From a virus: a DNA stretch of 53,395 bases. Every line of letters starts with the position of its first letter. The first letter of the stretch is position 1. Location of the stretch: the IMG/VR virus record IMGVR_UViG_3300043466_002220, positions 1-53,395 of that record. One strand, written 5' to 3'. This document shows positions 1 through 53,395 of this stretch, piece by piece. Under the pieces are notes generated by a model. It did not search any database and was not told the DNA's origin. It was given only the letters and a program-made list of their open reading frames with translations. A program made the position numbers and the translations under genes.

Positions 1-1373
1 GTTAAAAACTCACCATAATTATCTAAATAGTTTTCAACAGCATTAATATCTGTAGTAATTCCTAATTTATCTAAAAAAGTAAATAATTTTAATTTTACAT
101 TTTCAAAAGTTTCAATTTGAATATCTTGTTCAAGATTATTAAAATTTCTTTTAAATTCTAAAATTTCTTTATATATCGATTTAATTTCAGGAATTCCTTT
201 AGTTAATAAATTTTGCTTAACATTTTCTTTTAAGGTGTTATCTTTATTTAAGAATTTATCTTGAAAATTACTATCCCATTGTTCTTTTATAGTTGTTGTC
301 TTAGAACCTGAATCAGATATTTGAGAAGTTGTATGAACAACAGTTCCGTTAACTTCAGAATAATTACTTACAATATGATTGTTTTTAAGTAAATTAAATG
401 CTTGAGAAAATTCAGAACGATATTCTTCTTTAAAATTAACATCACTTAAATAATTATATAATTGTCTTAATAAAGGTTTTCTATCTAAAACTTTACTTAA
501 AGCATTTAATTGTAATTCAAAAATATCTTTACCTTTTTTAGCTACAATATCTGATAATATAAATTGTAAATCTGATTGAACTGAATCTCTACTTAAAAAA
601 ACAGGTTCTCCCCAAATAGGATCAATATTATTAGTATCTTCTAATAATGATAATCTTAATTTTACATTAGTACTAACACTATCTTTAGTATTTCTTTCAG
701 CAGAATGTTGATTAAATGCAGGATCTTTTAATTCTTCACCTGCAGTAATATCAATATTACCATCTACGTCATCAGTTTCTTCAATTGAAATAGACATTTC
801 TTTAAATATTTTTTCTACATTTGTAGAAAACTCATCAATGTAATTTAATGACTCTGTTAATGTTTTAGCAATAAGTTTATTTTTAAATCCACCTTTTTCG
901 TTTAATTCTTGAATTTTATCAATAATTTGTTTTTGAATAAAATTAGATAAATTAGGTAGTTTTTCAGAGTTACTAAAATCAATATTATTAAAATCTAAAT
1001 TAGAACCTTTAAAATAATTCAAGGCTAATCTTGAAGCAATTTTATCAATTTGCTGATTACTAAATAAAGCAACCAACCCTCTGTTAATTAGAGGGTAGTA
1101 TACTTTTTCATTATTTTTATTTAAATAATAATGTTTTTTAGAAATTTCATCATAAATTAATAATGGTTCTCCATTTTCATTTATACGATCACTTACAACA
1201 TTATTTTTATAGTCTAATATATAATCACCAAAATCTTCTATAAATGCTTCAGATTTAAAATATGTAAACATTTCATCAGCTTTAGTTTCATTTTTATCAG
1301 CTATTTTTTCATATAAATCTTTATACAGTAAAGACTCTGCTCCACCTGTAAGAGATATTCTTGTACAACTCAT
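1..1373 (-). CDS. N-terminal part of a giant protein of the virion RNA polymerase region (runs off the window)
   Basis: The reading frame starts at 1373 and stays open to base 1, giving at least 457 residues. It opens with MSCTRISLTGG and a charged helical segment ending in FGDY. From memory, the multi-thousand-residue proteins of crAss-like phages that carry or adjoin the injected RNA polymerase begin in this way. No catalytic motif lies in the visible part. A host-type promoter sits just upstream (1390-1420), inside the end of the neighbouring gene, so this gene can be transcribed on its own. The RNA polymerase assignment rests on the N-terminal style and on position after the muzzle and ejected-protein genes, and cannot be proved from this fragment. 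Confidence 0.6.
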   Translation of the reverse strand, partial: MSCTRISLTGGAESLLYKDLYEKIADKNETKADEMFTYFKSEAFIEDFGDYILDYKNNVVSDRINENGEPLLIYDEISKKHYYLNKNNEKVYYPLINRGLVALFSNQQIDKIASRLALNYFKGSNLDFNNIDFSNSEKLPNLSNFIQKQIIDKIQELNEKGGFKNKLIAKTLTESLNYIDEFSTNVEKIFKEMSISIEETDDVDGNIDITAGEELKDPAFNQHSAERNTKDSVSTNVKLRLSLLEDTNNIDPIWGEPVFLSRDSVQSDLQFILSDIVAKKGKDIFELQLNALSKVLDRKPLLRQLYNYLSDVNFKEEYRSEFSQAFNLLKNNHIVSNYSEVNGTVVHTTSQISDSGSKTTTIKEQWDSNFQDKFLNKDNTLKENVKQNLLTKGIPEIKSIYKEILEFKRNFNNLEQDIQIETFENVKLKLFTFLDKLGITTDINAVENYLDNYGEFL

Positions 1374-1389
1374 ATATTTTTATTTTTTA

Positions 1390-1420
1390 CAAATATAGTG
1401 AAAATAATTGACATTACCAA
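1390..1420 (-). promoter_or_regulatory. Bacteroidota-type promoter for the giant gene
   Basis: On the minus strand a TTG -33 element (1418-1420) is followed after exactly 20 nt by TATATTTG (1390-1397), matching TAnnTTTG. The -33 region reads TTTGGTAATGTCAA, like the other minus-strand promoters here. It overlaps the last codons of the upstream gene; the predicted transcript begins about 10 nt before the start codon at 1373. Confidence 0.7.
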
Positions 1421-1421
1421 A

Positions 1422-4400
1422 TTATTTAGCACAAATTTTATTAATTTCTTTAATATCTTTAATATTACTAACAAGTTCTTTAAATTCTTCAATTGTTCCT
1501 TCAAAATCTTCTATTTTTTTGTCATTTAATTTTAAAGCATTTTGAAACATTTTAAGTTGTGTATCTTCATTAGCATTTTTAAATATTTCAACAACGTTAG
1601 ATTCTTTTAATGTTTCAGTAATAGTTTCAACAATTTCTTGAGATTTATTCAAATCATATTTATATTCTAAACCTTCATATTTTAATATTTTATTAAAATT
1701 TTCAGATATTTCATCTAATATAAATTCATCTTTAATTACTTCAGATAATGCAATCATCACATTGTTTTCAGTATATATACCGTCAATATTTATTTTTCCA
1801 AATCCTGCGTAACTAATTACAGTAGCTTTTGAATCATTTTCATCTTTAGATATCAAATTCCATAAAATTTGCATTATAGAATCTTTATCACCTATATCAT
1901 TACCTATTTTTCTATTTTGAATATTGACTTGTTTAAATAATTTTACAATTTCGTTAATTGAAACTTCATTTTTATTATTTAATTGATTACTTGTTGTAGT
2001 TTTGATAGGTTGTGAAACATCTCCACTATAACTCAAACTTGCTAATAATTCTTCAGCACTTAAATCTTCAACTTTTTCAGAAGGTACTTCTTTAGGTTGT
2101 GTTTTATTACTATTAGTAACTGTTTGATTTAAATAAATATTAGAATAACCTTGAAATGTTGGTTCGTTAACTACTGCATTAGTTGTTAAAACAGGAGATT
2201 GTTCACTTAATAAATATTTAAGATAATCATCATTATTAAATGTTGAAGTTTCATCTTTAGTAATCAAAACATTATGTCTTTTATACATTAAATACTTTAC
2301 AATTGCTTCTTGTTGTAATTCTGTTAAACCATTTAATGTATCTGTAGTATATGTATAATGACCAATAGAATCATTAACTTCTTTATTTACCTTTTGTAAT
2401 AATTCTCCTAACGCTAATGTTCCGTTTTCATCAACAATTAATTTAGTCTTAGTATTAGTATTTTGAAAAAATACAATAGTATTAATTAATCTTTCTAAAT
2501 TGATTTCAATAGGTTCGTTACTTTTTTCAATTAATTCTAATTCAGGTAAAACTTCATTTAAATTATTTGTTTCAATAAATTCTCTTAATGAGTTATAGTC
2601 AAAATTTTGAGCTTCAGAACTTTGTTTATTTTTCATTAAATTTGAATAAAGTTTAATTAGTTCAAAAGTTTGTCTTGCTTTATTTTCACTTAATCTTGAA
2701 GTGTTTAATTTTAAATAAAACATTTTACCATTTAACATTGGTATTTTTAGAAAAACTTCTCCTCTATGCATATCTTTTAAAGAACTATTTTCATCTAACT
2801 TATCGTTATAAGTAAATTTAGTTTCACCTTTATTTGATACATATACAGTATTCTTTTTAAAGTAATCTAACTTTTGTTCTTGAGTCATTCCTTTAAAAAC
2901 ATCTAATTCTAAAATATTAGAATTTTGTTTTCCTAATTTTAAAACACCAGAAAATTGTTTTTTAATATTTCCTTTAATACCTTCAAAACTACCTTTATTA
3001 TCAATTAACGCTTGTACAATTGATTTTCTTAAAGGTAATATTTCATTATTAAATACATTTAGTGAATCAGGATTTTTATTAATATTATCAGTTAATGCTT
3101 CTATAAATGAAAATACTTTTTTATTACCATTTTTAAAATTAACTTTAATAGGTAATTTTTCTTCTAATTCTTTAATTTCAGATTCTGTAAGATTTTCATT
3201 TTTTAATTTTAATAATATTTCAGAAACATTATTTGAAACAATATCTCCTAATTCAAAAGTAACTTCATCTTTAGTTTTATCACGAGATTCTTTTTCATAT
3301 TGAACAAAAGGTTCTAATATACTATATAATGTTTCACCTGTATCTCTATTAGTGCTAAGAACTTTAGCAGAACCTTGATTTTTATCTGCATTACTAGGAT
3401 TAGTAGATTCTTCTAATACAACTAATTCTTTTGGTGAACGATCATATTCATTATTATCACTATCTACTTCAGCATTTTTAGATGTTTGAACTGTTTCTAA
3501 ACCTTGTATATTTGTTTTTTCACCAACGTTATCTGTTGTTTCAGGTGTAGTAGTAGTTCCAAAATCTTTATCTTCTTGAAACTTTTCAGCATCTTTTTCT
3601 TCAGCTTGTTGTTGTTCTAATTGTTTTTGTAGTAATTCTTTATGACCTAATTCTTTAAATACATCTTCAATTTTACTTTGAATAATATCATTTTCTGTAT
3701 ATTTAGAATCTAGTTTATTAACATAGTTTATTAAATCTTCTTTTGAAGATATTGATTCTAAATCTGAAATAACTGTATCGTATTCTAATTCAACTTCTGG
3801 TGAAGTAGCTTTTTCAACTTTAGTTGTTTGATTTACAAATTTATCAAATATTTTATTTACTTTTTCAGAATCCCAAAGTTGATTATTAATTCTATTATTA
3901 ATACTTTTAATTTTTTTTGAAGTATTTTCAATATCTTTATTAATTCTTACAATACGAGGATCTTCTTCAAACTTATATTTAAAAGCATCATCTTGAGCAT
4001 TTTCATCAACTATTTCATTAGTTTTAATCATTACATTATCTTCTAATTCAGATAACAATTCTGATTTTTGTTGATTTAATTTATTAAGTTGTTTTTTAGA
4101 TTCATATAATAAACCTTCTTTATAAACATAATTGTCAGCTAAATAATTATAAAAACCTATTTTTTGTTCATCAGTAGCATTTTCATTATTTAACACAATT
4201 AAATCTCTACTAAAATCTTGATAAGTTTCATATTTCTTTTGCATTTTTTCAGCACGAGAAATTAAATCTTTAACTTTAGATTCAGCTTGTTTGTTTTCAT
4301 TTGTAGATTGAACATCTTCAGATTTAATAGTTGTTTCTAAATTTTCTCTTAATGCTTGAATTCCTGTTTCACCTTTTCTTGCAAACGGTAATAAGAATTG

Positions 4401-5972
4401 TGTTTCTGCAATTTTTTGTATTTCTTCTGCTGTTTTATAGTCTCCATTTTGAACAGCTTTTTCATATTGTGCATTTAATTTTTCAGTTGCTTGTAATGCT
4501 TCAAATCTTTTAATAACCTTTTTAGGATCTTGTACAGGTTCATTATTAGGATGATATTGAATATTACCTTCATCATCTCTAAGATAAGTGTCTTCTTCTA
4601 ATAATGTGTTAAAGTTAAATTCTTCACTATTAATCCAATCTTGAATACTAGCTGAATTCTTTCTATCTGAAATATCTTGTTTAGCTCCACTATAAGCAGA
4701 CATACCTCCACCTAAGAAAGCTCCTAAAAACATAGCTTTTTGTCCTTCAGTAGATGAAACAGTATCCAAATAAGCTTGTCCTAATTCACTAATATTAAAT
4801 GATTTAGCTGTACCAAAAAAACCCTCTTTTAATTCTCCACGTTTAGCTTTATCAGTAAACATGTTTTCAACAGTCATTTGTCCTGCTTCTTCTAAAAATC
4901 CTTCAGATGCAGTTGCACCTAAAACATCTTTACTACGATTACCTATTTTTTTTAATACTGAAGGATTATCTACTTTAGCTAATTTATTAACAGCTTTACC
5001 CCAAATCATTTTAGATTGAATTAAATTGGGAATTGCTAATATACCAACATTAGATACAAATATATCTCTACCTAATTTTCCTTTTTGTTCATTAAACATT
5101 TGTTCAGCTTCATCTAATGACAAGTTAGGATTTTGTTTTAGATAATCATCTATAATAGAATCTTTATTTTTATTGAAGTTTTCCATTGCATTACCAGCTT
5201 CAGCAGCAGATTCAATATATGTATTAGCTATTGCTGTTCCTGCAATATCAAACTTATTAGCATTAATTCCTAACTTAGATAATGTCCTAACAGAATTTGC
5301 AATACTTTGTTCACCTTTAGCTAATTGTAATCCTTTAGCGGTATATCCCATTGCTTTAGAACCTAATCCTAAAGATTTAAATATTGCTCCAGGAACTAAC
5401 ATTGACGCAATAAAACCAATACCATCAGCTCCTTCTGTTGCCCAAAAATCTACAGAACTAATATTATCCCATAAGTTTCCTTCTTCAACAGATTTTTTAA
5501 CATAAACAGGTAAATATTCAGTATTTACTTTTTCATTTAATTCATTAATTGATTTAATCCATTGATTGTTAAATGCTGTTTCAAAACCTTCACCATCAGG
5601 AACAAAAGGTGCAGCAATAGCACCTCCTATATATCCTGGTAATTTAGCAGTTTCTGCTAATATTTTTGTACTTACACGAGCTAAACCTGCACCAGCTTTA
5701 TCTAACCATGGTTGTGTTTGAGCACGATGTTCTTTTATAGAACCTTGTATGTCTTCATAATCTGCTTGTGCATTCCAGTTAAAATTAGAATCATATTTTG
5801 ATTGATTTATACCTGTATTATAACCTTGAAATTTAGGTGCCATCGCAGCACCTAAATCTCTATTTTTTGGTTTATTATTTTCTGTAGGATTTTGAGAATT
5901 TAAACTTTTAAATGCTTCAAAAAAATCATCATATTGTTCTACTGGATCATTTTTAAATTGTTTTTTACCCAT
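1422..5972 (-). CDS. Large virion protein, probable ejected (cargo) protein, 1516 aa
   Basis: No enzymatic motif is visible. The N-terminal 440 residues contain several Gly/Ala-rich hydrophobic segments (near 92-123, 183-212 and 414-432) separated by polar helices. Residues about 560-830 are highly charged and predicted coiled coil, with Gln- and Glu-rich stretches, and the rest is acidic and low in Cys. This mixture of membrane-active helices and long coiled coils is typical of proteins packed in the tail and ejected with DNA. The gene lies between a 632-aa gene (2-nt gap) and the giant gene, where crAss-like phages keep cargo proteins. The function is inferred from position and composition, not from a recognised domain. 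Confidence 0.55.
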   Translation of the reverse strand: MGKKQFKNDPVEQYDDFFEAFKSLNSQNPTENNKPKNRDLGAAMAPKFQGYNTGINQSKYDSNFNWNAQADYEDIQGSIKEHRAQTQPWLDKAGAGLARVSTKILAETAKLPGYIGGAIAAPFVPDGEGFETAFNNQWIKSINELNEKVNTEYLPVYVKKSVEEGNLWDNISSVDFWATEGADGIGFIASMLVPGAIFKSLGLGSKAMGYTAKGLQLAKGEQSIANSVRTLSKLGINANKFDIAGTAIANTYIESAAEAGNAMENFNKNKDSIIDDYLKQNPNLSLDEAEQMFNEQKGKLGRDIFVSNVGILAIPNLIQSKMIWGKAVNKLAKVDNPSVLKKIGNRSKDVLGATASEGFLEEAGQMTVENMFTDKAKRGELKEGFFGTAKSFNISELGQAYLDTVSSTEGQKAMFLGAFLGGGMSAYSGAKQDISDRKNSASIQDWINSEEFNFNTLLEEDTYLRDDEGNIQYHPNNEPVQDPKKVIKRFEALQATEKLNAQYEKAVQNGDYKTAEEIQKIAETQFLLPFARKGETGIQALRENLETTIKSEDVQSTNENKQAESKVKDLISRAEKMQKKYETYQDFSRDLIVLNNENATDEQKIGFYNYLADNYVYKEGLLYESKKQLNKLNQQKSELLSELEDNVMIKTNEIVDENAQDDAFKYKFEEDPRIVRINKDIENTSKKIKSINNRINNQLWDSEKVNKIFDKFVNQTTKVEKATSPEVELEYDTVISDLESISSKEDLINYVNKLDSKYTENDIIQSKIEDVFKELGHKELLQKQLEQQQAEEKDAEKFQEDKDFGTTTTPETTDNVGEKTNIQGLETVQTSKNAEVDSDNNEYDRSPKELVVLEESTNPSNADKNQGSAKVLSTNRDTGETLYSILEPFVQYEKESRDKTKDEVTFELGDIVSNNVSEILLKLKNENLTESEIKELEEKLPIKVNFKNGNKKVFSFIEALTDNINKNPDSLNVFNNEILPLRKSIVQALIDNKGSFEGIKGNIKKQFSGVLKLGKQNSNILELDVFKGMTQEQKLDYFKKNTVYVSNKGETKFTYNDKLDENSSLKDMHRGEVFLKIPMLNGKMFYLKLNTSRLSENKARQTFELIKLYSNLMKNKQSSEAQNFDYNSLREFIETNNLNEVLPELELIEKSNEPIEINLERLINTIVFFQNTNTKTKLIVDENGTLALGELLQKVNKEVNDSIGHYTYTTDTLNGLTELQQEAIVKYLMYKRHNVLITKDETSTFNNDDYLKYLLSEQSPVLTTNAVVNEPTFQGYSNIYLNQTVTNSNKTQPKEVPSEKVEDLSAEELLASLSYSGDVSQPIKTTTSNQLNNKNEVSINEIVKLFKQVNIQNRKIGNDIGDKDSIMQILWNLISKDENDSKATVISYAGFGKINIDGIYTENNVMIALSEVIKDEFILDEISENFNKILKYEGLEYKYDLNKSQEIVETITETLKESNVVEIFKNANEDTQLKMFQNALKLNDKKIEDFEGTIEEFKELVSNIKDIKEINKICAK

Positions 5973-5974
5973 AA

Positions 5975-7873
5975 TTATTTTACAGCATTTACAGTATTAA
6001 TAAATTCAGATTCTGTCATATAATGAATAACACCCTTAGTGTCTTTTATTTCATATTGTAAAGAACCTCTTTTAGGATCATATTTAGGATTATATGTATT
6101 ATATTTAACTTTTAATTTATTTAATGATGGTGATTTAGATTTAAATGGTACAAATTCATTATGATTTACTGACCAATTTCTATAATTTTCTTGTAATTCG
6201 TTGTGTCTATCAACATTAATACCTACATTATCACTATTTAATCTACTTGTTTTAAATTCTTTAAACGTACCATCTTTAGTTTTAACAGTAATTACATGTG
6301 GTGAAGCTTTACTATTTGTACCATTAAATGATTGTTCTTCCCAATTTAAAGGAGATATAAATCCATGATATGTCACAGTATCTACACCGTCTAAATCATA
6401 TTTATCTTGTGCTTCTTCAAAAGATATTGGTTGACCTGTTTCAGGATCTAGTAATTTTCTAGCACCACTATTTGTAAGTCTTAATTGTTTACGCATAGTT
6501 TTATCTCTTTCATCTGCAGTTTTACCAATTGAAGAACTAAAACCACTATTATCTAACATTGTGTCAGTAGTTACTAATTTACTTGTTAATGTGATAGCAG
6601 GTGTTTCTTTTAACATTTTTACAACAAGTTGAGCATTTGTTTTATCATTTTTACCTTTTTTACGACCATCTGCATTTATAAAATGTTTTTTACCATCTGC
6701 TCCAACAACTCCTTCAGTTGTTAATTTTTTATACATATTTTCGTATAGTGCTTTTTGACGAGGATCTTTTATATCATCAACTGAAAAAGTTTTACCACCT
6801 TGTTTTATTTCTGTTGAAACAGCACCTGTTCCAGCATCTACAGGTGAAAACCCGTCACCTTCTATTTCTCCAACTTTTGTATTTGTAGTATTACCAATTC
6901 TTTCAACTTCTGAATAATCTTGAGCACTACCACCTACTTCTGCAGTATTATAATCTTCACCATAAATATCACTCATATTTAAAGTTCCTGAACCATCTCC
7001 AATAGGTGCTGCACCTTCTTCAGAACTATATTTGTTAGAAATACCTGTAGCTGTTTCCAATTGAGATAACATGTCTCCTTGAAATTGTGCTGTAAAATTT
7101 TCAGGATTAATTCCTGCTTCTTGATTAAATGAATATCCCGCACCACCTGGTGTTAACCATTTAGCACGCATTGCTGCAGTCATTTGATTAACTTGATCTA
7201 AATTAGTTTTAGTCATTTGTCTATTATTACTATCAAAAGCAGTATAACTACCATCAGCATTTTTAACTACACGACCACCACCACTTTCAATTTCAGACAT
7301 TGTACTACCTAAAATATTATTACGAGCTTGCAAATCTTTTTCATAATCTTCTGCTGCAACAATACCATAATCTCCTATATTTATAATTTTATTTTCAGCA
7401 TCATATCCTTTATAACCTGTATTTTCATCTTTTACTTTTTGTTCCCATAGTTGTGAAGCTCTGTCACTACCATATTGTTTAGTAGCATTTTCTAAAAATA
7501 AAGCTTTTTTCTTATCGTATGTTTGTTTTGCAGTATTAATTTGACCTATTCTACCTGTAGGTGCAACTAAATCATTGTAACGTCTATTTAAAGATATAAT
7601 TTTAGAAGTTACATTAGGATCGTTTACACCTGTTTTAGCTAAAGTTGCAGCATTATTATCTAATTCACTTTCAATTTCACTTTTTAATTTAATTGCTTCA
7701 TCATAGTGTACATCTAAAGGATCTACTTTAGCTAATCCTGAACGAATACCTTCTTGTTTAACTAATAAATCATCATGTTTTTTTCTCTGCATTGCAGGAA
7801 CTAACATGATTTCTTCCATTGATAAAGGATTAAATTGTGATGGTGTTAACGATGTATATCTATTTACTCCCAT
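5975..7873 (-). CDS. Virion-associated protein, probable cargo protein, 632 aa
   Basis: I do not recognise a domain. The first 170 residues look helical and charged, starting MGVNRYTSLTPSQFNPL. The middle is Gly/Ser/Thr-rich and acidic, and the C-terminal third looks like compact beta-rich sequence. The gene is packed with 2-nt gaps between the 764-aa and 1516-aa genes, so the three are probably co-transcribed and co-assembled. Similar mid-sized proteins sit next to the muzzle in crAss-like phages and travel inside the virion. This is an inference from the gene order. Confidence 0.5.
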   Translation of the reverse strand: MGVNRYTSLTPSQFNPLSMEEIMLVPAMQRKKHDDLLVKQEGIRSGLAKVDPLDVHYDEAIKLKSEIESELDNNAATLAKTGVNDPNVTSKIISLNRRYNDLVAPTGRIGQINTAKQTYDKKKALFLENATKQYGSDRASQLWEQKVKDENTGYKGYDAENKIINIGDYGIVAAEDYEKDLQARNNILGSTMSEIESGGGRVVKNADGSYTAFDSNNRQMTKTNLDQVNQMTAAMRAKWLTPGGAGYSFNQEAGINPENFTAQFQGDMLSQLETATGISNKYSSEEGAAPIGDGSGTLNMSDIYGEDYNTAEVGGSAQDYSEVERIGNTTNTKVGEIEGDGFSPVDAGTGAVSTEIKQGGKTFSVDDIKDPRQKALYENMYKKLTTEGVVGADGKKHFINADGRKKGKNDKTNAQLVVKMLKETPAITLTSKLVTTDTMLDNSGFSSSIGKTADERDKTMRKQLRLTNSGARKLLDPETGQPISFEEAQDKYDLDGVDTVTYHGFISPLNWEEQSFNGTNSKASPHVITVKTKDGTFKEFKTSRLNSDNVGINVDRHNELQENYRNWSVNHNEFVPFKSKSPSLNKLKVKYNTYNPKYDPKRGSLQYEIKDTKGVIHYMTESEFINTVNAVK

Positions 7874-7875
7874 AA

Positions 7876-10170
7876 TTATTCTTTTGTTTTATTATTAAAT
7901 CCTTTTAAAACAGCAGTACCTACTTGTGATTTTTTTTGTTGACGATTATATTTATCACTATCAATCATATCTGCCATTTCTTGTGTTGTTTTTTTAGTAC
8001 CATCTGGAGCAACATAATATTTACCATTAAAATCATATCCATATAATTTTTTAGCCATATCTTTATAAGTTTCTTCTTTACCAATTTCTCCTAAATCAGT
8101 TCCAATTTGACCACGTAACTTAGATTGTTCAGTTTTAAAAGCCCCTTTATTCATTGCAGTTCTATCTTCAGCACCAATACGTCTTCCAATATTAGCTTCA
8201 TCAACACTTAAATTAAATTGTTGTCCAGCTTTATTTTCATTACGATTAACATCTGCAACTTTACTGTAAGCATCAGATAATCCTCTAGTTTTATTTAATT
8301 GAGATGCTAATATACTATTACTTAACGCTCCCATTGAACCATTTGATGCATTTACTAAAGCATTACCTGCATAATTAGATTCTGCATTAATTTGATTAGT
8401 TAATGATTTTTCATCCATATATTGTGGATTATAACGTGTATTGTTAATCATAGGATTTACAGTATCATAACCTTCTTTATTTAATTTGTGTAATTGAAAC
8501 GCATTCATTGCAACTGGTGCATATCTTAAAGCTCCTTTATTATCTTTAATAAATTCACCTGCTTTGTTTAAACCTGTACCAATTTGATCTGTTACATTTT
8601 TAATTTCAGCTTGTGTTGAATGACCTCCTTGAGGACCAAAAGTTCTTGCTGAAATTGCTGTAACATTGTTTGGTATTGTAGTAGTAGATGTTGAAGAAGG
8701 ATTAAACCAATTTGTAAGACCATTAACAGCACTGTTAATTGGTTGTACAGTATTATTAATATTATTTGGATCATATGAAGCCATTGATTTATCAAAAGGT
8801 CCACCACCTGCATACATATTACCACCCATTGCAAAATTTTTATTTGCTGAAAGATAATTATTTAACTCATAATTATATAAAGGGTTTTCAGTACCGTCTG
8901 CTAATCTACTTCTTTGACCTAATGAGTGATTTTTTTCAGTTACAAAATCACGATGTTGTTTAACATCAAATCCTGGATCACCTGGTTTTTTATCATAATA
9001 ATAATAATAACCATGACCTAACTTATCGTTAAACACACCACTTTGTAAATTAATCATTTTTTTATTTCTTGATGTAGAAGGTGTAGGATTATCTTCAAGA
9101 GGTTGTACGTTTAAATTTTGTAAGTTATCTTTAGATACAACAACTGGAGGTGGTGTTTTTTTAATAGGTGTAATTGGTCCACCTGATGTAGGTTCACCTA
9201 ATAAATTACCACCGAATGCAAAATCAGATATTTTCATCTGAGAACTTAAAGTATCTTGATTAAGTTTGAATTTAGCTAGCTTAGCTTCTTTTCTTTGATT
9301 AGCTTTAATTGCTCCTACTCCAGGAATAGTAGATAACATTTTATCTCCAAAACTAACATCACCATCAGTCCAAGCTGACATAGTTCCTTCTTCAGGAGAA
9401 AACAATCCACTTACAAAAGCACCACTATCACCTCCAATTGAATCACCTATTCCTTGACCCATTTTTTGAACACCTCTAAATACTTGACCAACAGGGCCAG
9501 TAGCTTGAGCTATCGTGTCTTTTGTTTTATCAATCATCTGATTATTCATTTGATCTTGCTGATCTTTTTTATCAACATATCCTTCAGGTAATTTTGAATT
9601 ATATTTTTGTTGAGCATTATCTTTTAAACCTTGACCAAACGAACCAAATATTTGTCCTAATGAACCCATACCCATTCCCCCTGATCCGCTTTGACTACCT
9701 GTAAATCCACCTAATTCCATTTGTCGCTGTGGTACAAACTCTTCCATACCTTGAGGTATTTGACCTTCCATCATATCTGGAACTTCTGTAGAATTTGTTT
9801 GTTGTGCAGCAGCTATTTCTTGAGCTTGAATTTGTTTAATAGTTTCTTGAGCTTGAGCAACTTTATCTAACATTGATTTTTTAGTAGAAGTTGTAATTTT
9901 ATCATTTCTACCTTCAAATTTTCTATTAATTATTTTAGATGCTTCTGCTGAAGTTTTACCCGTTAAAGATTTAGGTAAATTAAATTGTTCTACAACATCA
10001 GGTGTAAATATAATTCTATCACTATATATAAAATCACCTTTCATTGTTTCTCCTTCTTCAACTGTATTTTGTTGCCCGTTTTGACCAACACCCATTGGTA
10101 TTCCACCTAATGGGTTTATTTCATGTGAATTTCCTGTATTAAATTCATTAAGTTCTTCCATATTATTCAT
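7876..10170 (-). CDS. Virion protein with Gly/Gln-rich low-complexity regions, probable cargo protein, 764 aa
   Basis: The N-terminus has PLGGIPMG and a short segment around DFIYSDRIIF, a pattern I associate with large structural proteins of Bacteroidota phages. A Gln/Ala-rich coiled coil (about 105-150), a Gly/Met/Ser-rich linker (about 155-185) and a long, mostly disordered centre with repeated GG and Asn-rich stretches follow. The C-terminus (about 560-764) is helical. The start at 10170 overlaps the end of the GIY-YIG gene; a second Met lies three codons in. It heads the row of three large genes before the giant gene. No enzyme motif is seen. Confidence 0.5.
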   Translation of the reverse strand: MNNMEELNEFNTGNSHEINPLGGIPMGVGQNGQQNTVEEGETMKGDFIYSDRIIFTPDVVEQFNLPKSLTGKTSAEASKIINRKFEGRNDKITTSTKKSMLDKVAQAQETIKQIQAQEIAAAQQTNSTEVPDMMEGQIPQGMEEFVPQRQMELGGFTGSQSGSGGMGMGSLGQIFGSFGQGLKDNAQQKYNSKLPEGYVDKKDQQDQMNNQMIDKTKDTIAQATGPVGQVFRGVQKMGQGIGDSIGGDSGAFVSGLFSPEEGTMSAWTDGDVSFGDKMLSTIPGVGAIKANQRKEAKLAKFKLNQDTLSSQMKISDFAFGGNLLGEPTSGGPITPIKKTPPPVVVSKDNLQNLNVQPLEDNPTPSTSRNKKMINLQSGVFNDKLGHGYYYYYDKKPGDPGFDVKQHRDFVTEKNHSLGQRSRLADGTENPLYNYELNNYLSANKNFAMGGNMYAGGGPFDKSMASYDPNNINNTVQPINSAVNGLTNWFNPSSTSTTTIPNNVTAISARTFGPQGGHSTQAEIKNVTDQIGTGLNKAGEFIKDNKGALRYAPVAMNAFQLHKLNKEGYDTVNPMINNTRYNPQYMDEKSLTNQINAESNYAGNALVNASNGSMGALSNSILASQLNKTRGLSDAYSKVADVNRNENKAGQQFNLSVDEANIGRRIGAEDRTAMNKGAFKTEQSKLRGQIGTDLGEIGKEETYKDMAKKLYGYDFNGKYYVAPDGTKKTTQEMADMIDSDKYNRQQKKSQVGTAVLKGFNNKTKE

Positions 10171-10819
10171 TTATTAAATATTTAAAAATTGTTTTATTGT
10201 TTCTAGTACCATTTAAATACCTAGACATGTATTTTGGATTTAAGTTGTTAATTATACAGCATTCATTTAATGAGTTATATATTTCATTTGTTTCTGTATT
10301 TATTACTTTTTTTGAACATTTATTTAGAATCCCTTTTTTACCATACATAGGATTATTTTCACCTTTTCTTTGTTCACTAAGTTGTTTTTTATTTTTATCA
10401 CTACAAGGTTTTCCAGGTTTACCTAATCTAGAAATGCTCATGTTTTCACAATGTTCTTTTGTAAATTTTTTACCTAGCCAATATCTACTAGAATTTTCTT
10501 TTAATTTTTTAAGAGTTTCACTACTTATAATTCTTGGTTTATTGTCTATTTCAGTATAAACACAATTTAATCCATTTTCATTAATTACATTATAATACTC
10601 TTGCCAATAACGTTCTTTTTCATTAAGTTGTTTAAATGAACATTTTTCTTGTATTTCAAAATTATGTTGTTTTATTCCATACTTTTTAAAAGATCTATAT
10701 AATCTAGGTTGATTTTTACCTAATTTTCTATAATATGCTTTAAATCTTTTTTCAATATTTTTACTTTGTCCTATATAAATCTTTCCACTTGGACTTGTAA
10801 TTTTATAAATTCCTATCAT
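10163..10819 (-). CDS. Free-standing GIY-YIG homing endonuclease, 218 aa
   Basis: Residues 1-90 form a GIY-YIG nuclease domain: GIYKI (3-7), KIYIGQS (13-19) and a downstream Arg-rich helix. Residues about 95-165 contain NUMOD3-like repeats (WLGKKFTKEHCENMS, SRLGKPG, NPMYGKKG), and the C-terminus resembles a NUMOD1/helix-turn-helix DNA-binding module (VINTETNEIYNSLNEC). Such enzymes cut DNA at a specific site and spread by repair copying. It lies between two intact virion genes rather than inside an intron, overlaps the next start by 8 nt, and has its own upstream promoter (10849-10879). The family call is strong; the target is unknown. Confidence 0.93.
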   Translation of the reverse strand: MIGIYKITSPSGKIYIGQSKNIEKRFKAYYRKLGKNQPRLYRSFKKYGIKQHNFEIQEKCSFKQLNEKERYWQEYYNVINENGLNCVYTEIDNKPRIISSETLKKLKENSSRYWLGKKFTKEHCENMSISRLGKPGKPCSDKNKKQLSEQRKGENNPMYGKKGILNKCSKKVINTETNEIYNSLNECCIINNLNPKYMSRYLNGTRNNKTIFKYLINE

Positions 10820-10848
10820 ATAAATTATTTAGTTTTGCATTAAAAATG

Positions 10849-10879
10849 CAAAGATAACCTTTTTTTATTAAAATTCCAA
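10849..10879 (-). promoter_or_regulatory. Bacteroidota-type promoter upstream of the GIY-YIG gene
   Basis: On the minus strand TTTGGAATT (TTG at 10877-10879) is followed after 20 nt by TATCTTTG (10849-10856). The -7 element runs into a palindrome (TTTGCAT, 5 nt, ATGCAAA on the plus strand, about 10835-10852), so the predicted RNA would begin with part of a hairpin. It should drive the endonuclease gene and the three ejected-protein genes downstream, after the muzzle terminator. Confidence 0.75.
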
Positions 10880-10900
10880 ATATTTTTATATATATTTTAT

Positions 10901-10949
10901 ATAAAAAAAAAGTATAGACCATACTTTACAAAAATATGACCTATACTTA
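10901..10949 (-). terminator. Intrinsic terminator after the muzzle gene
   Basis: On the minus strand an 8-bp stem (AAGTATAG with CTATACTT, 10910-10917 and 10941-10948) is followed by a run of nine or more T. It lies immediately after the stop codon of the 1522-aa gene and before the promoter at 10849, so it separates the two transcription units. Confidence 0.7.
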
Positions 10950-10956
10950 ATTATTT

Positions 10957-13900
10957 TTAAACTGTATATTGTACTAATAAATCGTGCAATATCAATTTTT
11001 TATTTTGACTGTTATCAAATTGTAATAACAACTTAATCCAAGGACCTCTAATGCGATTTCTACCTTGTCTTGGTATCTCAGCATTCCAATCTCTAAAACG
11101 TCGTCTTAAATTACCGTTTCTACTATTAACCAAAGGTGTTAATGTAGAATCTTGATAATCATTGTATGCTTGTATTTTTGTAAGTGTTAAATCAGGTTGA
11201 TCTACATTGTTAATATATACTTCTGACTTAAAGTTAATATTGTCAAACACACAATCAAAATATGGTTCAGGGTTTAGATTAAATATAATTTTACTTGGAT
11301 AATATGTGTCAAAGTATACATTGTAATCACCTTGTCCTTGTTCATATAATTTATTATTATCAGGATGTAATGCTAAAAACAAATCTCCATAACTAATATA
11401 CATACTAGATAAATAATCATAAAAAGAAGTAAATGTTTGTTTTAACTCATTATATACAATTGTAAAACTTTTATTACTTTGTAAAAATGTAAAAACAATT
11501 TCATTATTTAAATAATCATAATTACTAACAACACCTTCTTTAATTAAAGGATTATCTGATTCTAAAATAATATCTGTATTTTTAATTAAATATGAATGCA
11601 TTCCTTTTATATCAGATAATTCATTATTTACAACATTAATTGTTTTATTTAATGTATCATAAAAATAAAATGCATTTGGCGAATTTGTAACAGACCACTT
11701 ATTTAATGTACCAGTCATTGTTGATAAATAATTATATCTATCTAAAACTTGTCCAGTACCTAATTGAATTGCAATTCCATCATTTCCTTGAACTTGTACT
11801 CTAGGATTAATAGATATTTGTGCAATAGCTCTATCTTGTAATGAATATATTTCATCTTTAAAAGAATGTAAACAATTTATAGAACCATGTTTACCATCTA
11901 AATACATTACGTCATTAGTTAAATATGTTAACCAACTATCAATTATTTCACCTGGTATTTTTATTGAAGAACTTATTATACCGTTTTCAAATTTTGAAAC
12001 AGCTTTAAAATTATAATCAACATCTTTTCTTACAAAGAAATTAGATTCTTGTGAATAAACTTTATTATAATTTTGATATTCTTCATATCTAGGTTGAAAT
12101 CTACTATCCCAATCTTCTACTGAATAATCACTTCTATTTCTATTGTTAATAGTACTTTCTAATTTTACATTTACGATTTCTGTAAATTGAGGTATTTGAT
12201 CATCATATATTTCAGTATTTGTTTTAACAATTTTAGTAAATTTAAAATCACTAATAAATGTATCTCCTGGATTTTTACAATGATAATTTAATTCGTTTGA
12301 AACATTAAAAATAAATTCTTGATATTCACCTATTTCAACATAATTTGTTCTTTTACGTGATTCATAATCATTACCACCATATAAAAGACCTAAATATATC
12401 GATGATTTATTTAAAATAAATTCACTTATAATCCCAACTTTTCCTTCTCCGTTAGAAATTATATCTGTTAAAGGATTAAAAGTATGTCCAGATAAAGTTT
12501 CAAAAATATTATCTAATGATGTTCTATCAATAGTATCTACAATATCATCATTCAAACTAAATAAGATACATCTTGAACCCCATGAATTTAATTCTTTTAT
12601 TCTAAAATTAGGCATATCGTCAGATACTTCTCCACTATCAGTATTCATTATCTGATAAGTATTATAAAAAGCTAATTCTGAATCTGCATTATATAATGTT
12701 CTATTAGCACCTGTTTCTACAATTAAAGGATTACCATAAACATCATAAACTAATGGATTATCTGAATAAATAAATTCTCCGTTATATTCCCTGTACATTT
12801 GAAATTGACCATAGGATTGAAGACCTATTAATCCCCAATAATTAAAACTTTTTGGATCACCTGTAATAGGTTCTAATCCTTCACCATTTAATCGTTGATT
12901 TGTAGCTGTTTGAGTATTTACATATTCTTGATATGTGGGTATATATAATGGTACTTCTGACGCATATATACCGTATGTAGTATTATGTTCTAATACTAAA
13001 TTATCTACATATAATTGATATTCTGCCTGTGTTGGATTTTCTGGTGGATTTTCTGGATCATAAGGAGTTCCATCTGGTAACACATAATCCACATTAAAAC
13101 TATTAGTATAAGGAGTTATTGCTCCATATATTTTTAATTCGTATTCAGTTAATCTATTTTCTTTATTTATTAATTTTCCCCAATAAGCATTGTAGTTATT
13201 TTTAATAGCTCCTATAACATTTAAATTAGAATTTTCAAATCTTTGTACATTATTAAATGTTACGTCAGGAGTATAAAATTGCATTAATTGATTAAATTGA
13301 TAAACCATACTTCTTTTGTCTGAAGAAGCAATACTGTTAAATATTTCAGCTCTACCGTTATTTCTACCTCCAATACTACCAAATCCACTCATTCCTACAT
13401 ACTTAAAAGTCTCAGTCATTCTTGCATGACTAAAATTTATTGTAGTTATTAATAAAGTATTAGATGTTATTGATTGAATTATTCTTGATTGATCTGTTAC
13501 TCCATTTACTATTATTTTATCTCCTATTGATAATTCAGATAAAAAACTTGTTCCAAATCCTGATACACTATTACTTCCTGCTGAAACAGAAACTGTTCCT
13601 GTTCCATTTAATCTTGATCCTGATTCAAAAGATGTTGTGATTCCTCCACCTTCAGATGGGTGAGGAGTATCTCTATCATCTACTCTAGCGTAATTAAACA
13701 TTCCTTTTAACGGAGCAATAGAACCGTCAAATGATCTCATTAAAGAAGGTAATTTTGGTTCATTATTATATTTCTCTCTTTCAGCTATTTCAGATTCAGG
13801 AATATAATTTCCAAAAGTATCTATTCCTGTATTTCTTATAACGTAAGAACTATTTATTAAACCTTGACTTAAAATACTTCTATCATTAAGTGTTCTTTCA

Positions 13901-15525
13901 GCTCTAAGTAATTTAAAACCTACAGGTTTGTCATCATCATTTAAAAAATTACTTGATGTATTTAACCATACATAAAAATCAGAATTAAATTTAATTTTTA
14001 AATTAGCATAAAATCCACCTAAATTAGATTTTTCATTTTCTACATTTACTTTAAAATCAGTAATCCATTTAGGTAATGATATTTGACCTTTACGATTATA
14101 AAATTGAACACCTAATCTATATATTTCTCTATCTTTAAAAAATTTACCTTCAGATTGTTTTTTAGTAATTTCATCAGTAGCTACTCCTATTTCACTTCTA
14201 AATAATTCCCAACTTAAAAATTTACCAGTACCTCCAATAATATTACTATTATATTTATATTTATATACATCAAAATTTTTATTTAAACAGTTATGTTTTA
14301 AAGGTATAATAGAATAATCGTTAGATACTAATAATTGATTATTTCCAATAATAGTATCTGTTAAACTATCGTAAGTTAAAGAATCATAAATTGAAGTCGT
14401 TAAACTGTTTACAGGATATGAATATGTTCGTGTGTCAACACTTAAATCAAAAACTTTTTCTTGATAATTAGCACTGAATAATCTATTAAACTTTGTATTA
14501 ATATGTTTAGGAATATATAAATTATTATTACCTAAAAAAGAAAATTCTTCTAAAGATAATGTATTGATTATATTACCTGTATCATAATGAGTTAATTCTG
14601 TAGAACCTTGTATATTTTTATCTAATATTAAACTTATTTGAGGTAATTCATTGTAAGTATATTTAACAGAATATAATCTTAAATTAGTATAATCTTGATC
14701 AATTATTGGTATTTTTACTACAGGGTATGTAGAAACAACTTCATTAACTTTACCTCCTCCGTTTTCACCATTATCTAAAGATACTAATTCACTTAAAGGA
14801 CTTAATTTAGTAGATGCTCCGTTTATACGATATAATGTATATGCGTATTGAATCATTCCTGCAGTGTGTGTACCACCTTGTTCTTTAGTAATAATTTGAG
14901 GTTGACTAAATTTAAAATTACCTACAACATTAATTAAACTTGATTCTATATCAATTAATTCATCATTGTCACCGTTAAGTATTGAATGATGAATATTTAT
15001 AAATCTCATTTGATTAACACCGTCTACCCAGTAAACTTTTTCAATATTATTATTTTCATAATTTATTAAAGCTTGTATTGGATTATTAATGTTAAAATTA
15101 AGATTTCGTAAATATAATAATGTAATTGAATATGTTTTAATATCTACTTTCCAAATACAGTCAAATCCATTATTATCTGTAGTAAATAATATTATATTTT
15201 TTTTACCTATTGTATTACCAATAATTAATTGTGTTGAAGGTTGTCCTGTACTATTATACGTATTATTAATATCATTTGTAGTATAACTTAAAACATTTGA
15301 ACCAAATTGTCCGTATGTAATTCTTTTAGTTGTATAATTTATAACAGGTGTAGGTACAGTTAAAACTAACTTATTACCTTTATCATTTGTTACAGAATTA
15401 GAACTTTGAGAATCTGTTGACAATATTCTTATATTTTTACCTTCAAAATAAAATTGATTTGAAAATTTAGATTGACTTATATCTTGGTTCATACCATCAT
15501 AAGTCATTACAACTGTTTTATTCAT
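10957..15525 (-). CDS. Tail muzzle-like structural protein, 1522 aa
   Basis: A single frame of 1522 residues, beta-rich with few charged helices and many Asn, Tyr and Ser, starting MNKTVVMTYDGMNQD. Size, composition and place (directly after the 235-aa tail-stabilisation-like gene and before the cargo genes) match the muzzle protein that closes the distal end of the short tail in crAss-like phages. A Gly/Ser/Val-rich stretch at about 640-690 looks like an inserted beta domain. A terminator follows the stop codon. The assignment rests on position, length and general resemblance; I see no catalytic motif. Confidence 0.65.
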   Translation of the reverse strand: MNKTVVMTYDGMNQDISQSKFSNQFYFEGKNIRILSTDSQSSNSVTNDKGNKLVLTVPTPVINYTTKRITYGQFGSNVLSYTTNDINNTYNSTGQPSTQLIIGNTIGKKNIILFTTDNNGFDCIWKVDIKTYSITLLYLRNLNFNINNPIQALINYENNNIEKVYWVDGVNQMRFINIHHSILNGDNDELIDIESSLINVVGNFKFSQPQIITKEQGGTHTAGMIQYAYTLYRINGASTKLSPLSELVSLDNGENGGGKVNEVVSTYPVVKIPIIDQDYTNLRLYSVKYTYNELPQISLILDKNIQGSTELTHYDTGNIINTLSLEEFSFLGNNNLYIPKHINTKFNRLFSANYQEKVFDLSVDTRTYSYPVNSLTTSIYDSLTYDSLTDTIIGNNQLLVSNDYSIIPLKHNCLNKNFDVYKYKYNSNIIGGTGKFLSWELFRSEIGVATDEITKKQSEGKFFKDREIYRLGVQFYNRKGQISLPKWITDFKVNVENEKSNLGGFYANLKIKFNSDFYVWLNTSSNFLNDDDKPVGFKLLRAERTLNDRSILSQGLINSSYVIRNTGIDTFGNYIPESEIAEREKYNNEPKLPSLMRSFDGSIAPLKGMFNYARVDDRDTPHPSEGGGITTSFESGSRLNGTGTVSVSAGSNSVSGFGTSFLSELSIGDKIIVNGVTDQSRIIQSITSNTLLITTINFSHARMTETFKYVGMSGFGSIGGRNNGRAEIFNSIASSDKRSMVYQFNQLMQFYTPDVTFNNVQRFENSNLNVIGAIKNNYNAYWGKLINKENRLTEYELKIYGAITPYTNSFNVDYVLPDGTPYDPENPPENPTQAEYQLYVDNLVLEHNTTYGIYASEVPLYIPTYQEYVNTQTATNQRLNGEGLEPITGDPKSFNYWGLIGLQSYGQFQMYREYNGEFIYSDNPLVYDVYGNPLIVETGANRTLYNADSELAFYNTYQIMNTDSGEVSDDMPNFRIKELNSWGSRCILFSLNDDIVDTIDRTSLDNIFETLSGHTFNPLTDIISNGEGKVGIISEFILNKSSIYLGLLYGGNDYESRKRTNYVEIGEYQEFIFNVSNELNYHCKNPGDTFISDFKFTKIVKTNTEIYDDQIPQFTEIVNVKLESTINNRNRSDYSVEDWDSRFQPRYEEYQNYNKVYSQESNFFVRKDVDYNFKAVSKFENGIISSSIKIPGEIIDSWLTYLTNDVMYLDGKHGSINCLHSFKDEIYSLQDRAIAQISINPRVQVQGNDGIAIQLGTGQVLDRYNYLSTMTGTLNKWSVTNSPNAFYFYDTLNKTINVVNNELSDIKGMHSYLIKNTDIILESDNPLIKEGVVSNYDYLNNEIVFTFLQSNKSFTIVYNELKQTFTSFYDYLSSMYISYGDLFLALHPDNNKLYEQGQGDYNVYFDTYYPSKIIFNLNPEPYFDCVFDNINFKSEVYINNVDQPDLTLTKIQAYNDYQDSTLTPLVNSRNGNLRRRFRDWNAEIPRQGRNRIRGPWIKLLLQFDNSQNKKLILHDLLVQYTV

Positions 15526-15527
15526 AA

Positions 15528-16235
15528 TTAATGATATTTTTTAGTATATTCTTTTTGACCAAAGTTTTTATAAAAAGTATCATATGATTGATCTTGAATA
15601 ATTATTCTATTTAAACCATTCATCATACTTTCTAATTGATCCATTCCTTGTATTTTAGTAGAAGTATCTGCTTGTCCTAAATACCAATCTCTTTGTTGAC
15701 TTAAATATTGAAAAACTTTATCTTGTATTTTACCCATCATCCACAATGGTTCTACATATCTATGTAAAATAAAATATTCTAAACCATATTTAAAAGATTC
15801 ATTATCTGGTACTAAAGGATATCCATGTTCATCAACGCTCAATGCTTTATATGAAATTTCAATAAATCCTTCTTTTTGAGAAGTAGTTATTACACAATTC
15901 TGTAAAGTGTAAGTATATTCTGTAGGATAATCATTGTTATCTTGAGAGTCATGATATAAATCAGTAGCATATCTCATAGCAATAGGATCTTGACAACCAT
16001 CTATTCCTAAATAACGAATTCCTCTAACATTTATAATGTTTGTAGGAATTGATGTCTTATAGTTTTTAATTTCTAGTTTTTTAATTTCATCTATATATAT
16101 TAGAGGAGTTCCTACTAATCTAATAAATTCTAAAGCAAATTCTGCTGCTTGTTCATATGTTAATTCTAAAGCTAGAGGATTTCTCATAACTTTCCATATG
16201 ATATTTCCTAAACTTATTTGTAATCCATTTATCAT
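15528..16235 (-). CDS. P22-like tail stabilisation/ring protein, 235 aa
   Basis: The sequence starts MINGLQISLGNIIWKVMRNP and has a helical N-terminal half, a short beta segment and a helical C-terminus with FQYLSQQRDWYLGQAD. Crass-like phages encode a P22 gp4-like tail accessory protein at this position, just before the muzzle, forming a ring between portal and tail. It is 2 nt from the muzzle gene and 1 nt from the upstream gene, so translation is probably coupled. The ring role is inferred from synteny and a general match to that family; the exact ring is not assigned. Confidence 0.6.
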   Translation of the reverse strand: MINGLQISLGNIIWKVMRNPLALELTYEQAAEFALEFIRLVGTPLIYIDEIKKLEIKNYKTSIPTNIINVRGIRYLGIDGCQDPIAMRYATDLYHDSQDNNDYPTEYTYTLQNCVITTSQKEGFIEISYKALSVDEHGYPLVPDNESFKYGLEYFILHRYVEPLWMMGKIQDKVFQYLSQQRDWYLGQADTSTKIQGMDQLESMMNGLNRIIIQDQSYDTFYKNFGQKEYTKKYH

Positions 16236-16236
16236 T

Positions 16237-16749
16237 TTAATATAATTTAAAAGCGTTAAAATTTTCTTTATTTGGATCTAATATTCGTTTAGCAAGCATT
16301 CTTTGAAATGATCTACAAGCTTTAAAACGATATAGTTGTTTGTTTTTATATGTAAAACCAGTTTTTAATGCTTTTATTCTAAACACATATTTAGATGTGT
16401 GATTATTACTATATTTAATAATAATCTTCTTTTCTTTAGTTTCATTATCTGATTCCCACAATTCTTTAGTTGTTTTCCAATCAATAGGATTATTATTAAC
16501 TAATTTACCATTTTCTATCTTAGGAACTTTTTTTATTTTTCTTACACAAAAAGTAAATTGTAACATTATAGGAGTAAACTCTAAATCCTTTTCAATTATT
16601 AATTCTACAATATTTTTATTAAATTCACTAATGATTTTATTAAAAAGTTTAGAATCAACAGCTTGTTTATTGTTTTTATTATAATATTTATAATAATCTC
16701 TTAATCCATAATCAACATTAATTTTACCTTCTGTACGTCTAATTATCAT
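16237..16749 (-). CDS. Conserved crAss-like structural-block protein, weakly IHF/HU-like, 170 aa
   Basis: A basic protein starting MIIRRTEGKINVDYGLRDYY. The segment about 42-80 (F..II..FNKNIVELII then a basic beta stretch) resembles the helical start and beta arm of IHF/HU proteins. An IHF-like subunit has been reported in the structural block of crAss-like phages, and this may be its equivalent. The C-terminal third is basic and aromatic (RFKACRSFQRMLAKRI). It overlaps the start region of the upstream gene by 11 nt. The DNA-binding idea is tentative. Confidence 0.4.
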   Translation of the reverse strand: MIIRRTEGKINVDYGLRDYYKYYNKNNKQAVDSKLFNKIISEFNKNIVELIIEKDLEFTPIMLQFTFCVRKIKKVPKIENGKLVNNNPIDWKTTKELWESDNETKEKKIIIKYSNNHTSKYVFRIKALKTGFTYKNKQLYRFKACRSFQRMLAKRILDPNKENFNAFKLY

Positions 16750-17425
16750 CTGTGTTATTATTTTTATCTTCAGGTATTTGTAATGTACCTAACAATGTTT
16801 TAACAATTTCTTCACGAATACTATCTATGTGATGTGATTGTAATGGATATTGAGTAATATCTTCATTAAAACACGTAGAAGGTTGTTCACATCCACAACA
16901 ATTAAAATAGTTTTTTAAATCTAAAGGATTTTCAAAAATACCTGTAACTGTTATACATTCAATTAATTTTACAGCGTCATTTTCACTAAGTAAATAAATG
17001 TGCATATCATCATCTAAAAAAACATATACTGCTTGATTAAATGTAGAATATTTACTAAATATTGCACGTTGTTTTGTTACAAAATTAAAAGGTAATTCTA
17101 TTCTATTAGTAGGCTTAATTGTTGTTAGTGCACTTTTTAAATGTAATTCTAAAGGTTTAGGAATAGCTTTTTTAGTACGCATTATTGTTTCACATTCTAA
17201 ATCTAAACCACACTGATTAACATTTACTTCTTCTAACTCTAAACATAATGTTTGAAGTATTGAAGTATCAATTGTTTTTTGTAAATTATTTAAATCATTA
17301 CGAAGATATTTACTTCGTTTAATTCCCCATAAATACATAATATATTTTGATGATATTTCACTATCATCTGTGTACTGACGTAAAGCTTCTCTAACGTCGT
17401 ATTCAAGTTCTCTAATTGTTGCCAT
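16739..17425 (-). CDS. Virion neck/ring protein, 228 aa
   Basis: It starts MATIRELEYDVREALRQY, followed by helices rich in Arg and Tyr, then a mixed region with clustered cysteines (NCCGCEQPSTC, about 175-190) that could bind a metal. I recognise the style of a conserved protein located before the tail-stabilisation gene in crAss-like phages, where ring proteins connect portal and muzzle. The exact ring is not assignable from sequence alone. A minus-strand terminator lies only 12 nt upstream of its start, with no clear promoter between, so it may depend on read-through. Confidence 0.5.
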   Translation of the reverse strand: MATIRELEYDVREALRQYTDDSEISSKYIMYLWGIKRSKYLRNDLNNLQKTIDTSILQTLCLELEEVNVNQCGLDLECETIMRTKKAIPKPLELHLKSALTTIKPTNRIELPFNFVTKQRAIFSKYSTFNQAVYVFLDDDMHIYLLSENDAVKLIECITVTGIFENPLDLKNYFNCCGCEQPSTCFNEDITQYPLQSHHIDSIREEIVKTLLGTLQIPEDKNNNTDDN

Positions 17426-17436
17426 GTATGGATATT

Positions 17437-17463
17437 AAAAAAGCCGCCCTTTCGGAACGGCTT
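17437..17463 (-). terminator. Intrinsic terminator after the exonuclease gene
   Basis: On the minus strand an 8-bp GC-rich stem (AGCCGTTC with GGGCGGCT, loop CGAAA) is followed by six T. It is the most GC-rich hairpin in the minus-strand block and sits 8 nt after the exonuclease stop codon. Confidence 0.85.
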
Positions 17464-17470
17464 GAGTTTG

Positions 17471-18397
17471 TTATTTATTTATCTCTAAAAATTTCTTATA
17501 GTTTGTATCACTCATTTCAAAAGCTCTATTAGTATCGAGATCTATCATTATATGTTTAATAGTTCCTGAGTTTGTAGTAATAGTTTTAAAATGTTCAATA
17601 TTAAAAGTACCTGTAATAGGAGATGTTTGTTTTACTTGACCGTTTAAAACACCTGCATGAATTCTAGGATTATCTAAATATTGTAATTCGTTATAAACTT
17701 TTTCTAATTGTCTAACATCTTCATCACAATAATCTAACATGTCCTTTAATGCTTCTCTGTCATTTTTCATTACTACTTTATCCCATAAATCAGGAGTAGT
17801 TTGTATTTTACCTTCAAATCCTAAAAATTTAGAAATATAATCTAATCTATTTGAATTTAAATAAAGTTTTGATTTAGCTACTTTTAAAGTATCAAATTGT
17901 TTATAATTAGGTAATGTTGGAATTCTGTGATATAATGCTCTAGTCTTAAACCATTTAATATCAAAATTATCTCCATTATGTGCTACAATTAAATCAGCTT
18001 CATTTAATACTTCTACAAATTGTTCAATTAGGAATTTATCACATTGATTTTTATCCCAAGTTAAATTATAAACAGTATCTTCACCTAACCACTTATATGA
18101 CACACATATAATGGCACGTTCTTTTAATATTTGATTTGTATTAATATTTTGTTTAAAACCTGCTCTCCAAAACCATCCTACATTAGGTGATGTTTCTAAA
18201 TCATAGATAAGAATTTTACCTAGTGATTTTTGTTTTTCAAAAGTTTCTAAGCTTCTAGTTTCTCTTAATGCAATTTTACATTGATTTGTAGTAACATTAA
18301 ATCCTTTTTTAACTAAATGATCTCTTAATCGCTTAAAACCTTCTTTTTTATAACCAGGTTTATTTATTAAAAATTCCTTAATTTCTTCCAACTTCAT
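17471..18397 (-). CDS. DEDD-family 3'-5' exonuclease (RNase H-like fold), 308 aa
   Basis: The catalytic blocks of a DEDD exonuclease of the predicted RNase_H_2/YprB type are present: IYDLETSP (Asp66, Glu68), VAHNGDNFDIKW (Asp143/Asp146) and DYCDEDVRQL (Asp227). A helical, basic N-terminal domain of about 60 residues precedes them. The frame is open to 18433, but a promoter -7 element at 18420-18427 overlaps that extension, so I place the start at the internal Met at 18397 (MKLEEIKEFL). It probably acts on phage or host nucleic acid. It is followed by a strong terminator and forms its own unit inside the structural block. Confidence 0.85.
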   Translation of the reverse strand: MKLEEIKEFLINKPGYKKEGFKRLRDHLVKKGFNVTTNQCKIALRETRSLETFEKQKSLGKILIYDLETSPNVGWFWRAGFKQNINTNQILKERAIICVSYKWLGEDTVYNLTWDKNQCDKFLIEQFVEVLNEADLIVAHNGDNFDIKWFKTRALYHRIPTLPNYKQFDTLKVAKSKLYLNSNRLDYISKFLGFEGKIQTTPDLWDKVVMKNDREALKDMLDYCDEDVRQLEKVYNELQYLDNPRIHAGVLNGQVKQTSPITGTFNIEHFKTITTNSGTIKHIMIDLDTNRAFEMSDTNYKKFLEINK

Positions 18398-18419
18398 ACT
18401 ATATGTTTTATAATTAATA

Positions 18420-18450
18420 CAAAGATAATACAAATAATTGAGAAATCCAA
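18420..18450 (-). promoter_or_regulatory. Bacteroidota-type promoter for the exonuclease gene
   Basis: On the minus strand TTTGGATTT (TTG at 18448-18450) is followed after 20 nt by TATCTTTG (18420-18427). The expected transcription start, about 7 nt further on, lies between this box and the Met codon at 18397, which decides the start of the exonuclease gene. Confidence 0.8.
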
Positions 18451-18508
18451 ATTTTTTACCAATTATTTTATATCTTTTTTTAATTATTTTTAAACAATTC
18501 TTTTAAAT

Positions 18509-18790
18509 TTAAAAATATTGATTTTTTATAAATAAAATTATTGGAATTAAAATTGTTGCAAAAATGTCAAGTATATCAACTTTTCCACCTTTATACTTAT
18601 CATATATTTCAACTCCCACAGCTAAGACAAAAGTTAAGAATAAGGATAGTTCTGAACTAAAAAAGAAATTCAGAACTAAATAAAACAAAGTGCCGTAAAA
18701 AGCATGTGCAAATTTATCAGCGTGTTTTTGTTTTTTGATAAAAGTTGGTAAAATATTAAATAGTTTCTTCTTCATAAGGCGTATATTCAA
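18509..18790 (-). CDS. Small membrane protein, 93 aa, possible holin-related
   Basis: A basic N-terminus (KKKLFNILPTFIKKQKHADK) is followed by two or three hydrophobic segments (about 32-46, 48-62 and 73-88), with KFAHAFYG and DILDIFATI between them. It resembles small VanZ-like membrane proteins found in Bacteroidota phages. It overlaps the upstream gene by 35 nt; a second Met five codons in would shorten the overlap. Its position at the end of the fibre genes, before the exonuclease unit, makes a lysis-related membrane role possible but not shown. Confidence 0.6.
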   Translation of the reverse strand: MNIRLMKKKLFNILPTFIKKQKHADKFAHAFYGTLFYLVLNFFFSSELSLFLTFVLAVGVEIYDKYKGGKVDILDIFATILIPIILFIKNQYF

Positions 18791-18965
18791 TTCGTTCTAA
18801 TTGTTCAAGTTCAGAGTGAATTTCTGAAAAGTTTTGGTCGTTCAAAACTTCCAAACCTACTATCCATCTATCTGAACCATCTTTCACAAATAAGAGTTCG
18901 CTTGACTTATATTGATAACCATTTAAGGTATTATATTGTTCTGTGTTTGGGTGTAATACTATCAT
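18756..18965 (-). CDS. Small acidic protein, 69 aa, unknown
   Basis: It starts MIVLHPNTEQYNTLNGYQYK and ends in a Glu-rich tail. No known motif. It begins 1 nt after the fibre-like gene and overlaps the next membrane-protein gene by 35 nt, so it is likely translated with them. Small soluble proteins in this position may be fibre chaperones or accessory subunits; that is only a guess from context. Confidence 0.6.
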   Translation of the reverse strand: MIVLHPNTEQYNTLNGYQYKSSELLFVKDGSDRWIVGLEVLNDQNFSEIHSELEQLERIEYTPYEEETI

Positions 18966-18966
18966 A

Positions 18967-19737
18967 TTATAAAGAATTTATATAAGTGTTATAGGCATTG
19001 ACAAAAGCAGTATTTTCAGAAACTAAAGAACATCCCATAGCGTACATAGATATTTTACTATTTGAATAAGCAGAACTACTTCTTAAAATTAACTGACTAG
19101 TAGATGTGATTGAGGTTGAATTTGCAGTTCTACTTTCTTTAATTGTATCATTGAATAATTCAACATTTGTAGAGCTTGTCCGATGTATGGATTTCATACC
19201 TTTAGTTGATGTATAATTAAAAGCACTATTTAACCCATTACCATCTTGATTAATAGTTTGTAAAGCAGAGTTTCCTATCGAAATCCTATTTCTTCCAAAA
19301 GCTGGAGTTCCATCAAGAATGTTACTACCATTAAACAAGAAAATATATCTACTTGCATTATTTAACGCATAATTATTAGTTCCTATTTGTGGATTAAAAT
19401 TCGTGCTTAAATAACTACTCGTTCCATTTCCTGTGAATCCTTCATTTATTGTAAAAGTTGCACTGTTGATATTTGTATATTGCGTTAATCTTTTCCAATC
19501 TATTAAAGCAAAATTAATACTTCCATCAGTTGCAAAATTTGCAAATGTGTCAAGTTTACTCCAAACTCCAGCAGTTTTTAAACTACTTAATAAAGTATTT
19601 TGTTTTATTTGATGGTTTATACTTGGTAAAGTATAACCTTGTGTTGTAGCATAGTCTAAAATAGCTTGATAGTCAGCATCGAAAGAAACACTACCAACAA
19701 AATTATTTTTATGTAAACCTATTCCAAGTCCTAACAT
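18967..19737 (-). CDS. Tail-fibre or appendage protein, 256 aa
   Basis: The N-terminus (MLGLGIGLHKNN) is followed by a short helical region (about 20-85) and then a Ser/Thr/Asn-rich beta region (about 90-245) resembling lectin-like fibre heads of Bacteroidota phages. There are no charged coiled coils. It follows a 91-aa gene by 3 nt; the pair looks like an adaptor plus appendage cassette. Receptor or surface-glycan binding is inferred from composition and neighbours. Confidence 0.5.
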   Translation of the reverse strand: MLGLGIGLHKNNFVGSVSFDADYQAILDYATTQGYTLPSINHQIKQNTLLSSLKTAGVWSKLDTFANFATDGSINFALIDWKRLTQYTNINSATFTINEGFTGNGTSSYLSTNFNPQIGTNNYALNNASRYIFLFNGSNILDGTPAFGRNRISIGNSALQTINQDGNGLNSAFNYTSTKGMKSIHRTSSTNVELFNDTIKESRTANSTSITSTSQLILRSSSAYSNSKISMYAMGCSLVSENTAFVNAYNTYINSL

Positions 19738-19740
19738 AAT

Positions 19741-20016
19741 TTATCCTTTATAAGCTATTACTTTTCCGCTTGCTACTTGTAAATTAACAAAACGCCCATA
19801 TATAACAGTTCCAGCAGTTAACGCTAAAGAAGTTATTGAATTATCACCATCTGTGTCAGAATAAGAATTAATATCACAAGATATAATACTGTCTTCTATT
19901 GCTTGAATAGCAACAAAACCTTCTCCGACATTAGCGTTAGTAGTTAAAACTCTTAATCCAAATTGACCAAATTGTACGTTATCTACATTTGATTTTTCAA
20001 AATAATTTTTATTCAT
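19741..20016 (-). CDS. Small beta-rich virion protein, 91 aa
   Basis: The sequence has the pattern VGEGFVAIQAIEDS then TAGTVIYGRFVNLQVASGKV ending IAYKG. Short proteins of this type are common next to fibre genes in tailed phages, where they are usually annotated as structural or head-decoration proteins. It sits 3 nt upstream of the 256-aa appendage gene and after an 18-nt gap from the spanin-like gene. Confidence 0.55.
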   Translation of the reverse strand: MNKNYFEKSNVDNVQFGQFGLRVLTTNANVGEGFVAIQAIEDSIISCDINSYSDTDGDNSITSLALTAGTVIYGRFVNLQVASGKVIAYKG

Positions 20017-20034
20017 TTTATGTTTTTTTAATTG

Positions 20035-20649
20035 TTATTTTTTTATAGTAAAAATATTTTTAATATATATTACACTTATATCTTTGTTAGTATTATATTC
20101 AAATAAGAGTATATCTTTTTTCTTATTTTGAAAGCCTATATTTAAACCAGGATATGTTTTTAATGTATTTATATTACTTTGTAAAGAAAGTCCTCCTAAT
20201 AAGTTAAAAACAGGTTGTTTAATTTTAAGTGTATCTGATTTAACTTCATAGTCAAATTTAATACTATCTAAAGTACCTGTTGTTAAAGCAATATAACTAA
20301 ACTTAATATGTTTATTTTCTAAAGTGTCAACATAAGTTCTTTTTTGAATTGCTTCTAAATATAATTTTAACTTTTCATTTTCAGATAAAGTATTTAAATA
20401 TTTTTGTTCTAATTCTTTATTAACTGGATTCTCTATTTCAATAGTATCTCCATCTTTAGTTATAAATAAATAATTAGTTTTATCTATTTCTACAGGTTTA
20501 TAATAATCAAAACCTCCTATTTTAGGTTCAGTTATAATTACATTTGGATCATTTTTAATTATATCTTCTTGACAACTACGTTGTAGGAAAAGTAAAATTA
20601 CTAATCCTACAACTAATATTTGCCAAAAATATTTTTTAATTAAATTCAT
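20035..20649 (-). CDS. Membrane-anchored periplasmic protein, spanin-like, 204 aa
   Basis: A short basic start (MNLIKKYFWQ) leads into one transmembrane segment (about 9-24), then a long exported region with a helical stretch (about 75-100) and beta-rich remainder. The topology, N-terminus in the cytoplasm and the rest outside, and position directly after the endolysin suggest an inner-membrane spanin-like role in outer-membrane disruption. No sequence motif proves this, and the C-terminal beta part is larger than in classical i-spanins. Confidence 0.5.
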   Translation of the reverse strand: MNLIKKYFWQILVVGLVILLFLQRSCQEDIIKNDPNVIITEPKIGGFDYYKPVEIDKTNYLFITKDGDTIEIENPVNKELEQKYLNTLSENEKLKLYLEAIQKRTYVDTLENKHIKFSYIALTTGTLDSIKFDYEVKSDTLKIKQPVFNLLGGLSLQSNINTLKTYPGLNIGFQNKKKDILLFEYNTNKDISVIYIKNIFTIKK

Positions 20650-20678
20650 AATTAAATATTTGTATTAATAATTTTATA

Positions 20679-21197
20679 TTAAATGTTTATATATTTATAA
20701 GTGTAACCATTTATTGTTTCTGATGTAAAATCACCTTTATCTATTTTAGCTTTCATTTTTTGCCACGATAAACCAAAATCTCGTTGAAAATGAGGTAAAT
20801 CCCATTTTTTACCATCGGTTATAAAACCATTAGTATATCCTCCAGATGTAAATACTTTAGTTACTTCTAACCAATCTGATATTCCATCTTTATCACCATC
20901 TCTTTTAGTATCCCATGAAACTTCTTCAAATTTACCATCACTATCTTTATCATACATAAGTACAATATCAAATGCTAATCCATAATTATGAATTGATTGA
21001 CCACCTTTAGCATTAGTTACCTTAGGTCGCTTTTTAAATAATTCATCTTGTTCTTCATGTGTTCTAAAAGTATAAGATAATCTTAATCTAACTCCTTTAC
21101 CTAATTCTAAATTATTAGCTTTAGTATATAATTCTAAAACTTCTTTTCTAATTTTAGGATGAAGTGTTTTAATCCTCTCCAGACTTATCTGATCCAT
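20679..21197 (-). CDS. M15-family peptidase endolysin, 172 aa
   Basis: The zinc-peptidase pattern of M15 enzymes is complete: SIHNYGLAFD (His and Asp ligands) and WDLPHFQ (second His). This family cleaves the peptide stems of peptidoglycan at lysis. The frame is open to 21230, but MDQISLERIKTLHP at 21197 is the usual start of this family and shortens the overlap with the upstream membrane gene to 29 nt. Between the metal-binding blocks is an insert with two Asp-rich loops (DKDSDGKFEE and DGDKDGISDW) that look like calcium sites. Neighbouring small membrane genes complete the lysis cassette. Confidence 0.93.
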   Translation of the reverse strand: MDQISLERIKTLHPKIRKEVLELYTKANNLELGKGVRLRLSYTFRTHEEQDELFKKRPKVTNAKGGQSIHNYGLAFDIVLMYDKDSDGKFEEVSWDTKRDGDKDGISDWLEVTKVFTSGGYTNGFITDGKKWDLPHFQRDFGLSWQKMKAKIDKGDFTSETINGYTYKYINI

Positions 21198-21369
21198 TTT
21201 TTCTATCTTTAAATTTTTGATGTAATTCAATTATTTTATAAATTGTATATATAATTGATATAAACAGAGCAATTGGTTTAAGTATTGTTTCAATATTAGT
21301 AAAAGCAAAAGCAATTACTATAAAATTTATTATAGTTAGTTTAAATTCGTGTATCATTGTTTTATCCAT
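21169..21369 (-). CDS. Small membrane protein, candidate holin, 66 aa
   Basis: A hydrophobic core (about 9-46) long enough for one to two membrane spans is followed by a charged tail (KFKDRKNGSDKSGED). It overlaps the endolysin gene and the upstream 63-aa membrane gene by a few bases, the usual layout of phage holin or antiholin genes. No family-specific motif is visible. Confidence 0.65.
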   Translation of the reverse strand: MDKTMIHEFKLTIINFIVIAFAFTNIETILKPIALFISIIYTIYKIIELHQKFKDRKNGSDKSGED

Positions 21370-21553
21370 TGTGTTTTAATCTTTCAACAATATTTGTAAA
21401 TCCTTCAATAGAAACATATGCTGTGGCTAATATAACCCAATTAGTATCTGTAACATGTCCTGTAAATAAACCTACAGATGCTATTACAAATGCTAATAAT
21501 TTTCTACTCATTAATTTTCCTAGATAAAAATCTATTTTTTCTTTTCTGCTCAT
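21362..21553 (-). CDS. Small two-span membrane protein, candidate holin, 63 aa
   Basis: It begins with a basic segment (MSRKEKIDFYLGKLMSRK), then two hydrophobic segments (about 19-31 and 36-50) with a short turn (TGHVTDTN), and a charged end (ERLKHNG). Size and topology match a class II holin. It starts the membrane-gene pair preceding the endolysin and follows the fibre gene after a 3-nt gap. Confidence 0.65.
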   Translation of the reverse strand: MSRKEKIDFYLGKLMSRKLLAFVIASVGLFTGHVTDTNWVILATAYVSIEGFTNIVERLKHNG

Positions 21554-21556
21554 TTT

Positions 21557-22315
21557 TTAAATATTTTTAAAGTGAAAATGTGTTGTTACGTTTACTTCCG
21601 CTGTTCCATCTAAGCTTTTTAGAAAATATGTAACAACATAACCATCAGGAATTGTAACGTCAATTGGAGTTATTGTATAAAAAGAAGTTATATCACCACT
21701 TGCTTTTGTTACACTATATTCTCCTAAATTTATTTCATTTATTGTAGATGTATTTGTACTAGAAGAATTCACTCTTTGACAAGCTACAACCATTATTGTA
21801 TAATTAGTTGTCGTAGTTCCTCCACTTGAAATATCTAAATAAATCTTATCTAATTTTTTATTACCGTTTGCTACGTAAAAGAAACTAGAATTACTTCTAT
21901 TTGCTTGAGATAAACTAGCATAATCAGAAGTTCCTACCATTTGAGTAACCATTATCATGTCGTTAAATCCAGAATAATCTCCACGAGATCTATAATAAAC
22001 ATTAGCATTTGTTAAAGTCCATCTATTTTGTAAATAAACAATTTCTTTTATTTGTGTTGCTGGGATAACTGGTTGATTTATTAAATCATTATAATCTCCT
22101 GAAAATGCTACAGTGGCAAAATCCCCTTCTTTAGTATATCTTCCAATCCAATCTCCATTAGCAACTTCAGTTAAAAAATCTGAACTACTAAATAAACCAA
22201 CTATAGAATCATTAAGAATCCATAGTTGGTTATTATATATTACAGTAGTTGATTTAGGATATACGCCAGGTCTCCAAGGTTTTGCATAATCTTCATTATT
22301 AATTTGTACTGACAT
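21557..22315 (-). CDS. Tail-fibre-like protein, 252 aa
   Basis: The N-terminus has a carbohydrate-binding-like stretch (PWRPGVYPKSTTVIYNNQLWILND) split by repeated Trp and Tyr. Next comes EGDFATVAFSGDYNDLINQP, a motif widespread in phage tail fibres at the junction with the C-terminal head. The C-terminal half is Ser/Thr-rich beta structure. It lies 12 nt downstream of the 625-aa fibre gene. Receptor binding is inferred from the motif and position. Confidence 0.7.
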   Translation of the reverse strand: MSVQINNEDYAKPWRPGVYPKSTTVIYNNQLWILNDSIVGLFSSSDFLTEVANGDWIGRYTKEGDFATVAFSGDYNDLINQPVIPATQIKEIVYLQNRWTLTNANVYYRSRGDYSGFNDMIMVTQMVGTSDYASLSQANRSNSSFFYVANGNKKLDKIYLDISSGGTTTTNYTIMVVACQRVNSSSTNTSTINEINLGEYSVTKASGDITSFYTITPIDVTIPDGYVVTYFLKSLDGTAEVNVTTHFHFKNI

Positions 22316-22327
22316 ATTTTATTTATT

Positions 22328-24205
22328 TTAAGCAGGTAATACAATATCTCTAACCCATCCTGATGTAGAAGGATAAGCTACTCCTCCTGTTTTTATATAC
22401 GCTGCAAATAACGGAACTCCTGCTGAAATTGCTGCAGCTCTATCATTAAATCTTCTAATACTCTCTATTATATTAGCTCCAATTATATTTATAGCTGAAA
22501 CATTATTTGAATTAGTTAAATCTACTTTTGTAAAATCTAAAGTTCCTGATTCAAAATTATTATGGTTAAATGTAACAGCCCATAAGTTAGTAGATTCAAA
22601 TATATTTGTAACAGAAAGTAATACTCCACTTTGGGAATCTATAAGAACGAAGTAAACAATGTTATTATTTGTCTTATTAAATAAATTTGTTATAGTGTTT
22701 TGTACTTCTAATGTTGGTGAATTTCCAACAAAACCTGGAGTAAATCCTCCTGTAGGTGTGAATACAAACCCATCAGTACGTGCTCCTGTTATTGCAATAT
22801 AACTACCTTCAAAAAATCTTACTTGTCCTCCTAAATGTACGAAAGCTTTTAAAGCAGTGTTTATTGTAATTGAAGATATACCACTAACTAATGTTCCGTA
22901 AACATATATTCTTGAATTTCCTCCTATTTTATAAACACCTTGATAATCTGAACGTACCGTACATTCTATTGAAAAAGTTACATTTCCATCATTATTATTA
23001 CCTGTACTTAATATATCTGAATTTAAAGCGTATTTTGTAATATTATTATTTGGAAAATATAATAAACCTTTTCCTTTTAATAAAATTATTTTTGATTGAG
23101 AATAATTAGATGTTGCTATGTTTGAACCTGAATTATTTAAACCATCTCCATTTGAAGTTATTGAATATCCTTCATTTATAGTTATTGTAACTGAGTGTTT
23201 ATTTCCATTAAAATATAAAGCATTGTCCATATCTATTAAATAACTAGGGGCTGTATGATTTATATTTGCATTTACTTCTAAATTAAGTTCTTCATAACTA
23301 AAATTACCTCCAAAATTATATTGTGTAGTATTGTCTTGTACTATTATCTTTTGACCTGCTTTTTCAGGTAACAATCTTGTTCCTGAACCAACATAACTAT
23401 AAATAGCATCACCATCTAAAGCGTTTTTAATTGCAGTATCTGCTGTTATAGTTGCAGCTCCTCCTAATAATGGATAAGTAATAGAGTTTGTAAAAGGTTG
23501 TGCTAAACTACCTTTTCCTATAAATACAAATCCTAATATAGCGGTACCTCCATTTTGTTCTTTATTTTCAGTTAACCATTCATTATATGTAGGTACATAT
23601 AAACTATTTATATATAATGCTGGAATACTTGCAGTAGAAGGTGTTTCAATTCTAACTTCATCATTTGTAGAAGTAATAGTTAAATTATCTGAAACTAATT
23701 TTTTTATTCTTACAGTAATATCGTTTGTATTTTCTTGAACATCTCTTACAAAAGATTCTCCATTGCTTGATTGACTATCTATAATAACAGTTTTTATTTC
23801 ATGTTTATTAGTAGTACTGTTAAATCCTTTATAAACTTCAGCTCCTGTTCCAACATTTTCAATTTTTATTAAATCTTGAAGTGTATCTGTTGTTACATAT
23901 TCTTTTAAAAAGAAATTATATTTTTTACCTGAATAATTAATATCATATACTGTAGGAAGACCTGTAGGATATGTAAAATCTAAAGGAACTAATCCTGTAT
24001 TTTCTTCACCAATTTGTACTTCTCTCCATACATATATTGATTTTTCAGCTAAACATAATACTTCTAATTGATCGTGATATGTAAATGCTAAATTATTATC
24101 AACTCCTAAATATGCTAAAGTAGCTTCATCTTTAGAAAACTCTTTAACGTTTAAAGGAATTTGTGTAGTTATTTTTAAACCCGTAGGTATATTTGTATAA
24201 TCCAT
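22328..24205 (-). CDS. Tail spike or fibre protein, 625 aa
   Basis: The N-terminal 130 residues look like a virion-attachment domain (KITTQIPLNVKEFSKDE). A Thr/Asn/Ser-rich region follows, in which alternating polar and hydrophobic residues from about 270 to 560 (SITINEGYSI, SITINTALKAF, NIVYFVL) suggest a parallel beta-helix. It ends in a short domain with GWVRDIVLPA. No depolymerase active site can be assigned. It overlaps the upstream gene by 1 nt and is followed by a second fibre gene. Confidence 0.65.
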   Translation of the reverse strand: MDYTNIPTGLKITTQIPLNVKEFSKDEATLAYLGVDNNLAFTYHDQLEVLCLAEKSIYVWREVQIGEENTGLVPLDFTYPTGLPTVYDINYSGKKYNFFLKEYVTTDTLQDLIKIENVGTGAEVYKGFNSTTNKHEIKTVIIDSQSSNGESFVRDVQENTNDITVRIKKLVSDNLTITSTNDEVRIETPSTASIPALYINSLYVPTYNEWLTENKEQNGGTAILGFVFIGKGSLAQPFTNSITYPLLGGAATITADTAIKNALDGDAIYSYVGSGTRLLPEKAGQKIIVQDNTTQYNFGGNFSYEELNLEVNANINHTAPSYLIDMDNALYFNGNKHSVTITINEGYSITSNGDGLNNSGSNIATSNYSQSKIILLKGKGLLYFPNNNITKYALNSDILSTGNNNDGNVTFSIECTVRSDYQGVYKIGGNSRIYVYGTLVSGISSITINTALKAFVHLGGQVRFFEGSYIAITGARTDGFVFTPTGGFTPGFVGNSPTLEVQNTITNLFNKTNNNIVYFVLIDSQSGVLLSVTNIFESTNLWAVTFNHNNFESGTLDFTKVDLTNSNNVSAINIIGANIIESIRRFNDRAAAISAGVPLFAAYIKTGGVAYPSTSGWVRDIVLPA

Positions 24206-24843
24206 TATTGTTTGATTATTTTAAATTTCATTATTCCGTGACTATATGTATTATCTGATATAAATAAAGTTGCATTTAATTCAGGTATTAATTGAATATT
24301 AAAAGTATGAGTCACATTGTTATCTAATCCGTCTTTAACTATATAATCAGTAGTATTAGATTCTAAAGCTAAAAATACAATTTTACCTATTTTAGTATAA
24401 TCTATATTTTTACCTAGTTCAAAGTTTTCATATGTATCTGAAGGTATATTTACTAAATAATTAGTATCATCAACTAATTCTGTTATTTGGGAATTATTTA
24501 ATGTATAAACTTCTTGCCAATATAATATAGATTGATTTTTAATTACTGTATTACAATCTGTATTTTCAGCTTGTTCAAATTTAGGTTTAGGAGTTGTTTG
24601 ATATTTTTTAATAACTTTTGGAGGACAAATATTTTCTGAGTAAAATGATAATTTATTATAATAATCAATTAATTGATTATTTTCATCATTTGTCAATTCA
24701 AGTTTATTTAATAGTTTATAAATTATATTTAAATAATATATATCTATAATTTCTAACTTTCCAATAAGCTGTGCTCTTTTATATATTTTTTCAATCGAAC
24801 CAATTAATACTCCTAAATGATTTTTAATTGTTATTTCAATCAT
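24205..24843 (-). CDS. Virion-block protein, 212 aa, unknown
   Basis: The N-terminal half is helical (two antiparallel helices, about 12-80). The C-terminal half, after a Pro/Lys linker (YQTTPKPKFEQ), is a small beta domain. No motif recognised. It overlaps the spike gene by 1 nt and lies 2 nt from the 191-aa Cys-rich gene, so these three are probably translated together. An adaptor between tail and fibre is plausible from position only. Confidence 0.55.
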   Translation of the reverse strand: MIEITIKNHLGVLIGSIEKIYKRAQLIGKLEIIDIYYLNIIYKLLNKLELTNDENNQLIDYYNKLSFYSENICPPKVIKKYQTTPKPKFEQAENTDCNTVIKNQSILYWQEVYTLNNSQITELVDDTNYLVNIPSDTYENFELGKNIDYTKIGKIVFLALESNTTDYIVKDGLDNNVTHTFNIQLIPELNATLFISDNTYSHGIMKFKIIKQ

Positions 24844-24845
24844 AA

Positions 24846-25421
24846 TTAATTTTGTTTAAATTTACTACAAGAGCTACATTCTACAGTTTCACAATTATTA
24901 CATTTTTTAATAGAACAGAATTTTTTTAATTTATTAATTAAACTAATTGCTTGTAAGTAATATCCTTCTTCAATTGATTTTTCAACAATATCTAATGTTA
25001 ATCCTATAGACAATACTAAATCATCTATAAAAGGATTTGTACAATTAGTGCAAGGATTCTTTTGATGTTCAAAAAATCTATTTAATAAACATTTATAATA
25101 AGGTGATAAATTGTAAGTGATACCTAAAGCAGGGTCTAAAAATTGACCACAATTATCAAGAGGTACATAGTCACTTTGTATTTCAATAAACCAAATATCG
25201 TCAAAAGATGAAATTTGTAATTCTTCAGCAGTAACAATAAATGATTCTATATTTGTAAGTTGTTCTAATTTATAATCTAAATTTATTGCTTTTGTGTAAT
25301 CTTTAAATGTATTCATATTCCACAATAAAATAGAAGTAATTAGTGAACCTGTTTCTGTTTGAACATTGATCGCTAACTGTGAACCATTTTCTTGTATTTC
25401 TAAATTATTTACGGTTATCAT
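24846..25421 (-). CDS. Cys-rich virion-block protein, 191 aa
   Basis: The first 110 residues form a beta-rich domain. The second half contains two cysteine clusters: NPCTNCTNPF (about 120) and FCSIKKCNNCETVECSSC (about 168-186), a good candidate for metal binding. Proteins with this layout recur before fibre genes in crAss-like phages, in my recollection, but have no assigned function. It is the first gene after the terminator at 25434-25469. Confidence 0.55.
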   Translation of the reverse strand: MITVNNLEIQENGSQLAINVQTETGSLITSILLWNMNTFKDYTKAINLDYKLEQLTNIESFIVTAEELQISSFDDIWFIEIQSDYVPLDNCGQFLDPALGITYNLSPYYKCLLNRFFEHQKNPCTNCTNPFIDDLVLSIGLTLDIVEKSIEEGYYLQAISLINKLKKFCSIKKCNNCETVECSSCSKFKQN

Positions 25422-25433
25422 ATTTTTTTAAAT

Positions 25434-25469
25434 AAAAAAAGGGAGCGAGTTTTTCACTCAACTCCCTTT
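25434..25469 (-). terminator. Intrinsic terminator after the 337-aa structural gene
   Basis: On the minus strand an 8-bp stem (AAAGGGAG with CTCCCTTT) with a second inner stem (GAGT with ACTC) is followed by seven T. It lies 20 nt past the stop codon of the 337-aa gene and just upstream of the next gene. Confidence 0.85.
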
Positions 25470-25489
25470 GTAGGTTAATTTTAATTTTA

Positions 25490-26503
25490 TTAAACAACTG
25501 GTAAATTAGCAGGTACTGTTGCTAATGTACCTACAGCCGTTCTAATATTAGCTAATACTGAATTAGTAGCAGCATTATTTGCTAAAGTATCAGTAACTTT
25601 ATCAACTAAAATAGTTAATACTTTATATTGTCTTTCAACAGAAGTTTCATTACGTGGTGCAAAATATTTAATTTGAATCACATTATATAAACCATCTTTT
25701 GAAGTATAATAAGGTGTACGATCTCCAAAATCTGCAGGATAACCTAACAATCTATTTGGATCATATTTATAACCTTTTACAAACCATTCAAAGTTTGTAG
25801 CAAATTTACCTGTACCTTGACCAACATAACCGTCAGTAACAGTTGTTTCAGTAAGTAAATTTAAATTTGCATTGTAACCGTTTTCAACATTGTTAAAAAC
25901 TTTACCTCTAACTGTAAAATTAAATTTACGTCCTTCAATTTTACCAGGACGATTTTCTTGATATTTCTCAGTAATTAAAATACCAGTACCGTTTGCAACA
26001 ACTGTAAATTCAGAATTTCCTCTACGCTCTAAATTTTTATTAATAGAAGCGATAATTCCATCTCTAACAGTAGTAGCAGTATCAGAACCTAATACTTCAC
26101 CTGTTACATAATATCCTTGAATGAATTGAAAGTTTTCAGGAGATAACATATCTTCTAATCTGATTTCAACTTCATAAGTTCTTTGAGCAGCAATTACACC
26201 ACTACCTGTAAATCCATCAACTTTTACTGATTTTAAAACTTCAGGAGCATATTCTGCAACTGTAATCTTATCAATATATCTAGGATCAATTCTATCTGAA
26301 AATTCAAAATTCAGATTTTTACCAGCATCTCCGCTAGTTTTTTGTAAAAAATAAAAAGGTTTACCTGCTGCGACATTTCCTCCGTCTACAGATAACGCTT
26401 TAACTTCTTTATCACTTGCCGTAGCAATAAATGTTGCAACTGTAGTTTCTGTCGCAACAGCATTACCTACAATTAACTCACCCACTTGATTAGGTCCGTA
26501 CAT
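25490..26503 (-). CDS. Virion structural protein, 337 aa
   Basis: The sequence starts MYGPNQVGELIVGNAVATET and is rich in beta structure, with balanced charge and few cysteines. A segment near 115-140 (TYEVEIRLEDMLSPENFQF) and a long central region end in a helical C-terminus. It sits between capsid and fibre genes with its own terminator, as expected for an abundant structural protein. I cannot separate an auxiliary capsid, head-fibre or tail-ring role from sequence. Confidence 0.55.
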   Translation of the reverse strand: MYGPNQVGELIVGNAVATETTVATFIATASDKEVKALSVDGGNVAAGKPFYFLQKTSGDAGKNLNFEFSDRIDPRYIDKITVAEYAPEVLKSVKVDGFTGSGVIAAQRTYEVEIRLEDMLSPENFQFIQGYYVTGEVLGSDTATTVRDGIIASINKNLERRGNSEFTVVANGTGILITEKYQENRPGKIEGRKFNFTVRGKVFNNVENGYNANLNLLTETTVTDGYVGQGTGKFATNFEWFVKGYKYDPNRLLGYPADFGDRTPYYTSKDGLYNVIQIKYFAPRNETSVERQYKVLTILVDKVTDTLANNAATNSVLANIRTAVGTLATVPANLPVV

Positions 26504-26537
26504 AATTTAAAATAGTTTTAATTTATAAATAATTTAA

Positions 26538-27278
26538 TTACTCGTTTCTTTGATCTAATTGAATTTTACTTTCAAGATTTTGTGGTTTATAATCTCTTAA
26601 TGCTAATTCAACAGCTCTGTCTAATATTTCTCTATGAATAGATTCACTTAATTCACATTGTAATTCTTCAGTAAATCCATCTATTGATAAATTTTCATTT
26701 GGAAATATGACATCAAGATCTTTTAAGATAATAGGTTTTGGATATTTAATATATCTCATATGATATTCTGAAATATCGTATGGTGAAATAATTTCAACAA
26801 TTTGATCATTATTGTATTTAGCAATATCTAATCTCCAAAGAACATCTTCATCAGGTTTCTTAAAAGGATTCAATCGTTGAATATTATATTCATCATGTGT
26901 TATAACTTTAATGTTTGCTATATTATTATTAATACAACTATTAGTTGATGATAATTTAGCACTTTCTTGAATAATTAAAAAAGTATTATTTGGTATTGTA
27001 AAAAACTTAGAATTAGTATCGATTCCACTATTTAAAGATAGTGTTGTATTGTTTTTAAAATTAACAATAAGTTCTTTTAAATCTACTCTTCTTTTTTCAG
27101 TTGACTCAAAACCTTTTTGTTTACGATTACTTAAAGAATCATAATAGTTTTTAACTATTTCTAATTGTGCTTTTGTAAAAAAAACTGATTTTTCATAATC
27201 ATCTATATTAGGAGCAGATTGTCCAGCAATACTATTATAATGAATATCAAACTCATTACTCATTTCTAAGTTTGTCAT
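26538..27278 (-). CDS. Head/neck protein, 246 aa, unknown
   Basis: It begins MTNLEMSNEFDIHYNSIAGQ, with a helical first third including a basic patch (NRKQKGFESTEKRR), a beta-rich middle (about 80-160) and a helical end (HREILDRAVELALRDYKPQ). Conserved genes of this length lie after the MCP in crAss-like phages. A head-completion or neck role is suggested by place alone. It is spaced 2 nt from the 289-aa gene. Confidence 0.5.
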   Translation of the reverse strand: MTNLEMSNEFDIHYNSIAGQSAPNIDDYEKSVFFTKAQLEIVKNYYDSLSNRKQKGFESTEKRRVDLKELIVNFKNNTTLSLNSGIDTNSKFFTIPNNTFLIIQESAKLSSTNSCINNNIANIKVITHDEYNIQRLNPFKKPDEDVLWRLDIAKYNNDQIVEIISPYDISEYHMRYIKYPKPIILKDLDVIFPNENLSIDGFTEELQCELSESIHREILDRAVELALRDYKPQNLESKIQLDQRNE

Positions 27279-27280
27279 AT

Positions 27281-28150
27281 TTATTTCTCTTTATTAATCT
27301 TTGCTTCAATAATATCTCGAACTTCTTGATTTTTAACATTGTCTAAATATGAAACAGCATTATCAAAAGTTGGAATTTCTCCTGAATTACATAAATCTAA
27401 TCCGTCTACTGTTGAATACTTGTTTGATTTTTTAACAATTACTCCTTTATCAATACCTTCGTTAATTAACATTTTAGTATGAAAAGATTTATCATTTACA
27501 ATGTTTACAAAAGATAATGGTTTAGAATCAATAATTTCTTCAATTTTAGTTTGTAACCATCTTAAACTAGAATCGTTACTTATTGGCTTATTTGTTAACA
27601 ATTTATAAACTCCTAAAAGTTTTTCTTTATCATCTTCAATTTTACCATATAATTTAAATGCTTCTTTCTTAGAATCAAATTTCTTTTTATCTTCAAGCAT
27701 TTCTTCATCACCTCTTGTGATAGCAAATTGATAAGTTTGTTTTTGATTTCTTACAGCCCATGAAGGCGAAATATCTTCTTTAGTTAAACTTTCTAAAATT
27801 TTAATTGAAATATAATCCATGGGATTACTCAAATCAAATCTATTATTTGCATCTTCTTTTTGTAATGTTACAAAAAACGTTTGCCAAAATTCTCCATAAA
27901 CAGATAAATTTAAACCTGTTGCAGATTCTAAATATTCTTTTTCTTCATTAGTAAGAACATTTTTAATAGAACCATTTCTTTGAATTGGTGCTGAAAATTT
28001 ACGAACTGCATTTGTAAGCATTCCTCCTGAAATAACATGGTTTTTGTCAACGTTAGCTGCCATACCTGTATTTCTATTTATATATTTAACTACCACAATT
28101 TCGTCAGGTAGTGTAAAAGTATTTTTTAACTCTTTAACATCTTCTTTCAT
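27281..28150 (-). CDS. Head-associated protein, 289 aa, unknown
   Basis: The N-terminus (VVKYINRNTGMAANVDKNHV) is followed by a mixed alpha/beta region and a charged C-terminal half with many Lys and Glu. No recognised domain. It is the first gene downstream of the MCP terminator and starts a new close-packed group (289, 246 and 337 aa). By synteny it is a conserved crAss-like head or head-tail joining protein. Confidence 0.5.
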   Translation of the reverse strand: MKEDVKELKNTFTLPDEIVVVKYINRNTGMAANVDKNHVISGGMLTNAVRKFSAPIQRNGSIKNVLTNEEKEYLESATGLNLSVYGEFWQTFFVTLQKEDANNRFDLSNPMDYISIKILESLTKEDISPSWAVRNQKQTYQFAITRGDEEMLEDKKKFDSKKEAFKLYGKIEDDKEKLLGVYKLLTNKPISNDSSLRWLQTKIEEIIDSKPLSFVNIVNDKSFHTKMLINEGIDKGVIVKKSNKYSTVDGLDLCNSGEIPTFDNAVSYLDNVKNQEVRDIIEAKINKEK

Positions 28151-28174
28151 CTCTTCTTCCTTTTAAGATTATTT

Positions 28175-28203
28175 TAAAAAAGGGAGTTTTTAAAGAACTC
28201 CCA
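28175..28203 (-). terminator. Intrinsic terminator after the major capsid gene
   Basis: On the minus strand a 7-bp stem (GGGAGTT with AACTCCC) is followed by six or more T. It lies about 75 nt past the MCP stop codon, after a second larger hairpin (28227-28260). Confidence 0.85.
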
Positions 28204-28226
28204 ATTAAAACTTTTATTATTTTATA

Positions 28227-28260
28227 GTGCACCTCTACAGCAGATTGTGTAGAGAGGCAC
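28227..28260 (-). other. Stable hairpin in the MCP 3' untranslated region
   Basis: GTGC pairs with GCAC and CTCTACA with TGTAGAG around a short loop, giving a helix of at least 11 bp with a small bulge. It has no T-run of its own and lies between the MCP stop codon and the terminator, where it could protect the abundant capsid mRNA from 3' exonucleases. Confidence 0.7.
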
Positions 28261-28274
28261 TTAACCAATTATTA

Positions 28275-29786
28275 TTAGTCAATAATTGATGGTTTTAATG
28301 TTGCAGTACGAGAAGGGTCTTTAACCATTGCTCCGTAACCTTCACATAATGCTGTCATAGTAGCACTATCTTCCATTAATTGCATTTCACCACCTCTACG
28401 TCCAGTAAAAGGATTACGAATACCAGCAATATAACCACGTAATTCATCAGAACCTTTAACTTTAACTTTTTGAATGTTTGGCTCTTCCATAGATCCAATA
28501 TATAAAATATCATATCTATAAGATTCTGCTACTCCACCATCTGGGTGTAATACTTTATTACGAACTTTATCATCATACATTGGATCAACTTCTAACATAA
28601 CATGAATGTTGTTAGGAGCTTTCCATTCAGTGAATTGGAATCCTGCAACAAATGCATTACTATGGAATTTTGAAGTTGTTTGTTTGATAGCATTTTGGTT
28701 TGTATTATCAAATCCAATTGCTGACCAACCTGACGCTAATTGTGTTACAGCTCTGTGGAACTGAGCAGCTCCTCTTTCACCTGTACGTAACATGAATTTT
28801 CTTTCTGTCCAATCTAATTTACCTTCTGATAATTCAGATAATAAATCTTCTAATAGACGAATAGAGAATTTGTTATAAGTAGTAGTGTTAGACACTTCCA
28901 TTTGTTCTCTAATTCCAGAACCTGCTTTAATTTCAATATTAGCATTACCTTTATTCAAGAAACGACCATTTTCATCACGGTTAGTTTTTCCAAACATAAC
29001 AGTTCTTGATTTAATTCTTGATAAAGCTTTTTCAAATTGCCAATATACTTCTTGCATCCAAGTTACAGATTTGTGTACTTTTCCTGTATTAGGATCTCTA
29101 GTTTCAATTCCTGCAAAATAAACTGGTTCAACTTTACAGTCAATCATTTTACCTGAAACTTTATGTTCCATACGAATTGAAGTAACTGAATTTCTCATTA
29201 AGTAAGGAGAAGTAAATTGAATACCTGCACCTTGAATTGACAACTCATCTTCTACAGGAGCACCCTCGATAGAGAATTTCATTCCTGGTAAAAGTTCATC
29301 ACCTGGAATACCAGCTAACGATTCTTGACCACCCCATACTTCACAAGTATAAACGTAATGTTGTCCTTCTTCATAAGGCTCTTCAAGAATTCTCATTTGA
29401 TATACGTCTGGTCTATGACCTGCAATCAAATGCATTTTAGTGAACCATTTTTCAGCAAATACTAATTCAAAAGTAGCTCTTGCTGCACCTACACCTACAG
29501 TAGCATCTGTAACAACAGAACCATTGTATCTTGCTTCAACAAGTGGAATGTTTCTTTCATCAGAACCAACTACTTTCCAAACGAAATCGTCAGAAGTAGG
29601 TAATACCTTTTCAGGGAACAAAGATAAAGTTGTATCTAAGTTTTTCATTCCTGAATTTTGTAACAACACAGTTGTTAAAGGTGAGATTAATTGTGGTTGA
29701 CTTCCGAAAATAGCACCAATGTGGTTTTTAAGTGTCATACCTGACCAAGCTTTACCTTTGGTCATTACAAATTTTCCTAAACTCAT
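28275..29786 (-). CDS. Major capsid protein, 503 aa
   Basis: The sequence, starting MSLGKFVMTKGKAWSGMTLK, shows the layout of crAss-like HK97-fold capsid proteins: an extended N-arm, an early FVWKVVG beta segment, an insertion near 120-260 with several Gly/Pro turns, a long spine-like helical stretch (about 320-345, SIRLLEDLLSELSEG), and a conserved-looking end (RNPFTGRRGGEMQLMEDSATM). Its base composition is less AT-rich than its neighbours, as for a highly expressed gene. It follows the scaffold-like gene and is followed by a hairpin and terminator. Confidence 0.88.
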   Translation of the reverse strand: MSLGKFVMTKGKAWSGMTLKNHIGAIFGSQPQLISPLTTVLLQNSGMKNLDTTLSLFPEKVLPTSDDFVWKVVGSDERNIPLVEARYNGSVVTDATVGVGAARATFELVFAEKWFTKMHLIAGHRPDVYQMRILEEPYEEGQHYVYTCEVWGGQESLAGIPGDELLPGMKFSIEGAPVEDELSIQGAGIQFTSPYLMRNSVTSIRMEHKVSGKMIDCKVEPVYFAGIETRDPNTGKVHKSVTWMQEVYWQFEKALSRIKSRTVMFGKTNRDENGRFLNKGNANIEIKAGSGIREQMEVSNTTTYNKFSIRLLEDLLSELSEGKLDWTERKFMLRTGERGAAQFHRAVTQLASGWSAIGFDNTNQNAIKQTTSKFHSNAFVAGFQFTEWKAPNNIHVMLEVDPMYDDKVRNKVLHPDGGVAESYRYDILYIGSMEEPNIQKVKVKGSDELRGYIAGIRNPFTGRRGGEMQLMEDSATMTALCEGYGAMVKDPSRTATLKPSIID

Positions 29787-29816
29787 AGTTTTATAATTAT
29801 TTTAATTGTGTACTTA

Positions 29817-30890
29817 TTATAAATTCAACACTGAACCGATGTTATCGTAACTGTTTGAATCTTGTGCCCATAGTGGAGTACCACCATCAACAATAGTTGT
29901 TTTCTTAGCTGCTTTTTCTAATTCTTTAATTGCATTAGATTTAGCAGGTGTTATTAATTTTGAGTAATCTTTAAATCCATCTGTAAGCTCATAAAATGCA
30001 TACATACGTGATTCAAATTCTAAAGGATTAGCTCTACGATCTCTCATAAATTTATTTTCAAAATGTCCTTCAGGTGATTTACCTACAACTTCATTAATTG
30101 ATTTATAAACTTTTTCTTGAAAAGCTTTAGTTGGTTTAAAACCACTAATTAAATCTTTTTTCTCAAAAATAATTTTTTTAAGATTTTCATCTAATTCTTT
30201 TTGTTGCTTTTCTTGTTCTTGTAATTGAACTTTATATTGTTCTTTTTGATATTCAATTTGACGTGTTTCAAATTCTTTTAAAGAACTTAATGAATCAGCA
30301 GCATCTTCTAAAATTGCATCTTCACCTAAATCAATTAAACGATTTAACAATTTCGTCGCTTTAGCTTCACCTATACCTTGATTAACGTAATCTTGATATA
30401 TTAATTGTTTTGCTAATTCTAAATTATCTGATAAAGAATTTTCATCAATAGAACTATATTCTGCAATCCTTTGTTTACTTTGTGCAACAGCATTAATGTC
30501 AATATTTGCTAAATATTCATTTAATTTTAAATCAGCTTGTATTTCTGATTCTTTTTTAAATGCTTCAACAAAGTCATCTACTGTTTCAATTTTTGTGTTT
30601 TCGATGTCCAACGAAGGTAGTAATCCTTGTTCTGATAAGACTGTAGCTAGCGAAGAATAAATAGTGGAAGAAGAACTAGCGTCTTCATCATCATCACTAC
30701 CTTCATTTGAATCATCTTCTTCATCACTTACTTCCCCTGGATTATCATCATCCTCAGTGACATCATTAATATCGTTATTATTATTTTCTAAATCTTGTGG
30801 GTCAATGTCGTCTTCAAATGTTGGAATATCACCTTCAAAGTTTAATTCCAAATTATCAAACATACCCATTTCTAAATTATCTTCTTCCAT
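29817..30890 (-). CDS. Scaffold-like capsid assembly protein, 357 aa
   Basis: The first 75 residues are strongly acidic (runs of Asp, Glu and Ser), the centre (about 85-260) is almost wholly helical with a Gln/Lys/Glu coiled coil near 215-245, and the C-terminus is basic. Position between portal and MCP together with this composition is typical of scaffolding proteins, which fill the procapsid and leave before packaging. It has its own promoter at 30924-30954. No protease signature is visible, so it is probably not a fused protease-scaffold. Confidence 0.65.
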   Translation of the reverse strand: MEEDNLEMGMFDNLELNFEGDIPTFEDDIDPQDLENNNNDINDVTEDDDNPGEVSDEEDDSNEGSDDDEDASSSSTIYSSLATVLSEQGLLPSLDIENTKIETVDDFVEAFKKESEIQADLKLNEYLANIDINAVAQSKQRIAEYSSIDENSLSDNLELAKQLIYQDYVNQGIGEAKATKLLNRLIDLGEDAILEDAADSLSSLKEFETRQIEYQKEQYKVQLQEQEKQQKELDENLKKIIFEKKDLISGFKPTKAFQEKVYKSINEVVGKSPEGHFENKFMRDRRANPLEFESRMYAFYELTDGFKDYSKLITPAKSNAIKELEKAAKKTTIVDGGTPLWAQDSNSYDNIGSVLNL

Positions 30891-30923
30891 TCTAATTTAT
30901 TTTAAGGTTATTTATAAAGTTTG

Positions 30924-30954
30924 CAAATATAATACATTTTGAATTAAATTCCAA
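30924..30954 (-). promoter_or_regulatory. Bacteroidota-type promoter for the scaffold and capsid genes
   Basis: On the minus strand TTTGGAATTT (TTG at 30952-30954) is followed after 20 nt by TATATTTG (30924-30931). It lies 34 nt upstream of the scaffold start and would give strong separate transcription of scaffold and MCP. Confidence 0.75.
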
Positions 30955-31000
30955 AGATTAATTGATTTAATTAACCTTTGGAAAAAAATTCTAATAGCAT

Positions 31001-33391
31001 TTAGTTGCTTGTTTTCTTTTTAATTCTAGCAATAGATTGATCAACTTTCTTAGCATCCATTTGATCTTTATGTTTTTTCATATCGTTATCTAAAGCTTTC
31101 ATTTTAGTAATATAATCTTTTCTTTTTGTTTCAACATCTAAATTAAACTTTTCTCTATCTAAAGGATTTTCAATACCATCATCACCTACTTCAGGTTGTA
31201 CAGATAGTTCTAATTCTTTAAGATAAACTTTAGTTTCATTATCTCGTTGATTTATTAAATCTTTTAACTCACGTTCTGCTACAATGTTTTCTTGTTGCAT
31301 TTGCATTTGTTCACGAGCTATTTTATTTTGTTCATCTGCAGATGCAGATTGACGTTGAGACATTTCTTCTTCAGCAGTTTCTAATTTACGACGCATATCC
31401 ATTAATGAAGGACTAAAATAAATATCCATGATTGTAGACATTGAACCTCCGTTTTGAATAAACGCTTGTGCATATTGTTTAATAGCTTGTTCGAGTTCAA
31501 GTGTTTTAGGTGTATTGGTTACAAGAATACCATAATCAGATTCTGCAAATTCCTCACCTTCCATGTTTAGAATTTCAATAGTTTGATCATCTAATATATA
31601 TTGAATTTTTTTATTTTCAATACCTCTTAATGCAACTTTAGCTGTTTCAAGAAATGCTTCTAACACTCTTATTTTTAACGATTCATGTAACATAAACCAA
31701 TATTCAGTAATGTGACTTGATTGATTTACAGAACGTTCTACACCACCAACAGTTTCTCTATTTGAAATTTGTCCTTGACGTTGTTGAGATACTCCACATA
31801 TTTCACCCATTTCCATTTTAACAAATTCAAGTAATTGAATATGTTGTTGAATGTATGCTCCAGTTTCCATATCAATAGATCGTCCACCCATAGCATTCAT
31901 ACCACCAGCAAGTTTACCAGTAGCAGCACCATGATTACCTTCTTTAAAAGAATCAATTACAGCAATTTTGTTTACTACTGCAAAATGCATCCATTTTTCA
32001 ATTTCCCAACCTGCAGGAACTTTAGCTAAATCTAATTCAAGTATTTTACCATAATTTGTAGAAATAGCTTTATTTAATCTATCCCACAATGCATCATACA
32101 TATATTGATAGTTTTTAGCTCTATCCATTAATGATACGGCTCTACCTTGATTAGTATTGTAAACTTGTCCTATAATACCTAAATGTCCTTTTGAAGGATT
32201 GTTTGCTTTTACATATTGAACAGGAAGAGGTCTCATTTTAAGATAAATATCTTTACCTAATTTAATTCCTTCCCATCCTTCGTTAATCCAAAAGTCAGTA
32301 GATTCTTCACCTAATGTTTTTTCAGGAATATATTCTTCAGATTCAAAACGATATTGAACTTGACCATATTCATCATAAAACTTTATTTTTTTAACTTTAC
32401 GTAATGATTTCCATCTTACTCTTAGTTCTCTAATGTTACCATTAATATCTGTATAATTTTTACCAAATACATGACCATTAACTTCTGCTAAATCTAAAAG
32501 ACTTTCATACATTCCAATATTCTCAGTAGAATCTCTAAATAATGTATGATTATCTGTATCTTCAGAATAAGCACCTTTTGATGAGTTTGTACTATAATGT
32601 AAAAGAGTATCAATTTCTTCAGATTTTAATTCATCATAATACTCATCTATTAATTGATTAGGAGACTTATAATCTTCTATAATAACAATTGAAGCATCTT
32701 CTAATCTATCAGAATTACCTGAACGTACAGCGTGAACTTTTAAAGGATTCAATTTAGTTAATACTGGTTCATCATGACTAATGTCTACTAAGTAAACTTC
32801 TTCAGCCATAATTAAAGCGTCTTTAAATCCTTTATTAAATTTTTCAGCCATGTTTTGTTCTTGCCAATAATATTTCAATATTTGATTAGCCATCTTCTCA
32901 CGAAGATCTTGCCAACTATATTTCATATATTTACCAAGTTCCTCCATTTTAGTTTTTAATTCATCGTCAGAATAATTAGCTTCTAAAAATTCTGTAAGAC
33001 GTTGCATTAAAAAAGCTTTTTTATCTTCTTCTTTTTTTGTAATAGCATCACTGTTTACAACAACAGCAGACCAATCAAATCTTCTTTTAATTTCTTCACC
33101 ACAAAGTAAATCAATTTTAGGAACTACAATTGGATGATGAGGTATGTTATCAGGTACATATGATGCATCAAGTTGATTTGGATTAACAACATTTGTTAAA
33201 TCTCTCACATCAACAATTCCATTATAAAGATTTAAATTTATAATTTTATTTTTTAATGTTTGACGTACTTCTGAATTATAATAAAAAGAATGTCTGTCTG
33301 CAAAATCTAAATTGTCTTTACGCCAATCTTTATTTTTTTGTTTATACGGAAGTTTCTGTCTAGGTTGCTGTATGTTGTTTATACGATTCAT
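31001..33391 (-). CDS. Portal protein, 796 aa
   Basis: The gene lies directly between the large terminase and the scaffold/MCP genes, the invariant place of the portal. The N-terminal region (about 25-110) with VVPKIDLLCGEEIKRRFDW is the pattern I associate with crAss-like portals. A central clip/stem region contains many Trp and Tyr, and the C-terminal 130 residues form a long Gln/Glu/Lys coiled coil (barrel or crown). Length is usual for this group (700-800). It forms the dodecameric DNA channel at one capsid vertex. Confidence 0.88.
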   Translation of the reverse strand: MNRINNIQQPRQKLPYKQKNKDWRKDNLDFADRHSFYYNSEVRQTLKNKIINLNLYNGIVDVRDLTNVVNPNQLDASYVPDNIPHHPIVVPKIDLLCGEEIKRRFDWSAVVVNSDAITKKEEDKKAFLMQRLTEFLEANYSDDELKTKMEELGKYMKYSWQDLREKMANQILKYYWQEQNMAEKFNKGFKDALIMAEEVYLVDISHDEPVLTKLNPLKVHAVRSGNSDRLEDASIVIIEDYKSPNQLIDEYYDELKSEEIDTLLHYSTNSSKGAYSEDTDNHTLFRDSTENIGMYESLLDLAEVNGHVFGKNYTDINGNIRELRVRWKSLRKVKKIKFYDEYGQVQYRFESEEYIPEKTLGEESTDFWINEGWEGIKLGKDIYLKMRPLPVQYVKANNPSKGHLGIIGQVYNTNQGRAVSLMDRAKNYQYMYDALWDRLNKAISTNYGKILELDLAKVPAGWEIEKWMHFAVVNKIAVIDSFKEGNHGAATGKLAGGMNAMGGRSIDMETGAYIQQHIQLLEFVKMEMGEICGVSQQRQGQISNRETVGGVERSVNQSSHITEYWFMLHESLKIRVLEAFLETAKVALRGIENKKIQYILDDQTIEILNMEGEEFAESDYGILVTNTPKTLELEQAIKQYAQAFIQNGGSMSTIMDIYFSPSLMDMRRKLETAEEEMSQRQSASADEQNKIAREQMQMQQENIVAERELKDLINQRDNETKVYLKELELSVQPEVGDDGIENPLDREKFNLDVETKRKDYITKMKALDNDMKKHKDQMDAKKVDQSIARIKKKTSN

Positions 33392-33459
33392 ATGTTATAA
33401 TTTTATTAAACTTTGCAATATACAAAATTTTAATAAGAATTCAAAACAAAAATAAACAT

Positions 33460-35724
33460 TTAATACTTTATTTTCATTTCGTCAATAGCTTTTGATTTAT
33501 TGTAATTCTTGTTAAAAAAATTATCATTAGACAAAGTATCTAATTTTTTATCTTGATTTTTTATTGCACTTTGTGTTCTTTTATATCTATCTTCACGTAA
33601 TATCATTAACATAATACCTGCAGATACACGGTCAAAGTTACCGTCAGCATTCCATTTAATACATTCTTCAATATAAGGAATACTTCTTAATGTGTGAAGA
33701 TTTAATTTATTTTCATCTTCTCCATGTGCTTTAGTTAACATCCAGTCAGCTTGAAGTACTCTACCCCACTTATTTACACGAGCATTTGCTAAAGTACCTT
33801 TTGCTTTATTACCATAAAGATTAGTTCCTTTTACAAATTCCATATCTTTTAATATTTGAGGTACGTCACACAATCTATGTAAAGAGTTACGTTTATCAAA
33901 ATAACTAAATAAACCTTTTAAGTTACTTTCATAATTTGCTTCAGCATTATAAAATTCTAAAATACGTAAAGCTAACTCATAAGCTTCTTCAGCAAGTTTA
34001 GGTCTACCAGTATATTCAGCTACAATTCTATCTGTAAAAGTGTCCATAACTAATATACTAAATAAAGATGTTCCTGCATCTGCGTCAATAGGGTCAATTC
34101 CTGCAATATATCTACTGCGAGGTATTTCACCATTAGCATTTTCTTTAGGCATTTCAAATATCTCTAAACATCCTTCACGATTAGCTGTATCTTTATCATA
34201 ACTTCTAATAGGATATTTATCTGAATTAAGTCTCCATTTTAATTTACCATCTTGACCTCTTATTAATTCACCTACATAATGTTCAGCTAAAAATGTATCT
34301 CTTTGCATCATTACAGATTCTAAATAATCTTTTAAGTCTGCAACAGGAAATACTGTACCCTCTGTACGCATGATTGCTTCTTGAGGCGTAATTGGTTCTT
34401 CAGCTTTCTTTTGTGTAATTGCATTTGGATCTGTAGAACTATACTTAATATTAAATCTTGATTTAAGAATTTCAATTAAAGATTTAATTACATCTGGTTC
34501 TCCATTTGTTTCATCGTAACATCCATTACGATTTAAATAACCTCCCCAAAAGAATCCACATAATGAATCACCTGTAGCATTTTTATCATAGACATTTGGA
34601 ATACCATATATGTTGTATGCACCTGGACTATAGAATAGTTTTTCAGAACCTTCGAACGAAGCTCCTTCAGTACCACCTGTTCCACCTGCAAGCATATATC
34701 CAAATCCTACATCTCCATCTTCCACCGCTTTTAAATTTACGTTCCATGCTTTTTCAAGATTAGGAAATAAACCATCTTCTTCATAATGAATAAGTGGTCC
34801 ACGAATACCCCTTGCTTTCTCAGGTGCATCTTTAAGTGATATACCATATACTGAAGACATAATACCTTTACGTGTACCATACTCATCTTTAAATCCTAAT
34901 TGAATATACATGTTTCTAGTATCATCTACTAGGCGCATTTTAGGTAACGGTGTTGTTTCAGCAATCCAGTCTAAAGTATCAAGTACTTTACCCCATATAC
35001 CTTTATCTCCTGATAAGAATGTTTTTTCAGAAGCTAAGTGAAAATTAGGGTTACCTGATCCTGGTAGTGTGTACATATTACATGGTGAAATACTTCCCAT
35101 CTTAAAACTAAATCCAACTCCACGAGTTTTTAATAATTTACCATGTTGTCCACGTTGTCTACCTTGTTCCATGTAGTGATAAAATAAATAATCACCTAAC
35201 CATGGTTTAGGGAACTTTCTTCTACGTTCACCTTTCTTTTTACCGTCTTTAGTAATACCTACTGTTTCTACTAACCATATTGGACTATAATTCCAATAAA
35301 AATATAATTGTCCTGGAATCCATTCTCCATCAGATTCACGTACAAAACCGTTTTTCCAACGACGAAGTTCTTCTTTCCAAAATAAAGCATAATCTGATTT
35401 AGGATTAGGATTAGGATGAAGTAATGTATATTTACCATGTTTTTCAAAAAACAAAGCACGTTCTCTAAAGTAATCCATGTTTTCAAGTATGTGAGGATTA
35501 TCTACACTTACTTTAATCCTACCGTCATCATATTCTTCATCTTTAGATCTATCTTTTGCAAAACCTCTAATTTCTTCAGGAGCAATTAATCGTTTAATAA
35601 ATTCAATAGAATTAATATATTCTAATAAATCTAACCAAACTTCTTTATGTAAAGAATTTTTAAGTTCTTCAGTTAAAGGAGTTTGGTATTTATTAAAATT
35701 ATATAATCCATTTAATTCTTCCAT
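33460..35724 (-). CDS. terL: Terminase large subunit (TerL), 754 aa
   Basis: ATPase and nuclease motifs are both visible. KTRGVGFSFK (199-208) is the deviant Walker A of crAss-like TerL, and GPLIHYEEDGLF (309-320) is Walker B with the catalytic Glu. The nuclease acidic residues fall in IAGIDPIDADAG (Asp543), ANYESNLKG (Glu599) and NFDRVSAG (Asp698). The enzyme cuts concatemers and pumps DNA through the portal. It overlaps the chaperonin gene by 13 nt upstream and precedes the portal gene. Length is typical for crAss-like TerL. Confidence 0.96.
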   Translation of the reverse strand: MEELNGLYNFNKYQTPLTEELKNSLHKEVWLDLLEYINSIEFIKRLIAPEEIRGFAKDRSKDEEYDDGRIKVSVDNPHILENMDYFRERALFFEKHGKYTLLHPNPNPKSDYALFWKEELRRWKNGFVRESDGEWIPGQLYFYWNYSPIWLVETVGITKDGKKKGERRRKFPKPWLGDYLFYHYMEQGRQRGQHGKLLKTRGVGFSFKMGSISPCNMYTLPGSGNPNFHLASEKTFLSGDKGIWGKVLDTLDWIAETTPLPKMRLVDDTRNMYIQLGFKDEYGTRKGIMSSVYGISLKDAPEKARGIRGPLIHYEEDGLFPNLEKAWNVNLKAVEDGDVGFGYMLAGGTGGTEGASFEGSEKLFYSPGAYNIYGIPNVYDKNATGDSLCGFFWGGYLNRNGCYDETNGEPDVIKSLIEILKSRFNIKYSSTDPNAITQKKAEEPITPQEAIMRTEGTVFPVADLKDYLESVMMQRDTFLAEHYVGELIRGQDGKLKWRLNSDKYPIRSYDKDTANREGCLEIFEMPKENANGEIPRSRYIAGIDPIDADAGTSLFSILVMDTFTDRIVAEYTGRPKLAEEAYELALRILEFYNAEANYESNLKGLFSYFDKRNSLHRLCDVPQILKDMEFVKGTNLYGNKAKGTLANARVNKWGRVLQADWMLTKAHGEDENKLNLHTLRSIPYIEECIKWNADGNFDRVSAGIMLMILREDRYKRTQSAIKNQDKKLDTLSNDNFFNKNYNKSKAIDEMKIKY

Positions 35725-37193
35725 TCTATTTCATTTAATACAATAGCATCAGTACTAAGTATTGTTTTAGCTACAGATACTGCGTTTTCTAAAGCTGTTC
35801 TTGTAACTTTAAGTGGATCTATAATATTTTCTTTAAACATGTTTTTTCCAATATCTAAACATCGAATATCACCAATCAGTTCTTTTGGAAATATTGTCAC
35901 ATAAGGATTTGTTAAAGATATTAATAATTCATTTTCTAAACAATCATCATCTCTTAATAATTTAATAATTGTTTTAAATAAAGCAACACCACCACCTTCA
36001 ACAATTCCTTCTTCTAATGCGCACGCTACAGCTTTAACAGCATCATCATATCTATCATAACGTTCTTTCATTTCATTTTCAGTTTTACCACCTACTTTAA
36101 TAATAGATACTTTACCTGTTAAATTATCAATACGTTGTTTTAATAGTTCTTTATCATAATCTGTTAATTCTGTTGATTTAGAATATTCTTTTAAAGTTAT
36201 AATTAAATCTTCTAAATCAATACTTTCATCTTTAACTAATATAGATGAGTTCTTACTAATACTTGCAGATTTAAGTGTTCCTAATACCTTATCATTATAT
36301 TCTTTAGTCATATCACTAATTACAGTAGCACCTGTAAAATCAGATAAATCTCTAATTAAGTCTTTTCTATGTGGACCAAAACCAGGTGTTTTAATAATAC
36401 ATAAATTAACATTGTTACTAAGAACAATTGATTCCAATTTACGTAATGATTGCTCATGTACGTGTTCTGTTATAATTAATAATGAACTACCTTGATCCAT
36501 ACCTTTTTCTAACGGAATTCTAAAGTTTTCTAACTTTTCTAGTTTTCCATCTAAAAGTAATACATAAGGGTTATCTAATTCACAAGTACCTTTATTTTCA
36601 TTATTTACAAAATGTTTTGAAAAATAACTTACATTTAAATTCATTCCTTCAATTAATTCTACAACATCTTTAATATTATTAGATTGTTCAATTTTAATAA
36701 TATCAGAATGATTATAAGCGTTTTGAATAATGTTACCAATTACTTCATCATTATTAGCTGAAATACTAGCAACATGTTTAATATCTTCTTTTTTTAATTC
36801 TCTTGAATTATTTTTTAATTCTACTAATACTTTAGGAATTATATCATCAAATGATTTAACAACTTCTGTATATTCAAAATCTTTAAGATTATTAACAAAC
36901 GCTGTAGCTAATACAGTAGCAGTTGTTGTTCCGTCGCCAGCTTCTTCAACAGTCTTCTCAGCAGCTTGTTTAATTAACTGAGCCCCTATGTTTTCAACAG
37001 GATCTTTTAATTTAACTTGTCTTGCTACAGAAACACCATCTTTAGTTACTTTATATTTACCATAAATATCTTCATCTGGTATTACAACAGTCTTACCGTT
37101 AGGGCCCATTGTAGAAGCTACTGCATCATGTAATTTATTTACACCACTAATTAACTTTTCTCTTCCTTCTTTATTATAATATATTTCTTCCAT
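35712..37193 (-). CDS. groEL: GroEL-like chaperonin (Hsp60), 493 aa
   Basis: ATP-site residues are all in place: TMGPNGKTV (28-36), TKDGVSVA with Asp52, GDGTTTATVL with Asp87, YDDAVKA (catalytic Asp, equivalent of E. coli Asp398) and EEGIVEGGGVAL (394-405). The C-terminal signature DPLKVTRTALENAVSVA is also kept. The protein is about 55 residues shorter than bacterial GroEL, mainly in the apical and intermediate regions and by loss of the Gly/Met tail. It overlaps terL by 13 nt and lies 1.0 kb downstream of a GroES-like gene. It probably folds a virion protein such as the capsid protein; the substrate is not shown. Confidence 0.95.
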   Translation of the reverse strand: MEEIYYNKEGREKLISGVNKLHDAVASTMGPNGKTVVIPDEDIYGKYKVTKDGVSVARQVKLKDPVENIGAQLIKQAAEKTVEEAGDGTTTATVLATAFVNNLKDFEYTEVVKSFDDIIPKVLVELKNNSRELKKEDIKHVASISANNDEVIGNIIQNAYNHSDIIKIEQSNNIKDVVELIEGMNLNVSYFSKHFVNNENKGTCELDNPYVLLLDGKLEKLENFRIPLEKGMDQGSSLLIITEHVHEQSLRKLESIVLSNNVNLCIIKTPGFGPHRKDLIRDLSDFTGATVISDMTKEYNDKVLGTLKSASISKNSSILVKDESIDLEDLIITLKEYSKSTELTDYDKELLKQRIDNLTGKVSIIKVGGKTENEMKERYDRYDDAVKAVACALEEGIVEGGGVALFKTIIKLLRDDDCLENELLISLTNPYVTIFPKELIGDIRCLDIGKNMFKENIIDPLKVTRTALENAVSVAKTILSTDAIVLNEIEWKN

Positions 37194-37194
37194 A

Positions 37195-37761
37195 TTAATC
37201 TAAACTTAACCCTTCTTCAAAGATTGACATTGTTTTACTACCTTTCATTCTTCCTTCTAATTCTTGTTGTTCTTTAACAACTTCTTTTTCTGCTGCTTTT
37301 AAATCTTTCATTAATTTATTAACTTGATTAATTGCTGCAGTAATAACATTCACTGTTACCACAGGTTTACCTCTATCATCTCTTTCTGCTAAAATAGCTC
37401 CTGCATTTCTTAAATATTCAGAAACATCATTAGCTGCTTTTAATGCATCACGATATAATTTACCAATAGTTGTTATTGATCTTGATTCATAAAATTCAAT
37501 AGCTTCTTGCATTACTGAATCAATCTTCCATTCATCAGGTAATCCTACATCCTTTTTAATTTCTTCAGTTTTAATTAATTCGTTTGTTATAATAGAATAA
37601 TCTGATTTAATATCTGAATAATAATAGATGAATAACATTTCTTTTAAAGCTGTTGCTTTATCTCTACTCTTATCTCTTTTAAGAATTTTCTTAAATGGAG
37701 AGAGTCCCCAGCATTCTTCTCGAACACTAAGGACCCAGTCTTTCATTTCAAATAATTTCAT
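37195..37761 (-). CDS. Conserved phage protein next to terL/groEL, 188 aa
   Basis: A helical, charged protein starting MKLFEMKDWVLSVREECWGL. The C-terminal half (about 90-165) is a predicted coiled coil with ARG/LYS-rich ends (KLMKDLKAAEKEVVKEQQEL). It is one base away from groEL and two genes from TerL. Size, charge and location would suit a small terminase subunit or packaging factor, but no helix-turn-helix is evident, so I leave the function open. Confidence 0.6.
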   Translation of the reverse strand: MKLFEMKDWVLSVREECWGLSPFKKILKRDKSRDKATALKEMLFIYYYSDIKSDYSIITNELIKTEEIKKDVGLPDEWKIDSVMQEAIEFYESRSITTIGKLYRDALKAANDVSEYLRNAGAILAERDDRGKPVVTVNVITAAINQVNKLMKDLKAAEKEVVKEQQELEGRMKGSKTMSIFEEGLSLD

Positions 37762-37763
37762 AA

Positions 37764-38159
37764 TTATTTTTTTCTTGTTCTTTTAGGTTTTTCTACAGGT
37801 TGTTTATCTTCAACTTGTTTTTCAGAATCAAATCCTGCACGTAAATTTCTATTTGTCATAGCGTATGATTCTAATTCAATACTTAATTTAGAATTTTCAT
37901 TTCTTAATTGTGCAATTTTAGAATCTAATATACTTTCTTCTTCTGCAAATTTATTATAAGCATCACCTAACATATTACGAAGTACGTCAACTGTTTCATC
38001 TTTTTCATTATTTAATAATTTTTGATAGACACTATATAAAATACTCAATACTAATGGTGTAATATATCCAAACTGTTCCAATGTAATTTTTCCAAATAAC
38101 GTTGCAAGTAATGTAATTACTACAAATCCTGTAGAAATAAATAATAATGTTTTTTTCAT
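37764..38159 (-). CDS. Membrane-anchored coiled-coil protein, 131 aa
   Basis: From the Met at 38159 the protein begins MKKTLLFISTGFVVITLLATLFG, a transmembrane segment, followed by a second hydrophobic stretch (about 30-45), a coiled coil (about 65-105) and a Lys/Arg/Pro-rich tail ending KPKRTRKK. The open frame extends 13 codons upstream to 38198, overlapping the GroES-like gene; the shorter start leaves a 1-nt gap and a clean membrane start, so I prefer it. Function unknown; two membrane spans and a basic end suggest a protein on the inner face of the membrane. Confidence 0.6.
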   Translation of the reverse strand: MKKTLLFISTGFVVITLLATLFGKITLEQFGYITPLVLSILYSVYQKLLNNEKDETVDVLRNMLGDAYNKFAEEESILDSKIAQLRNENSKLSIELESYAMTNRNLRAGFDSEKQVEDKQPVEKPKRTRKK

Positions 38160-38160
38160 A

Positions 38161-38523
38161 TTAATTTTTATATTTAGCTTTAATAAATCTGTCTTCAATC
38201 AACGCATACATATTACCATCTACAGTAATAGGGTCAATTTTAATTCTTGTAATATACTCATCTTGATTTTCAGGATTAATTTCCTTACTCATCATCTTTT
38301 CAATATCAAGTAATACTTTATCACCTAATGCAATATTATGTACATGTGAACCAAATGCTACTACATATTGTTCTTCTGACATAATATTATCTGATAACAC
38401 CAAATAATGATCTACTTCTTCTTTATTTAATGTTACAATTACTTTATTGAACATTGGTTCAATTGGAAATGTTTGTGCAATGTTAAATGCTTCAGCACTA
38501 TTAATTCTCTTCTGATCTTCCAT
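38161..38523 (-). CDS. GroES-like co-chaperonin, 120 aa
   Basis: After a 20-residue N-terminal extension, the sequence follows a GroES-type beta barrel: IEPMFNKVIVTLNKEE (like RPLHDRVIVKR), YLVLSDN in the place of the mobile loop IVL, VVAFGSHVHNIALGDKVLLDI (like VLAVGNG..VKVGDIVIF) and a closing strand YALIEDRFIKA. Length is slightly above the 95-100 residues of bacterial GroES. The presence of a groEL gene 1.0 kb downstream in the same direction supports the call. It overlaps the upstream gene by 23 nt. The match is to pattern rather than high identity. Confidence 0.75.
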   Translation of the reverse strand: MEDQKRINSAEAFNIAQTFPIEPMFNKVIVTLNKEEVDHYLVLSDNIMSEEQYVVAFGSHVHNIALGDKVLLDIEKMMSKEINPENQDEYITRIKIDPITVDGNMYALIEDRFIKAKYKN

Positions 38524-38788
38524 CTTCTTTATTTAATTTATTTATTTTTCTTTTTATAATCTCTTCTGTTGTGTATAACTTTCCTAAATATTTAAAATAG
38601 AAAGTTTTTTTTAATTCTTTTATTTCTTCTTCTGAGAGTTCGTCTAAAGAAATATTTTTAATTATTTCATATGTAAATCTAAATTGTGACTCTACAATGT
38701 TTTTAACTTGTTCATCTGTCAAATTATTTACTAAACCAATCTTATGTATTAAATCTTTTACTTTTTTTTCATTTATTTCTTTACTCAT
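38501..38788 (-). CDS. Small charged helical protein, 95 aa, unknown
   Basis: A Lys/Glu-rich helical protein with a central aromatic segment (QFRFTYEII, then TFYFKYLGKLYT). It overlaps the 127-aa gene by 8 nt and the GroES-like gene by 23 nt, indicating coupled translation. Homologues in Bacteroidota phages lie in the same gene neighbourhood as far as I recall, without known function. Confidence 0.6.
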   Translation of the reverse strand: MSKEINEKKVKDLIHKIGLVNNLTDEQVKNIVESQFRFTYEIIKNISLDELSEEEIKELKKTFYFKYLGKLYTTEEIIKRKINKLNKEDGRSEEN

Positions 38789-39164
38789 GTTTAATATTAA
38801 AATTAAATTTAATAGTAAATGTTTTTGAATCTTTAGAAATATTAGGTATATACATTGGAGAAACTTGTTTATCTATAATGATATTTTTTTTTCTTAAACT
38901 AGATAACATATTTTCTAATGCTGAAGGTTGTATTTCTAATTCTGTATATATCTTTACTTTTGTTTCATAATCAAATACTTCTTTCCATAGTATTTTATTA
39001 TTTGTAATCTCTTGTTTTAATTTATAATGATAATATAAAAGTAGCGATAATACTCTTTGTTGTTGATTACTTAATTTATGAAACGGTGCAGTAAATAAAA
39101 TCCATTGTCTAAAGAAAGATTTAATATGAACATTTAGATTAGCTACTTTTTCATTATTATTCAT
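38781..39164 (-). CDS. Putative winged-helix-like protein, 127 aa
   Basis: Residues about 30-105 read as a helix-rich domain with an ordered set of helices (LSNQQQRVLSLLLYYHY, then PSALENMLSSLRKKNIII) followed by a beta wing (SPMYIPNI, KTFTIKFNFNI). The last part, a short helix before a hydrophobic strand, resembles the recognition helix and wing of small DNA-binding proteins. It may be a transcription regulator of the late genes. It overlaps phoH by 8 nt and the next gene by 8 nt. Confidence 0.55.
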   Translation of the reverse strand: MNNNEKVANLNVHIKSFFRQWILFTAPFHKLSNQQQRVLSLLLYYHYKLKQEITNNKILWKEVFDYETKVKIYTELEIQPSALENMLSSLRKKNIIIDKQVSPMYIPNISKDSKTFTIKFNFNIKHE

Positions 39165-39816
39165 TTTCTAAATACTTAATAATTTCTGTTAATATTGGAT
39201 TTCTATGATTAGCAGTTAATGTTTTAAATCCTACTAATCCACTTTCTTCTAATTTAAGTGCATCATATAAACAACTGTTTTTACCAATTGATTTATGAAT
39301 TTGTTGCTTTGAACCACAGAATATCATTTTACTACCATCACCTAAACGTGTTAAGATTGTTCTAAAATCATCATAGTCCATATCTTGAAACTCATCTACA
39401 ATAACAACTGATTTCATAAATGTAACTCCTTTAGCTACATCAATAGGCATGATTTTAATTAATCCTTCTTTCTCCATTTTATCAGTAGCTTCTTTACCTT
39501 GACATACTTCTAAGTTTTGAACAATTGGAAAAGTATATGGAGCCATCTTTTCTTTAACATCTCCTGGTAATGCTGCTAATTGATTTTTAATCATTGGACG
39601 TGTTATCCAAATTTCATTACATTGTTTTTTTCTAAAGTAAGATAATGCAGTATGTACTGCTGCTAATGATTTACCTGATCCAAAATCTCCTAAAAGAAAA
39701 TTTACATCGTATTCATAAAACATTTTAACAAATTCTTTTTGTTCTTCATTTAAATCTACCTTTAATTTAGGTTCTCCTTTTAAAGGTCTTTTTTCTGTAT
39801 TAGGTATTTTCGCCAT
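39157..39816 (-). CDS. phoH: PhoH-like P-loop ATPase, 219 aa
   Basis: Walker A is LLGDFGSGKS (41-50), Walker B VVIVDEFQDMD (137-147), and a sensor-like FCGSKQQ follows (166-172). PhoH-like ATPases are frequent in large phages and have an RNA-related, still unclear role. The protein is the short, single-domain phage form. It overlaps both neighbours by 8-17 nt inside a tight run of small genes, so it is part of one long operon. Confidence 0.93.
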   Translation of the reverse strand: MAKIPNTEKRPLKGEPKLKVDLNEEQKEFVKMFYEYDVNFLLGDFGSGKSLAAVHTALSYFRKKQCNEIWITRPMIKNQLAALPGDVKEKMAPYTFPIVQNLEVCQGKEATDKMEKEGLIKIMPIDVAKGVTFMKSVVIVDEFQDMDYDDFRTILTRLGDGSKMIFCGSKQQIHKSIGKNSCLYDALKLEESGLVGFKTLTANHRNPILTEIIKYLENE

Positions 39817-40114
39817 TTAGAAATTCTTTATATTCATGAATATTTTCAAAACTTTTTAATTCATTAATTGATCCACATCTCATACAAATATCATTGTCTA
39901 CTTCATCTGTTACAATATGTAAACTTTTACAATACTTACAAGCCACTACTGGTTCATCATCATAATTTATTTCTTTTTCATTTTCTAATTCCATAATTCT
40001 ATTTTTTACATCGTTTACATAATCTGTATCATATACAGGAAAAGGTGCTAATTTATTATAGTACTGAAGATGCTTTAATAGTTTCTTCAGGTACTTTATT
40101 ATTTTCTGATTCAT
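39800..40114 (-). CDS. Zinc-ribbon protein, 104 aa
   Basis: Two CxxC pairs, CKYCKS (about 59-62) and CMRC (about 77-80), form a four-Cys zinc ribbon preceded by a basic helical N-terminus. The first 20 codons overlap the upstream gene by 59 nt, unusually long for this operon, so the real start may be further inside. A nucleic-acid or protein-binding accessory role is plausible; no specific function known. Confidence 0.6.
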   Translation of the reverse strand: MNQKIIKYLKKLLKHLQYYNKLAPFPVYDTDYVNDVKNRIMELENEKEINYDDEPVVACKYCKSLHIVTDEVDNDICMRCGSINELKSFENIHEYKEFLNGENT

Positions 40115-40283
40115 TTACTTCAATTTTACAAACCCATAATTCTTTTTCTTGTTCAATGGTTGTTGTTAAATTATAATTTTTATGTTTTAATACAAATCTA
40201 TTAAAAGTTGATTCAAACTCTTCATATTTTTCTAATACTTTTAATAGATCAGTATGTTTAATCATATATTTTTTATTCAACAT
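40056..40283 (-). CDS. Small protein, 75 aa, unknown
   Basis: A mixed helical protein starting MLNKKYMIKHTDLLKVLEKY with no motif. It overlaps the zinc-finger-like gene upstream by 11 nt and extends 59 nt into the downstream gene. The close overlaps and common direction support it as a real gene of the operon. Confidence 0.5.
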   Translation of the reverse strand: MLNKKYMIKHTDLLKVLEKYEEFESTFNRFVLKHKNYNLTTTIEQEKELWVCKIEVNESENNKVPEETIKASSVL

Positions 40284-40560
40284 TATTTTCTTTTTTAAAA
40301 TGTTCCCAATCTACTCTACTCATTAAATCTGGAAATTTCTTACCACCATTACAAGATTCTTCTACATAAAACTTTCCTGGTAAGTCACATCCACATTCTT
40401 CACAATAACCTTTACTTACACACGAGTCTTTACAAATAAGTGATCTGTAAGCAACTTGTTCTTGTAAGTGTTGTGCTTGTAATCCTACATTAGAAAGGAA
40501 CATTTTAGAGTTCCCTTCTATATAAGATTTAATATTTTTAATTGTTATTTTTGGTTTCAT
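40273..40560 (-). CDS. Cys-rich zinc-binding-like protein, 95 aa
   Basis: Residues about 42-62 hold CKDSCVSKGYCEECGCDL, a dense cluster of cysteines followed by another Cys near 70, suggesting one or two metal sites. A short conserved-looking segment (KFPDLMSRVDWEHFKKEN) follows. Similar Cys-rich proteins are common in phages of Bacteroidota. It overlaps neighbours at both ends (11 and 23 nt). Confidence 0.65.
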   Translation of the reverse strand: MKPKITIKNIKSYIEGNSKMFLSNVGLQAQHLQEQVAYRSLICKDSCVSKGYCEECGCDLPGKFYVEESCNGGKKFPDLMSRVDWEHFKKENNVE

Positions 40561-40801
40561 TATTAACTACATTTAATTTACCTAATAATAAAAACATTTC
40601 CATATTGTCTAAGTCTCTACCTAAAATAGGATTAACATATTCATTAATGTTTTCTTCTGTATATTCTATTGATTTATCTAACTGATTAGATATGTTATCA
40701 ATCTCTCCAATAATATTATAGAAAGCTTCAATATGTTTTTTAGTTTCTTTATTCTTTAATAAGACTGTTTGTCTTAAACCTTTGTTTGCAAAACTACTCA
40801 T
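40538..40801 (-). CDS. Small helical protein, 87 aa, unknown
   Basis: Helical, mildly acidic, starting MSSFANKGLRQTVLLKNKET, with a coiled-coil-like middle (about 25-55). It overlaps the upstream gene by a single base at 40801 and the next by 23 nt. No function can be assigned. Confidence 0.55.
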   Translation of the reverse strand: MSSFANKGLRQTVLLKNKETKKHIEAFYNIIGEIDNISNQLDKSIEYTEENINEYVNPILGRDLDNMEMFLLLGKLNVVNNETKNNN

Positions 40802-41085
40802 TATACTTTTAAATTTAAAACTTGTTTATCAATTATTTTATTACCGTCTTTATTAAATACTAGATGAGTTCTAATATAACCTTTTTTATTTCTAACAAAT
40901 ATTTGTACTACTGGTTGATAACGATCATTTAAAAACAACCCTACATTAATGTCATTTAATCTATCACCTTTATATTTTTTAGTAAAATAATTGTATCTTA
41001 AAAATACATCAGCTTGATTATCTGTTAAATCTTTTTCTATCTCGTTATATTTATTTTTTATATCTACGACCATCTGGTTTATCAT
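40801..41085 (-). CDS. Small basic protein, 94 aa, unknown
   Basis: A helical start (MINQMVVDIKNKYNEIEKDL) is followed by a beta-rich basic half (VGLFLNDRYQPVVQIFVRNK, then YIRTHLVFNKDG). It overlaps the 65-aa gene by 35 nt and touches the next gene at one base. A small alpha/beta fold, no motif recognised. Confidence 0.55.
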   Translation of the reverse strand: MINQMVVDIKNKYNEIEKDLTDNQADVFLRYNYFTKKYKGDRLNDINVGLFLNDRYQPVVQIFVRNKKGYIRTHLVFNKDGNKIIDKQVLNLKV

Positions 41086-41248
41086 TTTTAATTATTTCTT
41101 TTTTATTAAAATCTTCTTTAACTTTTTCTAAATCTTCTTTAAATTTTTTTAAATCATATGGAGTATATTTTTTAATATATTTTGGATCCATCTGATTCCA
41201 CTCATCATTAAAATAGTGAAACTCTTCTTTATTGTCTTCTGTGTTCAT
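41051..41248 (-). CDS. Small charged protein, 65 aa, unknown
   Basis: Very rich in Lys, Asp and Glu, starting MNTEDNKEEFHYFNDEWNQM; the C-terminal half is a likely single helix. It overlaps both adjacent genes, as others of this run do, which is the main evidence that it is real. Confidence 0.5.
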   Translation of the reverse strand: MNTEDNKEEFHYFNDEWNQMDPKYIKKYTPYDLKKFKEDLEKVKEDFNKKEIIKNDKPDGRRYKK

Positions 41249-41393
41249 CTAAAAGAATAATGTTTAGTTTATTTGCATCTACTTGACCATCTGTCATAAA
41301 AGATTGTTTATCTATTCGTTTACCATTAGGTAATATAATCTTATCTCTTAACCATTGGATTTCTTGAACCCATTCTTGATATGTTTTACTCAT
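41229..41393 (-). CDS. Small protein, 54 aa, unknown
   Basis: A 54-codon frame starts at 41393 (MSKTYQEWVQEIQWLRDKII) and fills the gap between the 77-aa and 65-aa genes. It overlaps the first by 8 nt through shared ATGA-type junction bases and the second by 20 nt, in line with the coupling seen in this operon. The segment LPNGKRIDKQSFMTDGQVDANKL looks like real protein. Another Met precedes the chosen one directly. Confidence 0.6.
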   Translation of the reverse strand: MSKTYQEWVQEIQWLRDKIILPNGKRIDKQSFMTDGQVDANKLNIILLDEHRRQ

Positions 41394-41619
41394 CATTTAA
41401 TTCTTTAAATCTGTTTTCTAAAAAGGTTGTATATGAACCTGTGTTAAAATTATAGTTTAAATCTACAAACATTTTAATATCGTAAGAAGTATTATCAGGT
41501 AATGTGAATTTACATTTATTATGTATAATACCTTCACACCATTCTTGAAATCCTACAGGTTGTTGATCATCAACTAACACTGGTTTTTCAAAATCACAAC
41601 ATATTAATTTTCTAGTCAT
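41386..41619 (-). CDS. Small protein, 77 aa, first gene of the small-gene operon
   Basis: It begins MTRKLICCDFEKPVLVDDQQ and has a beta-rich middle with aromatic residues. No motif recognised. The promoter at 41636-41666 lies 17 nt upstream, so this is the leading gene of the long operon that includes phoH, the GroES-like gene, groEL and terL. Confidence 0.65.
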   Translation of the reverse strand: MTRKLICCDFEKPVLVDDQQPVGFQEWCEGIIHNKCKFTLPDNTSYDIKMFVDLNYNFNTGSYTTFLENRFKELNDE

Positions 41620-41635
41620 TTTTTAAATATTTATA

Positions 41636-41666
41636 CAAAGATAATAAATATATTTGACATATGCAA
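41636..41666 (-). promoter_or_regulatory. Bacteroidota-type promoter of the phoH-groES-groEL operon
   Basis: On the minus strand TTG (41664-41666) is followed after 20 nt by TATCTTTG (41636-41643), with GTCAAAT between. It sits between the ClpP-like gene and the 77-aa gene. Confidence 0.8.
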
Positions 41667-41689
41667 GTTTTTTAGCAATTATTTTTAAA

Positions 41690-42211
41690 TTATTTTCTAT
41701 TTACTTTTAATCTACCAAAATCTTTTCTATAGAGTATTACATCTTCACCCTTTAAATACTCTTTAATCTCTTTAGGTGTTAAACCTAACTTCTTAAACTT
41801 ATCTGAGTATGTCTGATTACATTCTTCTAACTGCTTATACAATTCATCTCTATTTAGAGGTTCTTTTCTAAACTTCCCTCCAAACTCTCTATCACCCATA
41901 TGAAATAACATCCAATCTAATGATTCAGTTAAATAAACAGGTTTAACACAATCTGTTAAAAAGAATGTACCTGCTGACGCAATATATCCTGTTAGATAAA
42001 TATTAATATCAGGATGATTATTTATAAAGTGCATTAATACACTTGCTGCAGGCATTTCTCCTCCTGGTGTAGTCATAAATAAATCTACTGATGGTACAGC
42101 AGATAAAATACCAATTAATTCATTTACTGTTTCTGTATTAATTTCATTATTGAAATAATATACATAACGTACGAAATCTTCTTCGTCTTGTGGTTGTAAA
42201 AGTTGAAACAT
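41690..42211 (-). CDS. ClpP-like serine protease, 173 aa
   Basis: The crotonase-like ClpP pattern is complete: TTPGGEMPAA (oxyanion strand, 47-56), GYIASAGTFF with nucleophile Ser79, MLFHMGD with His104, and GEDVIL with a candidate Asp157. The length is about 20 residues below bacterial ClpP, and there is no N-terminal propeptide. No ClpX/ClpA-type ATPase gene is seen in the window, so it may use the host's, or act as a self-standing protease for example in capsid maturation. It is monocistronic, with its own promoter and a second promoter after it. Confidence 0.9.
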   Translation of the reverse strand: MFQLLQPQDEEDFVRYVYYFNNEINTETVNELIGILSAVPSVDLFMTTPGGEMPAASVLMHFINNHPDINIYLTGYIASAGTFFLTDCVKPVYLTESLDWMLFHMGDREFGGKFRKEPLNRDELYKQLEECNQTYSDKFKKLGLTPKEIKEYLKGEDVILYRKDFGRLKVNRK

Positions 42212-42235
42212 ATTCTTTTATTTAAATTATTTATA

Positions 42236-42266
42236 CAAAGATAATACTTTTTTTTGACAATTCCAA
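42236..42266 (-). promoter_or_regulatory. Bacteroidota-type promoter for the ClpP-like gene
   Basis: On the minus strand TTTGGAATTGTCAA (TTG at 42264-42266) is followed after 20 nt by TATCTTTG (42236-42243), 25 nt upstream of the start codon. It is the closest match to the shared promoter pattern of this window. Confidence 0.85.
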
Positions 42267-42305
42267 ATAAAAAGTGAATTATTTTTAAAATTTATTTAAA
42301 AAACA

Positions 42306-42341
42306 TAAAAAAACCCACTAAATGCAATAAAGCATAGTGGG
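42306..42341 (-). terminator. Intrinsic terminator of the minus-strand RNA
   Basis: On the minus strand CCCACT pairs with AGTGGG and an inner ATGC with GCAT, followed by seven T and a second T-run. No gene lies directly upstream on this strand; it ends the RNA that starts at the promoter 42580-42610. Confidence 0.85.
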
Positions 42342-42573
42342 TGCATTAATATAATTAACATTACTTAATTATATTTAAATCATATAAAGTTATTTAACTA
42401 ATAGATATAGCGAGGTTTCCCACAAAAACGTTAGTTCTGTAGAAAACCTTGGCTTACCAGTGTTATTGAAGTCGTCATACCTCGCAAAACCCGTCTAGTG
42501 GAGGCATCTCTATCAACCCTTAGCCTTTAATCCACTCAACAATATCCTTAATAAGTTGCTTATTTATTTTACT
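42342..42573 (-). ncRNA. Structured non-coding RNA of about 230 nt, own promoter and terminator
   Basis: Bounded by a promoter (42580-42610) and a terminator (42306-42341), with no open frame of length. On the plus strand GCGAGGT (42410-42416) pairs with ACCTCGC (42479-42485), and AGTGGA (about 42497) pairs with TCCACT (about 42531) with an inner AGGC/GCCT helix. It is GC-richer than its surroundings. I do not recognise the family: it is not a tRNA, and 6S or tmRNA features are not evident. It lies in the divergence zone, so a regulatory role at the switch between arms is possible. Confidence 0.65.
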
Positions 42574-42579
42574 GAACTG

Positions 42580-42610
42580 CAAAGATATAACATTTATTTG
42601 ACAATTCCTA
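42580..42610 (-). promoter_or_regulatory. Bacteroidota-type promoter for the minus-strand RNA
   Basis: On the minus strand TTAGGAATTGTCAA has TAG (42608-42610) in the place of the -33 TTG, and TATCTTTG (42580-42587) follows after 20 nt. The rest of the extended -33 region is identical to that of the ClpP promoter. Confidence 0.7.
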
Positions 42611-42689
42611 ATTTTTTAGTGATTATTTTCAAATTATTTTATTATACCAATAGCTTTTAGTAAAAATATTTTTTTTTCAAAATTTTCAA

Positions 42690-42850
42690 AAAGTTTTTAA
42701 TTGACGTGAGTGTTGACTAACCCAAAATCATACCCCGACTTGTACAAAACTTTGGAGTGTACCCGTCAAGGGAATTGTCGGGAGCTCCTAATGTATAACT
42801 ATGTGTTATTGAGCTATGAATCGGCCTTGACACTATAATATCTTATTATT
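42690..42850 (+). promoter_or_regulatory. Structured 5' leader with possible pseudoknot, upstream of the 147-aa gene
   Basis: CCCGAC (42734-42739) pairs with GTCGGG (42777-42782), and GTCAAGG (42765-42771), inside that loop, pairs with CCTTGAC (42825-42831) beyond it, so the two helices interleave as a pseudoknot. AGCTC (42783-42787) can pair with GAGCT (42811-42815). The segment is GC-richer than its surroundings and ends 20 nt before the start codon. It could be a cis-acting RNA or part of a separate RNA; no known riboswitch is recognised. Confidence 0.5.
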
Positions 42851-43294
42851 ATGAAAATAGCTAAAGTATTTACTAACGAAGACAATCAGACTGTATGGAC
42901 TTACGAAACTGAAAAAGGCGGTCAAATACATTCTGTAGGTGTTGACGTTACTGAAGAGGGTTATGATCTTGTTGCAAGACGTTTTACTGTTGACCGTAAC
43001 ATTGTATGGTTTTCAGGTAATAACCTTGAGGCTGTACAACGTCAACAACAAGTGATTGTTGATATGGTTAATGCAGGTAAAATGCGTGCATATCGTGCTT
43101 ACAGTGAAACACCTTTCTATGAAGGTCAATCACAGGATATCAATCCTTCGACTCAAGAGTCTTTAGGTAGATATTCTCAAGCTCGTATGTGTCTTGCAGA
43201 TGATTATGCTAAATTGCATAAACAGTTTGTAGTTAATGTAGTTGCTACACCTGAACCTACTACACAACCTAAAGTTGGTACGGAACAAGCTTAA
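42851..43294 (+). CDS. First gene of the plus-strand arm, 147 aa, unknown
   Basis: The product starts MKIAKVFTNEDNQTVWTYET and is soluble, mixed alpha/beta, with a helical middle (about 60-80) and a Pro/Thr/Gln tail. No domain is recognised. Codon use differs from neighbouring genes: CGT, GGT and GTT are frequent and the GC content is higher, as for a strongly expressed gene. It is a single-gene unit between a structured leader and an intrinsic terminator, so it may be an abundant early protein. Function not inferable. Confidence 0.8.
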   Translation: MKIAKVFTNEDNQTVWTYETEKGGQIHSVGVDVTEEGYDLVARRFTVDRNIVWFSGNNLEAVQRQQQVIVDMVNAGKMRAYRAYSETPFYEGQSQDINPSTQESLGRYSQARMCLADDYAKLHKQFVVNVVATPEPTTQPKVGTEQA

Positions 43295-43299
43295 TGATT

Positions 43300-43330
43300 A
43301 GAGGTCTAACGACCTCTTTTCTTTTTTTTG
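43300..43330 (+). terminator. Intrinsic terminator after the 147-aa gene
   Basis: GAGGTC (43301-43306) pairs with GACCTC (43311-43316) around TAAC, followed by TTTTCTTTTTTTT. It lies 7 nt past the stop codon. Confidence 0.9.
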
Positions 43331-43656
43331 ACGCTACCAAGATTGTGGTTACGTTGTGTAACTTTGCGTGGTGTCCAATCATCTTCCATTCATATAATTT
43401 AAATATTTTCATATATATTCATACTACAATCGATTTTCAGTGAATTGACAGTGATTTAATGAATGTTATAGTGATTGAGTGACTATTAATCTCCATCTCT
43501 CTAACACCAATTTACAAATCATCAATTATCACTTCAATACATAATATAATAGCTTTTACATACATTTTATACTCTTCATAAGTATATTGTATATTGTATT
43601 ATTTACATATTTTACATACAAATTATTAACATTTACTAACATAAATATACAAAATT
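43331..43656. other. Gene-free region with short repeats and a G-poor stretch, candidate origin or control region
   Basis: No gene is visible. The first 40 bases can fold (GTTAC with GTAAC, ACGC with GCGT). At about 43438-43485 AGTGA occurs four times (AGTGAATTGAC, AGTGATTTAATG, AGTGATTGAGTGAC). From about 43490 to 43656 the plus strand is almost free of G and very AT-rich. Clustered short repeats beside an easily melted tract at the divergence of the two transcription arms are compatible with a replication origin or an early promoter region; neither is shown. Confidence 0.35.
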
Positions 43657-43833
43657 ATGAAAAGATTTGAAGAATTACAAATATTAATTGAACAATTATA
43701 TATTAAAATACACAGTAAATATAAATATTATTTCGATGATAATGTAAAAAGTTTAATTAAAGGACAAAAAGAAATTAATGTTTTACAAAAACAATTAAAT
43801 GATTATATTGAAGAATATGAATCTTTAATATAA
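43657..43833 (+). CDS. Small helical protein, 58 aa, unknown
   Basis: A 58-codon frame starts at 43657 (MKRFEELQILIEQLY). It is Lys/Glu/Gln-rich and a likely helical hairpin or coiled coil. A leader with ATTAAC and AAAATT precedes the ATG, as for other plus-strand genes. No function is known. Confidence 0.55.
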   Translation: MKRFEELQILIEQLYIKIHSKYKYYFDDNVKSLIKGQKEINVLQKQLNDYIEEYESLI

Positions 43834-44639
43834 ATAGTTTTTAAGTCATTCTTTCACTATTTAACACAAAGAGTGTATATCTAGTCACTTATCAAGTTTC
43901 TAAGATTAGATTAATACAGAAACTTGCAGAAAAGAACTGTAAAAATAGCTACAAAAATTAAAAACAAAAAAAGAATAATAGTAATATTATTCTTTAAATG
44001 TACCATTTCACATTCCCAAGGTGTGACTATTATAATAGGAAGATATTCTGCAAGCATGGTTAAAGCATAGGCTAATACCAATATGTAACAGCTATTATAA
44101 TAGAGTACAGAGGGTTTTTAAAAATAAAGAAGTTGTATGTTCTATTGTTTATAACAATGATGAACATTCTGGTTATGCTGAACAGCCAATAAGAATACAA
44201 ATGTGATCAGATGAGGAGATTTATCTTTACAACGTTGCGTAAATCAATTCCAATAGAACAGAGAAATGTTGTGACATATGTTATACAACCAGTGATATGA
44301 TAGAGGTGTGCTGGTTCACCGTAAACAACAAAGACAAAAAACTTAATAACTTCACAAGTCGTTGAGAACACCAAGTTTCTATAATAACATAGGTTGAGTA
44401 CCTGTAATAGCTTAGTATAAACGTATAATATACTTTGAACCTTATTACAATTATAGTTTTAGGTGTAAAATGCAAATTTATTAAACTCTATCCAATTGCA
44501 GGTTGATGGTAATGAAACAATAACGAAACTTACAGATAACGTACAGATAAGTGAACTGAAGTTATTTACCTAGACATCAAGGTGCAACCTTGTAGAGTTT
44601 ATTTTAAAACAAATTATTAACTGACTAAATAACAAAATT
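43834..44639 (+). ncRNA. Gene-free 0.8 kb region with multiple long-range inverted repeats, probable structured RNA(s)
   Basis: No gene-sized frame with a start codon is present. Perfect inverted repeats are frequent: CAAGTTTCT/AGAAACTTG (43893-43901, 43918-43926), AAGAATAATA/TATTATTCTT (43971-43980, 43985-43994), TGTTCTATTG/CAATAGAACA (44138-44147, 44251-44260), TGTAATA/TATTACA (about 44403, 44444) and TAAACTCTA/TAGAGTTTA (44482-44490, 44593-44601). The last closes a nested set (GGTAA/TTACC, ATAAC/GTTAT). This suggests two or more folded RNAs rather than spacer DNA. Strand is taken from the surrounding genes. Confidence 0.45.
43971..43994. terminator. Strong short hairpin flanked by an A-tract
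   Basis: A 10-bp perfect stem with a GTAA loop lies directly after a plus-strand A-tract and before TTTAAATG. Read on the minus strand it is followed by a T-rich run and looks like an intrinsic terminator; on the plus strand the T-run is short. It may block antisense transcription coming from the right. Confidence 0.5.
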
Positions 44640-44786
44640 ATGGAATTATCTAAAGAAGAAATAGAATTTATTATAGATTCATTAAGTTTAACTGCTGATA
44701 AATCAGTACAGCTTACAAACTCATTTAATAATGAAGTTTATAATAAAGCAATGGTACTAATAGAAAGATTTAAAACTTTTTTATAA
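44640..44786 (+). CDS. Small acidic protein, 48 aa, unknown
   Basis: The frame starts MELSKEEIEFIIDSLSLTAD and looks fully helical. The ATG is preceded by the leader ATTAACTGACTAAATAAC typical of this arm. No motif. A 10-bp hairpin follows the stop codon. Confidence 0.5.
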   Translation: MELSKEEIEFIIDSLSLTADKSVQLTNSFNNEVYNKAMVLIERFKTFL

Positions 44787-44795
44787 CAACACTTT

Positions 44796-44832
44796 AGTCA
44801 GTCAATTACAGGTAATGCTGGGTTGACTGATT
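44796..44832 (+). repeat. Intergenic inverted repeat (10-bp hairpin)
   Basis: TCAGTCAA (44798-44805) pairs with TTGACTGA (44823-44830), extended by two further pairs, around a 17-nt loop. It is placed between two small genes without a T-run, so it is a structure or RNA-processing element rather than a classical terminator. Confidence 0.6.
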
Positions 44833-44860
44833 ATATTAATTAACTAACACATTAAATATT

Positions 44861-45073
44861 ATGAAAAAATCAACAAAAACATTATTCCAAATTGTAATAT
44901 ATTTATTACTTGGAATTTCAATATTTTCATCATTAATATTTGTATTATATGATTTAAACGTTGAAGAAGCAACATTATGTTTAAAAATATTAGGAGCATC
45001 ATCAATATTAAATACATTCATATGGTTTTATTATGAATTAAAGAATGCTCCAATAATGGAAGAACATGAATAA
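44861..45073 (+). CDS. Small membrane protein with two spans, 70 aa
   Basis: A basic start (MKKSTKTLFQ) is followed by a hydrophobic segment (about 10-28), a short acidic loop (DLNVEEA) and a second hydrophobic segment (about 38-57), ending in an acidic tail. It overlaps a 30-codon frame downstream by 8 nt. Function unknown; inner-membrane location expected. Confidence 0.65.
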   Translation: MKKSTKTLFQIVIYLLLGISIFSSLIFVLYDLNVEEATLCLKILGASSILNTFIWFYYELKNAPIMEEHE

Positions 45074-45158
45074 TTATCATTCAAAATCACATAACATACT
45101 AATAAAACTATTATATATTATTGCAATTATAATAATTATTAGTATGTTATTAAATTAA
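45066..45158 (+). CDS. Micro-ORF of 30 codons with one hydrophobic segment, over a 15-bp inverted repeat
   Basis: The frame (MNNYHSKSHNILIKLLYIIA) overlaps the previous stop codon and would give a single-span peptide. The same bases contain a perfect 15-bp inverted repeat (45091-45105 and 45136-45150), so the hydrophobic run of Ile and Leu codons could be a by-product of an AT-rich hairpin. Both readings remain open. Confidence 0.35.
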   Translation: MNNYHSKSHNILIKLLYIIAIIIIISMLLN

Positions 45159-45176
45159 CTATTAAATTAAATAAAA

Positions 45177-45305
45177 ATGAAAAAATTAATCTTATTAAGT
45201 GTGATTGTATTATTTACAACAGCTTGTAGTTCTGGATGGTCTTGTAAAAAACGTTATGTTAAACAAGATAAAGTATTAATTGTTAAAAATCAAGGAGTAT
45301 GTTAG
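45177..45305 (+). CDS. Small lipoprotein, 42 aa
   Basis: A lipoprotein signal is clear: MKKLILLSVIVLF followed by the lipobox TTAC with Cys17. The mature part is about 25 residues and basic (SSGWSCKKRYVKQDK). It overlaps the next membrane-protein gene by 7 nt. Small lipoproteins paired with membrane proteins occur as outer-membrane spanin subunits or in superinfection exclusion; which applies is not known. Confidence 0.65.
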   Translation: MKKLILLSVIVLFTTACSSGWSCKKRYVKQDKVLIVKNQGVC

Positions 45306-45568
45306 TATCAACATTATTTACAATTTTTGTAATTGGTTTTATTATTCTTTTAACAGTGTTAGATATTATTAAAAAAAGAAAAAGAAATCAAATTGGTGAT
45401 GGATTTTGTAAACAAAAAAAATTAATAGGATTATTATTTTTAAATCCTGATGATAATCCTGCATATAAAACAATACTTACAATACTTTATGTTATATCAA
45501 TAGTATATATTGTTATTATAACAGTAGCGTTTTTAGTGATCAATTGGAACAATAAAATAAATATATAA
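45299..45568 (+). CDS. Membrane protein with two spans, 89 aa
   Basis: Two hydrophobic segments (about 3-22 and 60-83) flank a basic loop (IIKKRKRNQIG, about 23-35) and a short conserved-looking stretch (LNPDDNPAYK). The start overlaps the lipoprotein stop by 7 nt, so the two are probably coupled. Function unknown. Confidence 0.65.
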   Translation: MLVSTLFTIFVIGFIILLTVLDIIKKRKRNQIGDGFCKQKKLIGLLFLNPDDNPAYKTILTILYVISIVYIVIITVAFLVINWNNKINI

Positions 45569-45600
45569 AATATATTTAATTATAAATTAACTAAAATATT

Positions 45601-45927
45601 ATGAAAAAGTCAACAACATTACAAAGACAAGGTTATTCAGGTGTTAAAATAACATCAATGATCAAAGCTATTGAACAACAAGAGATATTTCAACATCTTA
45701 GATTGGTTCAACAAGATGAATTCTGTAGATTAAAAAATAGATATAATAAAAATGGTTATTTAACACAACCATATATGACATATCTATTTAATATCTATTG
45801 GAATTTTGTATTAAATGATTTCAGATTTGATGATAAATCTAAAGTATGGAGTATTCCTACAAAGATGAGAAAAGTTGAATCTAAACATATTGGTATGAAA
45901 ATATTTAATTCATTATCCAATGATTAA
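45601..45927 (+). CDS. Small basic protein, 108 aa, unknown
   Basis: Starts MKKSTTLQRQGYSGVKITSM; helical, basic, with aromatic-rich middle (PYMTYLFNIYWNFVLNDF). Soluble. The ATG has the leader TTAACTAAAATATT. No motif recognised. Confidence 0.6.
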   Translation: MKKSTTLQRQGYSGVKITSMIKAIEQQEIFQHLRLVQQDEFCRLKNRYNKNGYLTQPYMTYLFNIYWNFVLNDFRFDDKSKVWSIPTKMRKVESKHIGMKIFNSLSND

Positions 45928-45945
45928 TTTAATACATGAATTAAA

Positions 45946-46374
45946 ATGAAAGTATATGCTACATTATATTATGACTGTGGTTCATATAATATAGATAAAT
46001 TATTTTTAAATAAAGAAAATGCTTTAAAGTATTATAATGAACAAATAGCATTAGAAAAATTAAGATATGAAGAACAATTTCCTAATAAATTATATGAAGA
46101 AAGGGGTTATTCTCATTTATGTTTTGAAGAAGAAGAATTTGAAATTGAAGACAGTCTTAATAGTGTTTCATTAATTCAAGAATTAAAAAAAGTAAAAGGA
46201 GCAATTTCTTATGATGGAGATTGCTCTACTCAAGTATTGTTACCAACAACAGATAATAAATATCTTAGAGTTGGTGTAACAGACGATGATGTTGCTGAAA
46301 AACCTGGAATATGGTTTGATTATTATGAAGGTTTAAATAATGAATTAAATAATAAAAATTATGAAAAAAAGTAA
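45946..46374 (+). CDS. Acidic soluble protein, 142 aa, unknown
   Basis: The first 30 residues (MKVYATLYYDCGSYNIDKLF) resemble small phage proteins that start with a beta strand and a helix carrying Asn and Lys. Glu-rich in the middle (CFEEEEFEIED), then a compact end (YLRVGVTDDDVAEKPGIWFD). It overlaps the next gene by 14 nt. Function unknown. Confidence 0.6.
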   Translation: MKVYATLYYDCGSYNIDKLFLNKENALKYYNEQIALEKLRYEEQFPNKLYEERGYSHLCFEEEEFEIEDSLNSVSLIQELKKVKGAISYDGDCSTQVLLPTTDNKYLRVGVTDDDVAEKPGIWFDYYEGLNNELNNKNYEKK

Positions 46375-46576
46375 AATATTTACATCTGACATGTATAAGA
46401 TGGCTTTAGGTGATAAAATTGAAAAAAAGAATGGTGATTTTACTGAAGAATTAGTAAGAGTTCCTGGAGGATGGTTATTTTTAATTGCCACTGAAAAGAT
46501 ACTTTGTAATGGTGGATATGGTACAGTTAGCTCAACATTCATACCATTTAACAATGAATTTACACATGAAAAATAG
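46361..46576 (+). CDS. Small protein, 71 aa, unknown
   Basis: The product (MKKSKIFTSDMYKMALGDKI) has a compact beta-rich second half (VRVPGGWLFLIATEKILCNG, then YGTVSSTFIPF). It overlaps the neighbours at both ends (14 and 11 nt), which supports translational coupling. No motif recognised. Confidence 0.6.
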   Translation: MKKSKIFTSDMYKMALGDKIEKKNGDFTEELVRVPGGWLFLIATEKILCNGGYGTVSSTFIPFNNEFTHEK

Positions 46577-46655
46577 ATTATATATTTTAGGAGAACTCGT
46601 TGAAGTTGATATTTGGAATTTCAACGAGTTAAACAAATGTTTTAAATTAAATTAA
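46566..46655 (+). CDS. Micro-ORF of 29 codons over an 11-bp inverted repeat
   Basis: The frame (MKNRLYILGELVEVDIW) overlaps the preceding stop codon. It contains a perfect inverted repeat, AACTCGTTGAA with TTCAACGAGTT (46594-46604 and 46620-46630). It may be a small peptide, or the hairpin may be the functional part. Confidence 0.35.
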   Translation: MKNRLYILGELVEVDIWNFNELNKCFKLN

Positions 46656-46656
46656 C

Positions 46657-46800
46657 ATGAAAAAATTATCCAAAGCAGAAATGACATTTCATAGAGATAT
46701 TAAAGAAAAAATAGATCGTGATGCTACTGAATCAACACCAACTTGGTGGGGTAGTAGTACTCCAATATTTATACCAAAACGTAAAAAATTTAAACGATGA
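46657..46800 (+). CDS. Small basic protein, 47 aa, unknown
   Basis: The sequence begins MKKLSKAEMTFHRDIKEKID and ends with a basic tail (IFIPKRKKFKR) after a Trp/Ser/Gly-rich stretch (TWWGSSTP). The stop overlaps the ATG of the next frame by 4 nt. A basic peptide of this length may bind nucleic acid or a host protein; no family is known to me. Confidence 0.5.
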   Translation: MKKLSKAEMTFHRDIKEKIDRDATESTPTWWGSSTPIFIPKRKKFKR

Positions 46801-46967
46801 AACAAATCATACCACTATTATATTTTCAATTACATGTAAATATAATAGGACTACCAGTTTATTATTGTTCACATTACGTGAAACAAGTTAAAAGTAGTTC
46901 ATCAAGATTTTTTAAAGCTAAAGAAACTATTTCTTTAGACTATAACCAAGAATTATTAACTAATTAA
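46797..46967 (+). CDS. Small protein, 56 aa, unknown
   Basis: Starts MKQIIPLLYFQLHVNIIGLP, a hydrophobic beginning that may be a membrane anchor, followed by a basic and Ser-rich region (VKQVKSSSSRFFKAKE). Overlaps the upstream gene by 4 nt. Function unknown. Confidence 0.5.
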   Translation: MKQIIPLLYFQLHVNIIGLPVYYCSHYVKQVKSSSSRFFKAKETISLDYNQELLTN

Positions 46968-46977
46968 ATTAAATATT

Positions 46978-47298
46978 ATGAGTACAAAAGCTAAACCAAT
47001 ATTAGTGAAAAAAGAAAATGGATTATTTGCTAAGTTAAAAGAAGTATTCCAAGAAAACAATGGTGTTATTACATTTCATTTTGAAAACAAAGTAACATTT
47101 AGAGACTATAAAGGTGATATTAAAAATGTTCCTGTAACTTCAGAATCTGAAGAAAAAGTACAAACATGGTCTCAAACAATACCAATTAACAAAGAAGTAT
47201 TCTTTGATAGTAGAGGTAAGAGATTACATTTAGAATCAGTTGTACAATTATTTAGAGACCTTTGTGAAGATAGAGGTGCTAAGTATTTTACAATATAA
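46978..47298 (+). CDS. Small basic protein, 106 aa, unknown
   Basis: The N-terminus (MSTKAKPILVKKENGLFAKL) leads to a beta-rich region (NGVITFHFENKVTFRDYKGD) and a helical end (LHLESVVQLFRDLCEDRG). No motif recognised. The leader contains TTAACTAATTAAATTAAATATT. The soluble alpha/beta arrangement suggests a stable small protein. Confidence 0.6.
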   Translation: MSTKAKPILVKKENGLFAKLKEVFQENNGVITFHFENKVTFRDYKGDIKNVPVTSESEEKVQTWSQTIPINKEVFFDSRGKRLHLESVVQLFRDLCEDRGAKYFTI

Positions 47299-47324
47299 AA
47301 CTATTAATCATTAAAATTATTAAA

Positions 47325-47987
47325 ATGAAAAAATTATTATTGTTATCAGTAATGTTATTAAGTTTAACAAGCTGTTCAAAAGATGAGGTTGATAATACAC
47401 CTCCAAAAGTATTAGTAATTGGTAATTCAATTACACAATGTGCTCCTGGTGGAGAATGGTTAGGTAACTGGGGAATGGCTGCATCATCACCTGATAAAGA
47501 TTTTTGTAGTCTATTAAAAACAGAACTACAAACTGATGTATTAAATAGAAAAAACATTGCTGTTTGGGAAAACAATTTTAATGTTGGTGTAGAACATTAT
47601 GGAATTACAACATCTTTACAATATGATTATGTTGTAATTAAAGTTGGTGAAAACGTAAGTGATGTTTGTAATTTTAAAGATGCATTAAAAAAACTTGTAA
47701 ACTATTATAAAAAATATGGTAATAATATTATATTAGTAACAACAGTTTGGTCACAATATCAATTTGATTCTAGTGGAAATCCTTATGAAGTCATATCAAT
47801 AAAAGATAAAATAATAAGAGAAGTCTCAATTGAAAACAAATGTATATTAGTAGATCTTTTAGAAATGAAATCTGATCCGACCAATTATGCTTGGGGAGAA
47901 TATCAAAATAGTGGTATTGCTTCACATCCAAACGATAAAGGAATGAAATTTATATCAGATAAAATATTATTTGAAATAAGAAATTAA
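47325..47987 (+). CDS. SGNH-hydrolase-like lipoprotein, 220 aa
   Basis: A lipoprotein signal (MKKLLLLSVMLLSLTSC, Cys17) precedes a domain with SGNH/GDSL blocks: VIGNSITQ with the nucleophile Ser35, VGENVSD (Gly and Asn of block III, Asn110) and SHPNDKG with His201. Members of the family are esterases or deacetylases acting on sugars, lipids or O-acetyl groups. The lipid anchor would place it in the periplasm or on the outer membrane of the host, so it may change a surface glycan or protect from superinfection. The Asp that normally precedes His by two residues is not obvious (IASH), so activity should be checked. Confidence 0.8.
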   Translation: MKKLLLLSVMLLSLTSCSKDEVDNTPPKVLVIGNSITQCAPGGEWLGNWGMAASSPDKDFCSLLKTELQTDVLNRKNIAVWENNFNVGVEHYGITTSLQYDYVVIKVGENVSDVCNFKDALKKLVNYYKKYGNNIILVTTVWSQYQFDSSGNPYEVISIKDKIIREVSIENKCILVDLLEMKSDPTNYAWGEYQNSGIASHPNDKGMKFISDKILFEIRN

Positions 47988-47992
47988 AAATT

Positions 47993-48186
47993 AAATCACT
48001 TGCTTGAAGATAAACAATAATAATGTCCGTCACTGGATAACTCTCATGGATAGAGATTTAGGTTCGATTCCTAATATTATAAACTGTACTAGCAGTTGTG
48101 TTTATTGTAAAGAATAGTTCGGCATCATTTATCTGAAATGTACAATGACTGATATACTATTTCTACTAGATATGGACAAGTGATTT
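47993..48186 (+). ncRNA. Structured RNA unit 1, about 194 nt, closed by a 10-bp helix
   Basis: AAATCACTTG (47993-48002) pairs with CAAGTGATTT (48177-48186). Inside are the boxes TGAAGATAAA (48005-48014), TTTATTGTAA (48101-48110), TGAAATG (48134-48140) and ATGGACAAGT (48173-48182), shared in order with unit 2. GATAAA can pair with TTTATT as a second helix. The interval also contains a tRNA-like element (48016-48082). No open frame is present. This is probably one structured RNA; the covariation of the closing helix with unit 2 is the main support. Confidence 0.65.
48016..48082 (+). tRNA. Degenerate tRNA-like element inside RNA unit 1
   Basis: A consensus T-arm (TTAGG, loop TTCGATT, CCTAA, 48058-48074) follows a possible anticodon stem CTCT/AGAG with a 7-nt loop CATGGAT. 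The acceptor strands AATAATA (48016-48022) and TATTATA (48075-48081) pair at six of seven positions. The D-loop has only six bases without GG in the loop, the variable region is one base, and U33 is missing. This may be a decayed tRNA or a tRNA mimic forming part of the larger RNA. Confidence 0.4.
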
Positions 48187-48196
48187 TTTAAAAGTT

Positions 48197-48380
48197 AAAC
48201 TACTTACTGAAGATAAATAGTTTCTGGCAGTGCAAGTATACTTGTAGTTAGGAGAGAAATAATCATGCTAAGATGATGTTATTTATTGTAAGATATGAAA
48301 TGCTTATAATTGACTAGCGTACAAGATACGTGGGAGTCTGTAAGTGAGTAATATTCCACTTAGAAATGGATAAGTAGTTT
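48197..48380 (+). ncRNA. Structured RNA unit 2, about 184 nt, paralogue of unit 1
   Basis: AAACTACTTA (48197-48206) pairs with TAAGTAGTTT (48371-48380). The same four boxes as in unit 1 occur in the same order: TGAAGATAAA (48208-48217), TTTATTGTAA (48282-48291), TGAAATG (about 48296) and ATGGATAAGT (about 48367). The middle differs: instead of a tRNA-like element it has an inverted repeat AAGTATACTT. Unit 2 starts 11 nt after unit 1 ends. The T-run after the closing helix is weak. Confidence 0.65.
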
Positions 48381-48656
48381 TTAATATCAGTACTCCCTAA
48401 GTCAAAACAATGTACATTGTTGGAAGTTTAATGACAAGCCAAGACTGTCTGTAAGGGGAAATCAGTAGGTAATTTGATTATTATTTGTGAATAATGTAGT
48501 TCTCAGTGCCCCTTTGTGGTTATAGTAATTACTATTCACTAACCTACCTTCTGAGGGTTATATGAGGATTGTATCTATACGATCATAGAGAAGAAGGAAA
48601 TAGTAATAGCTAAGCTGTGTATAAGCCCAAGATTGTAAAATCTACTAGAAGCTAGG
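48381..48656 (+). ncRNA. Gene-free segment with nested inverted repeats
   Basis: No gene-sized frame is present. AAGGGG (about 48453) pairs with CCCCTT (about 48508) and GTAGGT (about 48465) with ACCTAC (about 48542), so the two helices overlap in a pseudoknot-like order. A palindrome TAGTAATTACTA lies at about 48523 and a hairpin TTATTATTTGTGAATAAT near 48477. This segment adjoins tRNA-Ser and may belong to the same large RNA. Confidence 0.4.
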
Positions 48657-48765
48657 GATTAGATGACAGAAATGGAATAATGTACTCTATTTAACTAGAT
48701 GGTATTGTTTGGAAACAATTAATCAGGTAGTCGCTACCATATGGGTTCGAATCCCATTCTAATCT
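48657..48765 (+). tRNA. tRNA-Ser (anticodon GGA) with an inserted hairpin
   Basis: The acceptor strands GATTAGA (48657-48663) and TCTAATC (48758-48764) pair perfectly. The anticodon arm ATTGT-TTGGAAA-ACAAT has a canonical 7-nt loop with U33 and anticodon GGA, which reads UCC/UCU. A long variable arm (GGTAG, TCG, CTACC) and a T-arm (ATGGG, TTCGAAT, CCCAT) follow, as expected for a class II tRNA-Ser. Between the D-arm (ACA/TGT) and anticodon arm there is an extra segment of about 20 nt with a TCTA/TAGA hairpin, so the gene is 109 nt instead of about 88. Confidence 0.65.
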
Positions 48766-49337
48766 CAAAAAGGCTAAACATTGAACCTTTGTAAATTTGT
48801 GTCAGTTAAACCACTATCCTAATTAAGGATTATTTCTTGAAACTGAATAAATGGTAGGTAATAAAGATTCTACAAATTTACATAAAGATACTAATCCTGA
48901 ATTGACAGGATGTAATAACTCAGAATATAAACACTGATATGTATTTCCTTAAATACCTCAATTAGATATTCTAATTAGAGGAAAGCAGCTAGGGTGTTAT
49001 TACACAGTAATGTTAGATGTGTTGTTCCCTTGAGAAAGGAATCAATGGAGTAAGAGAGTGATTAACAAAAGAAAAAGCACTACAACACAAATGAGTTCTC
49101 AGCAAGTAATTAGATTGAAGCTTTAATCGTGAGTATTTATATGAAGGTTGTAGTGTAAAAGACTACATTAAAGAACTTCTGTAACAAGAAATTGGTAAAT
49201 ATATTTTAATTACATGACCTTACTCTTATATAAGCTTACGCAGAAATGTTGTAGTAATATAAGACAAGAGGGTGCTAATCATTAAAGTTTATGATAAACT
49301 CATAAAACAGTTTCACACTTCTGTAAAAAGTGTATTT
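48766..49337 (+). ncRNA. Gene-free segment with further long inverted repeats
   Basis: No gene-sized frame. TGTAAATTTGT (48790-48800) pairs with ACAAATTTACA (48872-48882), enclosing TCAGTT/AACTGA and ACCACTA/TGGTAG elements. TCCTG/CAGGA (about 48896) is a small hairpin. CACTACAAC (49078-49086) pairs with GTTGTAGTG (49147-49155), and TCTTATAT (about 49223) with ATATAAGA. ACACTT/AAGTGT (about 49316) lies just upstream of tRNA-Met. The density of such helices argues for transcribed structured RNA. Confidence 0.4.
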
Positions 49338-49411
49338 GTTTACATAGCTCAGTTGGTTAGAGCACCTGACTCATAATTAGGCGGTCATAGGTTCGAGTCC
49401 TATTGTAGACA
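49338..49411 (+). tRNA. tRNA-Met (anticodon CAT)
   Basis: A complete canonical cloverleaf: acceptor GTTTACA/TGTAGAC, D-arm GCTC..GAGC with TTGG in the loop, anticodon arm CCTGA-CTCATAA-TTAGG (anticodon CAT), variable loop CGGTC, T-arm ATAGG-TTCGAGT-CCTAT. The first acceptor pair is G-C, not the mismatch of initiator tRNA, so an elongator tRNA-Met is favoured; a tRNA-Ile with modified CAU is possible. The 3' CCA is not encoded. Confidence 0.95.
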
Positions 49412-49434
49412 CAAATTAACTAAAATTATATATT

Positions 49435-49710
49435 ATGAAAAAAAGATTTTTAAACTGGTTACAACATATCGTATGGAGATATACTGAACCAACAGCTAAA
49501 ATAGCTAATTTAGAAGCTAAAAGATATACTAAATATATCACACAATATTATTCTGAATTAGAACAAGTAATGATTATTAAAGATTTACATAAAGAATTAA
49601 TATTACATCGTGAAGAACAAATTAAAAATAAACATGTTTTAATTCTTCAAGAACAACAAAATATTGAAAAACTTGAATCTAATTTAGAAAAACTTAAAAT
49701 AGCTTTATAG
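49435..49710 (+). CDS. Coiled-coil protein, 91 aa, unknown
   Basis: A basic, Trp-containing start (MKKRFLNWLQHIVWRYTEPT) leads to a long coiled coil from about residue 25 to the end (Glu, Lys, Leu and Gln in a heptad-like order). The N-terminus may bind a membrane as an amphipathic helix. The start lies 23 nt after tRNA-Met and has the leader TTAACTAAAATTATATATT. No family is recognised. Confidence 0.6.
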   Translation: MKKRFLNWLQHIVWRYTEPTAKIANLEAKRYTKYITQYYSELEQVMIIKDLHKELILHREEQIKNKHVLILQEQQNIEKLESNLEKLKIAL

Positions 49711-49802
49711 AGTGGCTAAATTAACTCTTGTAGTAGAGAGTATTGGTGAGATGTGGTTAAACACCTTACCTCACCTAACGCTCATCTAATTAAAAAACTT
49801 AT

Positions 49803-49959
49803 AAAACCATTTAAACTCTAATTAAGGCTGAGGATGAAGTATATAATTATGAATAAATCATAGTCAGGAAGATATAATTTATTATATTGAAACTGTAGAC
49901 GCATTGAAAATAATTATATATGGAATTAGTGAGCAGACGCTACTCACTTAGATGGTTTT
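49803..49959 (+). ncRNA. Structured RNA, about 157 nt, possible third member of the RNA family
   Basis: AAAACCATTTAA (49803-49814) pairs with TTAGATGGTTTT (49948-49959), 12 bp with one G-U, followed by a T-containing tail. Inside, CTAATT pairs with AATTAG, TATAATTAT with ATAATTATA, and GTGAG with CTCAC (49929-49947). Box-like words recall units 1 and 2: GATGAAGTATA, TTTATTATATTGAAACTG and ATGGAATTAGTG in the same order. A separate hairpin (GGTGAG/CTCACC, about 49745-49775) lies upstream. No open frame. Confidence 0.5.
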
Positions 49960-49986
49960 TATTATTAACTATTAAATTATTAAATT

Positions 49987-50241
49987 ATGAAAATAAAACA
50001 TTTATTATTTATAATAACATTATTATTATATTGTTATTATATGTCAGATTTATATGTATTTGCATATAATAATGATATTTATGATCCAGATATTTTAGAC
50101 GATACTTTTACAAGTTTTAAAGTAGTATTGTATCTTTCAAATTATATACATATAACAATTATTATTGTATTTATAATACCTTATAGAAAAATCAACAATA
50201 TATTAAATAAAGAAATTAAAATTAAAAAATATGAAAATTAA
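49987..50241 (+). CDS. Membrane protein, 84 aa
   Basis: Starts MKIKHLLFIITLLLYCYYMS; two hydrophobic segments (about 5-20 and 50-65) flank an acidic loop (NNDIYDPDILDDTF), and the end is basic. Its stop codon overlaps the ATG of the next, interrupted gene by 11 nt, as in coupled pairs. Function unknown. Confidence 0.65.
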   Translation: MKIKHLLFIITLLLYCYYMSDLYVFAYNNDIYDPDILDDTFTSFKVVLYLSNYIHITIIIVFIIPYRKINNILNKEIKIKKYEN

Positions 50242-50500
50242 ATTCAACTTATTTTAAGTATTATCATTAATAGTTGTAATATTTGCAACATATCATTTAG
50301 GTCCTATGTATTATGATTCTTGGGTAAATCCAAAATATATACAATATTCTGGTAAATTAGATAATGCTACTTTTACTATTAGATTCGTAGGTACAGTGAT
50401 AATAATAATTCCTATTCTTATATATTTAGTTGCAACTGATTTTGAAATATTATCTAAAAAAAGAGAAATCAACTTAACCCCGTGGAAATCCACAAATTAA
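50231..50500 (+). pseudogene. Membrane-protein gene interrupted by an in-frame TAA at codon 9
   Basis: From ATG at 50231 the frame reads MKIKFNLF, then TAA (50255-50257), then continues open through VLSLIVVIFATYHLGPMY to 50500. Without the stop the product would be a two-span membrane protein of 88 residues with a normal N-terminal span (about 6-22) and a second one near 55-72. The frame is otherwise intact, with a possible restart at Met 50306 (64 residues, lacking the first span). Either a recent nonsense mutation, read-through, or use of the internal start is possible. Confidence 0.6.
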
Positions 50501-50523
50501 ACAATTATTAAATAAACAAATTT

Positions 50524-51183
50524 ATGAAAAAAATCGTATTTTTATTGTTAGCAACAACATCAATGATGTTTGCACAATCAGGTTCAGAATTAGTAAAAAC
50601 TACTGAAAAAGTAAAAGAATTGACTGAAAAAGGTCTTTCAAATGTTAATAATGTTTCTATAAATGTAAAAGAAGCATCTAATAATACAAAAGAGTTGGTT
50701 AAAACTACCTCTAATGCTGTAGGAACAGCTTATCAAGATGGTAAATCGGCAACAAGTACACTTTATCAAGATGGTAAAGAGTTAACTAAACAACTTTATG
50801 GTGATAGTAAATTACTTGGTAGTAAATTAGAAGACGCTTTAACATATGCTGCTGAAGGTCTTAAAACTACATCTATAAAAGCTTGGGAAATATTAGTTAA
50901 ACAACAATTAGTTTGGTCATATTGTTTCTTATTTCTAACATTGTTATCATTATACTCTATTTATAGATTTTTTAATCAATGGAAAATTATGAATAATGAT
51001 TTAGATGAATCAGGAGATATTAAACAGTCACATATTGCATTAACTTTTGTATTAGGTGTTATTGCTACAATGTCATCATTGGCTTCAGGTATTAATTTTG
51101 AACAAATGATTACAGGTTTTGTTAATCCTGAATTTGGAGCATTGAGAACATTGGTTGAAATCATCCAACAAAATATTAGATAA
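50524..51183 (+). CDS. Exported coiled-coil membrane protein, 219 aa
   Basis: A signal peptide (MKKIVFLLLATTSMMFAQS, cleavage after Ala17 likely) is followed by a long helical region (about 20-115) of Thr/Ser/Lys-rich heptads containing a repeat, AYQDGKSATSTLYQDGKELT. Two hydrophobic segments lie near 130-150 and 172-190. The C-terminal part looks conserved (INFEQMITGFVNPEFGALRT). It precedes two further genes by 2 nt and overlap, so a membrane complex is likely. No family recognised. Confidence 0.65.
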   Translation: MKKIVFLLLATTSMMFAQSGSELVKTTEKVKELTEKGLSNVNNVSINVKEASNNTKELVKTTSNAVGTAYQDGKSATSTLYQDGKELTKQLYGDSKLLGSKLEDALTYAAEGLKTTSIKAWEILVKQQLVWSYCFLFLTLLSLYSIYRFFNQWKIMNNDLDESGDIKQSHIALTFVLGVIATMSSLASGINFEQMITGFVNPEFGALRTLVEIIQQNIR

Positions 51184-51185
51184 TT

Positions 51186-51992
51186 ATGAGTGTTGCTAAA
51201 ACAAGTCTTTTATTAGATAAACTATCTAAAAAAGAAAAAGTAGAACAATCTAAAGATAAAAGTTCTTCAGATACATTATTGTTATTAGCAGACAATAGTA
51301 AATCTAAAGAAATTGAAATTCTTAAAACTATTGGTTTAGATTATCATATTAAAGAAGTTGAAAAAATTAAAAATGATTCATCTAGAATTCAAATTATTGA
51401 AAGTACATATAATCGTCCTGTTTATACAGGTCAGCAGATTAAAAAATTATGTAATCAATATGGTTTAAGAATTCTTAGAGCAGATTCATTTAAAGCTAAG
51501 ACACCAACATTTGTAGGTGAAGAAATTTTAAAATTTGTTGCTGAAAATAGTAAAGAAGTTGTTGCAAATGAAGAAACAGGTAGAACAAGAACTGTATCTG
51601 AATTACATATAGGTGAATCTTCATTCTTTATTTTATCAACAAACAGATCATTTAATGGTGAATCTTTAGAATCTGCAACATTATTTTATAGAGAAAAACG
51701 TGAATATCAAAATTATCATAATGCTGGAGAAGAAAATATATTTGTAGAAATATGTTCTTGGGGTAAATCATTTGATAATTCATTGACTAATATTGTTGAC
51801 TTTACTTTATGTAGTGAAGATAGAGGTTCTTGGATTATCATACCAATGATTCTTTGTTTAATTTCACTAATTGTTTCATTATTCATAGATCAAAATATGA
51901 ATTATTTATTTTTAACAGGATTTATCCTTTCAACAGTTGTAATGTTAGTAAGTGATAGTTCACAATATTTTAAATCATGGACTTCAAATTAA
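51186..51992 (+). CDS. Protein with soluble domain and C-terminal membrane hairpin, 268 aa
   Basis: The first 200 residues are soluble and mixed alpha/beta, starting MSVAKTSLLLDKLSKKEKVE with a Lys/Ser-rich linker and then IQIIESTYNRPVYTGQQIKK and LHIGESSFFILSTNRSF. Two membrane segments follow (WIIIPMILCLISLIVSLFI, YLFLTGFILSTVVMLVS) near 216-260. It overlaps the next gene by 16 nt and lies 2 nt after the exported coiled-coil gene. Function unknown. Confidence 0.65.
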   Translation: MSVAKTSLLLDKLSKKEKVEQSKDKSSSDTLLLLADNSKSKEIEILKTIGLDYHIKEVEKIKNDSSRIQIIESTYNRPVYTGQQIKKLCNQYGLRILRADSFKAKTPTFVGEEILKFVAENSKEVVANEETGRTRTVSELHIGESSFFILSTNRSFNGESLESATLFYREKREYQNYHNAGEENIFVEICSWGKSFDNSLTNIVDFTLCSEDRGSWIIIPMILCLISLIVSLFIDQNMNYLFLTGFILSTVVMLVSDSSQYFKSWTSN

Positions 51993-52276
51993 GATTAAAA
52001 TCAATAGGAATATTATTTCTAATTTACGCACTGTTTACGTGTATTAACTGGTACACTAACTTAAAACAAGTTAGAATGTATGAAGAAATAGATAAAAGAG
52101 AATTAACAGAATTAGAAATTAACAAATATATTGTAAAACCTAATAAAAGAAAAGATTATTATCTTATTAGACAATCTGATTATTTTGGTAAAAATTCATT
52201 AATACCTTTTATTGTAAATAAAAAATTAATAAAAAAACATCCTGATAAAATTATTGAAAAAGATTGTGGGTGTTAA
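51977..52276 (+). CDS. Membrane-anchored small protein, 99 aa
   Basis: Starts MDFKLRLKSIGILFLIYALF, a single N-terminal membrane anchor, followed by a basic and acidic exported or cytoplasmic part (ELTELEINKYIVKPNKRKDY) ending in CGC. It overlaps the upstream gene by 16 nt, so it probably works with it. No motif recognised. Confidence 0.6.
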   Translation: MDFKLRLKSIGILFLIYALFTCINWYTNLKQVRMYEEIDKRELTELEINKYIVKPNKRKDYYLIRQSDYFGKNSLIPFIVNKKLIKKHPDKIIEKDCGC

Positions 52277-52372
52277 AACTTTTATAGAAACCACCGCCTT
52301 CAATAGTGGATCGTCGTTTAACTAGAGCATGCTGAATATCAGAGGGAAGAGAACCCATAGTTAATGGTTATA

Positions 52373-52442
52373 ATCTGAGTCATCTAACGGGTAAGACCTC
52401 AACACGGGTTGAGTAATGAGGGTTCGAGCCCCTTCTCAGGTT
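52373..52442 (+). tRNA. tRNA-like element with abnormal anticodon loop
   Basis: Acceptor strands ATCTGAG (52373-52379) and CTCAGGT (52435-52441) pair at all seven positions (one G-U). A T-arm GAGGG-TTCGAGC-CCCTT and a short D-arm (TCT/AGA, loop with GGG) are present. The anticodon stem CTCAA/TTGAG is perfect but the loop is CACGGG, six bases without U33, so no valid anticodon is seen. Without a proper loop this is a decayed tRNA or a mimic. Upstream, 52277-52372 holds no gene but has a possible D-arm-like string (AGTTAATGGTTATAA). Confidence 0.45.
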
Positions 52443-52483
52443 CAAATACAAAGTTCATAATATTGTATTTAATAGTTAGTGGG

Positions 52484-52541
52484 TAAATGTGAGTGAAAAT
52501 ATGTAACTGCGAAATCAGATATGTAAAGTAACTCACATTTA
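52484..52541 (+). ncRNA. Small RNA hairpin or terminator with 11-bp stem
   Basis: TAAATGTGAGT (52484-52494) pairs with ACTCACATTTA (52531-52541) around a 36-nt loop that holds CTG/CAG and two copies of ATATGTAA. A T-run (TTTTT) follows at once, so it can end transcription from the tRNA-like region. The large loop is unusual for a terminator. Confidence 0.55.
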
Positions 52542-52570
52542 TTTTTATTAATCCTAAAAAAGAAATAATT

Positions 52571-52918
52571 ATGAAAATAATATGTTTTATATATTTTTTA
52601 TGTATATCATATACATCAGAAAATATAACAACTGTATCATTTTATAGTGATAAACATCATGGTAAAAATACAGCATCAGGTGAAAAGTTTAATATGAATA
52701 GTTTAACTGCTGCTCATAGAACATTACCATTTGGTACATTAGTAGAAATTACTAATTTAAATAACAGTCAGTCAGTTATTGTTAGAATTAACGATAGAGG
52801 ACCTTTTATTAAAGGTAGAAAATTTGATTTATCTAAAGCAGCATTTAAACAAATATGTCCATTAAGATATGGTAAAATTAAAGTTAAATATAAAATTATA
52901 ACAAATGAGAAACAATAA
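52571..52918 (+). CDS. RlpA-like septal/cell-wall protein (double-psi beta-barrel), 115 aa
   Basis: A signal segment ([17 protein letters not shown]) is followed by the RlpA pattern: [60 protein letters not shown]. The double-psi beta-barrel of RlpA acts on peptidoglycan glycan strands in bacteria; the key His and Asp-Arg-Gly region are kept. The protein lacks the C-terminal SPOR domain and is smaller than bacterial RlpA. In the plus-strand (early-type) arm, it may loosen the wall for entry or protect the host wall rather than cause lysis. The next frame overlaps its stop. Confidence 0.88.
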
Positions 52919-52985
52919 TGAAATACATTATCTTGATAAAATGGATCAAGAAGGTTGGTTTGATGGTATAGTAGTATCATCTTAA
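52905..52985 (+). CDS. Micro-ORF of 26 codons, unknown
   Basis: It starts [20 protein letters not shown] and overlaps the RlpA-like stop region by 14 nt. Acidic, soluble peptide without motif. The only support is its position and coupled layout, so it may be chance. Confidence 0.3.
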
Positions 52986-53011
52986 TTAGTAACTATTAAA
53001 TAATAATAAAA

Positions 53012-53395
53012 ATGAAACAATTACAAAAACAAGATTTAAAAGAAGGTGGAATTTATATTGCAAAACAGAAAGTAGGTGTTGACAAATATATTGTAAAAAT
53101 AACTAACAATATGTGTTCATGTTTTAATATTTATAGTTATAATAAATTTTTGTATAGAAATGGAAATTTTTCTAGTATTTCACTTAATTTTTATGAAGCA
53201 ACACTTGAAGAAAAACATTGGTTAGAAGAATGTATTAAAGCTGATAAATTTATTTCTTATGAAGAAGCTATGAAAACATTTGTTCCTGAATTTACATTAC
53301 CTGAGAAATGGTATATTAAAGCTAGATTATTAAATGATAATCAATTACAAAAATTAGTTATTTATTTAATATTAATAAATAAAGATGGTGCTACA
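53012..53395 (+). CDS. Conserved phage protein, at least 128 aa (runs off the window)
   Basis: The frame starts MKQLQKQDLKEGGIYIAKQK and stays open to the window end. Features include a possible small beta domain (DKYIVKITNNMCSCFNIYSY) and the stretch EKHWLEECIKADKFISYEEA, a pattern I know from small proteins of phages of Bacteroidota. The C-terminal part here (FTLPEKWYIKARLLNDNQLQ) continues beyond the window. The leader carries TTAGTAACTATTAAATAAT. Confidence 0.6.
   Translation, partial: MKQLQKQDLKEGGIYIAKQKVGVDKYIVKITNNMCSCFNIYSYNKFLYRNGNFSSISLNFYEATLEEKHWLEECIKADKFISYEEAMKTFVPEFTLPEKWYIKARLLNDNQLQKLVIYLILINKDGAT

Follow-up and report, generated by a model that had tools for sequence, protein, structure and literature searches.

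A group of crAss-like phages almost certainly carries a conserved, structured RNA gene, which comparison of related loci shows to be free-standing, pseudoknotted, the predicted first unit of the late strand and furnished with a promoter of the late class. It was studied in a virus record of 53,395 bases, analysed over its whole length and called the window in the following. Late genes reside on the minus strand of the window, where Pfam identifies crAss-type major capsid, muzzle, ring and cargo proteins and where terminase, portal, GroEL and PhoH are also encoded. These minus-strand structural (late) genes extend from 1.4 to 42.2 kb, and plus-strand genes predominate beyond 42.85 kb. Since the terminase is only about 40-43% identical to its best Crassvirales matches, the window represents a crAss-like phage outside the genera among the matches listed.

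Limits of the RNA gene

An earlier note on this DNA had proposed that, where the two genome arms diverge, the minus strand carries a free-standing RNA gene bracketed by a promoter and an intrinsic terminator, and the predicted signals bear this out. The gene and its parts are as follows.

42580..42611, minus strand: promoter, with the -7 box TATCTTTG at 42587-42580 and the -33 region TTAG at 42611-42608
42306..42575, minus strand: predicted non-coding RNA of ~265-270 nt, delimited by promoter, terminator and homologues; its start is placed a few bases past the -7 box
42386..42559, minus strand: conserved core, row 1 of alignment A2 and of covariance model R1 (160.4 bits)
42306..42342, minus strand: intrinsic terminator, from our own scan and folding; a scripted match is present in 19 of the 22 distinct members

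The promoter reads TTAGGAATTGTCAAATAAATGTTATATCTTTG on the minus strand (42611-42580) and fits the -7 box of the Bacteroidetes consensus (-7 TAnnTTTG, -33 TTTG) as given in the available text of PMC7366714. The fit at -33 is loose, with TTAG in the window and TTTG or CTTG in relatives, and a sigma-70 scan of the window did not include the RNA promoter among its calls. TAnnTTTG or TAnnTTTA lies upstream of the RNA in all 21 distinct members with upstream sequence, its position relative to the core being -25 to -28 in 19 members, -89 in L081 and -110 in L015. A tRNA gene is found between promoter and RNA on the contig that holds the last of these loci (L046:2076-2148, plus strand), which suggests a joint transcript of tRNA and RNA.

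The terminator consists of ACCCACTATGCTTTATTGCATTTAGTGGGT followed by a T run at 42342-42306 and was missed by the built-in terminator scan because the loop limit of that scan is 8. Three members are without a scripted terminator: the contig of L070 breaks off at this point, a longer-looped terminator is visible by eye in L088, and none was found in L023. Between the two signals, about 265 nt are free of any conserved protein, the longest plus-sense open reading frame in the interval measuring 21 amino acids and being unshared; a conserved small protein here would have contradicted the RNA gene. The raised GC content pointed out earlier is likewise evident, with 32% across 42306-42580 and 43% across 42404-42541, whereas the flanks have 12-14% and the whole window 26.5%.

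One part of the earlier proposal, a regulator of the early-late transition, is not supported, since the promoter belongs to the class that precedes other late genes. Promoters of this class (TTTGGAATTGTCAAA-like, TATCTTTG) stand before minus-strand genes at 42236, 41636, 30924, 18420, 10849 and 1390; the loose motif occurs 19 times in the window versus 10.9 times in shuffles, a modest excess. The RNA thus appears to be one of the late set rather than the switch to it. For crAss001, the available text of PMC8375218 has the virion RNA polymerase transcribe the early genes and, probably, the host enzyme the middle and late ones; by analogy, host RNA polymerase would be predicted to make the RNA described here.

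Homologues and genomic position

The first two relatives, which are near-identical, were reached through flanking proteins, 34 loci via a terminase search and more via two DNA patterns derived from the RNA core. A profile built from seven cores scored above 84 bits in 41 of the 127 loci gathered by then, and the next best score was below 17; two of these 41 had been cut from the window itself. The 41 loci comprise 22 distinct core sequences and, by our count, lie on 27 contigs besides the window. Alignment A2 holds 19 distinct members and leaves out the near-duplicate L003 and the truncated L061 and L070. Covariance model R1 gives members 110-184 bits and all other sequence searched at most 23.

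A homologue of a late-strand gene of the window follows downstream in the same direction in 28 of the 30 member loci examined, and in the remaining two the contig stops too soon. The identity of this gene is not fixed, a ClpP homologue following the RNA in only five of 30 rows (L003, L032, L106, L119 and L061). On the upstream side, the closest large gene is in most cases divergent, and at times an additional gene intervenes.

None of the 4227 families of Rfam 15 exceeded its gathering threshold in the window interval and no family matched the RNA in six relatives. The RNA was not found in ten whole phage records, crAss-like for the most part and otherwise from other Bacteroidetes phages (best 19.3 bits), it is absent from the relatives L026 and L030 (records of 101-103 kb), and blastn of two member cores against known phages returned chance matches only. 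Nor was a host copy found: none of 66 genome stretches is a member, with best scores of 20.7 bits in nhmmer and 23 bits with the covariance model.

Several other elements were noticed in or near the slot occupied by the RNA. A single-copy conserved block of ~80 nt (...CTAACCCAAAATCATACCCCGACT..TTTTGGGATATACCCGT-like), located at 42690-42770 on the plus strand of the window between the RNA promoter and the divergent gene, is also present in the relatives without the RNA L013, L019, L024, L030 and, weakly, L026, and is a candidate for an early (virion RNA polymerase) promoter or an origin. In three of these relatives, the same slot is taken by a second, unannotated RNA-like element sharing AATGCACTG (L019 ~1320-1710, L024 ~3720-4075, L030 ~3590-3940); the copy in L024 has no Rfam match and a fold z of -3.0, and a pattern scan for the element yielded mostly unrelated coding sequence. 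L030 furthermore encodes a tmRNA at 25-403 on the minus strand (Rfam, 81.9 bits), here in a crAss-like phage, and open reading frames that we read as GIY-YIG-like homing endonucleases lie in or beside the RNA slot at L030:3962-4507 and L013:1668-2396. In the window itself, at 48657-48765 (plus strand), there is an Rfam tRNA match of 33.2 bits that contains a large insertion, has an extended anticodon region and is not called by ARAGORN.

Structure of the RNA

The following helices were assigned, with cells counted over alignment A2.

42537..42558, minus strand: P1, CAA 42558-42556 with UUG 42539-42537, invariant
42454..42554, minus strand: PKa, 42554-42550 with 42458-42454, 95/95 cells paired
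42465..42543, minus strand: PKb, 42543-42540 with 42468-42465, 76/76 cells paired
42497..42536, minus strand: P2, hairpin AGTGGA/TCCACT with variable apical part, 70.2% of cells paired
42410..42485, minus strand: P3, GCGAGGT 42485-42479 with ACCTCGC 42416-42410, 114/114 cells paired over six pairs

Covariation supports P3, PKa and PKb, and because PKa and PKb cross P3, the predicted fold is a pseudoknot. In an all-pairs covariation helix scan of A2, P3 took rank 1, PKb rank 2 and PKa rank 5; ranks 3 and 4 went to short helices that are mostly wobble or one-sided. When the paired columns were left out of the tree, PKb underwent 11 pair changes on it and P3 eight, and the two sides of the helices nearly always changed in concert. 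PKa shows few independent events, its two covarying inner pairs resting on one change each. All six pairs of P2 (42536-42531 with 42502-42497) change on both sides, so that both paired domains put forward earlier, GCGAGGT/ACCTCGC and AGTGGA/TCCACT, are present and covary. P1 never varies; covariation therefore speaks neither for nor against this helix, which is unproven.

The full structure is paired in 92.0% of cells, versus 34.6-46.8% in slid controls and 75.6% in shuffles, and PKa and PKb together in 171/171 cells versus 26-50% in slid controls. Compensatory changes, the mark of a structured non-coding RNA class, hence go beyond the slid controls; on two of five measures the shuffle control is not exceeded. 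The full transcript folds with a z of -3.36. Folding of the core only is unremarkable (z -1.51 in the window, +0.55 in L032 and +1.41 in L025), the minimum-energy fold of the window sequence contains P2 and lacks P3, and the RNAalifold consensus is weak. The real evidence for the RNA is homology and covariation, not fold stability.

Resemblance to Cas13b repeats

Two stretches of the core resemble the halves of direct repeats of type VI-B CRISPR systems.

42471..42490, minus strand: GTTTTGCGAGGTATGACGAC, similar to Cas13b direct repeats in their 3' half
42414..42426, minus strand: TTTGTGGGAAACC, similar to Cas13b direct repeats in their 5' half, though less clearly

Across members, the first corresponds to GUUUUGNGAGGUAUGACRAC and the second, downstream, to GUGGAAACC. 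The two repeat-like halves pair with each other in P3, as they would in a circularly permuted repeat. The RNA pattern GGTATGACRACTTCNNNAAC matched 66 stretches in 84,980 genomes, about as many as expected by chance. When R1 was applied to these stretches, L128 gave a ladder of matches ~70 bases apart, and the ladder is a CRISPR array whose repeat reads GTTGTAGAAGCCTACCGTTTGGGTAGGTATGACAAC. A similar array occurs in L148, and both adjoin a gene for Cas13b (NF038190, E 1.6e-140 and 1.9e-120). L128 and L148 are the only ones of 136 pattern loci (L058-L193) with the match inside a clear array, the preceding 12-mer being merely duplicated in L152 and L176. In three draws of Bacteroidota genomes, 2/395, 5/397 and 15/393 were Cas13b-positive. 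Arrays of the form GGTATGACAAC-spacer-GTTGTNGAA occurred in 2/384 genomes drawn, both Cas13b-positive; in that order, 15/393 genomes are Cas13b-positive.

Repeats were then read near Cas13b; some loci were without an array, on short contigs or with none found. Left out of the repeat test were L270 (28-nt core), L273 (degenerate ends), L275 and L280 (two copies each) and a low-complexity match in L267. At L273 (G1130:C206), the Cas13b frame contains one internal TAA and the adjoining array has degenerate repeat ends. The last 20 bases of ten repeats were compared with the RNA, and for L272, L279 and L148 none of 100 shuffles was as good. The repeats of L279 and L148 had been found by the pattern and are hence biased; this does not apply to that of L272, GTTGTAGAAGCTCTCACTTTGGAGGGTATGACAAC, which was reached via Cas13b only and scored 14.6/20 against 10.7 +/- 0.45 in its shuffles. 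The other seven repeats are individually weak, being equalled by 2, 6, 9, 17, 28, 35 and 52 of 100 shuffles. For nine of the ten, the best site most often falls on column 96, 97 or a neighbour.

A scoring matrix was made from eight repeats, without the two found by the pattern. With this matrix the 3'-half site of the RNA ranks 11 among 106,752 positions in the window, and it is among the first three in all 18 relatives' loci (eight times first, seven times second, three times third). The tail probability of the score is ~1e-5 to 3e-4 per position, which over ~270 positions amounts to a chance of roughly 0.3-8% for some match, and the idea was formed post hoc. For the 5' half, the match is clear for two repeats only (L251, 0/100; L263, 1/100 shuffles); it ranks 1007 in the window, and both halves as a pair rank 22 among 106,676. 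In the natural repeats of L272, L279 and L148, AGAAGC occurs together with GGGTATGACAAC or AGGTATGACAAC, and in the phage RNAs GGAAAC goes with GGTATGAC(A/G)AC, by which both strands of the internal loop resemble one subgroup of repeats. A comparison of 115 spacers from Cas13b loci with these phages gave no convincing match, the best covering 17 nt.

Discussion

The resemblance to Cas13b repeats points to counter-defence rather than to early-late regulation. We tentatively propose that the transcript may be an RNA anti-CRISPR that acts as a decoy for Cas13b, the type VI-B effector of the host, a reading to which we give somewhat more than one chance in three. With slightly greater reserve, it might represent the first type VI RNA anti-CRISPR, a permuted repeat held by a pseudoknot that Cas13b would bind and would neither process nor use. 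The member consensus at the first site would mimic the loop and 3' half of the repeat and GUGGAAACC its 5' half, with P3 as the repeat stem and UUUUG ahead of P3 as the opened loop; the two former ends of the repeat would be bridged by a segment of 40-60 nt and locked by the pseudoknot. Cas13b would bind the decoy and gain no usable guide, and therefore fewer effectors would carry anti-phage spacers. Binding, sequestration and relief from immunity by this RNA are what we infer from its likeness to the repeat.

Sequestration appears feasible because, according to the available text of PMC13187072, an extra VI-B2 guide supplied in trans sequesters Cas13b and raises plaque numbers about 1000-fold. 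Just as this extraneous crRNA (ecrRNA) of P. gingivalis, the phage RNA would be a non-targeting RNA that occupies Cas13b, which in its case is only proposed; in contrast to it, the ecrRNA is encoded by the host and keeps its repeat intact (PMC13187072). Common to VI-B repeats or crRNAs and the phage RNA are a UUUG loop followed by GGUAUGACAAC, a 5' GU(A/G)GAA(G/A)CC and a stem joining the halves, whereas in the phage RNA the halves are reversed, the GUUG/CAAC ends are not both kept and there is no array. Among the closest known systems are the RNA anti-CRISPRs (Racrs), which are also small phage non-coding RNAs with a CRISPR-repeat-like element and expression of their own and are also proposed to occupy a Cas protein; in the available text of PMC10651486, a survey is reported to have found solitary repeat units for every CRISPR type except type VI, and no type VI Racr was found in our literature search. 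The RNA described here is phage-encoded with predicted promoter and terminator of its own, as Racrs are; as for a solitary repeat, it has the highly ranked 3' half, swapped halves and a weak 5' half. Unlike in Racrs, the repeat is split and permuted within a larger pseudoknotted RNA that is conserved across a phage group.

Several points count against the decoy: the repeat halves stand in swapped order compared to a real Cas13b repeat, mimicry of a repeat leaves P1, P2 and the pseudoknot unexplained, and fast arms races usually do not leave strong conservation. In addition, the second RNA-like element in the same slot is without the Cas13b repeat motif (ranks 48-356), which mildly counts against an anti-Cas13b role common to the slot. 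There is a chance not far below even that the RNA is a conserved late structured RNA with another role in trans, either protein binding, with a partner from phage or host, or RNA-RNA regulation, and that its likeness to Cas13b repeats is a coincidence. Such a role would accommodate the pseudoknot, P1 and P2, which call for an explanation beyond repeat mimicry, as well as the late-class promoter, and the repeat match is subject to a look-elsewhere effect. However, it offers no reason why both arrays reached by the pattern should be type VI-B, nor why an independently found VI-B repeat should fit the same site.

A cis-acting leader or attenuator of the late operon would agree with the RNA being the first unit on the late strand and with L023, where no terminator was found and an open reading frame begins 67 nt past the core. 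We consider it improbable in view of the terminator in 19 of 22 members, the second promoter (42236) ahead of the next gene in the window and the variable identity of that gene among members. Equally doubtful is a ribozyme or the relic of a group I intron. The covarying helices follow the order PK, hairpin P2, P3, PK', hairpin, P3', which we take to be like the group I order P3-[P4-P6]-P7-P3'-P8-P7', and GIY-YIG-like reading frames are close to the slot in L030 and L013; but no Rfam intron family, including RF00028, matched up to E 5, the RNA has its own promoter and terminator and no exons, and P3 is without a bulged guanosine site, presumably a further argument against an intron. A role as replication primer or origin RNA where the arms diverge would fit the switch in sign of the GC skew at the RNA locus and the adjoining single-copy conserved block, yet the transcript has a predicted terminator, the block is retained in relatives without the RNA and gene direction also shapes the skew, leaving this reading with little credence. 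Least credible of all is a small protein or leader peptide (MTTSxTLxSQ...) starting from an ATG in the core. No stop interrupts this frame within the first 11 codons in 20/20 members, but lengths of 11-80 amino acids, unrelated ends, changed columns of about equal frequency (by eye in A2, 9/20 at codon positions 1-2 versus 5/10 at position 3), several of them paired columns, and the absence of a Shine-Dalgarno sequence at the usual spacing speak against a peptide.

Other identities were considered and rejected. For a riboswitch, tRNA, tmRNA or snoRNA, all Rfam matches in the region are at chance level, and neither ARAGORN nor Rfam found a tRNA or tmRNA in the interval. A role of ACGACUUC as antisense to the 16S decoding region was dropped because about half of the members have A at the variable position and would mismatch. 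A likeness to Y RNAs and their TROVE protein partner (Ro60) would have made the early TROVE protein that is reported for crAss001 (PMC8375218, available text) a possible RNP partner. A TROVE gene occurs in two of 29 records, crAss001 and cr111_1, which have no convincing match to the RNA, and in none of the RNA-bearing records searched.

In the parts available to us of the literature on crAss-like phages, including PMC8040213, PMC8375218 and PMC7886860, we found nothing comparable to this RNA gene; the main text of PMC8040213, a study that predicted RNAs in human microbiomes by the thousands, does not mention crAss. The crAss-like phages are abundant viruses of Bacteroidetes, and this pseudoknotted RNA, conserved and with a fixed place in the genome, provides a concrete, testable gene in them. 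If the Cas13b reading is true, it would extend RNA-based anti-CRISPRs to type VI and would provide a natural inhibitor of Cas13b, a widely used RNA-targeting enzyme.

Follow-up and report, generated by a model that had tools for sequence, protein, structure and literature searches.

Two adjacent units in a crAss-like phage, unit 1 (type A, 47993-48186) and unit 2 (type B, 48197-48380), are almost certainly structured RNAs, paralogues that belong to a new non-coding RNA family of phages. We consider it probable, with reservations, that the family is built as a kissing-loop core that acts as a scaffold for swappable domains; the scaffold is inferred, and there are no transcript data. A sequence-only reading of this DNA had placed both units and their perfect 10-bp closing helices at exactly these positions. 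That account is not wrong but incomplete: the pseudoknot, the variable cassettes, and element C further downstream are absent from it.

The window, meaning the whole 53-kb stretch of DNA that was analysed (53,395 nucleotides), is a phage fragment whose large terminase matches family phrog_6681 and whose closest annotated relatives are crAss-like phages at ~42% identity. Both units and two tRNAs sit in a gene-free stretch of 1.4 kb (47988-49434), in which every mapped part is on the plus strand. Directly upstream of unit 1 is a gene for a GDSL-like lipase or acylhydrolase (47325-47987, just below the Pfam cut-off) with a signal-peptide-like start. Another gene-poor stretch, 43950-44610, is only 88% identical, with gaps, to a strain that is otherwise ~99% identical nearby, and may hold further RNAs.

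Fold and covariation of units A and B

The core of both types follows the order P1 (8 to 13 bp), UGAA, P2, the P2b hairpin, GUAA, P3 (the closing helix of variable domain V2), the P4 hairpin, and the second strand of P1. Variable domain V1 enters at a port inside P2, and V2 at a port between P2 and P4. In unit 1, P1 pairs AAATCACTTG (47993-48002) with CAAGTGATTT (48177-48186). Between these strands lie the conserved box TGAA with the 5' strand of P2 (GATAAACA, 48005-48016), V1 (48017-48080), which contains the tRNA T-arm-like hairpin TTAGG-TTCGATT-CCTAA, the P2b hairpin (48081-48097; loop UACUAG, kissing strand CUAG), the 3' strand of P2 (TGTTTATT) with GTAA (48099-48110), V2 (48111-48161), whose own closing helix AATAGT/ACTATT is visible in the sequence, and the P4 hairpin TCTA-CTAGATA-TGGA (48162-48176; kissing strand CUAG). 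Unit 2 is closed by AAACTACTTA (48197-48206) and TAAGTAGTTT (48371-48380), which enclose TGAA with the 5' strand of P2 (GATAAATA, 48208-48219), V1 (48220-48260), the P2b hairpin ATCAT-GCTAAG-ATGAT (48261-48277; kissing strand CUAAG), the 3' strand of P2 (TATTTATT) with GTAA (48280-48291), V2 (48292-48353), and the P4 hairpin TCCA-CTTAGAAA-TGGA (48354-48370; kissing strand CUUAG). Borders of the V domains are approximate. Unit 1 is supported by its perfect helix and by covariance models, and unit 2 by these and by covariation.

Four words had been reported as shared by the two units. Three of them, TGAAGATAAA, TTTATTGTAA, and ATGGAYAAGT, are homologous, while TGAAATG is a chance match because it falls in V2, and a near-identical strain has a different V2 in unit 2. 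The spacing from the 5' strand to the boxes, which had been given as equal, also differs slightly (linker CT in unit 1, C in unit 2).

The closing helices alone are only moderately unusual, since two 10-bp inverted repeats 150 to 210 nt apart were found in 47988-49434 compared to a mean of 0.22 and a maximum of 4 in 300 shuffles. Folding energy was not significant on its own for either unit (z = -1.56 and -1.68). The proof of a structured RNA is instead comparative: models that exclude their target still find it, and covariation is far above that of shuffles. Type-B model R1, built without unit 1, recovered unit 1 (E = 5.6e-6), and type-A model R3, from which both window units were excluded, found the two of them (E = 2.5e-9 for unit 1, 1.3e-4 for unit 2), although E-values from such home-made covariance models are rough. 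The covariance model of each type thus finds the other type in the window, and on this sequence evidence A and B are homologous.

Of the proposed-pair cells in 19 type-B sequences, 98.1% form, and sliding the 3' partners by 1 to 3 columns cuts pairing to ~40%. Among the 36 pairs, 23 show double changes, which amount to 128 cells versus 36 in shuffles, and none of 500 shuffles reached 128. Both sides change in all 10 pairs of P1, which has many different sequences in type B, in all 5 of P2b, and in all 4 of P3. The sequence-only reading had proposed paralogous structured RNAs with compensatory changes and had set the existence of homologues with covarying pairs in related phages as a test; the cross-finding models and the covariation above shuffles bear out the proposal, and the changes in P1, P2b, and P3 pass the test. 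Two alignments were left out of the counts, A1 (joint A/B, in which A and B are one apart in register) and A3 (P4 rows misaligned), and a third, A5, in which two sequences were shortened by hand to ease alignment, contributes to no result. Model R2 has three mis-set pairs in an invariant stretch, and the covariation counts are independent of it.

A kissing-loop pseudoknot joins the loops of P2b and P4. It is paired in 19 of 19 type-B sequences, with exchange of UA for CG, and the two loops are complementary in nearly every unit in several covarying codes (CUAAG/CUUAG, CCAAG/CUUGG, CUAG/CUAG, UCAG/CUGA, UUCAG/CUGAA, and GUUAG/CUAAC). In cultured isolates, the loops read by eye are UAUCAG/CUGAUA (phi17:2) and UAUCA/UGAUA (phi14:2). 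The window units use CUAG:CUAG (A) and CUAAG:CUUAG (B) and therefore would not cross-pair perfectly; the kissing loop could be purely intramolecular, and there are no data on oligomers. One pair of P2 is an invariant G-U in all 19 type-B sequences, which fits RNA rather than DNA.

Relatives, carriers, and neighbouring elements

Relatives were sought by scanning IMG/VR with a pattern made from two of the shared words, which gave 116 stretches. Matches were filtered by requiring a perfect closing helix adjoining the boxes, and further units were added by scans with 3' motifs. Approximately 45 distinct units were recovered, from IMG/VR contigs and from the cultured Cellulophaga phages phi14:2, phi17:2, and phi4:1. 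Most of the first 116 matches, and of 71 matches in genome contigs, were chance or coding; among genome contigs only L167, a tRNA-crowded 3-kb MAG contig, survived the filter. Weak matches in Lak phages, LR756504, and Tenacibaculum phage PTm1 are unsupported. These DNA patterns worked where protein searches with neighbouring genes recovered only two near-identical strains, and a BLAST search of the whole region against phages matched mainly the tRNA-Met.

A crAss-type terminase is encoded by 34 of 50 contigs (49 large contigs and the window), and several jumbo-sized contigs (271 to 369 kb) lack one. In one contig (G023, that of locus L102), TGA occurs ten times in frame within the terminase frame at 50789-52705 and therefore probably codes for an amino acid in this phage. 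Among the cultured carriers, all isolated on Cellulophaga baltica, phi14:2 (Crassvirales) has A and C, and phi17:2 and phi4:1 (Lightbulbvirus) have A. Short hypothetical proteins annotated over the elements of these three phages (L322, 1287-1570 and 2915-3360; L326/L327, ~1425-1620) are probably not genes. Across the loci, 105 of 106 element anchors lie outside ORFs of at least 100 aa, compared to half of random points. A tRNA is found within 2.5 kb of 37 of the 106 elements (35%) versus 25% of random points at the same loci, a mild enrichment only; in all 37 cases the nearest such tRNA is on the strand of the element. Among neighbouring proteins there is no widespread partner: the largest cluster is present at 21 of ~100 loci and lacks a Pfam match.

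Downstream of unit 2, region D (48381-48604) is probably a further structured RNA whose structure is untested. Comparison of strains shows that its inner part (~48493-48533) is replaced in strain L001. Within D, AAGGGG/CCCCTT and GTAGGT/ACCTAC could pair as a pseudoknot. It is followed by a small hairpin element, d1 (48605-48653), a tRNA (48657-48765), element C (48768-49278), and a tRNA-Met (CAT; 49338-49412) found by both Rfam and ARAGORN. The first tRNA was detected by Rfam (RF00005) and missed by ARAGORN; read by eye, it seems to be a tRNA-Ser (GGA) in which an additional hairpin separates the D-arm from the anticodon arm. In several other loci the 5' word of d1 precedes element C by ~54 nt, and in the window the tRNA intervenes.

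Element C is a second RNA with six conserved boxes in fixed order and variable inserts between them. Its most conserved word matches 94 stretches; of the stretches examined, nearly all carry other boxes on either side of it. Its core covaries (46 double changes versus 11.5), and its loop-loop complementarity UGAGAA/UUCUCA is conserved. As judged from sequence, C follows the same plan as A and B. Two C elements stand in tandem, 341 nt apart, in L266, L279, and L317. In L124, element C is interrupted at ~6740-7400 by an insert between GAGTTCTCA and a repeat of GAGTTCTCA. The insert encodes an HNH_3 endonuclease of 161 aa (6826-7311) and matches no Rfam intron model. HNH endonuclease inserts favour conserved functional sequences. 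Element C is present in 9 of 25 large A/B contigs, and A or B in 5 of 24 C contigs; as the three are not always together, they do not form an obligate complex. Contigs may be fragments and weak members were also missed, so absences mean little.

No known family accounts for these elements. The sequence-only reading had recognised none, in agreement with Rfam 15, which yields only tRNAs at its curated threshold and, at E values up to 5, only tRNAs and spurious weak matches, without a riboswitch, ribozyme, or intron. The Rfam models for group I and group II introns and those for GOLLD and ROOL also fail to match. Searches with ARAGORN and RF00005 found no full tRNA cloverleaf inside A or B, only the tRNAs at 48657-48765 and 49338-49412. 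Searches of the open literature, whose coverage excluded most subscription papers, turned up no account of the elements.

Variable domains and cassette exchange

V1 and V2 are mostly ~40 to 150 nt each, and no sequence is common to them across the family. Two contigs, L001 and L002, match the window at ~98 to 99% in the surrounding blocks, and the inner sites are wholly replaced, namely V2 of unit 2 in both strains, the inner part of region D in L001, and 48911-49007 of element C in L002. The flanking core bases are almost identical around the replaced sites. Cassettes are shared at the same site by 33 pairs of elements, a count of pairs and not of independent events. All compared sites agree in a single pair, which comes from two near-identical strains; the remaining pairs are either mosaic or could be compared at just one site. 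Cassettes recur at a different site in two cases. By eye, phi14:2 and phi17:2, which infect the same host species, have similar V1 domains and do not share V2. We conclude that the V domains are, with high probability, exchangeable and swapped whole. This sharing among elements is mosaic as far as sequence comparison can tell. To our knowledge, a conserved core next to wholesale exchange of cassettes is unusual for a non-coding RNA, and the combination suggests selection for variety.

Proposed function and rival explanations

In the mechanism we propose, the RNA would be transcribed together with the neighbouring tRNAs. The core would form a rigid scaffold, either of RNA only or bound by protein, that displays or encloses the V domains, which would do the specific work and would owe their diversity to recombination at the conserved boxes of the core. 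All of these steps are inferred. A scaffold function taken by itself rests on analogy and is a tentative suggestion that we would not be surprised to see fail.

The analogy is with GOLLD and ROOL, RNAs that form homo-oligomeric cages around variable linkers, which in GOLLD sometimes hold tRNAs (PMC12286853). GOLLD is likewise a phage RNA often near tRNA islands, with kissing loops and a conserved beside a less conserved part (Nature 2025, PMC12286853), and the elements meet its phage origin and nearby tRNA genes (37 of 106 within 2.5 kb). Unlike the ~190-nt A and B units with several variable ports each, it is often >800 nt and forms a homo-oligomeric nanocage, which for A and B would be conjecture. 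ROOL, also from phages and frequently close to tRNA islands, has a complex pseudoknotted structure, an unresolved variable linker, and no known protein partner (PMC12286853), yet it is ~659 nt in one piece with a solved homo-oligomeric nanocage, and the elements match neither its sequence nor its structure. Because the elements fail the Rfam test for both families, our claim is limited to their possibly working alike; they would do so as phage RNAs at tRNA islands with kissing loops and variable linkers, without demonstrated kinship. A further parallel is the fold of the purine riboswitch, a three-way junction with kissing loops: the elements likewise have a multi-way junction locked by a loop-loop interaction, but they differ in sequence, size, and context and match no such model in Rfam.

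The main rival is that the elements are counter-defence decoys, with V domains that mimic parts of tRNAs or host RNAs and absorb tRNA-cleaving or RNA-sensing defences, so that an arms race drives cassette turnover. Whole-domain swaps between near-identical phages fit such diversifying selection, and the V domains contain some tRNA-like pieces. Perfect T-arm-like hairpins occur in 9 of 287 V segments compared to 0.54 in shuffles (maximum 3 in 200), and none occurs on the reverse strand; BLAST of V segments against tRNAs gave 7 sense matches, 2 antisense, and 0 to 2 when shuffled; and V1 of phi14:2 and phi17:2 resembles a tRNA D-arm by eye. However, ~97% of cassettes lack a T-arm, tRNA pieces may be acquired merely because tRNA genes adjoin, no known defence gene lies beside the window units, and no partner gene is widespread across the loci, which leaves a decoy role unlikely. 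Reading V1 and V2 as a permuted or split tRNA, prompted by L138 and L063, was rejected, since most cassettes have no tRNA parts.

Still less probable is a regulatory or catalytic RNA, such as a riboswitch, self-cleaving ribozyme, or intron-like element, that acts on the adjacent tRNA transcript, for example in its processing. The compact junction, the conserved unpaired UGAA and GUAA, and the pseudoknot are as in many ribozymes, and the strand is always that of the nearest tRNA where one is near. Against this reading, no riboswitch, ribozyme, or intron model of Rfam matched even with E relaxed to 5, and phages differ in how they arrange A, B, and C, which is unlike a cis-regulator. Finally, the stretches could be DNA-level elements whose single-strand hairpins mark places where mobile cassettes recombine or insert, without any RNA function. 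Cassettes do move between phages, twice between sites, and the endonuclease insert interrupts element C in L124, but the invariant G-U pair, the covarying kissing loop, the conserved unpaired core words, the strand agreement with tRNAs, and the sense-only T-arms favour RNA, and we give this possibility very little weight.

A modular RNA scaffold remains our preferred reading. Extended to the phages at large, it would mean that several large-phage lineages carry modular scaffold RNAs A, B, and C, whose rigid kissing-loop cores hold interchangeable domains taken from one common pool, so that cassettes would yield varied RNA effectors with no need of protein; this we offer as a conjecture with a real but uncertain chance of being right. 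The family itself occurs in dozens of large phages, cultured ones included, and adds structured RNAs to phage regions annotated as empty or as spurious small proteins. Since Cellulophaga baltica is the isolation host of phi14:2, phi17:2, and phi4:1, the role of large-phage RNAs near tRNA islands is testable on units of 190 to 300 nt.
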